A stretch of 64,000 nt of DNA from Delphinus delphis (lineage: Eukaryota; Chordata; Mammalia; Artiodactyla; Delphinidae). The notes beneath the pieces were generated by a model, which was given only the letters and a program-made list of their open reading frames with translations, did not search any database and was not told where the DNA came from. Location: the NCBI RefSeq assembly GCF_949987515.2, contig NC_082694.2, positions 59,022,080 through 59,086,079 on the forward strand. Reading direction: 5' to 3'. A program made the translations under genes and the position numbers. Of this stretch, positions 1 to 64,000 are shown piece by piece. Numbering within the stretch: the first letter of the stretch is position 1; every line of letters begins with the position of its first letter.

Positions 1-427
1 TTTTTCCAGTTAATTCTCAAGATTTAATGTAATAATTTTGGATTATATGGCAGAGTGATGAAAATCTGCCCAATTATAAAAAACTCGGTTGGCCTGATAG
101 AAGTTTTGAAAGAGACTAGATAAATAGTTCAGGGATATGGCAATGGGAGCTGGAAATACTGGATCACATACACAGTCTGATGTCAAGAACAGGAGGTACT
201 AAGAGAGCAGTGAAATATTGTTTGAATATGTTCTCTGGTTGACCTGCTCTATCACAGCAGAGGGACAACCTGCAGGTTGGCATTTGGCCTTAAAAAGTCA
301 AGGGATAACCATAATGAAGGGGAAATTATTTGTTTTGGATATATGCCTATGTATTAATTTTCCCAGTCCTTCCCATGGATGGTGTTTTGTGCCTTAGTTT
401 CTCTAGAACCTTTAAAGAAAAAAAAAA

Positions 428-541
428 TTTTTTGGCCACTCTGTGCTGCATGTGGGATTTTAGTTCCGTGACCAGGGATCTAACCCATGCCCCCTGCAAT
501 GGAAGTGCAGAGTCTTACCACTGGACCACTAGGGAGGTCCC
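428..541 (-). mobile_element. CHR-type SINE, reverse
   Basis: Reverse complement of a tRNA-derived SINE: TTTTGGCCACTCTGTGCTGC ... CCACTGGACCACTAGGGAGG. Short variant. Confidence 0.85.
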
Positions 542-2495
542 TTTAATGAATATTTTTTAAAACATTTAATATTATTTAGCTATAAGTTAAATTTAGAGGA
601 AAAACTAACTTAAAATGTATGAAGTGCTGGCTCAGTCACCCCAAGGAAATACCAAATGAATTTTTTAAGCTATTTTCTTCACTATTTTATATAGATTAAG
701 TAGTCTTATTTCATGAGCATTTGATATCCCCATAGAAGTAGGGATCGGAATATAATTGGAGTGCATTCTTCCTCAATTATATAATATAGAGTTAGGATGT
801 TTAAAGTATGGGCTTCTGTTATTTAAAATTTTATGAGTGACTGGGGAATCTAGTTTTAATTTTCACATCATTATTTATTAACCTCAAAATTAACTAGGGC
901 TAAAGAAATGAAAAAAAGAGTTTCAAGAATTTACCACCCATTGAGGTAATATTTCCACAAATAAATTCACTGAAACAAAAATTCTTTAAACCAAAAACTG
1001 AAAGGGAAAATAGCCTTATAAATTATCCGAAGCAGAGCTGCTGAACCCAGCCCATTTCTGGCCACATGGTTTTGTTCTCAGTTCCTCTTTGTTCTTGCCT
1101 GTTTGACAAAAAGCATGGCGTATCCTAGATTGAGTGGTAAAGTGTATGTAGTTATTTTTCTATAGCCCTTTCCTTCCCTGTCTTCCTCCTTAGTCTCTTT
1201 TCGTATGTCCTTCCTTTTCCTTTCATTCCTAACCTCTATCAGAATGAAAACAGTTTCATTACATCAGTTGTTCATGGATACTAATAGTCTGATTAAACCT
1301 TAGTATGAATGAATTTTATGTGTTACCTGATATGTTAAACTATTTATCCTAATACGTAATGAAAGACCCTTTTCTCTGTTAAAGGAATTTTATGTATTAA
1401 GAGCATGCAAGAGAGAAAATATACTTTGAAGACATGGGAAGCTTAAAAACTATCCATCCATGTCTTCTCTTTTCCGGATAGATGGTACCAGGGAGCCTGC
1501 CCCTGACTGATGAGGCCTGTTGCCAGTATTCTAGGATGTTAGACTTACAGTACAGTTCTACTTGCAGGCCTCCTTCACGACTTCTTGCTCTTCCCACTTT
1601 ACTTAAACTCCCTGAGCTACATGCCCCTATTTATTTCCCTTCATCTTAACCCAGTTCTTTCTCTGTGTCTCTTCTTCGAGATTTCTATATGTATATTTTG
1701 TTTCTATGTTTGGCATTATCTCAGTTAGTATTTTTGATGTTTTCTATACTACGACTCTTACCAGATATGTTCAAAAACATTCTTATGCTTTCCATATACT
1801 TCCTCCTCATGAGATTTCTGAGTAAGTTTTTGCTTCTCTAGACTACGTTTTCAATATAAATAAAAATTATAAATTGAAGCAGACATTCATGTACTTATTA
1901 CGAATCAGGCAGAGTGTTGTTTAACTAGAGAGATAAAGAGTAAGATGTAGTCACTGCCCTCAAGGACCATCACCAATAGCGACTGGATTTTAAACTGTTA
2001 TATGGGAATCCTCTTCTGTTAATGACTTATACATATTGTTTAGTTATTGTTGGAAGCTAAGTAGAAGTATTCACAATGTGTTGGTTTTCATATTTACTGA
2101 GGAAAAACTACGGGAGCATTTGTTTTCTTCCTGTCTTACTGCTCTTTCCACATTTCAAAGAGAATTTTTTTTAATGTTTTACCTTATTAAAAATAGGACA
2201 GATTTTATCCATAGCATATCCCCAGGTGGGAATGCTCCCAGAGAGGGTGTTTGGAGAGTGTTCGTGAAGGAGTGTCTAGACCTCTGGGATGGGGGCACTT
2301 GGGCATTCACGGGGAAGGAAGAATGTGGGAACAACAGGTGTGCACAGAGCTTCACGTTCCAGCCATGAGGACCACACTGCATCTTCTGACACTTTAAGAC
2401 TAGTAGTTATGGGAGCCCCATTTCACCTGTTTATTTTCTCTATCATTTATTTTCTTTAGAATTTACAGTGAGTTACCAGAGTAAAAAATAAATCA
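542..2495. other. MAP4K3 intron, nothing recognised
   Basis: AT-rich intronic sequence. No exon, RNA gene or confidently named repeat seen; short reading frames here have no recognisable content. Confidence 0.6.
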
Positions 2496-2735
2496 GGGGG
2501 CTTCCCTCGTGGCGCAGTGGTTGGGAGTCCGCCTGCCGATGCAGGGGACGCGGGTTCGTGCCCCGGTCCGGGGGGATCCCACATGCCGCGGAGCGGCTGG
2601 GCACGTGAGCCATGGCCGCTGGGCCTGCGCGTCCGGAGCCTGTGCTCCGCAGCGGGAGAGGCCCCAACGGTGAGAGGCCCGCGTACCGCAAAAAAAAATA
2701 AATAAATTAAAAATAAAAATAAATAAATAAATCAG
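2496..2735 (+). mobile_element. CHR-1-type SINE, forward, with A-rich tail
   Basis: GGGGCTTCCCTCGTGGCGCA start, box B-like GGTTCGTGCC, GCGTACCGC end, then an A-rich tail. Young copy; ATAAATCAG is repeated before (2487-2495) and after (2727-2735). Confidence 0.9.
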
Positions 2736-2879
2736 TTTCAGTAGTTTTTAGAGATACTAACAATAGCCATTTGGGAAGTATAATGGAAACACGGCCCATT
2801 TATAAGAGCAACAAAAATATAAAATATATTAAGAGTAGACTTAATAAAATATGTGTTAAGACCAATATATTTTTTAAAA

Positions 2880-3530
2880 ACCTTTTTATCGTGAAGAAGA
2901 ACGTTGCTAGCACCTCAGACCTCCCCGTGGCACCCCCTACAAAACAGCTGCCTTGTTTTCCATTTTTACCATGTAAGCATGCACTTCTAAACATTAGCAT
3001 TAATTTTACCTGATACTTCAACTGTATACAAGGAGAATCATAAAGTATACATTCATTTGGGTCTCACTTCTGTGCAACATTATATTTGTGTAGTTGTTGG
3101 ATATAGCCATAGTTTGTTCGTTTTCACTGTGGTCTAATTTCCCATTGTGTGAATGTGTCATCATTTTATCCATTCTACCATTGATAGGCATTTGGGTTAC
3201 TTCCAGTTTTTGTTATTCTGAGCAATGCAGCTTGTGCATATTTTTGCATGTCTCCTGTGGGTGCATGTAGTCATGTTCTCTAGCATGTATAACTAAGAGT
3301 GTTATTGCTGGGTTCTAAGAGATGTGTATCTCGGCATTAATAGGTATTGTAATTAACCATTGTGGTCACACCAGTTTATACTCCCACCATCAGCGTTAGG
3401 AGCATTTGTTTGCTCTTCTCTGAGTAACCCTTATTATTGTCGTTCTTCTGGCGGGTGTGTATGGTTATCTTGGTTTTATTCCCTGATTACTAATGAAGTT
3501 AATGTTTTCCTCTATTTTTCCAAACTTTCA
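2880..3530 (-). mobile_element. Old L1 3' fragment, reverse
   Basis: L1-type 3' ORF2/UTR sequence in reverse, for example TTATCCATTCTACCATTGAT, TTGGGTTACTTCCAGTTTTT and TTATACTCCCACCATCAGCG. It lies in a MAP4K3 intron. Boundaries approximate. Confidence 0.65.
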
Positions 3531-4175
3531 GAGTGTGAATTTAGTCTCTTTGTAGCAAAATAAAAATAATTTTAAACTTATGTAAAATTAAAGTGGGTTG
3601 CATTTTAACTAAGTTAATTTATTAAATAGAATCACTTGAAATACAGGGCTAAATTTCTCTTATTTGTGGTGGTTGTTTTTTTTCTGTCCACACTTCTAAG
3701 GGGAATGTCTCTTGCTCATTAGCATTTCAGTTTTCTCATCCATGTTTGCTCAGCTGGTTAAGAAGGCAGAGGAGTAGTACTGAAGCAGCCTGGGATTAGG
3801 AGAGAGGAGACTCTGCCACACAGGGTGGGGGGCAGGGGGGACCCTGGGCCAGCCACCCAGTTGCTGGGTCTTAGTTTCCAACTCTGAAAAAAGAGGGTTG
3901 GACAGGTGATTTGTAAGTCTGTTTCACCCCAATATGCTAAAAGTGTGTGGTTTTTAACTTAAAATTTTTTTGCAGTGCTTAACCTAAATTCTTTATAAAG
4001 ATACTTTCTTATTTAGATTTTCTGCATACCCTGAGTTTCTGTGCAAAGAAGCAATCTTTATAGTAGAGAGTACTATTTTATATATTCTCATAAAACTAAA
4101 AATTCTTATTAGTGTTCTCATGAAATTTTTTTTGCTTTTGTTTTCCTTTGTTTAATATATTTTGGTTTTTTCTAG

Positions 4176-4347
4176 CACATAGATTTTCCTATACCGTGTC
4201 CACTTAGAATGTTTGAAATGCTGGTCGTTCCTGAACAGGAGTACCCTTTAGTTTGTGTTGGTGTCAGTAAAGGGAGAGACTTCAACCAGGTGGTTCGATT
4301 TGAAACAGTCAATCCAAATTCTACCTCTTCATGGTTTACAGAATCAG
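4176..4347 (+). CDS. MAP4K3: MAP4K3 coding exon (first visible)
   Basis: 172 nt, phase 0 in, one base carried out. The acceptor is TTTTTTCTAG and the donor GTTTGTG is weaker than the other donors in this gene. It encodes 57 residues from [10 protein letters not shown] through [12 protein letters not shown], including [14 protein letters not shown], which is typical of the CNH domain. No further MAP4K3 exon was found between 1 and 4175. Confidence 0.93.
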
Positions 4348-7300
4348 GTTTGTGATTTTTAATGAATTATTAAGTAATAAATTTACTATATCTTTCATTA
4401 GGCAAAGGTTATTTTTAAAGATCTTGCAAAGGCCCTTTGTTCAGAGTCTTTGGCAACTAAGGGAAATGTTAAAGAACCAATTTGCCAATAAATATTGATT
4501 AGTCAGGAGTTTGTTGGAAGCCTGAAAGAGTGTTCACAAAAGGAAAAGAATTGAGACTGAGTTTTTTTGGCATTGAAAAAAAATGATCACAGACGTTCAC
4601 AAAAGTCTAAAGACAATTTCATGGCTTGCTGAATCCCAGGGGACTTGAAACAGCTTTCCTTTGAGGACACATTACTGAAGGAAAACATGGCCAGCCCTTG
4701 ACAACATTATTGTGGCTTCTCTTTGGTGCCCCTAAGTTCTCTGTTAAATTCTCTCTTTAGAGGCCCATCTTCCCTTTGAGACACGGGGTGAACTCCTGCT
4801 TTCTAATCTCTTCCTCCCTATTTAACAAGAAGGGATTGTTGGTTGATTAATATTTTATTTAGTGAATTTCAGTTGTCTTAGTTCTCCCAAGCATTTTAAT
4901 TTTAAATCCTTTTCTACTAATTGTTGAACGAAGGGCCTCATTTCCTGACAAAAGAATTTTGTCCCTTCCTTCCCAGGAACTTTTGATTACTTCTCTTACC
5001 ATAATGAAATCCCTTTATTAGAAGTTAAACATGACAAATATAATTCATCTCTGGTTTTGAGATGATGAGACAGAGTAAGAGACAGAAAGTATGTTTAGGA
5101 TTTTGTATCAACTGAAATTATAAGCTAGTGGTTTCCTAAACTCTACTGCACATTAGAATCCACCTGAGAAGCTTTTAACACTCTTGATACCTCAAGTCAC
5201 ACACACCCTCGATTAAATAAGAATATCTGGGGCCAGCAGCTGGGTGTCAGCAGATCTCCAAATGATTCCAGTGTTCGGGAACTAATTGTTATAAGCAATT
5301 TGTAAATCTCATTTTCCTGGCTTTCTATCTAGTAATGCTAGACTGGCTTCTTGACTAATTTTCACCAAGTGTGTAAGAGTCACAAAGATCTCGTTGACCT
5401 GATGTACAGGAGGCCTATTCCATATCCTTCCAACCCTGGTTAGTTACAGAAGTACCAGGTCTAAAATACGTGTGAAGGTCTGAAATACAGCCATCCATGG
5501 ATTTATTAAGATTCTAAATACTGTAGGAAGTAGAAAACAGGCAAGCTAGACTTTGGATCAGACCCACTCTCCAGAAACAAAGGCCTATAGTTTAGCAGTT
5601 TCAGTTTTGATGTTCATACAAAGCTTGGGATATCCTACTTTTTGCTTCCTGGAAAACTATGTCATTTAAACATTTTCAGTTTGTGAAAACTTTCTTAAAT
5701 CATTATTATAAAAATAGGGCCTCTATGCATTTTTAGGGTGCTTCATACTTCTCAAAATACTTCAGTTTTCTTAACTCATTTGGACCTGAAGTTATTTGTT
5801 TGACTCTCTGATTCATTCATTCAACAAATATTGAGAAGTATGTACACAGCACAGCCCCTGGCCTTCTAAGCTTAAAATCAGAAATTAATCATTGCCATAA
5901 TATAGAAGATTAGACTCCTAATTTCACATATGAATAAAATAGTGGCATCACCAAGAGTAATGACAATAGCTAACCCTCCATTAAGCACTCACTTAGTTTA
6001 GCTCTTGCATCAAATTTTGAATCCAAGCCGCCTGGCTTAACCACTACATATGTACAGTTAAAAATATATATCCATTTCAAATTCAGTGATGTTCAGAATT
6101 CTTCTTTTTTTAATGTCTCTCCTTTAACTATTACTGTTTTCTGTAAGTTTTATCAAGTTTTTTGTGTTGTAGATACCCCACAGACAAGTGTTACTCATGT
6201 AACCCAGCTGGAGAGAGATACCATTCTTGTATGCTTGGACTGTAAGTTTTTATTTATGAATATCTTATCTTAATGAGTTTTTTTAATCTTAGTTTCTGAG
6301 TGACTTTTTTTTCTCTCTAGGTTGTATAAAAATAGTAAATCTGCAAGGAAGATTAAAATCTAGCAGAAAACTATCATCAGAACTCACCTTTGATTTCCAG
6401 ATTGAATCAATAGGTAAGCCAGAGTTTTGTGTTTCTTGTTTGATTGCATTATGAACTGCTTAAAATAATTTGTCTAATAATTATTTGAAATTATAAAAAT
6501 ATATTACTAAGGGCTCATTCTTTTAAATTGTAGGATGTAATGAATATGAGGTGAATATCAGTCTTTGCTTTTACACATTCTCTAAAATAGTTTAACAACC
6601 GTGACATAATCTGTAAATAATGTTATTTTCCCTACAGATTTGGCATTTTCAAAATAAATAATTAAATATCATTATTCATAACCTAGTTGTGAACTTCCAT
6701 TTTCTCCAGACTCCTGCACAGTTCCCCTATAAGTACTTTAAAATTTAGTACTCAGTATGGTCTATTGTATTTTTGCTGTTGTAGCTCCTGATCAGAGAGA
6801 TCCATAAGGATGTGGAATTCCCTTCTTGCCGTTTTTACATTTTGCTTGATGAGTTTTTTCTGAAAACGGATTTCTTACACAATCAGTATTCTAAAATGAT
6901 TACATTCAGGAAAAGTAAGGTGAAATGACCATACACAGTTTTTCTGGTGTCCTTTATCAGTAAAGATACTTGCATGTATATGCATTGGCGGACGGTAGGG
7001 CCAAGGGCAGATAGTTCATTTGTCTTATTCTTGGTCCTACTTTTATTCTTTCTCCCAGTTAGAATGCCTCTCTCCCAACAAGCAAACACTGATGATAATA
7101 AGAAGTCAGTTTTGAGGGACATCTGCTCAAGATGTTAAAATGGAATCCATATTTAAAAACACATAGCTAGCTCAATAAAGAAGACAAAGAACAGAAACTC
7201 AAACTAGTATGCACTCCTGAGTGGTAAAGAAGACTAGCAGTGTCCCACAGGAGATGGGGAACCAGAGCCAGGCTTGTGGTTTGAGGTGCCTACTAATCAA

Positions 7301-10300
7301 GACTCTCCCCACATAAGGCCTCGTGGTTTTATAGGGGATTTTTATCCACCGTTGAAAGAAGGAATCGTTCCTGTGCTCTACAGACTGCTTCAGATTGTAG
7401 ACAAAGAAGGAATGCAGAATAAATCAGTGTTTAACACTATTGATACTAAAATCAGTTAAATTATACGGAAAACAAAATTACCCAATCTCATGAAAATAGA
7501 TTTTGGAAAATCTGTATAAAATACTAGCAAATAGAATTCCATATCATCAAATAGTAGACTTTACCTCAGAAAAACAAAGATGGTTCAACACCAGAAAATT
7601 TATTTATGTAATATAGCACATTAAAGATTAAAAGCGAAAAGTTATGTAACTCTTCAGTAGATGCACAAGAAGCATCAGTAAAATCTGTCATTCATGATTT
7701 TTTTTTAAAAAAAACAACTTTTTAGAAATTAGGAGTAGAAGGAAATGTCCTTCATCTAGCAAAGCCTATTAAAAGTATTGTGTTTAATGGTTAAACTAAT
7801 TCCCATTAAGCTGGAGAATGAGATAAGGATGTTTGCTATCATCACATTTCAACATAGTCTCATTGGACTATGAAAAGGGAACTATGAGGATTAGAAAGAT
7901 ATAAGTAAAAAGTCCTTTTTTTGCTGATGGTATGAATATCTACTAGAATATACAACTCTAAACTGTTAGAACCAATAAGAAAATTCAGAGTTGCTAGATA
8001 TGAGTAACACAAATGGATAGCTTTCTGATATGCCAGTAAGACATGTAATCAAACATATTTAAGACCATCATCTAGGAAATTCCAAATTATTGTTTAAAAG
8101 CATAAAAGAAGATTTAAACAAATTAACTACACCACGTCCATGGATAGAAACACTGAATATGGGAAAGATGTCAGTTCTTCACAAATTAATCCACACATTC
8201 AGTGCATTTGCAATAAAAATCCCAGTAAGGTATTTTCTGCCACTTGATAAGCTGATCTTAAAATTCATATGGAAAATCTAAAGGCCAAGAACAGTAAAAT
8301 ACATTTTGATGAATACTTGCCCTACTTGATATTGAAACTTACTATAAATCCATAGTGATTAAGACAGTGTGGGATCAACACAGGGATAAATAGAAGAGGC
8401 TCAGAAATAGACCTACGTGTAATTGGAAATTTACATCATATGTCAGCGGGGAAGTGAGGTCCTGTTCAACAAATGATGCTAGTACAATTGGTTATCTGCA
8501 GGAAACAAAATCAGACTTTTCCCTCACTGAATACACACAAAAATATATGTTAAATATGTAAATACAAAAAGCAAAACTAGAATTTTTAGAAGGCACATAT
8601 GCCTGTATCCCAGTAATTCTATTTCTAGGTGTCTACCCCAGAGAAAATTTTGTACATGTATTTAAGAAGAGGTACAAGAATGTTTATTGCAGCATTTTTG
8701 TAACAAAAAAATTAGAAACATCATTTGGTTCATCATACTAAATGTATGGAAGTTGGAAACATCCAATATAAAGTTTACACTGATAATGTGAACTTATTGT
8801 GTTGTAATAGTAAAAACATGCATGAGAACAACAAATACCAAGTACATAACAGTGGTTATCTCAGGGAGGAAGGAAAGGTTAGACTACAACTAGAGTAGGA
8901 GTTTATAGGGATGCTGGCTGTATTCGTTTTTATTTAAAACAAAAAGCAAATATGGCAAAATGTTAGCATTTGAGAGTTAAATGGTGGATACATGTGTTTT
9001 TAGGCTATTCTCATATTTTTCTATGTGTTTGAAATATTTTATCAAAACAAAAATTTCTATAGCAAAAAATATTTTCAGTGAATTTTCTTTTTCTTATCAA
9101 AAAGATGAGTAAGGTCTGTATAGTATTTATGCTATATAGTATATACTGTGTAGTTCTAGGCAGTATGGTAAAGATGCCATTATAAATATGGAATGACTAA
9201 CACTAGTTATTAATTGAAATATTGTTATGCAAGGTAGAAAGAGGGATGAAATAATGCTTATCAGTTGAACTCTTGTACTATTAACAGTAACTGAGCTGTT
9301 CTTGCCTGCTAGTTTGCCTGCAGGACAGTGTGCTAGCTTTCTGGAAACATGGAATGCAAGGTAGAAGTTTTAGATCTAATGAGGTAAGTAATCTTTTAAA
9401 AAATTATGTCCATTAAATAGTCATGAAGCATTATCAAATTCTACATCACACAATATTCTTTAACTTTGGAAAATTCCTGATTGATGCAAGGAATACTTGA
9501 TTTGCTAATTTTATTGATATTTTCTGTATTCAATCTAGTGATAAAATTAATGGCACATACTTTATAGCAACCTCTCTCTGTCCATTCAGTCGAACAGTTT
9601 CAGTGCATATTTTATGTGCTTCCAGATAATCACCCTTATATTCAGAACAAGAACTTCCTAAATACTGCTAACAGTGAGCCAACTCTGATTTTCTTTCAAC
9701 CTTCCCGGGCTGTCACCTGGAACAAGAGTACTGATGGAGGCTCTCTCTGTCTTGAAGCACCTTTTCTACTTTGTATTTCAGAAATAATGACCAATGCAGA
9801 CGATAAGTAAAGGGTTCCACATTTCTCTTGAAGCCACCTTGCCTATTTCTGGTATTCTTATCTCCTTAGTCCTTCCTACCTTAATTTAACTCCAGGAATA
9901 ATTGAGCTCCAAGTCATATGACGTGTTCAATTCAGTTCATCATTTATGCCAGAAAGTGCTGGGGTTATAAGCATGAACAAGACTTGGTACTTGCCCCCTA
10001 GAATATTACAGGCAAGTAAAATCATCCTAAGTTCTTTCAATAACCCCAAGCCAGTCTCATTAGTAACTTTTACTTGAGCGTTGGCGGGAAGGGAAAACAT
10101 TAGGTGCCTCAAGCAAGAAAATAGCTCATTTGTGTTTTAAACTGTCGGTAGTTAAGATCAGCGTTTCTTCTAACCAGTAAACAGTATAGCAGAATGATCA
10201 CGAGCGTGGGTTCCTGAGGAGAAACCCGGGTTCAGTCTCAACTCTCCTGTTCAGTAACTGTGTGACCTTGACATATCACTTAACTTCTCTTTGCCTGTAT

Positions 10301-12699
10301 TTTTTCATCTGTGAATTGAGGGTAACAGCATAGTACTTATTTCATAGGGTTGCTAAGATTAAACAAAAGGAAGTATGTGATGTGCTTGGCACAATGCCTG
10401 GCCTATGGTAAGTATTCAAGAAAGGTGGATGCCAGTATGTTTCTTTTTTTAAGATTTTTTTTTTGTTTTAATGTGGACCACTTTTAAAGTCTTTATTGAA
10501 TTTGTTACAACATTGCTTCCGTTTTATGTTTCGGTTTTTTGGCCACAAGGCATGTGAGATCTTAGCTCCCCAGCCAGGGATCGAACCTGTACCCCTTGCA
10601 TTGGAAGGCGAAGTCTTTAACCACTGGACCGCCTAGGGAAGTCCCCTACCAGTGTGTTTCTAGGATTAATTCCCGCAAGAGGGCTCACGTCTCCGGAAGA
10701 TTTTTTTTTTTAATCACCTGAGGGAATGGAGCCTGGAGATAAGAATAGTCAACAGCTAATAAACACCAGGCAGAGAAAGAAAGGCATCATAGGATACAAG
10801 AGAATGGTTTAAAAAAGATAGTTTGCTCAAACAATCACCTGAGGGGCTTTTTCACACTACATAAGCAGCCCTTACTAAATACAACCTCTCCAAAAATGCT
10901 ATGTCCTTCAAGTAGGCAAATCCCAAAATATTGAATACTTTGAAGATCATGATGATGAACCGTTACTGCTGAAGTGAGCATGTTGTATCCTTCAGGTGTG
11001 CTAAGTTACAAAAGAAGTCAAGAATCACTGACTGCTGTTTCCAGAATAATTTCAGTTTCAAAATCAAATTGTTTTCTCAGCCTACCAAATTTTGGGGAGA
11101 AGCTACTGCCATTATAATTGGGAATGTTTTGCTTTCAGTAAGCAATAAACAATGGGTTTCTCTTTCTCCTGTAGCCTTAGTCTTAACTCCCCAACTGGGA
11201 ATGGTCACACTGAGGACTTCTTTAAGGACATATGCCATTAGAAAATATTATTTCAGGAGACTTGGAAAGAAATGGGAAAGAGAATTGTTATCTACTGAGC
11301 ATTTCCTTAGCTAGGCATTATACCCATTAATACTTAAAAGAATACTGCAAGATACCACTGCAAAGTAAACACTGTCTATCCCATTTTGCAGAAGGTAAAA
11401 CCGTTTCCAACAAATTACATACCTTGTGCAATTGTCACAGCTAGTAAGTGGGAGAACTGGGATTTAAACTGGAATCATGAGTTTGTCCCATCATACCACA
11501 CTGCAGCCTTTTAAGTGAAAGGACCAGACCTAAGTGGCTTACTACTGCAAGAGTCTTGCTATTAGCATTAAGATGACTGACAGGAGGTTTCTGATAAATA
11601 AAACGGACTAGGTGCTTTGCTTTTAACTTTTTCCGTTGCAGTCTGTATGCCAGCAAATGGTTTACTACTCTCATGTTTTATGATTAATTCAAAATTAGCC
11701 AAATTTTTCCTGGACTAACAAATGGATGCACTTACGTGCTGATTTAACAAGTTAACAGTCATACAGGGATCTATTTCCATCTTAGGACTTATGCTTCTCT
11801 TCTATAGAGTTATAAATTAAATGTCCATGTAAAATTTTATGCCTTTCATTTCAGAAATTAAATTGATATTTTAATTGAACAGGTAACACAAGAAATTTCA
11901 GATAGCACGAGAATTTTCAGACTGCTTGGATCTGACAGGTATGAAAAGGAGTTGTATTAAATACATAGTTCTAAACATGTTTTATAAATCCAACATGAAA
12001 CTGGTTTCTTTTTTGAGAGAATTGAAATTTCTACAGTAATATATTCAACATTATATTTTTCATAATATAAGAATTCACAGGTCAGAAAGTTATGAAACCT
12101 TTGAGAATGTGCCTGATCTTCCAGTTACCAAGAATGTATAGATCTGTCAGTACTACTTTTGCATTAATCGTAATATCTAAAGTATGATTTACAGGACAAG
12201 AAAGAGGAGATACCATATGCTAGCAAACAGAAAAGTTTTCAGTTTTAGTACCAATAGGATTTGGAGTTCTATTCTGATTTACTTTCTGATTCTTGAACTA
12301 CAGATTGTTTTCAGAATTCATGATAAGAATTAAGTTCCCCCAACTTATTCCTAGTACAGGTTTTACCCCTCTGACTCTTAGGACAGCACTGGCTTAGAGG
12401 TGGGAGGTGGTGGGCAACAAAGGTGTACTTCCCAGAGCTGGAACTGACTCTTCAATCATAGTGATTTGCAAATGGTTTCGGCCCACATATCAGATAAGGA
12501 GCATTTATTAGAGGCATACAATGAAGAAGCAGTGGAAGAATTTTCTGCTAACATTAGTTTTCAAGAATAACTTTGTTTTGTTGTATGTTTTTTGTTTGTT
12601 TGTTATTTTAGGGTCGTGGTTTTGGAAAGTAGGCCAACCGATAACCCCACGGCAAATAGCAATTTATACATCCTCGCGGGTCATGAAAACAGTTACTGA
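4176..12699 (+). CDS. MAP4K3: MAP4K3 (GLK), 3'-terminal coding exons, C-terminal part of CNH domain
   Basis: Six exons (4176-4347, 6173-6241, 6321-6413, 9313-9383, 11883-11938, 12612-12699) join in frame and end at TGA 12697-12699. The product is the last ~180 residues of a germinal-centre kinase, all within the citron homology (CNH) domain, ending in GHENSY. All visible junctions are AG/GT and there are no internal stops. Within the GCK family the text fits MAP4K3 better than MAP4K5 or MAP4K2 (for example [37 protein letters not shown]). The CDKL4 exons downstream on the same strand match the known CDKL4-MAP4K3 neighbourhood and support the call. From family knowledge, MAP4K3 is a cytoplasmic Ser/Thr kinase feeding JNK, NF-kB and amino-acid/mTORC1 signalling, and the CNH domain mediates protein interactions. 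The kinase domain lies upstream of the window. The gene appears functional. Confidence 0.95.
5130..5290 (+). mobile_element. MER5-like hAT transposon relic
   Basis: TAGTGGTTTCCTAAACTCTA, ATTAGAATCCACCTGAGAAG and AAATGATTCCAGTGTTCGGG resemble the MER5A consensus. Non-autonomous, ancient. Confidence 0.6.
6173..6241 (+). CDS. MAP4K3: MAP4K3 coding exon
   Basis: 69 nt between a TTGTAG acceptor and a GTAAGT donor. It completes an Asp codon from the previous exon and encodes [20 protein letters not shown], then LD and the first base of Cys. The [11 protein letters not shown] stretch is conserved across MAP4K CNH domains. Confidence 0.93.
6321..6413 (+). CDS. MAP4K3: MAP4K3 coding exon
   Basis: 93 nt after a strong TTTTTTTCTCTCTAG acceptor, with donor GTAAGC. 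It encodes [15 protein letters not shown], then [16 protein letters not shown], with one base carried into the next exon. The intron before it is only 79 nt. Confidence 0.93.
7290..9080 (+). mobile_element. Old L1 fragment, forward, in MAP4K3 intron
   Basis: Degenerate ORF2 from the RT region onward. A frame at 7274-7459 contains [20 protein letters not shown], a decayed version of the GF(T)GEFYQ..KEE motif. 8090-8281 matches the C-terminal domain, and TGTACATGTATTTAAGAAGA leads into 3' sequence. Many stops. The MAP4K3 exon at 9313 is unaffected. Confidence 0.7.
9313..9383 (+). CDS. MAP4K3: MAP4K3 coding exon
   Basis: 71 nt, donor GTAAGT. It encodes [20 protein letters not shown] then RSNE. 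The [16 protein letters not shown] block is a hallmark of the MAP4K CNH domain. The 2.9-kb intron before it holds an old L1. Confidence 0.94.
10165..10430 (+). mobile_element. MIR SINE, forward
   Basis: GGGTTCAGTCTCAACTCTCC, GTGTGACCTTGACATATCAC, CACTTAACTTCTCTTTGCCT and GCACAATGCCTGGCCTATGG are the MIR core. Confidence 0.82.
10453..10645 (-). mobile_element. CHR-type SINE, reverse
   Basis: Oligo-T tract, CTTTATTGAATTTGTTACAA, GGTTTTTTGGCCACAAGGCA and CCACTGGACCGCCTAGGGAA show a long-tailed CHR-2-like copy. Confidence 0.82.
11330..11480 (-). mobile_element. MIR SINE
   Basis: CCCATTTTGCAGAAGGTAAA, TGTCACAGCTAGTAAGTGGG and CTGGGATTTAAACTGGAATC are MIR core text read from the opposite side. 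Confidence 0.72.
11883..11938 (+). CDS. MAP4K3: MAP4K3 coding exon
   Basis: 56 nt, acceptor TTGAACAG, donor GTATGA. It encodes [18 protein letters not shown] plus two bases of an Arg codon. Confidence 0.93.
12612..12699 (+). CDS. MAP4K3: MAP4K3 terminal coding exon
   Basis: After a GTTATTTTAG acceptor, the Arg codon is completed and the exon reads [20 protein letters not shown], then LAGHENSY and TGA at 12697-12699. ESRPT(D/E)[17 protein letters not shown] is the MAP4K3/MAP4K5 C-terminus; Asp and Asn at the variable positions favour MAP4K3. Confidence 0.95.
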
Positions 12700-14050
12700 G
12701 AAATGCTGTGCTTCGACAGTTAGCTCTAGAGAGAAAGAACACTACCACTGCAACATTAACGGATGCTCGAAGCTGTACAAAAGCTGCAGTTACCTGGCTT
12801 CAGTTGCTTGTAATTTATTGTGGCATGAGACAAGATGGGGAAATGTTTTGTTTTAAGTGGTATGGATATATTTAGCATATTGAAACCACACAAGTGCTTA
12901 ATTCACTGTTATGTAATCTTTGTACATATAGGCAGTATTTTTCTGTGAAACTTCATATTGCTGAAGACATACACTAAGAATTTATGTAGATAATGTATTT
13001 TATGAGATGTACAAGTTAAGTGTCTTATCTGTACAGATGTAAATGTTGATGAAAATGCAATTGGGATTGATATTTTAAGAATCCTTTAGTATATTCTTGG
13101 GTGCGGCTATATTACAAAATGGGATGCTGGCAATGAAACCGTACATTTAACACTATTGTATTTTTATTATATGTAATTTAGTAATATGAAGATAAATCTT
13201 GTAACTTTTAAAATTGCAATGGAGGCTGTAATCATTTTATAATCTTGTTTTTAATTTTAATGCAAGTACACTGGTGTGTTTATATTTGCACAAAGTATTG
13301 ATATGTGATGTATTAAGTCACAAAAGTAAGCTGTGACATCGTCAATATGCATTTGGCTCCCCAGCATCTTTTTAAAATGTATTTGGATTGTTTTCTATGT
13401 GAAACAAACCAATTAACCCCCTGTTGTAGTAACTGATCTTTTTATATTTCAGCAGAATCCTGTAAGATTGCTTGTCTGTGCTTAAAAACAATACCTTCGA
13501 AAAAATTTTTGAATCACAGAATAGCGGTACCGTGACGTAGCACTGCAGTTGTCTGAATTACAGTATGCACAAAGTATAAGTTAGCATTATCAAAGAGTCC
13601 ACACTAAACATTTCTTATCATCACTTTGAAGAACTATAACATTCCATAGAGCGAAATGGTTCAAATTTCTAGTGGGATTTTTACTTTTGTTGGCCTTATT
13701 TTATGATCATTTTCATGTTTCTTTTGATTTAGAGTATTAACACTTGGCCAAAATAATTTAGTTACTACCTCATATAAACAATATAATGGTTACTACACAT
13801 CACAGGAACTTAGTTTTGGTTAAAGTCATTTTTGATTGCTTTTTTCCAGTGGAATATGTATATACCAAGTTTTAGAAAAATGCACACTTTGGCTCTTTTT
13901 TGCTATATGTTCTTTATATTTTAATGTGAATATATACACAAGGAACAAACTAAATTGTGATTTATGTTCTTCATTTATTTTAATTGACAGTCCTTTTAAA
14001 TATGTTCCTGATTGTACATAGTGTAAAATAAACATGTTTTTTAACATGCT
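12700..14050 (+). other. MAP4K3: MAP4K3 3' untranslated region with poly(A) signal
   Basis: About 1.35 kb of AT-rich, largely repeat-free sequence follows the stop codon. An AATAAA hexamer at 14027-14032 sits in GTAAAATAAACATG and is followed by a T- and TG-containing stretch, so cleavage near 14045-14060 is plausible. The end point is inferred; other hexamers could also be used. Confidence 0.7.
14027..14032 (+). terminator. AATAAA polyadenylation signal, MAP4K3
   Basis: Canonical AATAAA 1.33 kb after the MAP4K3 stop codon. Downstream sequence contains TGTTTTTTAACATGCTGTTG, a plausible U/GU-rich element. Conserved unique sequence ends near here. Confidence 0.65.
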
Positions 14051-14299
14051 GTTGTATAGTAGCTTGTCATCCGGCTTAATCTGTATATAGTGAGACTAAA
14101 ACATATTAAGTAGAAAAAGTTTTTTAATTATTCTAAAATCCTTAGGTAACCATTCTGATCCTTCAGATCCTGATTTTTTATTTGGTCTGTCTCCTCAATT
14201 TCATAAAGGGGTAATATTCCCACATTTGTGAAAAGGGCATCTTTTGTAGAATCTTCAATTTCCCGATCAGGAAAATTGGTGAAACATTCATAATCTTTT

Positions 14300-14515
14300 G
14301 GTTAGAGCGGGGCTTGGCAGACTGCACTTCTCAGCCCAATCCTGCGTAATGCCTACTTTTATAAATGAATTTTATTGGAACAAATTCGTTTGCATGTTGT
14401 CTATAGCTGCTTTTGCAAAAAATACAGTTTCCCCCAAAAAACTGTATTACCCACAGAGCCTAAAACATTTACCATCTGACCCTTTATAGAAAGAGTTTGC
14501 TGACTCCTGGGTTAG
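14300..14515 (+). mobile_element. hAT-Charlie-type (MER1) relic downstream of MAP4K3
   Basis: TTTTATTGGAACAAATTCGT, TTGTCTATAGCTGCTTTTGC, ACCATCTGACCCTTTATAGA and AGTTTGCTGACTCCTGGGTT match the common Charlie element whose terminus reads GTCGGCAAAC in reverse. Exact subfamily not assigned. Confidence 0.65.
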
Positions 14516-15609
14516 AAAAAGGAAGGGAGAATGCAGTTCTGGAGGCAAGGCGGGGAAGATTATATGTGGGAAGAACTGGGTTGGGGATCACGAGGTGACA
14601 TTTCTACTCTTGTTAATGCTCCTGCCTGTTGTTAGGACCTTGGATAATTAACTCCAGAACAGTTTCCTTATCTAAAAATGTGACTTCTAAATCATACAGT
14701 TGTTAATAATCATAGCAGTTGTGTACATTTATCACTCTGCTCAAATACATTCTGACTAATCTTAGCATTAATAACTGAATAATGACTGTTTTAAAAACAC
14801 ATCTTTATCAGTATAACATTATCATCAGTTTATTGAAAAACAGACTCATGAAAAAGATTTTCAAGAAATCAATATTCTGTCCTGGGCATTTATTGACAAG
14901 GTTGTTGATCCTTTTTCTGGGCCACTGTTTTTTCTAATTTCCAAGTCCTATAAATTATATAAAGGGTCACATCTCAAAAAAAATAAACTTTCACGTTTAA
15001 CTGTCAAGCATTTCAAAATATTTCCAGAAGATAACGTATACAACTGGTTGTGTGTTATCTATACAGACCCCTGGAATCAGTCTTTGAGAGAGAGGCCCAG
15101 TAACCTATGTTTCTGTGAAGTTGTACAAATGATTTTGATGTGCAGCTCTTCATGAGAACCACTGGCCCGACATTGAATTTAAATCAGTGTTTCTGAGTGT
15201 GGTCCAAGTATCACTCGCCTTAGAATAATCTTTGATGACACTTAAGAATGCGATAAGAATGTAGCCACTAACTTCTGAGTGAGGATCTTTATTCACTCAA
15301 AAGGAAGAGAGCCACTGACTGAAATGTTGGAAAAGATCTGTTTCATCTTCATTGAAGTTTAAAGCTGTCTGTCTTGTTAGCTAGTTTCGTAGACATTGGT
15401 GTTGAGAAGAATGAGATCAATTGTTTCCGGGCCTTATTGGCATCATTAATCTTGCTAGTATGTCCCCAATTTCAGTAGAGACCAGGAAATAAAGGATAGG
15501 TATCCCTTTTTACCATTACTAGAAGAAGGATAAAAGTGTGCTATACAAAATATAATAATAAGTGCCCAATGCATGTGTTTGTGCTGTTCCACATGCTATA
15601 CATAGATTC

Positions 15610-15800
15610 TCCCACTGAAGTCCCAGAACAGCCCAATGAGGTAGGTAGGTATTGTTAACACCATTTTACAGATGAAGAAACTAAGGCACAGAAAGATTAA
15701 AAAACTTACCCAAGAATATAGTCGGGAAGTAGTAGAGCTAGGATTTGAACCTGGGCACTCAGTTCAAAGTGTATACTCTTAACTACTGTGCTAAACTATG
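15610..15800 (-). mobile_element. MIR SINE
   Basis: CATTTTACAGATGAAGAAAC, AAGGCACAGAAAGATTAAAA and GGATTTGAACCTGGGCACTC. Confidence 0.8.
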
Positions 15801-15809
15801 TACCACACA

Positions 15810-16617
15810 GAATATATGCAGTATATTCACCACCCTCTAAAATACACTCTAGCATTTCTCCCCTGAAATTAGACTTATTTTCTCCAGGAATTGGATTTCA
15901 AATTCTGATTTTCACTGTCTCTTTGCAGCAACAGAAATTAACTCTCTGTCTTAATTTTTCACTTTATCAAAAAGGATTTTCCTTATTCAAAGTGTTTTGT
16001 ATAAGAATAAAAGGATTTGCATGTAATTAATTTTACAATTAAAGCTTATGAAATATGTCTAGTCAAAACTCATTACAAAGACTTTCTTTTAGTTTGTTCT
16101 TATGAGATAATTACTTAACTAACATACATTGATCATTTACAGTAGATCCAAGCTCTTTACTGGCAGTGCGGAAAAGATGGAAAATCATCATTCCCAGTAT
16201 TCCAGGAGCACACTTGGATGAATAAAGATAGATTTAAAGAACAATGCAAAAGGCTGTGCCTAATTCTGGTTTGGGAAAAGGAAAGCCTTTGTGCAGAACG
16301 TTGTATGTAAGCCAGGTTGTTGATAGATGAAGAGGAGTGTATCAAGTGCAGAAAAAAATCAGGGTAGGGAGCTGTAGGCTAGACTAAGGCATATGCAAAA
16401 ATGCCGCTTGTTCAAGGAATAGTGACGTTAAATGCGGCTGAGCTTAGAGTGTGTGGAGCAGAGTAACAAGGCGTGAAGCTAGAAAATAGGGATGGGCCTG
16501 ATTGTGAAGAGCTTTCTAATGAGAAGAGTAGCTCTAATAGTCAACAGTTATGGAAACTGCAGAGATCAAATACCATGAAGATGAAAATAGCTGTTGGCAA
16601 AAAAATAAATAAGGGGG
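15810..16617. other. Intergenic, nothing firmly recognised
   Basis: Unique-looking AT-rich DNA between MAP4K3 and the CpG island. 16140-16560 faintly resembles old L2 sequence. Confidence 0.45.
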
Positions 16618-16753
16618 AGGGACTTCCCTGGCGGTCCAGTGGTTAAGACTCAGTGCTTCCATTGCAGGGGATGCAGGTTCGATCCCTGGTGGAGGAACTA
16701 GGATCCCACATGCTGCGTGGTGCGGTCAAAGAAAGAAAGAAAGAAAAAAAAAA
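16618..16753 (+). mobile_element. CHR-type SINE, forward
   Basis: AGGGACTTCCCTGGCGGTCC start, AGGTTCGATCCCTGG box B, tail AAAGAAAGAAAGAAAG. Confidence 0.87.
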
Positions 16754-17642
16754 CAGCCGTTGGGTTTGTACCTAAGGTTATGGTGATCTCTTGTATCCTT
16801 ACTGAGAAAGTTACCTAAATAGCATGATGAGGGCAAAAATGATAGAGAAATAAGTTGATGTTAAGTTTACCTGGGAGTATGTTTGGTCTTGAAGGAGGTA
16901 AAGGTTTGTGTTTTTGTTTTTATCTCTGTTTTTTGTTTCTAAAGATGGGCAGAGATTAGAACATATTTCTAAGCAAATGAAGGAAATGGAAAATGGAAGA
17001 TAGATGACAAAAAGGGAGAAGCGTTACCTCTGAGGGAAGAAGGGAAGTATCGACATCCTAAATCTGGGCATGATGGAGAGCATTTTACTGATGCTAAACA
17101 AGTGTGTATGAGCTCGTTAACAACAGAGATAGTGTTTCCAAGTTCCTCTTGGAAACAAGAAGGGTAGACTGGCAAAAATTATCTATTCCATTGTTAATAC
17201 CTATACCTCCATATAGCATTCGTCACATTACTTGTTTGCTTGACTTGATTCCCCACTGGGTGGCAAACATGTCTCTCACTCTGAATCAGCCCCACGTTAA
17301 CTAGTACGATGCTTGCTGAATTATGAAAATGGCAGCAGTGGACCACAGGTAATACATAAAACTGCTTGTTACCAAAAAGCCTACAGAAGTCTGCTGGAAA
17401 GCTATTTGGACACCGAGGCGGAACCGAAGAGTAAAGATTAATAATAAGAGGATCTGGCTACCCGAAGGTCTCTGCCCAGGCAGGAAAACGAACTTCTGTA
17501 ACTTCAACGTTTATATTTGCTTAATTTTAGTGCTCCCGAGGACTTGGATAGGAACAGGACTTGGTATAATCACAGTGTTATGGAAAAGTGGTTAAAACGT
17601 TTCCCGAGTGCCTCCTTCAGGGCAGCTTAAAAGGGTTCTCGG

Positions 17643-17855
17643 GGGCTTCCCCGGTGGCGCAGTGGTTGAGAGTCCGCCTGCCGATGCAGGGTACACGTGT
17701 TCGTGCCCCGGTCCGGGAGGATCCCACATGCCGCGGAGCGGCTGGGCCCGTGAGCCATGGCCGCTGAGCCTGCGCGTCCCGAGCCTGTGCTCCGCAACGG
17801 GAGAGGCCACGACAGTGAAAGGCCCGCGTACCGAACAAAAAAAAAAGAAAAAGAA
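17643..17855 (+). mobile_element. CHR-1-type SINE next to CpG island, with TSD
   Basis: Full-length young copy between perfect 14-bp repeats AAAAGGGTTCTCGG (17629-17642 and 17856-17869). It ends ~45 bp before the CpG island, so it is a lineage-specific insertion at the putative promoter. Confidence 0.93.
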
Positions 17856-18024
17856 AAAAGGGTTCTCGGAGGAGAAACTGCTGCTGCGTTCACACTCTGC
17901 CGTTAAGGGCTTGCCCAAAAGTGACCCACCGAGATGCTGAAACCAGGCCGCGGGCTTCCGCTGCGGCGGGCGCCGGGGAAACCGGCTCCGGAAGCCGCCC
18001 TACCCCGAGCGGCCTGAGCGTCCG

Positions 18025-18038
18025 GTTGCCAGGGAGAC
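18025..18038 (+). promoter_or_regulatory. RFX X-box-like site
   Basis: GTTGCCAGGGAGAC matches 11 of 14 positions of the palindromic X-box GTTGCCATGGCAAC. The first half-site is perfect and the second degenerate. RFX factors bind such sites in promoters of ciliary genes, which would suit a CDKL kinase. Confidence 0.4.
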
Positions 18039-18099
18039 GCCGCGGCGGTGGCGCACGGGAGTCGCTGCGCCGGGGGGCGCTTCCTGCGCACTGCGTCGC

Positions 18100-18157
18100 G
18101 CGCTGGAGTCGGGCTGAAGGGGCTGCTCGAGACTGTCGCCGTCGCCTTGTCCTCGCC
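18100..18157 (+). other. Possible 3' end of a non-coding first exon of CDKL4
   Basis: The CpG island contains CTCGCC|GTAAGT at 18152-18163, a near-consensus donor, on the strand of CDKL4. If used it would splice to the acceptor ending at 42282. The 5' end is unknown and the coordinates cover only the terminal part. No transcript evidence is available. Confidence 0.35.
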
Positions 18158-18479
18158 GTAAGTGCGGCGGCCGGCGGGCGGGGTCCGGCTGTGAGGAGGG
18201 TCGGCGCCGGGGGTGATGGAGAGAGAAGTGGAGTCTGGATGGAGGCTTCCAGAGAAGGGAAAGTTCCCTGAGAGAAGGGGAGCGGGGCAGCCTTGCAGTT
18301 CGGCGGCCTCTGGAGGGACAGGCAGGGGTTGGGGGGGGAGGGGCTAGAGGTGACAGTGACTCCCGCGGGCCGCACGACCCACCCGATGCGGGCCCCTGGG
18401 GAGCGGAGCGGCTGCGCTTTGGGAGACCCCTGGTGTGGCCGAGAAGCTGCACTGTCATTAAATGTAGAGTCAAGACTAG

Positions 18480-19980
18480 TTTAGAGGCCTGGAAATCAAG
18501 TGGCTTATGCCAGACGTCCAGATCCGTTATGTGTTCACATGAAATGTGAGGCTTTTAAACAAAATTAGTTTCTTGGATTATGTAAATTATATGGGCTTTG
18601 ATTTTCTGGGGATGCTTTTAGTTAATCCTATTGTACTATCACTAGGACAAGTTTATAAACACGTGTGTGTACTTTTGAAATTCTGCGATTCAGTATTATG
18701 TTTATAAAACAGATGCAGAATGGTTTTATAGCCCACTTTCCTGGTCAATTTTATTAAATATAATTGCATGTTTGGTTGTGCTGGAAACAATAATAACAAC
18801 ATAGCAGACTGACTTGTAGCCTGTAGAATCTGTAACTGGTCTGGCCTGGTCTTGAAAAGGTCTCCTTACCGCCCCCCCTCATTCCTAACGCCACTATTTA
18901 CACAAGTTTCCTCTAAACTTTTAGATTAGGAAATTAATGTGTTTTTTCACCCCATTTCCTCTCCGTTTCTTAATTTTGTTTTTTTTCTCTCAGCGTGTTC
19001 TTTAAAGGCTGGCTAGAGCCCTCATGACCTGCTTTTGTGATACAATTGTGGAAAATAATCTGCCTTCAAGTGTTTTCTCGGTTTCTATGTGCATCCTTTT
19101 GCAAATCCTCAAGACTAAGGAAGTTAAATAGAAAATTTTCAAAGAATTTAATAATCCACTCAATTATCTATTTTATCTATCTTCCTATATTCACCAATCG
19201 GCCCAAGTCTATACCTGCTTTTGCCTTTGTACACAGAACTTCGTTAACTTAATACTCAAATATTTGGTAACTTCTGAAGTCAGGAAGCCCTGCAGCCAAG
19301 AGGTACATAGGTTCAGACTGAAGGTGACTAATGATTAGGAAAAATATTTTCTTTTTTTTTTTTTTTTAACATTTTCATCTATTCCCTGCAAGTAGCTATC
19401 TCACTGTTTCATCTTGATTTCCTGACCAGGTACTATTTTAACAATCAAAATGTATTACTGCCTTTGCTTAAAGAAGAAAGACATATTTAGTGGAAAGCTT
19501 AGAGAATAAAATTATGGTAGGATTACAACAGACAGGTTGAGCACCTACTATGTGCCAGACAGTGGGCAAACAAGGCACATCAGGTGTAATAAATAATGTG
19601 TAAAAAAGGAGTCGGGGAACTTAACTCAGTATGTGTGGAGAGAAAGAGCTTGCCTTTGGGGATTGGGGAGGGCTAAGCAGAAAAAACACTTGACTTGAAC
19701 TGCAAAAGATCAAGAGGATTTTGAGGTCAAACCTTCCAAGCAGCGGTTGGTGTACGTAGAGACTTAGAGACTTGAAAGTGTTTGGGGAAGAATCTGAGAA
19801 GCACTGAGGGAAAGGTCCATTGGGACCAGGGTGGAAAGGACTGTAAATATCATACTACAGTTTGAACTTTATTCTGTGGCAGTAGAGGCCATAGCCATTT
19901 TTGAGGAAGGACGATTATACTGATGACTGAGAAAGATGTTTTTGTTTTAATTGAAATATGCTGAAAAAAAAGTGATTTGA
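18480..19980. other. Sequence after the CpG island, nothing recognised
   Basis: AT-rich; presumed CDKL4 5' intron if the island is its promoter. 19530-19800 has L2/MIR-like text (ACCTACTATGTGCCAGACAG). No exon found. Confidence 0.5.
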
Positions 19981-20181
19981 GGGGCCTCCCTGGTGGCGCA
20001 GTGGTTGAGAGTCCGCCTGCCGATGCAGGGGACATGGGTTCGTGCCCCGGTCCGGGAAGATCCCACATGCCGCAGAGCGGCTGGGCCCGTGAGCCATGGC
20101 CGCTGAGCCTGCGCGTCCGGAGCCTGTGCTCCGCAACGGGAGAGGCCACAACAGTGAGAGGCCCGCGTACCGCAAAAAAAA
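19981..20181 (+). mobile_element. CHR-1-type SINE, forward, with TSD
   Basis: GGGGCCTCCCTGGTGGCGCA to GCGTACCGC and an A tail; AAAAAAAAGTGATTTGA before and AAAAAAAAGTGATTCGA after (one mismatch). Confidence 0.92.
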
Positions 20182-20963
20182 AAAAAAAAGTGATTCGAAA
20201 CTTTAGTCCCACTATAGGTTTTTAAAATAGCTCTCTTTTGATATAATAATTTCAAAACTGCAAGCATAGTACAATTAACTCCCATACATTTACATTCATT
20301 AATTGTTTACATTTTGCTCGTTTCCTTTCTATCTCTCTCTGGGTATATATATATACACACATATATATGCATATTAATTTTTCTCTACTGTTTGAGGGTA
20401 AGTTGCAGACATCATGTCCCTTTATCCTTAAATAGTTCAGTGTATATTTCCTAAGAACTAGGACACTTACATAACCACAGTAAAGATTACCAAAATCAGG
20501 AAATTTGATATCTGATCCACAGTCAATATTTAGGTTTTGCCAGTTATCCCAGTATGCTTCTTTATAGCTCTTTTTTTCCCCATTCCAGGATCAAACCCCA
20601 GATCCACATTACATTGCATCTTCACATCTCTTCAGTACTGTTCAGTCTGGAACAGTACTTTGACATTTGTCTTTCATTTGTTAAGAACACAGACCAGTTA
20701 TTTGTAGAGTGGTCCTCGATTTGGCTTTGTCTACTGTTTCCTCATAATTATATTCAGGTTTTGCCTTTTTGGCAGAAATATCACAGAGGAGATCCTGTCC
20801 TCAGTGGCTCATTTGACTCTTCTAGAAATTGCATGTAAATGGAATCACATAATATGTGTTTTTTTTGTGTGTGTGATTTTTCTCAGATAGCATTATATAT
20901 ATATATTTTTTTTTTAATGTTTATCACATTATAGCATGTATCAGTACTTGGTTCCTTTCTATT

Positions 20964-21018
20964 ATTTTTTAATTTTTATTGGAGTGTAATTGATTTACAA
21001 TGTTGTGTTAGTTTCTTT
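20964..21018 (-). mobile_element. Micro L1 insertion (~55 bp, 5'-truncated) with TSD
   Basis: Only the last ~55 bases of an L1 3' end (TTTTTATTGGAGTGTAATTG...GTTAG) sit between two copies of GTTCCTTTCTATT (20951-20963 and 21019-21031) inside the older L1. Confidence 0.75.
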
Positions 21019-21135
21019 GTTCCTTTCTATTGCTGAATAGTATTTCATTGAATGGATAGTCATTCATCAGTTGATGGACATTGGTTTGCTTTCAGTTTGG
21101 GGCTCTTATGAATAATGATACTATAAATATTTTGG

Positions 21136-21238
21136 GAATTCCCTAGCAGTTCAGTGTTTAGGACTCAGCACTTTCACTTTTGGGGCCCGGGTTCAATCCC
21201 TGGTAGAACTAAGATCCCGCAAGCCACCGGGCCAAAAA
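21136..21238 (+). mobile_element. CHR-type SINE, forward
   Basis: GGGAATTCCCTAGCAGTTCA start, GGGTTCAATCCCTGG box B, GCCACCGGGCCAAAAAA end. Inserted in the older L1. Confidence 0.85.
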
Positions 21239-21668
21239 ATATATATATTGATATATATTTGCAAACATGTCTTTGTGCAGACATATTTTTTAATTCTTCC
21301 TAGATAGATACCGAACACTAGAATTGCTGTTTACATTTAACATTTTTTTTACATCTTTATTGGAGTATAATTGCTTTACAATGGTGTGTTAGTTTCTGCT
21401 CTATAACAAAGTGAATCAGTTATACATATACATATGTTCCCATATCTCCTCCCTCTTCCGTCTCCCGCCCTCCCACCCTCCCTATCCCTCCCATCCAGGT
21501 GGTCACAAAGCACTGAGCTGATCTCCCTGTGCTATGCGGCTGCTTCCCACTAGCTATCTGTTTTTCGTTTGGTAGTGTATATATGTCCATGCCTCTCTCT
21601 CGCTTTGTCACAGCTTACCCTTCCTCCTCCCCATATCCTCAAGTCCATTCTCTAGTAGGTCTGTGTCT

Positions 21669-24600
21669 TTATTTCTGTCTTACCCCTAGGTTCTTCATGA
21701 CATTTTTTTTTCTTATTCCATATATATGTGTTAGCATATGGTATTTGTCTTTCTCTTTCTGACTTACTTCACTCTGTGTGACAGACTCTAGGTCCATCCA
21801 CCTCACTACAAATAACGCAATTTCATTTCTTTTTATGGCTGAGTAATATTTCATTGTATATACGTGCCACATCTTCTTTATCCATTCATCCGATGATGGG
21901 CACTTAGGTTGTTTCCATCTCTGGGCTACTGTAAATAGAGCTGCAATGAACATTTTGGTACATGACTCTTTTTGAATTATGGTTTTCTCAGGGTATATGC
22001 CCAGTAGTGGGATTGCTGGGTCATATGGTAGTTCTATTTGTAGTTTTTTAAGGAACCTCCATACTGTTCTCCATAGTAGCTATACCAATTCACATTCCCA
22101 CCAGCAGTGCAAAAGTGTTCCCTTTTCTCCACACCCTCTCCAGCATTTATTGTTTCTAGATTTTTTGATGATGGCCATTCTGACCGGTGTGAGATGATAT
22201 CTCATTGTAGTTTTGATTTGCATTTCTCTAATGATTAATGATGTTGCGCATTCTTTCATGTGTTTGTTGGCAATCTGTATATCTTCTTTGGAGAAATGTC
22301 TATTTAGATCTGCCCATTTTTGGATTGGATTGTTTGTTTTTTTGTTATTGAGCTGCACGAGCTGCTTATAAATTTTGGAGATTAATCCTTTGTCAGTTGC
22401 TTCATTTACAAATATTTTCTCCCATTCTGAGGGTTGTCTTTTGGTCTTGTTTATGGTTTCCTTTGCTGTGCTAAAGCTTTGAAGTTTCGTTAGGTCCCAT
22501 TTGTTTATTTTTGTTTTTATTTCCATTTCTCTAGGAGGTGGGTCAAAAAGGATCTTGCTGTGATTTATGTCATAGAGTGTTCTGCCTATGTTTTCCTCTA
22601 AGAGTTTGATAGTTTCTGGCCTTACATTTAGGTCTTTAATCCATTTTGAGCTTATTTTTCTGTATGGTGTTAGGGAGTGATCTAATCTCATACTTTTACA
22701 TGTAGCTGTCCAGTTTTCCCAACACCACTTATTGAAGAGGCTGTCCTTTCTCCAGTGTACATTCCTGCCTCCTTTATCAAAGATAAGGTGACCATATGTG
22801 CGTGGGTTTATCTCTGGGCTTTCTATGCTGTTCCATTGATCTATATTTCTGTTTTTGTGCCAGTACCATACTGTCTTCATTACTGTAGCTTTGTAGTATG
22901 TTCTGAAGTCAGGGAGCCTGATTCCTCCAGCTCCGTTTTTTGTTCTCAAGATTGCTTTGGCTATTCGGGTTCTTTTGTGTTTCCATACAAATTGTGAAAT
23001 TTTTGTTCTAGTTCTGTGAAAAATCCCATTAGTAGTTTGATAGGGATTGATTTGAATCTGTAGATTGCTTTGAATAGTACAGTCATTTTCACAATGTTGA
23101 TTCTTCCAATCCAAGAACGTGGTACATCTCTCCATCTATTTGTATCATCTTTAATTTCTTTCATCAGTGTCTTATAATTTTCTGCATACAGGTCTTTTGT
23201 CTCCTTAGGTAGGTTTATTCCTAGATATTTTATTCTTTTTGTTGCAGTGGTAAATGGGAGTGTTTTCTTGATTTCACTTTCAGATTTTTCATCATTATTG
23301 TATAGGAATGCCAGAGATTTCTGTGCATTAATTTTGTATCCTGCTACTTTACCAAATTCATTGATTAGCTCTAGTAGTTTTCTGGTAGCATCTTTAGGAT
23401 TCTCTATGTATATATCATGTCATCTGCAAAGAGTGACAGCTTTACTTCTTCTTTTCCGATTTGGATTCCTTTTACTTCCTTTTCTTCTCTGATTGCTGTG
23501 GCTAAAACTTCCAAAACTATGTTGAATAAGAGTGGTGAGAGTGGGCAGCCTTGTCTTGTTCCTGATATTAGTGGAAATACTTTCAGTTTTTCACCGTTGA
23601 GGATGATGTTGGCTGTGGGTTTGTCATATATGGCCTTTATTATGTTGAGGAAAGTTCCCTCTATGCCTACTTTCTGCAGGGTTTTTATCATCAATGGGTG
23701 TTGAATTTTGTCAAAAGCTTTCTCTGCATCTATTGAGATGATCATATGGTTTTTATCCTTCAATTTGTTAATGTGGTGTATCACGTTGATGGATTTGCGT
23801 ATATTGAAGAATCCTTGCATTCCTGGAATAAACCCCACTTGATCATGGTGTATGATCCTTTTAATGTGCTGTTGGATTCTGTTTGCTAGTATTTTGTTGA
23901 GGATTTTTGCATCTATGTTCATCAGTGATATTGGCCTGTAGTTTTCTTTCTTTGTGACATCCTTGTCTGGTTTTGGTATCAGGGTGATGGTGGCCTCATA
24001 GAATGAGTTTGGGAGTGTTCCTCCTACTATATTTTGGAAGAGTTTGAGAAGGATAGGTGTTAGCTCTTCTCTAAATGTTTGATAGAATTCGCCTGTGAAG
24101 CCATCTGGTCCTGGGCTTTTGTTTGTTGGAAGATTTTTAATCACAGTTTCAATTTCAGTGCTTGTGTTTGGTCTGTTCATATTTTCTATTTCTTCCTGAT
24201 TCAGTCTTGGCAAGTTGTGCATTTCTAAGAATTTGTCCATTTCTTCCAGGTTGTCCATTTTATTGGCATAGAGTTGCTTGTAGTAATCTCTCATGATCTT
24301 TTGTATTTCTGCAGTGTCAGTTGTTACTTCTCCTTTTTCATTTCTAATTCTATTGATTTGAGTCTTCTTCCTTTTTTTTTTGATGAGTCTGGCTAATGGT
24401 TTATCAATTTTGTTTATCTTCTCAAAGAACCAGCTTTTAGTTTTATTGATCTTTGCTATCGTTTCCTTCATTGCTTTTTTCATTTATTTCTGATCTGATC
24501 TTTATGATTTCTTTCCTTCTGCTAACTTTGGGGTTTTTTTGTTCTTCTTTCTCTAATTGCTTTAGGTGCAAGGTTAGGTTGTTTATTCGAGATGGTTCCT

Positions 24601-25517
24601 GCTTAAGATAGGATTGTATTGCTATAAACTTCCCTCTTAGAACTGCTTTTGCTGCATCCCATAGGTTTCGGGTCATCGTGTCTCCATTGTCATTTGTTTC
24701 TAGGTATTTTTTGATTTCCACTTTGATTTCTTCAGTGATAACTTCATTATTAAGTAGTGTATTGTTTAGCCTCCATGTGTTTGTATTTTTTCCAAATCTT
24801 TTCCTGTAATTGATATCTAGTCTCATAGCATTGTGGTCAGAAAAGATACTTGATACAATTTCAATTTTCTTAAATTTACCAAGGCTTGATTTGTGACGCA
24901 AGATATGATCTATCCTGGAGAATGTTCCATGAGCACTTGAGAAAAATGTGTATTCTGTTGTTTTTGGATGGAATGTCCTATAAATATCAAGTAAGTGCAT
25001 CTTGTTTAATGTATCATTTAAAGCTTGTGTTTCCTTATTTATTTTCATTTTGGCTGATCTGTCCATTGGTGAAAGTGGGGTGTTAAAGTCCCCTACTATG
25101 AATGTGTTACTGTCGATTTCCCCTTTTATGGCTGTTAGTATTTGCCTTATGTATTGAGGTGCTCCTATGTTGGGTGCATAAATATTTACAATTGTTATAT
25201 CTTCTTCTTGGATCGATCCCTTGATCATTATGTAGTGTCCTTTTTTGTCTCTTCTAATAGTTTTTATTTTAAAGTCTATTTTGTCTGATATGAGAATTGC
25301 TACTCCAGCTTTCTTTTGGTTTCCATGCATGGAATATCTTTTTCCATCCCCTTACTTTTAGTCTGTATGTGTCTCTAGGTCTGAAGTGGGTCTCTTGTAG
25401 ACAGCATATATATGGGTCTTGTTTTTGTATCCATTCAGCCAGTCTGTGTCTTTTGGTTGGAGCATTTAATCCATTTACATATAAGGTAATTATCGATATG
25501 TGTGTTCCTATTCCCAT
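21669..25517 (-). pseudogene. L1 ORF2 (endonuclease-reverse transcriptase), frameshifted
   Basis: A 3.85-kb region, the usual ORF2 length, readable in pieces. 25269-25517 starts MGIGTHISIITLYVNGLNAP with the endonuclease motif CCLQETH. 24443-25330 carries VGDFNTPLSPMDR and SRIDHILRHK, with SDHNAMRLDI. 23404-24483 is reverse transcriptase with [43 protein letters not shown] and the active site FADD. 22080-23135 and 21669-21953 form the C-terminal domain. Adjacent pieces overlap in different frames, so at least four frameshifts or stops inactivate it. Confidence 0.9.
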
Positions 25518-25589
25518 TTTCTTAACTGTTTTGGGTTTGTTGTTGTAGGTCTTTTCCTTCTCTTGTGTTTCTTGCCTAGAGAAGTTCCT

Positions 25590-26798
25590 TTAGCATTTGT
25601 TGTAAAGTTGGTTTGGTGGTGCTGAACTCTCTCTAAGCTTTTGCTTGTCTGTAAAGGTTTTAATTTCTCCATCAAATCTGAATGAGATCCTTGCTGGGTA
25701 GAGTAATCTTGGTTGTAGGTTTTTCTCCTTCATCACTTTAAATATGTCCTGCCAGTCCCTTCTGGCTTGCAGAGTTTCTGCTGAAAGATCAGCTGTTAAC
25801 CTTATGGGAATTCCCTTGTGTGTTGTTTGTTGTTTTTCCCTTGCTGCTTTTAATATGTTTTCTTTGTATTTAATTTTTGACAGTTTGATTAATATGTGTC
25901 TTGGCGTGTTTCTCCTTGGATTTATCCTCTGTGGGACTCTCTGTGCTTCCTGGACTTGATTAACTATTTCCTTTCCCATATTAGGGAAGTTTTCAACTAT
26001 AATCTCTTCAAATATTTTCTCAGTTCCTTTCTTTTTCTCTTCTTCTTCTGGAAGAAGAACCCCTATAATTCGAACCCCTATAATTCGAATGCTGGTGCAT
26101 TTAATGTTGTCCCGGAGGTCTCTGAGACTGTCCTCAGTTCTTTTCATTCTTTTTTCTTTATTCTACTCTGCAGTAGTTATTTCCACTATTTTATCTTCCA
26201 GGTCGCTTATCCATTCTTCTGCCTCAGTTATTCTGCTATTGATCCCATCTAGAGTGTTTTTAATTTCATTTATTGTGTTGTTCATCCTTGCTTGTTTCAT
26301 CTTTAGTTCTTCTAGGTCCTTGTTAAATGTTTATTGCATTTTCTCTATTCTGTTTCCAAGGTTTTGGATCATCTTTACTATCACTATTCTGAATTCTTTT
26401 TCAGGTAGACTGCCTATTTCATCTTCATTTGTTGGGTCTGGTGGGTTTTTATCTTGCTCCTTCATCTTCTGTGTGTTTTTCTGTCTTCTCATTTTGCTTA
26501 TCTTACTGCGTTTGGGGTCTCCTTTTTGCAGGCTGCAAGTTCGTAGTTCCAGTTGTTTTTGGTGTCTGTCCCCAGTGGCTAAAGTTGGTTCAGTGGGTTG
26601 TGTAGGCTTCCTGGTGGAGGGGATAGTGCCTGTGTTCTGGTGGATGAGGCTGGATCTTGTCTTTCTGGTGGGCAGGTCCACGTCTGGTGGTGTGTTTTGG
26701 GGTGTCTGTGACCTTACTATGATTTTAGGCAGCCTCTCTGCTAATGGGTGGGGTTGTGTTCCAGTCTTGCTAGTTGTTTGGCATAGGGTGTCCAGCAC
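25590..26798 (-). pseudogene. L1 ORF1 (RNA-binding chaperone), broken
   Basis: Two open pieces. 26331-26798 holds the polar N-terminal part and start of the coiled coil (KMIQNLGNRIEKMQ). 25590-26147 holds the RRM and C-terminal domain (LRDNIKCTSIRIIGVR, ARISFRFDGEIKTFTDKQKL). The stretch between is interrupted by a stop or frameshift. A perfect 15-bp tandem duplication (26058-26087) adds an extra RIIGV. Confidence 0.87.
26058..26087 (-). repeat. 15-bp perfect tandem duplication in L1 ORF1
   Basis: AACCCCTATAATTCG occurs twice in direct succession (26058-26072, 26073-26087), in frame with ORF1. Confidence 0.92.
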
Positions 26799-26879
26799 TG
26801 TAGCTTGCAGGTCTTGGAGTGAAGCTGGGTACTGGTGTTGAGATGGAGATCTCTGGGAGATTTTCGCCGTTTGATATTA

Positions 26880-28385
26880 TGTGGAGCTGGAAGAAAGAAA
26901 GAAAGAGAGAAAGAGAGAGAGGGAGAGAGAGAGAGAGAGAGAGACAGAGAGAGAGAGAGAGAAAGAAAGAGAGAAAGAAAATAAAGTAAGATAAAATAAA
27001 GTTATTAGAATAAAAAATAATTATTAAGAAAAAAAATTTTTTAAGTAAAAAAAACGGACAGATAGAACCCTAGGACAAATGGTGAAAGCAAAGCTATAGA
27101 GACAAAATCACACAGAAGCATACACATACACACTCACAAAAAGAGGAAAAGGGGGAAAAATCCTAAATCTTGCTCTCAAAGTCCACCTCCTCAATTTGGG
27201 ATGATTCGTTGTCTACTCATGTATTCCACAGTTGCAGGGTACATCTAGTTGATTGTTGAGCTTTAATCCGCTGCCTCTGAGGCTGCTGGGAGAGATTTCC
27301 CTTTCTCTTCTTTGTTCGCACAGCTCCCAGGGCTCAGCTTTGGATCTGGCCCCGCCTCTGCGTGTAGGTCACCAGAGGGCATCTGTTCTTCGCTCAGACA
27401 GGACGGGGTTAAAGGAGCAGCTGACTCGGGGGCTCTGGCTCAGTCAGGCTGGGGGCAGGGAGAGGTGCAGATGCGGGGCGAGCCTGCAGCGGCAGAGGCC
27501 GGCGGGACGTTGCACCAGCCTGCGGCGCACCATGTGTTCTCCCGGGCAAGTTGTCCCTGGATCCCGGGACCCTGGCAGTGGCGGGCTGCACAGGCTCCCT
27601 GGAAGTGAGGTGTGGATAGTGACCTTTGCTCGCACACAGGCTTCTTGGTGGCGGCAGCAGCAGCCTTAGCGTCTCATGCCCGTCTCTGGGGTCCACGCTG
27701 TTAGCCGCGGTTCGCGCCCGTCTCTGGAGCTCCTTTAAGCAGTGCTCTTAATCCCCTCTCCTCGCGCACCAGGAAACAAAGAGGCAAGAAAAACTCTCTT
27801 GCCTCTTCGGCAGATCCAGACTTTTCCCCGGACTCCCTCCCGGCTAGCCGTGGTGCACTAACCCCCTGCAGGCTGTGTTCACGCCACCAACCCCAGTCCT
27901 CTCCCTGCGCTCCAACCGAAGCCCGAGCCTCAGCTCCCAGCCCCGCCCACCCTGGCGGGTGAGCAGACAAGCCTCTCGGGCTGGTGAGTGGCGGTCGGCA
28001 CTGATCCTCTGTACGGGAATCTCTCCGCTTTGTTCTCCGCACGCCTGTTGCTGTGCTCTCCTCTGCAGCTCTGAAGCTTCCCCCCTCTGCCACCCGCAGT
28101 CTCCACCCGTGAAGGGGCTTCCTAGTGTGTGGAAACCTTTCCTCCTTCACAGCTCCCTCCCACTGGTGCAGGTCCCGTCCCTATCCTTTTGTCTCTTTAT
28201 TCTTTTTTCTTTTGCCCTACCCAGGTACGTGGGGAGTTTCTTGCCTTTTGGGAGGTCTGAGGTCTTCTGGCAGCGTTCAGTAGGTGTTCTATAGGAGCAG
28301 TTCCACGTGTAGATGTATTTCTGGTGTATCTGTGGGGAGGAAGGTGATCTCCGCATCTTACTCTTCCTCCATCTTCCCCCTCTCC
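26880..28385 (-). mobile_element. L1 5'UTR with purine tract and CpG-rich promoter
   Basis: Following ORF1 upstream on the - strand: a GA microsatellite (26890-26985 on +), an A-rich patch, then ~1.1 kb of GC-rich sequence (27250-28385) ending at the L1 start. CpG content and position mark it as the L1 internal promoter region, not a host gene; reading frames in it are accidental. Confidence 0.8.
26885..26990 (+). repeat. GA-rich microsatellite in L1 5'UTR
   Basis: About 100 bp of GAAA/GA units (GAAAGAAAGAAAGAGAGAAA and then GAGAGAGAGAGAGA). It lies inside the L1 5'UTR, where cetartiodactyl L1s have a purine tract. Confidence 0.9.
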
Positions 28386-28561
28386 TACATTTAACTTTTA
28401 AGACATTGCCAAATTGTTTTGCAATGGGACTGGGCCATTTTACATTCCCACCATTAATATAAGAGTCCCAATTTGTACATATCCTTTATCAATACTTGAT
28501 ATTGTCAGTTTTGTGGATTTTTGCCATTCTAGTAGGTATGTAGTGGTTTCTTATTGTGGTT

Positions 28562-28691
28562 TTACTTATTTATTTATTTACTGGCCATGCCACATGGCCT
28601 GTGGGATTTTAGTTCCCCAACCAGGGATCGAAACTGCACCCCCTGCAGTGGAAGCTCAGAGTCTTAACCACTGGACCGCCAGGGAAGTCCC
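28562..28691 (-). mobile_element. CHR-type SINE, reverse
   Basis: TTTATTTATTTACTGGCCATGC ends trimmed to TTATTTACTGGCCATGCCAC; AACCAGGGATCGAAACTGCA; CCACTGGACCGCCAGGGAAG. Inserted in the older L1. Confidence 0.87.
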
Positions 28692-29397
28692 ATTACTGTA
28701 GTTTTAATTTATATTTTCCTTGGCTAATAGTATCCTTTCATGTGCTTGTTAGACATTTGTGCATCTTCTTTGCTGAAATGTTTATTCAAATCTTTTGCCC
28801 ATTTTTAAATTGGATTGTTTGACTTCCTACTGAGTTGTATGAGTGCTTTATGTGTTCTGGATACAAATCTTTTATCAGATATATGATTTGCTAATATGTT
28901 TTATTCCATCTGTGGCTTGTCTTCATTCTCTTAGTGGAATTTTTTTTTCGTTTGAAAAGCAAAAGATTTTAATTTTGATGAATTCTGCTTTATCAGTTTT
29001 TTCCTTTATGGATCATGCTTTTGTTGTCATATCTTAGATAACTTTGCTTAATGAGATTACAAAGATTTTTTCCCATGTTTTTTCCTAGAAGTTGTATAGT
29101 TTTAGCTCTTACATTTTGGTCTGTGATCCATCTTGAGTTAATTTTGGTATATTGTGTGAAGTAGCTATCTAAGATTTTTGGTTTTTATTTTTGTTTTGAT
29201 TATCCCAATTGTCCTAACATTTTTTGATGAAAAAAAATATTCTTTCCTCATTGAACTGCCTTGGCATCTTTGTCAAAATCAATTGATCATTGATCAAAGT
29301 GTTTATTTCTTGACTCTGTTTTGTTCCATTTATGTATATGTCTATCCTTAAGCCAATACCATACTCTTGATTTACCATAACTTTATAATAAATTCAT

Positions 29398-29595
29398 TTC
29401 GGTGGCTTCTCTAGTTACGGAGCATGTGCTCTAGGCACGCAGGCTTCAGTAGCTGTGGCACGCAGGCTTGGTAGTTGTGGCACACGGGCTTAGTTTCTCT
29501 GCGGCATGTGGGACCTTCCCAGACCAGGGATCGAACTCATGTCCCCTGCATTGGCAGGTGGATTCTTAACCACTGCACCACCTAGGAAGTCCCTA
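29398..29595 (-). mobile_element. CHR-type SINE, reverse
   Basis: GTGGCTTCTCTAGTTACGGA, CAGGGATCGAACTCATGTCC and CCACTGCACCACCTAGGAAG. Inserted in the older L1. Confidence 0.87.
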
Positions 29596-31351
29596 TAATA
29601 AAATTTGAAGTCAGGTAATGTACGTCTTCCAAGTTTGTTCTTATCCCAAGTTGTTTTGGCTCTTCTGGGTCCCATGTATTTTCATATAAATCTTAGATTA
29701 ATCTTGTCGATTTTTACCCAAAAAGAAGCCTATTTTTTATATAGGGATTGAATTTACTCTATAGATGAATTTATGGAGAACTGACACCTTATTGAGTTTT
29801 CCAATCCATGACCATGGCATTTCTCTCCTTTTATTTAGATCTAATGCAGTTACTCTCAGCGAGGTTTTAATTTTCAGTGGACAGGTCTTGTACTTCACTT
29901 GTTAAATTTATCTGTAAATATTTTATTCTTTTGATGTTATTGTGAGTGGAATTGTTTTCTTAATTTTATTTTCAAATTGTTTGTTGCCAGTATAAAAAAG
30001 TAATTTTTTATTGTATACTGATATTATATCCTAGTACATTGCAAATTGGTTCATTAGTTATAGTAGCTTTTGGTAGATTCAGTAGGATTTTTTATATACA
30101 GTAGCATGCCATTTCCAAATAATGGCAGTTTTTCTTTCCATTTCCAATCTATATACTTTTAATTTCTTTTACTTGACTTACTGCACTGGTGAGAACTTTC
30201 AAAACTATGTTAAATAGAATTGGTGAAAGCTGACATCTTTTTCCTCAGTCTTAGGGGGAAAGCATTCAGTTTTTCACCATTAAGCATGATGTTAACTGTA
30301 GGTTTTTCACAGATGCCCTGTAGGAAGTTCCCTTCTCCTACAGTTTGTTGAGATTTTTATTGTGAATGGTTGTTGGGTTTTTGTCATATCTACTGAGATG
30401 ATCATGTCCTTTGTCTTTTATTCTATTAACATGGTGTTTTACATTATTGATTTTCAGATATTAACCATTCTTACATTCCTGAGATAAATCCCTCATAGTC
30501 ATGGCATATATCCATGTTATATGTTTCTACTAATTATTTTGTTGAGGATTCTTGTGTCTATGAGAATAATGATCTGTAGTTTTCTTGTGATTTCTTTTTC
30601 TGACTTTGTGTCAGGGTAATATTGGCCTTATAGAAGCAGTTGGGAAATGGTCCCTCTTCTATTTTTTAGAACAGTTTGTGAAGGATTGGTATTAATTCTT
30701 CTTTGAATGTTTGGTAGAATTTATCTATGAGGCCATCTGAGCCTGGGATTTTCTTTGTGGGTAGATTTTTAATTACCAATTCAGTTTCTTTATTTTTTAT
30801 GGGTGTAATCAGATTTTCTATTTTTCCTTGAGTTACTTTGGTATTTTGTGTCTTTTTAGGCATTTGTTCAATCAAGTTGTGTACTGTGGTTGCATAAAGT
30901 TGTTCATAATATTCTCTGTTAATCTTTTTATCTTCTGTAGCGTGGTTCTGATTTTAGTAATTTTTCTTTCTTTTTTCTTAGTCTATCTAGATAAAGGTCC
31001 ATTAATTTTGTTGATCTTTTTACAGAACTAAATTCTTGTTTTATTGATTTTTTGCTATTGTTTTTCTGATGAAGAGTCAGTCAGTAAGCATATTGCTGTT
31101 CCCTTGTATGTAAATGATTCTCTCACTGTTTCTGAGATATTCTCTTTGTCTTTGGTTTTCAGCAGTTTGATTATGATGTATCTAGGTACGGATCTCTTTG
31201 TGTTTATCCTATTTGGGGATTTATTAAGTTTTTGAATCTGTAATTAGTGTTTTCCATTAAATTTAAAAAGGTTTTGGCCATGATTTCTTCAAATATATTT
31301 TTCTGCCGCTTTCTTTCACTCCTCTCTTTCTGAGAATCTCATTACTATTGA

Positions 31352-31682
31352 CTTTTATTTAAATTTTATTTATTTTATTTTTGGCTGCATTGGGTCTTCA
31401 TTGCTGCATGTGGGCTTTCTCTAGTTGTGGCATGCAGGGACTACTCTTCGTTGCAGTGCGCAGACTTCTCATTGTTGTGGCTTCTCTTGTTGCGGAGCAT
31501 GGGCTCTAGGCGTGTGGGCTTCAGTAGTTGTGACTCACAGGCTCTAGAGCACAGGCTCAGTAGTTGTGGTGCACAGGCTTAGTTGCTCCACGGCATGTAG
31601 GATCCTCCTGGACCAGGGGTCAAACCCGTGTCCCCTGCATTGGCAGGCGGATTCTTAACCATTGTGCCACCAGGGAAGTCCC
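31352..31682 (-). mobile_element. Long CHR-type SINE, reverse
   Basis: TTTTTGGCTGCATTGGGTCT, repeated CAGTAGTTGTG units, CCCCTGCATTGGCAGGCGGA and CACCAGGGAAGTCC. Longer variant (~330 bp). Confidence 0.88.
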
Positions 31683-33609
31683 TCATTACTATCGAGTTTT
31701 GTCCCACAGATCTCTGAGGCTCTGCTCATCTTCAGTCTTTTATCTCTCCTTCATATTGGTCATTTTCTGTTAATCTATTTTCAGATTTACTGATTCTGTC
31801 TTCTGCCATCTCAAATCTGCTGTTGAATCCATCTATTGAATTTTTCATTTCCATTGTATTTTTTGACTCTAAAATTTCCATTTGGTTCTTTTTTATACGT
31901 TTCATTCTTCTGTTGAGATCCCCTATTTATTAAGTCATTGTTGTCATATTTTCCTTTAATTATTTAAATCATAATTTGTGTAAATTATTTGATCATATTT
32001 ATAATAGCTACTTTTGAAGTCTTTGTCAACAAAATCCAACACCTGGATCCCCTCAGAATTCATTTTTATTGACTCTTTTTCTGAGTATTGGTCACACTTT
32101 CCTTTTTCTTAGCGTGTCTCATAATTATTTTTTATTGAAAACTAGACATTTTGGATAAATATTATACAGAAATTCTGGATTCTGATTTTGCTCCCCTGAG
32201 GATTTTTTTTTTTAAATGGGTTGATTTTTGTTTTTGCAAACTGCCTGTATTGCAGAATCTATCTCCTCCCAAGTGTATGGCTGCTAATGTTTCTGTTCAG
32301 TTTTTTATTTTTTTAGCCTGGCTTTCTAGAAGTCACCACTGTCTGCATAGCTTAGTGGTCACCAATAATTTTGACAGTGGTGGTACTCAAACACCTCCAG
32401 CCATAAGTCTTTCATCTCTTCTAATGGATCAGCGTGTGGGTTGGAGAGTGCATTCAGAATTCAGTCATCCTCAAATCTGCCCAGCTTTAAGTTTTCTCAA
32501 AGCTTTCTCAGGTCTTCCCTGTGTATGCCCAGAGTTTCCCAGTTAGCCAGAGATGTGTGGAAAGTTAATCTAGCCCTTCTATGGTTCTTTCATTTTCAGG
32601 ATCTTCCCATAAATTTCTGGCTATTCTACACCTCACCCCAACTAGAACCACATTTTCAGGCTTGAAAAACTGGTTTCTTTCCCATTTGATTCATACTGAG
32701 TATTTAAGCATTTCACTGACATTGTTGTCACAGGTTTTCAGCATCTGAGCCATATCAAGCACATCCCCTCAGGAGAGAGGCTGCTGGCTCATGGCCAGTC
32801 CACACTGGTAATACTACTACACTCACGGAGCCAAGGTAGAGGGGTAGATGACGGATGGCAGCAGCCTCAGGCAAGAAGCCACTGACTCCCCCTGTTCTTA
32901 AGTGGGGTTCTAGCAGCTTATCATAAATAAATACTTCTCCATTTGCTATTGCTTTTGCTCGATTTCCAGATCCTTGAAATTGTTGCTTTTGTTTTTTGGA
33001 GAGTTTTGCTTGGTCTTATACGTGTGTTTTAGGAAGAAGATTTGCCAGTCTCTTTACCCCACCATAGTCAAAGTCTGACCCCTTGTGCTTTTTTGTGGGA
33101 TTTTTTTTTTTTTTAAGTAACTTTATTTCCTATACTGAAACCAGTCTAAATTCTCAATCCCTAATTGGGCAAATTTTGGTAACCTCTATATTTCTAGGAA
33201 ATTATCCATTTCATTCCAAGTTTTCAAATTCATTTGCATAGATGCCTGCAAAATAGTCTCACGATTTTTTAAAAGTTCTTCTGTTTTGATGGTTATTCCC
33301 TCTTGTCATTTCTTATTTGCATATTGTTGTTTCTCCTTTTTTCCTTCATTAAGTTAGTTAATGATTTGTCTATTTTAAATTTTTCAAGGAAGCAGGATTT
33401 GGGTTTATTAATTAGATCTACTATTTTTTGTATTCTCTGCTTTATTAATTTCTGTTTCAATTTATTGTTTCCTTTCTTGTGCTTTATTTTGGTTTATTTT
33501 GTGTAGTTCCTTTTCTATATTTTTAAATTTTGAACTTAATTTGTTAATTTTTAGTCTTTTATTCTATATGTTCGTTTTGATCTCTGGTTTTTCTTCTCCT
33601 TACTGCTTT

Positions 33610-33810
33610 ATGTCAGGGTACCTCAGCCATGTCATTATTGACATTTTGGATCAGATAATTCTGTATCATGGGGGTCTGTCCTGTGCCTTGAGGAATGTTT
33701 AGCAGCGTTCCTGGCCTCTATGTACTCATAACAATCAGAATGTCTCCAGATGCTGAAAAATTCCCCTGGAGGCCAAAACCACTAGTTGAGAACCACTACT
33801 TTAAATGTGT
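33610..33810 (+). repeat. Ancient interspersed repeat, probably a DNA transposon
   Basis: GGGGTCTGTCCTGTGCCTTG, GGAATGTTTAGCAGCGTTCC and ACCACTAGTTGAGAACCACT are a familiar mammalian interspersed repeat; subfamily not named. It interrupts the third L1. Confidence 0.55.
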
Positions 33811-34785
33811 CTCATTGATTTTGATATGTTATATTTTCTTTATCATTTTTTAAAATTTTATTAGTTTAGTTTGTGGTTCCCTCTTTACTCAAGAGGTGTT
33901 TAATAGAAGGCTTTTTAGTTTCTAGGTAGAGAATCTTTTTTTATTTATGTTTTTAAATTTTGTTCCAATTTCTAGTTTGATATTTTATGATCAGAATGTT
34001 ATTTATAATACTTCTATTTTTTGAAACTTCCTGATGCTTTCTTTGTGACCTAATGTATAATCAGTTTTTGTGACTATTCCATGTGTGCTTGAGAAGAAGG
34101 TATATTCCAGATTATCAGAATGTAGAATTCAATGTATTTTTCTCCTAAAGATTTACTTTACTGGTTACACTGTTTAGGTCTTCTACATAGTTAAATATTT
34201 TTGTTCACTTGCCTTGTCTTTTACTGGGTGATGTGTTTAAGTCTCTCATTATTAATTTGTTTCTATACATTTCCTTGCATGTCCTACAGTTTCTGCTTTA
34301 TAACAGTAATTGCTGTTATTGGGGGCTATTATATCTACATTGTGAATTTTTGCTCTTAGCATTAAAAACTGCCCCCTTTTGTCATATTTAATACTTTCTT
34401 AGCTTTAATTTTACTTTGTCTGACACCAGGAGCACAAACTCCTTTCTTATTGTTTCCATTTGTCCTGTATACCTTTGCCTGTCTTTTTATTTTTAACCTT
34501 TCTGAAGCACTTTATTTTAGGTGTGTCTCCTGCATACACCTTGCTTTGTGAGCCAAATTGAAAATCTTTCTCATTTAATAAATGACTGAAGCCCATTCAT
34601 ATTTATTGATACAACTTATTGTGGTCCCTATTCTGCTGTATTGTTTTGTTATAATTATTATGTACAGAATGTTAAATTTCCTGTGTTTCTTTATGTGTTA
34701 TGTTGGATTTTTATTTTTTTAATTTCTTTTAGTATTTAGGAAAGTTTGTATTTTTAAGTAGTTACCTTTAGACTAATATGTTTTG

Positions 34786-34907
34786 TTTTGGTTTTTTTTT
34801 GGCTGTGCCGTGTGGCTTGTAGGATCTTAGTTCCCCAACCAGGGATTGAACCCAGACCATAGCAGTGAAAGCACTAAGTCCTAACCACCGGACCCCAGGG
34901 AATTCCC
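34786..34907 (-). mobile_element. CHR-type SINE, reverse
   Basis: TTTTTTTTGGCTGTGCCGTG, CCAACCAGGGATTGAACCCA and CCACCGGACCCCAGGGAATT. Confidence 0.86.
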
Positions 34908-35989
34908 TAGACTAATACTTTTTTTTAAATGCTCTTAGTCCTTGTTTTCTTATTTAACCTTTTATTCTCTGGTTTGTCTTTTTTTTTTAATGGTATTTTT
35001 TTATTCCCACTTATTCAGTTATCAGTGAACTTATTCTGTTTTCCTTTTTCTCCATTCTTCCAACATATTTTTAGTTGCATTACTTGCTACATTATCAAAA
35101 CTTATAACATCTATAAGTTGTTTTCCTTATGTATTATTCTTCCACTTGTGTACCTACCTTTGTTTTAGTCTTTAATTGAATACATTAAGTGTTCACTATA
35201 AATCCTTTTGCTGAAGTTTTCCCAATCAACTCTTGGTTGGGTGAAAGTTATCCTCATAGATTTTTTAAGAAGGGCTCATGAATATAATATTCCTGGAATT
35301 CTTGCATGTTTTAAACTCTTTATCTATAACCTTGATACTTGAAGGACAGGTTGGCCGAGTTAAAATCCTTTGTTTTCACTTTATTCCCTTGAATTTCTTC
35401 AAAATGCTGCTGCATTTTCACTTTGCATTGTATGTTGCTCTTGATAAGTTTGATGTCACTCTAATTCTCTTACACTGAAGTTATTTAGTCTTTATGTCTG
35501 GAGGCTATGAGAATATTTTCTTTATCTTAATAGTTTTATTCAAACATATCTCTGAGTTGATTGTTCTGGATCAGTTTAGCCAACTACCTGATAGGCCTTT
35601 CAATGTGTACATTCAGATCTTAGTTCCAGAAATTTTTCTTGGTTTATAGTTTCAAATATTGGTTCTGTTCCATTGTTTTGTTTTCTTTTTTAAGGAGCTC
35701 TAGTTATACCTTTGTTGTGTCTTTTTTTTGGCGCGTCTTCCATTTCAACCACTTTGTCTCTAAACTCTCTTCCTTCTTTCCCCTTCCTTTTTTTCTCTTA
35801 ACTGCTATTCTGCCTTTCTTTAATTCCCATATTAAATTTTTATTTCTATTCTCCTGTTGGCATCTTGTTATTTAGTCTCTATTTCTGAGATTATTTTCCT
35901 TTCTTTTGCATTTCTTTCCTGAGTTCAATCAACTATCATTTTATTTTTTCATCAACATTTGGTCTTATTATTTGAGTTTCCAATTTATT

Positions 35990-36207
35990 TTATTTATTTA
36001 TTTATTTTTTATTTGCAGTACACGGGCCTCTCACTATTGTGGCCTCTCCCGTTGCGGAGCACAGGCTCCAGACGCGCAGGCTCAGCGGCCATGGTTCACG
36101 GGCCCAGCCGCTCCGTGGCATGTGGGATCTTCCTGGACCGGGGCGCGAACCCGTGTCCCCTGCATCGGCAGGCGGACTCTCAACCACTGCGCCACCAGGG
36201 AAGCCCC
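35990..36207 (-). mobile_element. CHR-1-type SINE, reverse
   Basis: TATTTGCAGTACACGGGCCT, GGCTCAGCGGCCATGGTTCA and CACTGCGCCACCAGGGAAGC. Younger, GC-rich type. Confidence 0.91.
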
Positions 36208-36239
36208 CAATTTATTATTAAATTTAATTTTATTTTACA

Positions 36240-36353
36240 TATTTTGGCCACGCCGTGCAGTATGTGGGATCTTAGTTCCCCAACCAGGGATTGAACCCAC
36301 GCCCTGTGCATTGGCAGCGTGGCATCTTAACCACTGGACCACCAGGGAAGTCC
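36240..36353 (-). mobile_element. CHR-type SINE, reverse
   Basis: ATTTTGGCCACGCCGTGCAG, CCAACCAGGGATTGAACCCA and CCACTGGACCACCAGGGAAG, 32 bp from the previous SINE. Confidence 0.88.
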
Positions 36354-36472
36354 CTGAGTTTCCAATTTAAAGTGGCTCTTCCTATCTCCAAATGATTGTT
36401 AGAGGATATTTAAATCAGATATTGTGTTAGTTTTCTTACGCTTCATGGTTAGGTTTCTTTGGAATGATTTTT

Positions 36473-36581
36473 TTTGGCCATGCTGTGCAGCTTGCAGGAT
36501 CTCACTTCCCTGACCAGATTGCACCAGGGCCGCAGCAGTGAAAGCTCTGCAATCCTAACCACTGGACTGCCAAGGAAATCC
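36473..36581 (-). mobile_element. CHR-type SINE, reverse, diverged
   Basis: TTGGCCATGCTGTGCAGCTT ... CCACTGGACTGCCAAGGAAA. Third SINE within 600 bp. Confidence 0.8.
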
Positions 36582-37171
36582 CTCAACCTATTTTTTTACT
36601 CCCTTATCAATCACTATTCCAGGGAACTCCCTGGAATGATTTTTGTCAGCTGAGATATTTAATTCTCATTTCCATCCTGTTCTAATAATAGTTTTGTATG
36701 GAGATTGCTTTCCTCTGTTTTATTTCTTGGGCAGGTTTTGGCTTGCAGTAATTGACAGCCATCCTAGTTCAAGGGAACCTACTCTGTCACTGTACCAAAG
36801 TGCACTTTCTTTAATGGATAGTGCTTTTTTTTTCTTAGTGGTGAGAGGAAGATTTGCATTTCCTTCAGTTTGGGGATTCTCTTTTGTCTTGCAGGATTGC
36901 GAATTTATCCTCTTGTTTCTTTTTCCCTTCACTTCTGTAGTCTCCAACAGAGACTTATGCCTCACCCTTCCCTCTTACTCTTCTCTTCCCCAGGAGTAGT
37001 GCACCCTGACTGATGCCTCCTGGATACCCTGTACTTTTAAATCACGTCCCTATAGTGAATGCTCAGATCCACCAGGACATTCTCAGTACTTTTGCACTTG
37101 TAATGTATTTTTCTCTTCTGAGGAGTGATTCTAAGTCTATCTTAGGCCCTTCTTTTTCTCTTCTCTCTTTT

Positions 37172-37525
37172 TTTTAAAAAAAATTTATTTTATTTTTATT
37201 TTTGGCTGCATTGGATCTTCGTTGCTGCGCGCAGGCTCTCTCCAGTTGCGCTGAGCAGGGGCTACTCTTTGTTATGGTGCGCGGGCTTCTTATTGCAATG
37301 GCTTCTCTTTTTGAGGAGCACGTGCTCTAGGTGCACGGGCTTCAGTAGTTGTGGCATGTGGGCTCAGTAGTTACGGCTTGCGGGCTCTAGAGCACAGGCT
37401 CAGTAGCTGTGGTGCATGGGCTTAGTTTCTCTGTGGCGTGTGGGATCTTCCCAGACCAGGGCTCGAACCCATGTCCCCTGCATTGGCAGGCGGATTCTTA
37501 ACCACTGTGCCACCAGGGAAGTCCT
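37172..37525 (-). mobile_element. Long CHR-type SINE, reverse
   Basis: TTTTTGGCTGCATTGGATCT, CCAGGGCTCGAACCCATGTC and CACTGTGCCACCAGGGAAGT. Confidence 0.88.
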
Positions 37526-38964
37526 CTTCTCTCTTCTTTATAGTTTTTCCAGATCCCATCCCACTCCTGTCTTTGCTCTCTGCAAGGGCTTATAATGGCA
37601 GCTCAAGAGATATCTCTTCCAGAATTGGGGGTTTACTTTTCTATTTAAGTTTGTAGATTCCTCTGTCTTCTTGTAATGTTGAAGACATTGGGTTTATGTG
37701 GTTTTATTGTTCTGGTTGACTTTTGTAGCTTTGTGAAAGGTACATGGAGAGAGATTGGATTTAAGCAGCTGTCGCTGTCCTTGGCTGCCTCAAAGTTTTC
37801 ACCATACGTATCTTGACAGGCCATTTAGGTGTAATGCGGAGCAGGTTTGTGAACTCTGGGTAAAGGCAGAGGATAAGAAAGAAGGCATTTGGTTTAGAGT
37901 GTACTGATTTTGAGGTGGTTCTGTCCATTCGTGTAGAGATGTTCATCAAACAGTGAGATATTTGGTCTGGACCTCTTTTAAGAGATCAGGAATTATCGCT
38001 TCTATAAACGCTGGTGGTGTTCTAGTAAACTGGAATTAAAGCCATAAATTCCTTTGTGGAATTCCTTCCTTGTTGTAACTCCTGCCTGTGTATTTAGTTT
38101 CATCTTCCATGAACATATAAGGGCTTTAGAAAACAGATAATATTGAGATGTTACCAGATAAAGTACTATTTTCTGGTGCTCTATTTTATTGTATTCAGGA
38201 GTATGGTTGATGTGACAGAGATCTAAATATTAGCCTGAGCAATCAGTCATTATTGAACCTGTTGAAAGAAAAGGAAAATCATAGATCAGTAGATCAGATC
38301 ACCTACTTGAGGAAAGAAAATAACACAAAGACTAAAACTTCATAATTAAGTTTTTGGCATATTCAAAATTTCCCTCAGTAACCATAGTACCTATCAAGTG
38401 GGTTAAATTCATAAATCTACAAAGTTTATGCCAATAACTTTCTAAGGCAAATGCCTAGTTTCTTCTGTCCTCTTCCCAGTCACCTATTACTAGGCTGCAG
38501 AAAGACAAATGTATGCATGCTTATATCTAAATACCTTTAAGATAATAATACCTATTTTAAACTACAGTGTAATAATAGTTTTCAGAATATAATCTGTGAT
38601 GGATTTTCCATGTGTTACTTGAGTGTGTATGCTTAAGTTTTTTTCCTTTTATAAGAGAGAATAGAATCTACAACAACAACAAAGAAATAGCATTTGTATA
38701 ATAGTGCAGTAAGTAGTCCTTTACCTCTTTTCCCAGTTGTCTGTTTTTATGGTTGCAAGTGAGAGTAGATGGTTTCTTTCTCCAGTGAGATAATCTGTAG
38801 GTGGAAAAGACTGAATAATAGTGAAGTAAAAAAAAAAAAAAAAGTGTACTCATTTGAAACATGAGAATTTTTTAAAGTGGTCAGCTGTTTCACTCGACAT
38901 TTCAGTACTCCTAATACCTGGATAAAACGGTCTTCAAATTGTGCATTCCTTTGAATTCACTGAA

Positions 38965-39130
38965 AGGCAGTATAGTGTACTGATTCAAATTGTGATCTCT
39001 GGAACCCGACTGCCTGGGTTCTCATTCCATGCTAACTTCACTGTGCCTGTTTTCTCATCTGTATAATTGAATAAAAATAACACCTACTTCATGAAATATT
39101 TGTGCAGATTATTTGTAATTTGCGTAGAAC
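38965..39130 (+). mobile_element. MIR SINE, forward
   Basis: GGAACCCGACTGCCTGGGTT, TGTTTTCTCATCTGTATAAT and AACACCTACTTCATGAAATA. Confidence 0.75.
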
Positions 39131-39552
39131 AATGCTATTTAATTGCTACCTATTATTATTAGTATTAGATTATATCAACAAGATTCTGAGGTGGGATTTT
39201 TTGAGACTATTTAGAATTTGTGTATTTTTAATTGCTAGATGGATATATTTAATTATGTTGGCCTTATTTGTTATTTAGCATGTAAACCAGTTACCACAAA
39301 ACTTATGAATGCAAGACAGAAAACTCAAACCTAGTATTTCCATAGAAATCACTATGGATATATATGAAAACATCCATGATGAATTAGAGGAAGCTGTCCT
39401 CATTTTTGTGCTTTATTAGTATTTTCTTTAGGATCTAAGAATTTAAGGATCCGTTCCTTCATACATATAAAAGCTAAGGGCAATAAATGATGCTCTAAAA
39501 AGATATGGTTTTTGTTTTTAATGGCGGCTTTGTTCAACAGCCCTCTTTCTTC

Positions 39553-39571
39553 TGTCCACCAGGTGGCAGTA
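39553..39571 (+). promoter_or_regulatory. CTCF binding motif
   Basis: TGTCCACCAGGTGGCAGTA matches the 19-position CTCF consensus YDRCCASYAGRKGGCRSYV at every position but one (T instead of R at position 3). It lies in non-repeat sequence between MAP4K3 and the CDKL4 coding exons, 2.8 kb upstream of CDKL4 exon 1. Confidence 0.6.
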
Positions 39572-39920
39572 GAGCACTTTGTACCATGTCCTGTTCGCTA
39601 CTCTTCCTAGTCTCTGCAGTATTGACATGGGTTAGAAGGGAAAAGATAAACACCGTACACCAGAGTATGCAGTGTTCCTTCAGCTGGGTTTTGCAGCAAC
39701 ATATTTTAATCATCTTCTTGAAGATAATGGCAACAATAGATTGGATAAGTTTCCTGTCCATAAATTCTTTTGTTCAATCGAAGTACACACAGACCCATTG
39801 TAAGAAACATATGTGGAATCTTTGCAGTAGCTGGAATGACTGCGTAGGACTGAACTAAATTAACAAAATAATGTCCAGAAATTTTTTTCCCCACAAGGCT
39901 TCAAAAAATGGAGGCAACAG

Positions 39921-40264
39921 GGGCTTCCCTGGTGGCGCAGTGGTTAAGAATCCGCCTGCCAATGCAGAGGATATGGGTTCAAGCCCTGGTCTGGGAAGAT
40001 CCCACATGCTGCGGAGCAACTAAACCCGTGCACCACAACTACTGAGCCTGTGCTCTAGAGCCCACCTGCCACAACTACTGAAGCCCGCATGCCTAGAGCC
40101 CTTGCTCCACAGCAAGAGAAGCCACCTCAATGAGAAGCCCGTGTACCACAATGAAGAGTAGCCCCCGCTCACCGCAACTAGAGAAAGCCCATGCACAGCA
40201 AAGAAGACCCAACACAGCCAAAAATAAAAAAAAAATAAAATAAATTTAAAAAAAAAAAAAAAAA
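39921..40264 (+). mobile_element. Long CHR-type SINE, forward, with 18-bp TSD
   Basis: GGGGCTTCCCTGGTGGCGCA start, CACAACTACTGAGCCTGTGC-type repeats and a long A tail. AAAAAATGGAGGCAACAG occurs at 39903-39920 and 40265-40282. It ends 50 bp before the RHOQ retrocopy TSD. Confidence 0.93.
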
Positions 40265-40315
40265 AAAAAATGGAGGCAACAGTCGTGCTTTTCCCTCCCC
40301 CTATGAATCTTCAGT

Positions 40316-40331
40316 AAAAGACAAAAGAGTC
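40316..40331 (+). repeat. Left target-site duplication of RHOQ retrocopy
   Basis: AAAAGACAAAAGAGTC, identical to 42099-42114. The A-rich 5' end fits L1-endonuclease target-primed insertion. Confidence 0.9.
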
Positions 40332-40670
40332 GCTTATGATCCAGCGGATCCTCCTGGGGAGGCCGGGCCGGGGAGAGGGCGCGGGCGCCGAGCGGCGGGG
40401 GCAGCGGGCGGGCGCGGCGACCGGGGCCCGGGCGGGGATCCGGGCAGCGACCGAGGCGGCGGCAGCGCCCCGGGCCCGCCGCCCCTCCCCTCGGGCGGGG
40501 GGAACCGCTGCATGGGGCCGGGGGGTCGGCCCTGCTGCGCTGAGCCGCGGCGGCGCCGGACCCCCCAGGCGGGCTGGGGCTGAGCCCGGGGCCGGGGCGG
40601 GGGCTCCGGGGGGACCACGCCCGGAGGCCGGCCGGCCGGCCGCAGCATGGCTCACGGGCCCGGCGCGCTG
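40332..40670 (+). promoter_or_regulatory. GC/CpG-rich island carried in by the RHOQ retrocopy 5'UTR
   Basis: About 340 bp of very GC-rich sequence with many CpGs, starting exactly at the left TSD and ending just inside the RHOQ start codon region. It is retro-transposed 5'UTR, not an ancestral island, and lies 1.6-2.0 kb upstream of CDKL4 exon 1. Confidence 0.7.
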
Positions 40671-42098
40671 ATGCTCAAGTGCGTGGTGGTCGGCGACGGG
40701 GCGGTGGGCAAGACGTGCCTACTCAGGAGCTCTGACAAGGACGCCTTCCCGGAGGAGTACGTGCCCACCGTCTTCGACCACTGCGCAGTCGGCGACACCG
40801 TAGGGGGCAAGCAGTACCTCCAGGGACTCTATGACACAGCCGGACAGGAAGACTATGATGGGCTGAGGCCTTTATCTTATCCAATGACTGATGTCTTCCT
40901 TATAGGCTTGCTTCTCTGTGGTAAATCGAGCCTCATGTCAAAATGTGAAAGAGGAGTGGGTACCAGAACTTAAGGAATACGCACCAAATGTACCCTTTTT
41001 ATTCATAGGAACTCAGATTATCTCCGAGATGACCCCAAAACTTTAGCAAGACTGAATGATATGAAGGAAAAATCTATATGTGTGGAACAAGGACAGAAAC
41101 TAACAAAAGAGATAGGAGCGTGCTGCTCTGTGGAATGTTCAGCTTTAACTCGGAAGGGATTGAAGACTGTTTTTGATGAGGCTATCATAGCCATTTTAAC
41201 TCCAAAGAAACACACAGTAAAAAAAAGAATAGGATCAAGATGTATAAACTGTTGTTTAATTACGTGAGAAACGTCTTCAGTGGCCAAGTAAACTGTCCAT
41301 TTCTCTCAGAAAGCATATGAAATGCTAAAGCTATACCCAGACCTCTTATAAATAATGAAGCAGTTTAAAAGTTGAAAGGAAAAAAAAGAAAAAAAAAACC
41401 AGCCCTGTCCTCAGAATTCTATAAAGTTGATTAAGAATGTTTCTTAAAAGTCCAAGAAGCAACAAACAGCATCTGAAGCCACAATCTATTATAAATACTT
41501 TATTTCAACTAGAAGGTACAATCTCTCAGGGGCTTCATAGTTTAAAAAGCTACAATCACATCATGTTGTAACTACATAAAAAACAGTGCTGTTAAGTGGA
41601 ACTGCCTGGCTTAGACCATATACATGTCTGCACAGTCTTTATGGAATCTGCACAAAGAAATATCTTCTCCCTTTGCTCCAATAAATTGTTCTTGTATGTA
41701 AGTTTCTTTCTATTCCAGTATATCCAGAGTGGTGAAGTAACAAGGCCAGCCACGTAGCCAAAGGTTGCTCCAAGCGTGCAGGAGATGGGCCATTCCTGAG
41801 CAGAGAATGTATGAGATCGAAAAGAACAAATGTTTTATTATTACTTGAGCACAAGTGTAACCAAAATATTTCTATATTAAAGCTTAATGTGCTTTCTCAA
41901 AGAATGCCAAAAGTGTAACAAGGTCATATCTGCATTTATCATGAACACTAAAAATGTACACATTTTAGTTAATGTGCATTCAACTGTAACAAGGTTTCTG
42001 GCGATTGTAGATTTAGTTTGATGCTCCCCAAACTGCATGAGATACATGCTGAAATTACAAACTAAAACTTTGGGTCAGACTTTGCCATTAAAAAAGAA
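40332..42098 (+). pseudogene. RHOQ: RHOQ (TC10) processed retropseudogene
   Basis: Intronless copy of RHOQ mRNA: GC-rich 5'UTR (40332-40646), coding part 40647-41267, 3'UTR and a short A-rich tail. The start reads [20 protein letters not shown] then GKT (P-loop GDGAVGKT). DTAGQED follows, and the end reads [15 protein letters not shown] with a CAAX box. A 4-nt insertion at 40905-40908 (GGCT after FLI) and a 1-nt deletion near 41019 shift and then restore the frame. MSYAND of the family reads RSSDKD here. A 16-bp direct repeat flanks it (40316-40331 and 42099-42114). RHOQ is normally a Rho GTPase in GLUT4 trafficking; this copy cannot make it. Confidence 0.93.
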
Positions 42099-42114
42099 AA
42101 AAGACAAAAGAGTC
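42099..42114 (+). repeat. Right target-site duplication of RHOQ retrocopy
   Basis: AAAAGACAAAAGAGTC directly follows the A-rich tail of the retrocopy and matches 40316-40331 exactly. Confidence 0.9.
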
Positions 42115-42282
42115 ATTCGATTATGAAGAGAAGCACGAGTATAGATGTCCAGATATTTTTAAGTGTATTTAAAATTAAGTAAAAATAAACCTTTGGCATC
42201 CTGGGCAAATTAGTTTTACATAGTAAACTGTGAGAGCGCTGTCCTTGGTAACGTGGTTAAACTGAGTCATTTTATTTTCCAG

Positions 42283-42512
<230 letters not shown>

Positions 42513-43169
42513 TAACTTCCTCTGTACATCTGTAATATCACTGTACTGGGTGAAATGGGTATGCCAAAATTACAAAGAATTTTAAAGTGATTTTTTTCCC
42601 CCATTGGACTGCAATTTCTTTGTATCAGCAATATATAAATTGATCATCACTTTGGACTTTGGCCGCTCTGATGTTTAAATGATACTATGAGCACAGCTAT
42701 AGACTGTTAAAATTGAAGTCCTGTTCTGATTGGTAAATATTCACTGTCCTAAGTCCCCTCATCCCAGTGTTTATCTCCTCCCCTTCAGCCCTGGCCCTCC
42801 CCACCACAACCCCAGCCCCAACGCCTGCCCAAGTCCTTCTCCCCATAAACCAGCAACTGAAAGAGCATCCTGTGGCACAGAGGGGCCCATAGGGCCGTGC
42901 CAGGGCCCCTGTAGGCATCTGTATGGATTGGTCCCCGCCTGCGCGCCACTGGTTCCTAGACATATTGAATATCACCCCCCAGCTATGTATACACATTTTA
43001 CACAAAGGTTTTGTTTTAAGTTGTTTTTACTCTGATAGGATTTGATACGTAAGATTCACAAGTTCTCAATGTAAATTTTTTCCTATCCTAAAAATCGTAC
43101 AATTTTAGAGCGATAAGAAATCTTAGAGATGCTTGTCATTCAGCACGCTTATTTTATCGGGAAGGAAAC

Positions 43170-43345
43170 TGAGGCAGAGGGCAGTGCTTCTCAAACATAA
43201 ATGTGAATCAGAATCCCCTGGGGACCTTGTTGAAATGCAGATTCTGAGTCGAGGTCTGGGGTCGCCCTGAGATTCTGCGCTTCTAACAAACTCCCCGATG
43301 GCAGAGATGCTGCTCGTCTGTGGACCACACCTTGCACAACAAAAC
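43170..43345 (+). mobile_element. MER5A-like hAT transposon relic
   Basis: CAGTGCTTCTCAAACATAAA, GAATCCCCTGGGGACCTTGT and TTGAAATGCAGATTCTGAGT follow the MER5A consensus closely. Confidence 0.75.
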
Positions 43346-43409
43346 TGTGATCTCCTCAAGAACACACAGCCACAGCCGACCTTTACTTTTTTTCTTTTTA
43401 CGAATTTAT

Positions 43410-43752
43410 TTTTTTATTTATTATTTATTTTTGGCTGCATTGGGTCTTCGTTGCTGCACGCAGCTTTCTCTAGTTGCGGAGAGCGGGGGCTAATCCTTGT
43501 TGCGGTGCACGGGCTTCTCATTGCGGTGGCTTCTCTTGTTGCAGAGCTCAGGCTCTAGCCGCACGGGCTTCAGTAGTTGTGGCACACGGGCTCAGTAGTT
43601 GTGGCTCAAGGGCTCTAGAGCACAGGCTCAGTAGTTGTGGCTCACGGGCTTAGTTGCTCCGCGGCATGTGGGGTCTTCCCGGACCAGGGCTCGAACCCGT
43701 GTCCCCTGCATTGGCAGGCGGATTCTTAACCACTGCGCCACCAGGGAAGCCC
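43410..43752 (-). mobile_element. Long CHR-type SINE, reverse, in CDKL4 intron 1
   Basis: TTTTTGGCTGCATTGGGTCT, CCAGGGCTCGAACCCGTGTC and CACTGCGCCACCAGGGAAGC; GACCTTTA on both sides. Confidence 0.9.
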
Positions 43753-43759
43753 CTGACCT

Positions 43760-46044
<2,285 letters not shown>

Positions 46045-46485
46045 TAAGTAATCTAGAAACTGAAATTCTGTGTGGCCGGTTCCCAGTTTCATTATGTGTG
46101 GGATTAACTATGACAAATTTCACATCTGAGCCCCTTTCTACCCAGGTGTATCTGCTGGCTCTCCCTCTCCAGTCTCAATTTAGGATGTATTCAAAGGGCA
46201 AATGACTATTAACCTAGAGTAAATATAATATATAGTATTTAATAGACAAATCTACTGCAAATATAAATCACAATGTATTTCAAGGCTAAATTATATGTTA
46301 GATTATCTGAATTCAAGGAATGAAGCACAGTTCAATATTAGGAAATGTATCCTTACAATTCACTAATAGGTTAAAGGAGAAAAAGTACATAAGTTTGATA
46401 AAATTGTAAAAGGCAGTTGATAAATTCAACATCCTTTCTTGGTTACTAAAACAAAAAACCTTAGCAAACTAGGATTAAAATACTC

Positions 46486-46489
<4 letters not shown>

Positions 46490-46529
<40 letters not shown>

Positions 46530-46542
46530 CATGCACACACAC
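46490..46542 (+). repeat. (CA)n microsatellite
   Basis: Run of CA dinucleotides with ATGCATGC interruption, in CDKL4 intron 2. Confidence 0.95.
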
Positions 46543-47121
46543 AAAAATTCTTCAAATAAATAGCTAATTTTATATTCAATGGTAAAATACTGAAGAAACT
46601 GTCACTAAAGTGAGAAACAAGACATAAGAGCTCAAGCCAATGTAATGTCCTAAGAAAAACAAATAGGATATATAATTTTGGAAAATGAGATAAAATTGCC
46701 ATTATTTGCATGATATTATTATTCAACAAAATCTAACAGAATTACCTAGCGTTACTAAAACTAATGGAATTCAGTATAGTGACCACAGCACTCCAAATTC
46801 CACACACAAAAATTAACAGCTTTTGTATCAATGAGTGCTTTAGAAAATCTAGTGGAGAAAGATCCCATTCAAATATCAACAACAAAAAAGTTTAGGAATA
46901 AAGGTAAAAAAGAATTGTTCAGACTCTACCTAAAGACAGTTACAAAACTGAGATACATAAGGGATTTTGTTTAAATGAACATATATTTCTGGATGGAAAT
47001 GTTCATCATTATATAGATTCTGCCTCCCTGATTTATTTATTTATTGCACAAAAATCGAATCAGAATGCCAACTGGTTTTTCTTAACTTGAAAAACTTAGA
47101 CTAAACCAAGAAAAAAATCTT

Positions 47122-47306
47122 TTTTAATATTTATTTATTTATTTGGCTGTGCCGGGTCTTACTTGCGGCACACATGGTCTTCATGGACTCATGTGGGATC
47201 TTCATTGCGGCGTGCATGCGGGATCTAGTTCCCTGACCAGTGTTCGAACCCAGGCCCCCTGCATTGGGAGCGTGGAGTCTTAGCCACTGGACCACCAGAG
47301 AAGTCC
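47122..47306 (-). mobile_element. CHR-type SINE, reverse, in CDKL4 intron 2
   Basis: TTATTTGGCTGTGCCGGGTC, GTTCGAACCCAGGCCCCCTG and CCACTGGACCACCAGAGAAG. Confidence 0.87.
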
Positions 47307-48224
47307 CATAAACCAAGAAATTTTTTAAAAAGAATAAAGGGATCTCCAACTGCCAAATATACGTCATATTCATTTTAGAGATTCCCTTTGACAAAAAGTA
47401 CCATAAACAAAACTAAAAAAGAAGTGACAAATTAGGTAAATTATTTGCCAGATGAAGAATTAATATAATTTCATATCTACATATGTAGATTTTGCAAATC
47501 ATATTTCTAAAAAGATTAACACCCAGTTAGAATATATATTCATTCAGAAAAAATTTTAGTGAACTCCTACTGTTGTTCCAGGCTGGGTCCTGGAATAAAA
47601 TGCACGTATTTTATTTTTTAAATAAAAATTAATTTTTAAAACAGTTAAAATGATGAATTAATTCATAGTTCAGCTTCATTATGAGCTAAATAGGATTTTG
47701 TATTTTGGCTTTAGAGGACAGATGTGTTCAGCCATCATATAAATTAATTTATAAATTAACATACATTTTCATAGAATTAGAAATGTATGATTAATGTCAT
47801 GTATTGTTCAAGGCCCTGAAAATAAAACCTACAATACATAGAATCCGTGTACCAGTTTAACTGAACTGAACATCTTTCTTTTCCTTCTGTACCCTAGGCC
47901 TTCCTGCCTATAGGACTTAACTCATGCTCTTCCTTTAACCGAGAATATTCTAACCTTTTCCACTTTCCCTATCTCTCTCATAATCTTTAAAATGTGAAAT
48001 CCTAGATATTCTTACCATCTCTGAGATTCCTCTGTCTGGGTGGAATTGCTTCCCTCCTTTGAATACCCATGGAATTTTATTTTCATCCATGGTACTTGGC
48101 ACTTACTACCTTATATGTTTTTAGGTGCATACTCTCTCTCTTCCCAGACTATAAGTTTTTTGAGTGCAGAATTCATATCTAATTCATCTTAATAGCTTCT
48201 TTAGTGTGCAGCATTCTGTTATTC

Positions 48225-48560
48225 ACTCACTTCAGAAATATTTTACTGAACACTTCTGCTGGTGCAGAGAATAGAAAGATATAATGGCACAATCCTGCCC
48301 TCAAGAAGCTTAAAATCTAATGAAGAGACAGATATTCAAAGTAGCAATTACAAATGACAATGTAGACTGGGTTACCATTGGTGCTCAGGATACAAGAGAG
48401 GAGCATCTCCAACATCTGTTGGTCCTGGGGTATCAGGAAGTTTCTGCAGAGAAGGAACCATTTGGGCTGAGACTTTGAAAAAGGGAAGAGTTGGCCAGGT
48501 GGACAATCTTGGTGGAATGCCCAGATGTGAGAAAGGACAAGGCATATTCAAGCAACTCTT
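48225..48560 (+). mobile_element. L2-like relic
   Basis: ATTCACTCACTTCAGAAATA, AATCCTGCCCTCAAGAAGCT and TTGGTGGAATGCCCAGATGT fit the L2 3' region. Ends approximate. Confidence 0.5.
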
Positions 48561-49338
48561 TTGTTCTGTATGTATTTAGCAACCACAAGGACGTCTGAAC
48601 TACCCTACTATCCACTCTAGTGGAAAGCGTATTTGGTGTATTTAGTGTGTTTTACTAGTGTATATAGCAGTTCCAGTGTATCCAAAGTGCTTTGGGTCAG
48701 CCCTGAGACTTGGGTCTACATAGAGGAATGCAAATATGAACAATGCAGAATAAGCCACTCTTTCTCTGAAATGCTGGGTACTTCCAGATAACAATGATTA
48801 ATTAAAAACATTCGTCTGCTTTCACGCCCATCTTAAAATCTACTTAAATAACAGCCAAGAGAGTATAAACCCAGTGAATAGTAAACAGAGGTAAACAACC
48901 AGACAGCATACATACCAAGCCTATTCGACCATTGTTTATTAGGGTAAATTCACAGTTTGAAGAAATAACTGGTGTGTAGATATGAGATGATCAAGGTAGT
49001 GGAAGTGTGGGATGAGACCTGTGGGATGGTGAGATAGTCATGAGACTTGAGGACTAAATTGTATCATAAAGAAGAACTAATTTAACACTGAAGTAAGATG
49101 GTGAAAGTGTACTGCTTCCCCTGCCAAGTGAAAGCTTCTGGTGTCCTCTACTTGGATAGAGGGAAAAGCATTTGTTAGATCAATGGCTGCATACTGAGTA
49201 CTGAGACTGTGTTGGATTTGCTCCAGTTAAGAAACTACATGTACTTAAACAACTGCAACTGGTATCATCTGATTAAATTTAAAATAATCTATTCCCATTC
49301 TCTAAGATCCTTCTCTGTTCAAAATAGGTACAATAGGA

Positions 49339-49459
49339 GGGAATTCCCTGGTGGTCCAGTGGTTAGGACTTGGCGCTTTCACTGACGAGGGCATGGGTTC
49401 AGTCTCTGGTTGGGGAACTAAGATCCCACAAGCCGCACAGCATGGCCAAAAAAAACCCC
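49339..49459 (+). mobile_element. CHR-type SINE, forward
   Basis: GGGAATTCCCTGGTGGTCCA start, GGTTCAGTCTCTGG box B, CAGCATGGCCAAAAAAAACC end. AATAGGTACAATA flanks it on both sides (49323-49335, 49462-49474), a good TSD. Confidence 0.9.
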
Positions 49460-50418
49460 AAATAGGTACAATAAGTAAGCTAATTGGTAATGTGATAGGA
49501 ATTACCACCCTACCAACAGGAAGAATTTCCCTTTACTATCATTGCACTATACAAAATGAGCTAATCCTGCCTTCAAGAAGCTTAAAATCTAATGAAGATA
49601 TTTAAAGGAACAATTATAAATGACTGTCAGGGTGTGAAAACTACCATATGGGTTTATAAAACTACAGCCATCCACTTCTGGCTGGCGGCAGCACATCATG
49701 TACATCTGTAAATCGTGTTTCAATTTCTTTTTTTTAAAAAATTCAGCTTTACTGAGGTGTAATTGACATATAGAAGGCTTAATTTCCTTCTCAATTAACT
49801 GATCATAGATAATTACCCATACGACTGTGGGTGTGGATTGGTGGAGGATGGCGGTGAATCATGAGCATTAGGAAATGCATTAGTTAGAAGAACACCAGCA
49901 TCGTGTCCTAGATATGAAGCAGGGAGAGTCTTCCTTTGAAATGGCTTCCTGATTTCCTGGGGATGATTGGCGCCCTGGATGGCAGAGGCCAAGAAGGAGT
50001 GCTTCACTTCCAGAAGTTACTGTAATAGGCAACAGAGCCAGAGTGGTGATCAGAATGGTTTGGTCTGACCATGGGTTCTCCCACACAAAGGAGATGGGCG
50101 GGTCACTAAGGTTCTATTTGTTCTACATAAACTAGTAACTAGAGGCCTGGCTTGAGTCACCATAATAGCCAGTTTGCAGACCCAGGGCCTCATGAATAAA
50201 GGGGAGCCAGCAGCTCTCCTTGGGGAATAGCCCTGCAATAACATCGTATGTATGTACTTAACTCTTCCTCATAGCCTACCCCAGGGTGGTCTGTGGCCAT
50301 TTACCAGGATAGTTGTGTACTGGGAAAAGAGAGCTACCCACTCTTTCAGGAATTACTGGTCAGTGCTCTGCAGTAAAGCCAATCACCAGTGACTTTGAAA
50401 GCCACTGTGGTTCACCAG

Positions 50419-50447
50419 TTTGTGTGTGTGTGTGTGGTGGGGGGGGT
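50419..50447 (+). repeat. (TG)n followed by a G run
   Basis: GTTTGTGTGTGTGTGTGTGG followed by TGGGGGGGG. Confidence 0.9.
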
Positions 50448-50893
50448 GATGGGCAGCTTAGTGAGAGTCAGGTGGCAAATGAAATTTTGACTTGAATCCA
50501 TCTCCTGGCAGTCCTAGAAAGTCCAGGAATCCATCCTTGGGGTTATTTCCCCATTTCCTAACTGGATAGTGGAAATAGGTGCACTAGCAAATGGAACAAG
50601 AGCCACTTGGCTCTGAAGGCTGCTATGGTGGGAGGAGCCTAGTAGAAGCGTCTGGCATGCTGTTTCTTTACCAAAATAGAAAACTGAAAGCAATACTGCA
50701 GATTTGGGGACGAATGTAGATTAGTGCTACCATTAGATACTTTGGAGAGACATAGAGGAGCATGTTGCCTGTGACAAATCCTCTCTAACACTCCTGTCTC
50801 CTCAAAACTTTGGATTTCTTCCTCCTCATTTTACCAGTGAATTTCTGGCATTGCAACTTCATTTGGCACAGGCAACCATTTAGTCCAGGTTCC

Positions 50894-50958
50894 AATCAAC
50901 CAATGCAGCAATCACCAAATGCAGCGATCAACCAGTGCAGCAGTCAAACCAGTGCAGC
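50894..50958 (+). repeat. 16-bp minisatellite, four copies
   Basis: Units AATCAACCAATGCAGC, AATCACCAAATGCAGC, GATCAACCAGTGCAGC and AGTCAAACCAGTGCAGC follow each other, then a decayed partial unit CGTCAACTAG. Confidence 0.88.
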
Positions 50959-52099
50959 CGTCAACTAGACTCACTCCTAGCTGCTCCAGGGAGTTTACTG
51001 AAACAGGCTCGCTAACAAGTGAGCCCATACTGTTATAATCCACCCAAGTCTGAAATCTTGTTTCCTCCTCTCTGGTCCTACACTTATGAAATCCATTTCC
51101 ACATACATTCTCCAGTATAAATTAGCATAATTGTATAGTTCTTTTTGCTGTGTAAATCTTCTCTCCCTCTCTTTGACTTTGTAATAGCCCCCTTGGGATA
51201 TGCTGGGATCTGACTTTAGTCAAGGTATGGAGACCTTGACGGGTAGCAGGGAAAGGAGGCTTGAGGAGAATTGGCAGCACCCCCCATGCAGCACAGCTGC
51301 CTCAAGTGAGATCATTAGGGGGGTCCTCAACAAGGCAAAAGCAGCCTCATCACACAAGCTCGGGGGCTACTTCACATGAGAAGAGACCTTTGGCAGGAAG
51401 TTGGGTTGCTCTTAGTTCTATGAATACTCCCAAAGTGCCACATTTCAATTCTCAAAGTATATCTCTCAGTTAATTAACTGAGAAATTAATTAACCTCACA
51501 TAAATTCAACCTGTGTTGTCATTTAGCACCCTGCAGGACTATTCTCGGCGTCCGATTTTTCAGTCATCTCAGGGTAATTCCAATGGTCAATGGAGTGAGT
51601 CTTAAAAATACAAGAAATAAGGGCAACCATTGAAACTTCTGGTTTCCTAACTGCCTTGAACCAAAATATCAAAGCCCTAAAGCTGTCCTTTTGTTTTTTC
51701 TTTAATTTTTCCAGTGAAGTGAGAAACAGCCGGCCCAGCCCGCTTTTCTTTTATTACTTTCCCATATGTTCCCATATTGTTCAATCACATTCAGTCCAGC
51801 AAAGCCCTGCCCTGAATAGGCACTTCATTCCAGATGACCACAGGTGATTATGTAAATAATTGGTTCATCACTGGGTGCCCATTTACCAGTGTTCCAGCCA
51901 CTAATGGTAATTAGATCCCCCTGCCTTCAGACCCAGCTAAGTCAGATAGCCTACATTCCCAAGGCCTTGACTTTGTTTCCCATACCCACTTCTGGTATCA
52001 TATTCTGAACTAGTCAGGATTCAACTACAGAATTCACTCTAGCTAGTTAAAGCAAAAGAGGATTGATTACAGGGTGTTAGTTTATACAGTTTCTGAGAG

Positions 52100-52450
52100 T
52101 GCCAGTGAAGGAAGCTTAGTTGAGGACCTATTAGGTACCCGTTACTGTTCTAGGCCCCGGAGCTACAATAATGGACAAGGTAAAGCCCTTGCAGAGTTAC
52201 AAGCCTTTGGAGAACAATAAAGCACACTGAGGGATTAGAGAATGCCTGATGAGGGGCGTAGGTGGAACAATAAAAACAAAGCTTTGAGGTCTGTTCAGGG
52301 AATAGCAGAGGCTAACTGGGCCAGAGTGGAGGTCGGTGGGAATGTGATAGGAGATGGGGGTGGGGAGAGTTAATAGAAGTGAAATCATTAAGAGGCTGGT
52401 AGGCCACAGTAAAGGTTGGATTTTATTCTAGGATAACAAAGGTTTACAGA
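52100..52450 (+). mobile_element. L2-like relic
   Basis: TTGAGGACCTATTAGGTACC, GTTACTGTTCTAGGCCCCGG and GGACAAGGTAAAGCCCTTGC resemble L2 3' ends. Confidence 0.5.
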
Positions 52451-53255
52451 GAAGGACTCAATTCATCTTGGGTACTGATAATGAAATCAAGTTTTCCATG
52501 TCAAGTTATATAACAAACTAAAACAAAGATAATGAGCTCTGATGTCAGCGCCAGGATTCCCCTGAATGGCTAAGAGAGCAGCCTCTGAGTGACCCAGTCT
52601 GAATTCCCTGACCCTGTCACCCTTACTAACCCCTACAGGCTTGAACCAGAATGTCTAGTTTTTGCTTTCAGGCCTTCACTATTCCAGTATTTGTTTGTGC
52701 ACTCACCAAAGTATACTATTTAAACACAGAGTATCAGTTGGTTTCTACAGAAGGTTTTATTTCACTCCAAAGTGCCTTGAAAAATGCTGAGTGTGGCTGA
52801 ATGATGTTGCAATGCTCTACCTTTCTGGAATGAACACTGTGTGAATCTGTATTCTCTTTGATAACTATCTCCTCTTCCTAAGATCAGCGGTATTTGTTTG
52901 TAGTTGTTATTTTGTATAAATGTTGTTTTGCCTAAAATGGAATCTGCCTTCTTGGAATCTGAGATCACGGAAGGATTCTGTTTTGAACCGAAGCCATGAC
53001 TCTTCCTGTGAGGTGCCCTTAAATACCCCTCTTTCGCAACAATAGCTGGGGAGTTTCTTAGGACATTGCTTCATGCCTAACTCGGTGTTACTAACACTAG
53101 TAACCAGGGTTCTGCCAGTCTCTGAACCCTTGGCCCTACCTGGTTTCCCAGTTCCAGTACTGGATCCTGGTGCCTAGAGTCCGTGGACCAGCACAAGCGT
53201 TCTGTTTCTACATGAATAGGGCCATGTGTTACTCTTGCCAGTTCCTCTCAGGATG

Positions 53256-53546
53256 TTTTTTTTTTTTTTTTTTTGGCTGCGATGGGTCTTCATTGCTACG
53301 CGCGGTCTTTCTCTAGTTGCGACACGCGGACTTCTCATTGTGGTGGCTTCTCTTGTTGCAGAGCATGGGCTCTAGGCGCGTGGGCTCGGTAGTGGTGGCT
53401 CGCGGGCTCTAGGGCGCAGGTTCAGTAGTTGTGGTGCACGGGCTTAGTTGCTCCACGGCATGTGGGATCCTCCCGGACCAGGGCTCAAACCCGTGTCCCC
53501 TGCATTGGCAGGCGGATTCCTAACCACTGTGCCACCAGGGAAGCCC
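53256..53546 (-). mobile_element. Long CHR-type SINE, reverse
   Basis: Oligo-T, GGCTGCGATGGGTCTTCATT, CCAGGGCTCAAACCCGTGTC and CACTGTGCCACCAGGGAAGC. Confidence 0.89.
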
Positions 53547-53795
53547 TCCTCCCAAGACTGAGATCCACTCCCTTCCCTCCACCTCTACCAGCCTCATCTA
53601 AACCACTAGATCTCACCTGGATTATTAAATTAGCCTCTGAATTAACCTCCCTGTATCCACTCAGCCCCAGAAATCCATTCTCTATTTATGTCACTTGCCT
53701 TCTTGAGTCCTTTCAATGACTTCCCTTTGAACTTAGAGTAAAGTGCAAATTCCTGACCCAGATTGAGAAGGCCCTCGGGGGTCTGGCCCCCGCCA

Positions 53796-53871
53796 GCCTC
53801 AGCAACTTCACTCACACTTTAGCCACACTGGCCGCCTCAGCAACTTCACTCACACTTTAGCCACACTGGCC
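53796..53871 (+). repeat. 38-bp perfect tandem duplication
   Basis: The 38-base unit starting GCCTCAGCAACTTCACTCAC occurs twice with no difference (53796-53833, 53834-53871). Confidence 0.95.
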
Positions 53872-54039
53872 GCCACACTCCCAGCTCTTTCTCACCTCAG
53901 GGCCTCTCCGCATCCTCTTCAGGCTCTTTGTGTCTTTGCACTGGGTGTCAGCCCCATCTACTCACCTCGTCTGACCCCAGACCCTCATATCCTGAACCTG
54001 TGTTTTAATACCCAGGCTCTTAAGGGATAGACTTCTCAA

Positions 54040-54165
54040 TAAACTTGTGAGGTATTATTCCAGGAAAAGTGAAAGCACAAATAACTTGCCCAAGGTTATA
54101 AAACTAGGAAGCAGCACGGCTGGGGTTTGAACTCTGTGCACAAATGGCTGTACTATTCCTTCTGC
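54040..54165 (-). mobile_element. MIR SINE
   Basis: AATAACTTGCCCAAGGTTAT, GAAGCAGCACGGCTGGGGTT and TGAACTCTGTGCACAAATGG. Confidence 0.7.
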
Positions 54166-54689
54166 CTCATTAAAAAAATATAAATAATGTAGTCTCAGGC
54201 TTGGCTCTTAGGTAAAGGAGGGAGAGGATAAAGTTATACCAGAATTCAGTATAGGAAATAAAAACCACTCTAGACATTTTAAGTGGAAAGGGACTTAATA
54301 CTGAGAAATAGGTGCCTTCACAATACTGAGAAGAGCTAGAGTCAAAAGGCTGCCACCAGATCCCTGATGCCAAGGGCTTGACACCGTCACTGTGATCTGA
54401 GATGGGGAAACTGCTCTGAGCAAAATACCTCCATTCAGTTGTTGCTATTTCTTGGTGTTTACCCAGACCTAACGTGTCTTGTCACTGGTGCCATACCTGC
54501 GTCACACACAGGCCAGCCCACTGTTCTGCAAGACCAGCTCCATCTGCACGATAATGAGTTCAGTTTTTAAAACGTGATCTAAACACATGATTTAAATATC
54601 CAAATATGATAAACTATTAAAACTGAGTGATGGGAGTGTTTGGAATATTAGGTAATTTTACATTTTTTAATCAAAAAATCCTTACAGTA

Positions 54690-55990
54690 GAACATTTAGT
54701 GAAAAAAAAAATCTTGTGTTTTCAGATTTTTGAAAATATGCCAACAACAACCTCATCTCCGCGAAGAGGGCTGAAAAGCAAACAACACACTGAGAAAAAT
54801 ATTTACAGCATCTATGTAGACTCTGATATACATTGAGTCTTCATAAATCAATTTAAAGAAGAGTAACTAGACCAATCGAAAAGCAATAAAGGGCATGAAC
54901 AGAAAATACACAAAAGGAGAGAAGTTTAATGTTCAATAATGTGAAAATTAAAATCATTAGTAATTAATGAAATGAAATTAATGAAAACCAAAGTGAGATA
55001 TCTTTTTATTTTAACCACAGCTTGGCAAACGTAACACTGGCAAAACGGAATGTTGGCAAGACAATGAGGAGATAGGGACTCAAGTGCACAGATGCTTGGT
55101 GGGCGTGTAAATATGTACAACCTTGCTTAGTGAGGGTAGTTTGGCCGTATGTAACTATGAAGGCATCATCCTGGGACAGTGATGTGAGCAATGGAAAGAC
55201 ATCAACAGAAAAATTAAAGGGAATGTAATTGCTGCAATTTATAGAAATGGTTACACAAAATACACTAAGTACTCCCAGACAGAATACAAGTTGCCCAGAT
55301 CCCCAATTCCCCAATGGAAAACACTCCCCAATATTTTCCACAGAGTGAGGAATCTTCAGGGGCAAGAAGCTCCCAGCCTCCCATTCTCAAGGGCCCTTTA
55401 TTCTCCCCAGCCTCCCCTGGCTGTGTACCTGCCTGCTTACCAGGCATAGGTAACTTATAAACAACCCTGGCACATGCTTGAGTGTTTACCACCAATGTGA
55501 ATTGGATGAATTGAAGGTCAACCTTCGAGAATGTCTTTTTTCCTGCAAAACCAAGTCTCAGGTCTACCTGAAGTTACTTGCAGGATCAAAATGTAACATG
55601 TGCCTACCATAGGTCCCAGAAATCCCACTTCTAGAACTTACCTTAAAAAGATAACTGCACAACTTCCATAGATGGATGAGTAGATATTCACTGAAGCATT
55701 GCTTCTAGAAATGAAAATCGTGTCAGGCCTAATTGCTCATCAATGGGGACTAACTAAGTAAATTATGATACATCCATATAATGAAATCCTTGGCCACTGA
55801 AATATATGTATACATATTAGTATCTGTACCTCAATGCATAGGATGTTTCTGAAAGAGGCAGGGGAAGTTGCAGAGGATGAAATGATTGGCAAGGCAGGTA
55901 TGAGAGAATTCTTCATGGATATTCTTTTAACTTTAAAAATATTGAACCATATGAATATATTTATTTAATATTAAAAGGTAACTACAGAGA
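54690..55990 (+). mobile_element. Old L1 3' fragment, forward, in CDKL4 intron 2
   Basis: L1-like 3' ORF2 and UTR text, for example TTAATGAAAACCAAAGTGAG, CTAGAACTTACCTTAAAAAG and TATACATATTAGTATCTGTA. Decayed, with stops in all frames. Confidence 0.6.
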
Positions 55991-56364
55991 GAGACAGAGA
56001 CAGGGAGAGAAACAGATTCCTAAAGGGACAGTCACTATAAGTTACAGCAATTATTTTGAGCTAGCAAGATTTGAGTCAACACTTTTTATTTCTTTACTTT
56101 TCTATATTGTTTGAATTTTCTTGATAAGCATGGATCATTTTTACAGATGTAAAAATTTCAAATTACAAAGCAAAAATTATATAACCAAAAGAAAAAGTAG
56201 TAAAGCAATTTTCGTTAAAACATTAAAAAAAAAGATTTCCCAGACTCCCTTTGCGCTGCATCCTTTGGCCATGACAAGCCCCGCCCATTCCATTTCTATT
56301 CCCAGTTCTGCTGCTGAAACCCTATCATAGGAGTTTTCATTTCCTTTTTTGTTTTTTCCCCCAG

Positions 56365-56437
56365 AGTTGCTGATGGAATGATCAAAAGTGTGTTATGACA
56401 AACACTTCAAGCTCTTAACTTCTGTCATAGACGTAAC
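56365..56437 (+). pseudogene. CDKL4: CDKL4 exon 3 with in-frame TGA
   Basis: 73 nt between a TTTTTTCCCCCAG acceptor and a GTAAGT donor. After completing GGA from exon 2 it reads VADGMIKSVL, stop, QTLQALNFCHRRN. The stop (TGA, 56396-56398, codon 108) replaces the Trp of the CDKL signature WQTLQA, a single TGG-to-TGA change. The exon end reads CHRRN where relatives have CH(I/K)HN, suggesting two more non-conservative changes. 73 nt is not a multiple of three, so skipping this exon would shift the frame. Confidence 0.9.
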
Positions 56438-56869
56438 GTAAGTAACATTTTCTAACGTATTTGCTGATTTCTTCATGATGACTCTTCTACTTAGCTCAGG
56501 GGTCTATTTGAAGAGCTAATGACAGAGGGAAAATAAGGACCAAAAGAGCCAAACAAAAGAAAGTTACAGAATATGAGGAAAAGTAATGCATTATTCATGG
56601 CCCTTTTCCAATTTCTGTAAGAATCGAATTACTCCTTCCTTATAAATTAAAAGTTTGTATAAACTTAATGTTTCTTTTTGCCGCAATACTGATTCCTATA
56701 ATTATTTTTAAATTGGATTAAAATAAGTTTTCAGGATATCAGAGGTGTAACCCTCCATGGCACTTGATTTTGTTTTGTTTTTAATGTCTCTTAAGTCTTT
56801 TATTCTATAGCAGTCCCCCTTCCCCTACCTTTTTTTTCCCCATCATTAATTTTTTACAGCCATGGGTAT

Positions 56870-57050
56870 CAAACTTAAGCATGCATCAAAATCACCAGGA
56901 GGTCTTGTTAAGACACATTTTGCTGGGCCCATTCCCAGAGTTTCTGATTCAGTAGGTCTGGGATAGGACCTGAGAATTGGCATTTCTAACAGTTTCCCAG
57001 TTGATACTGAAGCTGCTGGTCCTAGAGCCACACTTTGACTACTCCTGTGT
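56870..57050 (+). mobile_element. MER5A-like hAT transposon relic
   Basis: ATCACCAGGAGGTCTTGTTA, TTTCTGATTCAGTAGGTCTG and CCTAGAGCCACACTTTGACT match MER5A text. Confidence 0.75.
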
Positions 57051-57337
57051 TATAGAAATCATTTTGGCCGATTGCTTCCTATGTGTTAACTTAACTTGTT
57101 CTTTCACCTGTATTTGCTATAAATTGGTGTTTATATCCAGAGGTTTGATCATACTCAGGTTCAGTTTTTTAGATAGGAATGCTTCACATATAGTGCTGTA
57201 CACTCATTGCATCAGCATCATGAGGCATATATTATGTCTGGTTGTCTTTCCCACTTTTGATTGTCTTAAAATAGATTAGTGGGTTCAGGAGGTGTTCATT
57301 TGATCCCCTCCATTATCACTTTTCCTGTCAATCTTTT

Positions 57338-57544
57338 TTTTTTTTTTTTTTCCGGTACGCGGGCCTCTCACTGTTGTGGCCTCTCCCGTTGCGGAGCACA
57401 GGCTCCGGACGCGCAGGCTCAGCGGCCATGGCTCATGGGCCTAGCCGCTCCGCGGCATGCGGGATCTTCCCGGACCGGGGCACAAACTCGTGTCCCCTGC
57501 ATCGGCAGGCGAACTCTCAACCACTGCACCACCAGGGAAGCCCC
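57338..57544 (-). mobile_element. CHR-1-type SINE, reverse, with TSD
   Basis: GGTACGCGGGCCTCTCACTG to CACCACCAGGGAAGCCCC; 14-bp TSD CCTGTCAATCTTTT at 57324-57337 and 57545-57558. Young copy in CDKL4 intron 3. Confidence 0.93.
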
Positions 57545-57558
57545 CCTGTCAATCTTTT

Positions 57559-59475
57559 ATTTCGTTTTAGCATTCATAGATAATTATTACCTCTCTCCAG
57601 GATTTCATTAGGGTTAAAAGGTGGTGATTTTCTAATTCTGTTATTCCTTCTGCATTTGTTAATTGGAATTCTATGGAGAAGAATTTACCATCATGGACTC
57701 TGGCTACTGTAAAGTACAGTAAGATAAATATGTGATTATTCCCTTTGTTTGTCAATACTCAAGAGTGATGAGCCAGTGTGTTAGCAGCCTCCAAGAGTGA
57801 ACAATGAAGGGTTTTGGGGAGGTGTAGGGTATCGTTATAAACGAATGGATTTTATGTATTTGATGTGTTTCATTCCTTTGCAATAATTGTTCTCTCTGAT
57901 GTTCAAATCTTAGGCCAGTGGGAGCTTCTTTAAGTAGGCTCTTGGGTGCTTTTGCTATAATGATAGTTTTTAAAAAATAACTCTAGACCTTTTGCGTTGG
58001 TGCCTACACGGAGGCAGTGTTGAGGCAAGGATACAGACTACCATATGGTCAATTTTGATGCCAGCAGAATATCTATCATAGTAGTCTAGGATTGCTGAAA
58101 AAGAGTACAGGATCATGGAACTAAATTTCAATACTTAGGGAAAGCTTCCTTTAGCTTTAAGAAAGTCAGTGAAGTTTTGTTTGTTTGTTTGTTTTGTTAG
58201 GATAAGTCAGAAGCTTTTATTTTCTATTGATAGAGTATAGAGGGATATTGTCCACAAGATACATAAACCTGTTTTTCATGATGCAAATTGTACTTTCACA
58301 TAATTACTAAAGATGCTGCTGAACTGAATGCACATCTCTGTTGCTTTTCACCATGCTCTGAGAGGTATTCAAGTTCACCTAAGTTTGTTGCTAGAGTTTT
58401 ATGGGTAATTAAAATGATTGTTTAAAAATTCGTTTTACCATAAGTGTTGTACGTTATCCCTATATAATCAGACATTTTCCTGTGTACTGATTATAAGCTT
58501 GAATACAGTGTCTGTGGCTGATTTATCTTTGTATCGCTTTAGCCTAGCATGGATCTTTTTATATAAAAGGTGCTCAGGAAACATTTATTGAATAACTGGA
58601 TGAAGGAATGAATGAATGAGTGGGTCAGTCAATCAACTTACCTACCTGATTACTACTTACTATTTCCAGTGGACCCAAACATTATTGTAGCTCAATACAA
58701 CTGCCACCATTTCTTTCTCTGCTTGGAACAACACGTTCTGTACCTTAAACTTTGAAATATTGAAAACCTCCAGTTTATAATCTATGGCCTTTATTAAAAA
58801 TGGATAATTTTTCAGACAAAATTTCTTCCTCCAACGTGGAAATTACTTCTGAACTCTGGTTATCCCATTTTCTTATGCTGTGGTAAGCTTTTATGTATCT
58901 TTTTTTTTTTTTAACAAACCTATTGTCTAAAATGCACACAGAGGAAAAAAAATCTAAATCATATGTAAGTTGTTACAATACTACATCGAAAACCTTTATA
59001 CTCTCCTTATTTTAAAGGAGCCCTCATGATACTCTCAAAGAATAGAAAAGGCAGTCTGACCCAAGTGGTGTTGCTGAAGATTCCCAGCTTTCAGCCTGTG
59101 GTGACTATGACTACCTTTTCATCTCCAGAGTGGTGATCCTACCAAGAAAGGAAGGTTACGGTAGTAAGGGATTAAGGCCTTGCTACTCAAAGTGTGGTTT
59201 GTAGAGATCACCTGAGAGCTCATTAGAAATGCAGGTTCTCAGGCCCGTTCAGCTCTGACTCAGAATCTGCATTTTAACAAGATCTCCAGGTGATTCATGT
59301 GCACATTAAACTTTGAGAAGCACTGGACTTATGAAAATACCTACTCATTTTGTTCTTTTTTTACCCTATAATATGGCTAGATTGAGGTAACTAAAGTGAC
59401 CATTTAGCATCATTGTCAACTCATGAATTTTTATATATTTGACATATCGATTAGAGAAAAACAACTTCATATCTG
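57559..59475. other. CDKL4 intron 3, mostly unique
   Basis: Only a MER5 relic, a short GTTT repeat (58180) and a T tract (58900) stand out. Confidence 0.5.
59190..59330 (+). mobile_element. MER5-like hAT transposon relic
   Basis: CTCAAAGTGTGGTTTGTAGA, CAGAATCTGCATTTTAACAA and ACTTTGAGAAGCACTGG at the end. Confidence 0.7.
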
Positions 59476-59596
59476 GGAATTCCCTGGAGGTCCAGTGGTT
59501 AGGACTCTGCGCTTTCACTGCCGTGGGCCCGGGTTTGATCCTTGGTTAGGGAACTAAGATCCTGCAAGCCACACGGCGCAGCCAAAAAAAAAAAGA
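59476..59596 (+). mobile_element. CHR-type SINE, forward
   Basis: GGGAATTCCCTGGAGGTCCA, GGGTTTGATCCTTGG and GCAGCCAAAAAAAAAAAG. AACTTCAT occurs on both sides. Confidence 0.88.
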
Positions 59597-60191
59597 ACTT
59601 CATGTCAAAATGACAAAATTACAGTGACTTCCAAAATATGAGTATGTCTGGCTGTAACATCCATCATCATCTTGTTGATATCAATGACTTAGTTGTCAGG
59701 GAGGAGGTTCCTTTCCTCTCTCATTATGAGTATCCATCCATAAGGCTCAAAGAACAACCTTCTCAGATGTCCATTCAGGCTGTATAAAGAAGCAACTTCT
59801 AGTAGGGAAGCTTCCGGAGATGATTCCTAAAATTAAGGGTCAGGTTTAAAATACCATGAATACCTCTTCTTGCTGGCTTTTGAGATTGTAAAAATGAGAT
59901 TGCACATCAGCTGCAATAACCCAGTTTAAGCAATGTTTGCTAAAAGCTGTGTATGATACCCAAGTTTATCAAAGTGTTTTGGTTACACTGACTTGCAAGT
60001 TATTGCTCTTAGGTGGAAAATAAGCTGATTGCGAGAGGCATTACAGAGTTTGCACTGAGTGCAGCTTTGCAGTGGAGAAAGTGAATATTGTATGTCTAAG
60101 CATCTTCTGTTCTCCATACTCTGCTTCTTACTGTTCCAGTGATTTTTACTCTCTTTTTCTTTCTTCTATTATATAATACTCCATCTATCCT

Positions 60192-60195
<4 letters not shown>

Positions 60196-60224
<29 letters not shown>

Positions 60225-60414
60225 TGGTACGCGGATCTCTCACTGTTGTGGCCTCTCCCGTTACGGAGCACAGGCTCCGGACGCGCAGGCTCAGCGGCCA
60301 TGGCTCACGGGCCCAGCCGCTCTGCGGCATGTGAGATCTTCCTGGACAGGGGCACGAACCCGTGTCCCCTGCATCAGCAGGCGGACTCTCAACCACTGCG
60401 CCACCAGGGAAGCC
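60196..60414 (-). mobile_element. CHR-1-type SINE, reverse, with TSD
   Basis: Long T tract, GTGGTACGCGGATCTCTCAC, GGCTCAGCGGCCATGGCTCA and CCACCAGGGAAGCC; TSD CTATCCTTCTT at 60185-60195 and 60415-60425. Confidence 0.93.
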
Positions 60415-60425
60415 CTATCCTTCTT

Positions 60426-62473
<2,048 letters not shown>

Positions 62474-63227
62474 TAGCAATTTTTTGCTAACTTATCCAAT
62501 TCAGATGATTATGAAATGATACAGTTAAAATTCTTACTTTAGATACTGAGTGTATGCTGATTGTTATATTGTTATTATTCAAAAAGGGAAATTTCACTGT
62601 AACCTTTTAGTCAGTACATCAGTTCACACTTCACCTCCATCCAATCAACTACAATTTATTGGATGTCACATTTATGTACTTTGCCCCATAGGAAAGGAAA
62701 AGAACTACAAGATGCATTTCTGGTCTTCATGCACTTATAATCTGAAGTAAAAGAAACAAAAGAATAATACAAGATGACTGGCAATAAAGTACTAAAGCGA
62801 AAGGGCAGATGGTTCCCTGGAGGGAGATATTAACGTGGTCTAGAGTGGTTGGGAAAAACTTCCTGGAGCTGATGAGACTAGGAGAGTAAACAGAAAATGA
62901 CAGAGAGGATTCAGAGACAGTGCTGAGAAAAAAGAAGTCATCCCAGAGAGGGAGGAACCAAGGGAAAGGGGGACAAATAATGATGTCTCCTTGAATCTAG
63001 AGCTGTGCAGCAGGCAAAAAACATGCATTAACAACAGATACACTGCACGGGGGCCATACACATAATCAATATCCTGATAGGACCTAAACACAGGTGGCTT
63101 GACAATGCATTGGGAGGCTGGTTTATACTTGAAATTACACTGTAGAAATTCTCCCTACCCCCTCGCCCCAGTCCTCTCTTTTTAGGATTATATAGATGTT
63201 AACTAGCTAAGATATCTTTGGAAGTTG

Positions 63228-63405
63228 AATTTTTTTTAATTGAAGTATATAGTTGATTTACAATATTATGTTAGTTTCAGGTGTACAGTATAGGGATTCA
63301 GTATTTTTGCAGATTATACTCCATTATAGGTTATTACAAGATAACGGGTGTAATTCCCTGTACTGTACAGCATATTGCTTATCTATTTTATACATAGTAT
63401 GGGGA
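63228..63405 (-). mobile_element. L1 3'-end fragment, reverse, 180 bp before CDKL4 exon 5
   Basis: TTTTTTTAATTGAAGTATAT, GTTTCAGGTGTACAGTATAG and CTGTACTGTACAGCATATTG are L1 3'UTR text in reverse. It is in the intron and does not touch the exon. Confidence 0.65.
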
Positions 63406-63580
63406 AGGTGAATTTACTATCTGAGAACTGTTTACTCGATTAGTGCCTCACTGCATGAACTGTTAGGAGTATCGTGGCTTCTGAGAATTACTAAAGCTGA
63501 TATGAATGCCTGACTGCTCTTGGGAGTAGCTCCTCTCTTGGGAGAATGTGACCCACCTGATTTGACTGATGCATTTGCAG

Positions 63581-63640
63581 TTCCAGGAGATGCCTACACT
63601 GATTATGTCGCTACAAGATGGTAACGAGCTCCTGAACTTC
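63581..63640 (+). pseudogene. CDKL4: CDKL4 exon 5 (activation segment) with TAA, cut by L1
   Basis: The acceptor GATGCATTTGCAG ends at 63580. The exon reads (I)PGDAYTDYVATRW, stop, RAPELL. TAA at 63622-63624 replaces the Tyr of RWYRAPE. The exon then runs straight into a 17-T tract at 63641-63657 and the 3' end of an L1 in reverse orientation, with no donor between. The kinase should continue after APELL with the substrate-binding lobe, so the coding exon is physically split. Confidence 0.9.
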
Positions 63641-64000
63641 TTTTTTTTTTTTTTTTTAACATCTTTATTGGGGTATAATTGCTTTACAATGGTGTGTTAG
63701 TTTCTGCTCTACAACAAAGTGAATCAGTTATACATATACATATGTTCCCATATCTCTTCCCTCTTGCATCTCCCTCCCTCTCACCCTCCCTATCCCACCC
63801 CTCCAGGCGGTCACAAAGCACTGAGCTGATCTCCCTGTGCTATGCGGCTGCTTCCCACTAGCTATCTACCTTACGTTTGTTAGCGTATATATGTCCATGC
63901 CTCTCTCTTGCTTTGTCACAGCTCACCCTTCCCCCTCCCCATATCCTCAAGTCCGTTCTCCAGTAGGTCTGTGTCTTTATTCCTGTCTTACCCCTAGGTT
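63641..64000 (-). mobile_element. Young L1 inserted in CDKL4 exon 5 (3' end only in window)
   Basis: A 17-T tract (63641-63657) is followed by AACATCTTTATTGGGGTATA and the same 3'UTR as the L1 at 21342, including GTGTGTTAGTTTCTGCTCTA, differing at scattered positions. The element is in reverse orientation and continues past the window. Its poly(A) end abuts coding sequence of CDKL4 exon 5. Confidence 0.93.

Follow-up and report, generated by a model that had tools for sequence, protein, structure and literature searches.

In the genome studied here, CDKL4 has two premature stop codons, and coding exon 5 is interrupted by a 1,431-bp antisense L1 element. We predict the gene to be a dead unitary pseudogene that yields no active kinase; its decay probably set in ahead of the L1 insertion and was not caused by it. 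The window, by which we mean the whole stretch of 64,000 nucleotides analyzed (C12:59022080-59086079 in a 2.66-Gb genome), was read together with the adjoining 40 kb of the same 89.9-Mb contig, and all positions beyond it are given in window numbering.

The CDKL4 locus

A tblastn search, with exon boundaries placed by GT/AG signals, located the first five CDKL4 coding exons inside the window, on the plus strand. Exon 1 (42339..42506, codons 1-56) retains an intact ATG and a GT donor and carries the changes Y15H and K34N. Exon 2 (45922..46043) carries C83S, exon 3 (56365..56437) a premature TGA at 56396-56398, and exon 4 (62378..62468) encodes CIHRDVKPEN...DFGFAQML, with its HRD and DFG motifs retained. 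The 5' part of exon 5 (63581..63642), entered through an acceptor AG at 63579-63580, contains a premature TAA at 63622-63624. Beyond the window, the remainder of exon 5 occupies 65088-65223 and is followed by a GT donor, and exons 6-9 lie at 66659-66741, 68450-68506, 70739-70873 and 73074-73175, ending in TAG. All nine coding exons are present, with eight of eight GT donors and eight of eight AG acceptors, and the joined exons form 1,029 nt in a single frame, with the normal stop at codon 343. Tandem repeats were seen at two places of this locus: G+C-rich short repeats at 40366-40436, about 2 kb upstream of the start codon, which are possibly part of a CpG-island promoter, and a perfect 38-bp repeat of 2.1 copies in intron 2 (53796-53874).

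The encoded protein is 92% identical to muntjac CDKL4 and 62-66% identical to CDKL1 proteins over the full length; by this comparison of sequences the gene is an orthologue of CDKL4, nearer to CDKL4 than to CDKL1. An orthologue of CDKL4 would be expected beside its conserved neighbours, MAP4K3 and SOS1. A DNA search of the genome with 63500-63640 returned no place other than this locus, and among the best candidates of 113 matches in a protein search, identity at the level of CDKL4 (82-93%) was seen at C12 only. The next exon set among these candidates, at C2:50.35-50.41 Mb, is 43-81% identical, and we infer it to be CDKL1. Neither search, the protein search being judged on its best candidates, found a second CDKL4 copy. 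The lesions thus lie in a single ancestral intron-containing gene with no functional copy found elsewhere in this one genome, as defines a unitary pseudogene.

The L1 inside exon 5

The preliminary description had proposed that an antisense L1 is inserted straight into a CDKL4 coding exon, and reading both ends of the element and the exon beyond it bore this out. Exon 5 enters the L1 3' end directly, with no splice donor ahead of the T tract, also as described. The left copy of a 14-bp target-site duplication, CTCCTGAACTTCTT, lies at 63629..63642 on the plus strand and is followed by a T15 tract (63643..63657, minus strand; up to T17 with two T of the duplication), which is the poly(A) tail of the L1. 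The L1 3' end then runs antisense from 63658..64000 and on to 65073 (minus strand), the element being 5'-truncated within ORF2; its length is 1,416 bp, or 1,431 bp if the T15 tract is included. It had been suggested that a duplicate followed by the rest of the exon should be found past the window, and an identical second copy of the 14 bp does lie at 65074-65087, after which exon 5 resumes (GTGGTAGATACCCACTATGG... / GTGGTAGATACCCACTATGGTTCTTCAG...) and continues up to its GT donor. A perfect match of this length on either side of the element is no coincidence. A 350-residue open frame of the element matched residues 922-1272 of the solved L1 ORF2 protein in the PDB (E 8.7e-157), and a search of Pfam with this ORF2 piece returned no family at E up to 0.001. 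One of its six PDB matches was to a chain of a cilia protein (9d2f_J, E 2.9e-12, 41 residues).

Duplication, poly(A) tail and 5' truncation together are marks of target-primed reverse transcription, and the element looks like a genuine L1 insertion. The ORF2 endonuclease would have nicked the plus strand after CTTCTT, the 3' end TTCTT would have primed on the poly(A) tail of the L1, and synthesis would have halted after about 1.4 kb. The consensus site of the L1 endonuclease is approximately TTTT/AA; the insertion site here, TTCTT/GT, is T-rich with one C on its 5' side and differs from the consensus on its 3' side.

The L1 had also been called young, and this stands in a relative sense only. 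In a comparison with 29 relatives (the nearest copies for which loci were given, out of 3,829 candidates of which 40 were scored), 7 of 1,416 positions were private to it and 21 differed from the majority base, which amounts to millions of years: at a substitution rate of approximately 1e-9 per site and year, the element would be about 5-15 million years old. The open end of ORF2 is consistent with the copy being fairly young. The window holds one more antisense L1 3' end of this kind, at 21351-22770, which is 94.7% identical to the exonic L1 over 1,425 aligned positions.

Premature stops and substitutions

Both premature stops lie upstream of the L1, and neither was mentioned in the preliminary description. 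The exon 3 TGA falls at codon 108, which is Trp in 94% of the comparators having a residue there, and the exon 5 TAA at codon 166, which is Tyr in all comparators having a residue there. The residues RAPELL do precede the L1, as had been noted, but the in-frame TAA that stands immediately before them (W*RAPELL) had been overlooked.

Conservation was scored against 33 non-cetacean sequences, with gaps left out. In this comparison 13 of 308 residues, the two stops included, are absent from all 33 sequences; two of the 13 are common to other whales, namely Q177H (minke and fin whale) and R307C (Kogia, minke and fin whale). Five changes, K34N, Y166*, G174V, D183Y and V190I, fall at columns that are at least 97% conserved, and for K34N, G174V, D183Y and V190I the column is 100% conserved among the 33 sequences. 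D183, which we take to be part of the kinase DxW motif and important for the catalytic loop, is invariant in all comparators having a residue there and is Tyr in this genome. When exon 9 and V101M are counted, 12 missense changes and the two stops are private to this genome. Exons 6-8 carry a single lineage-specific change (L248F), and exon 9 carries P314H and D338I. Nonsense changes make up 4.7% and missense changes 74% of the possible single changes in CDKL4, so 12 missense changes should be accompanied by about 0.8 stops; two are unremarkable for neutral decay, and the observed ratio fits such decay. With its exons and splice signals otherwise all in place, CDKL4 is here predicted to be a fairly recent single-copy pseudogene.

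As to the predicted consequences, the exon 3 TGA would leave a protein of 107 residues that ends before the catalytic loop, even if exon 5 were skipped. Exon 5, originally 198 nt long, reaches 1,643 nt with the insertion and is probably either skipped (198 nt being in frame) or part of no stable message; the CDKL4 message is likely degraded. If exons 2+3 and exon 5 were all skipped, the frame would survive but the kinase would not.

CDKL4 in other whales and the order of events

For other whales the comparison used automatically predicted proteins in place of genomic DNA, those of fin and gray whale being incomplete. The sequence ...RWYRAPELLVGD... is uninterrupted, with no L1, in the models of Kogia (P0024, P0141), minke (P0020), fin whale (P0126) and gray whale (P0144). 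In the Kogia model, 20 of 308 residues are unseen in the comparators, including M1V, T163P, Y178C and L210P; another two, Q57K and L58K, probably come from intronic sequence that the model took in as coding. The minke model has 7 residues unseen in the comparators, and its catalytic HRD is changed to HRG (D126G); the fin whale model has 5 such residues of 211. Separately, the minke model holds 29 additional residues between exons 2 and 3. I67T and R149Q are common to this genome and Kogia, and S288P and V98L of the baleen whale models are absent from this genome, a pattern of residues that points to a cetacean and probably to a toothed whale; narwhal has R149, which speaks against a simple grouping. 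The narwhal model (P0140) is partial: it has nothing ahead of exon 4, which is joined directly to exon 6, so that exons 1-3 and 5 are missing. This join would fit an unusable exon 5, and the L1 could be present in narwhal, but the join proves nothing because a camel model (P0123) has the same one.

Branch lengths were estimated on a fixed species tree holding 20 of the 37 sequences. Measured from the node that joins whales and ruminants, path lengths were 0.058 for this genome, 0.100 for Kogia, 0.037 for minke, 0.035 for fin whale and 0.013 for muntjac; the whale paths are 2.6 to 7.4 times that of muntjac, which is the only ruminant in the set and may be slow. Terminal branches were also long in Castor (0.166), Sorex (0.101) and Erethizon (0.052), so fast CDKL4 evolution is not confined to whales.

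A different order of events would make the L1 the killer, CDKL4 having been normally constrained until the insertion and having gained its stops and missense changes later. The insertion is disabling by itself, and the 7 to 21 differences of the L1 in 1,416 bp would allow for approximately 4 to 12 non-synonymous changes over some 800 sites, close to the 14 seen; all 14 lineage-specific changes could fit within the upper bound on its age. Setting L1 divergence against the count of coding changes in one genome fixes no order of the stops and the L1. However, the Kogia and minke models are damaged without any L1, which indicates that constraint on CDKL4 was probably relaxed more widely, at least as the protein models read, than this L1 accounts for, and we therefore regard the L1 as unlikely to be the sole cause of the decay. 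The preliminary description had left it undecided whether the gene was free to decay or was killed by the L1. The former is better supported than the latter, given the two upstream stops, the change at D183 and, in whale models lacking the L1, evolution faster than in the one ruminant of the tree, with separate damage in Kogia and minke. That the insertion persisted would be explained by a relaxation of constraint on CDKL4 common to several whale lineages.

Much less probable still is that a reduced product persists, in which exons 2+3 and exon 5 are skipped to give a non-kinase protein of about 211 residues that retains a role. Both skips keep the frame (122+73 nt and 198 nt), and each occurs in a predicted isoform of another artiodactyl, the exon 5 skip in the camel model and the skip of exons 2+3 in Bos indicus (P0122); the narwhal model likewise joins exon 4 to exon 6, and exons 6-8 have just one lineage-specific change. 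Such a product would, however, lack everything encoded by exons 2, 3 and 5, the activation segment and the D183 region among it. Exon 9 carries its own two changes, and the isoforms in question are predictions. That the insertion is an assembly artefact or chimera with no real L1 is hardly credible, for although the observation comes from one assembly, the duplication is perfect, the poly(A) tail is present, exon 5 and exons 6-9 continue in order and the contig is single, with no N in the fetched stretch; we rejected misassembly on the strength of the resumption of exon 5 beyond that duplication.

Returning to decay before the L1, a broader history has, in our judgment, about an even chance of being right. 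A mainly testis-expressed, cilium-linked CDKL4 would have been freed from selection early in whales and since then have been dying independently in each lineage, by start and activation-loop changes in Kogia, by loss of the catalytic aspartate in minke and by stops and an exonic L1 here.

The MMP20 (enamelysin) pseudogene of baleen whales, the subject of Meredith et al. (2011; cited in PMC3562159), reportedly has a SINE in a coding exon. It resembles CDKL4 here in that a retroelement lies inside a coding exon of a single-copy whale gene, beside other disabling changes. The MMP20 SINE is said to occur throughout extant baleen whales and to be linked to the loss of teeth, whereas the CDKL4 element is an L1 in a genome grouping with toothed whales, has no known trait attached to it and may be younger than the stops.

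A study of the CDKL family infers loss of CDKL4 in reptiles, birds and most ray-finned fish, states that mammals keep all five CDKL genes and reports CDKL4 mostly in testis, during spermatid development (PMC12075339). The losses it describes concern the same gene; unlike them, the present case is in a mammal, and the exons of its decayed CDKL4 can still be read. Exon 9 of ENAM in the painted turtle holds SINE insertions (PMC3562159), and ENAM is similar to CDKL4 here in being a single-copy gene in decay that has taken up transposons in its coding sequence, beside other changes that break the frame; it differs in that its decay is much older, with many frameshifts, and in that the elements are SINEs and not an L1. 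In bears, PMC13298077 reports recent transposon insertions to be absent from coding exons, in line with selection against them. Among the papers searched, none combined CDKL4 with cetacea or dolphin, the sole match for CDKL4 and whale was by its title a cattle study, and loss of CDKL4 in whales did not appear among the gene-loss matches listed.

The L1 insertion alone would be ordinary for an unconstrained gene; more interesting is that CDKL4 may be decaying in parallel among whales. If such decay is real, whales would be natural knock-outs for a little-studied kinase that is otherwise described as kept in mammals, and could show which role of CDKL4 in sperm or cilia they are able to spare. 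The L1 in exon 5 is a clean, datable marker, hardly reversible in practice, with which the loss can be positioned on the whale tree. Elsewhere in the window, ARAGORN returned five tRNA-like matches (463-535, 34830-34902, 40419-40494, 47228-47301 and 49344-49418), two of which score above the Rfam tRNA cut-off; all five are probably tRNA-derived SINEs rather than genes.
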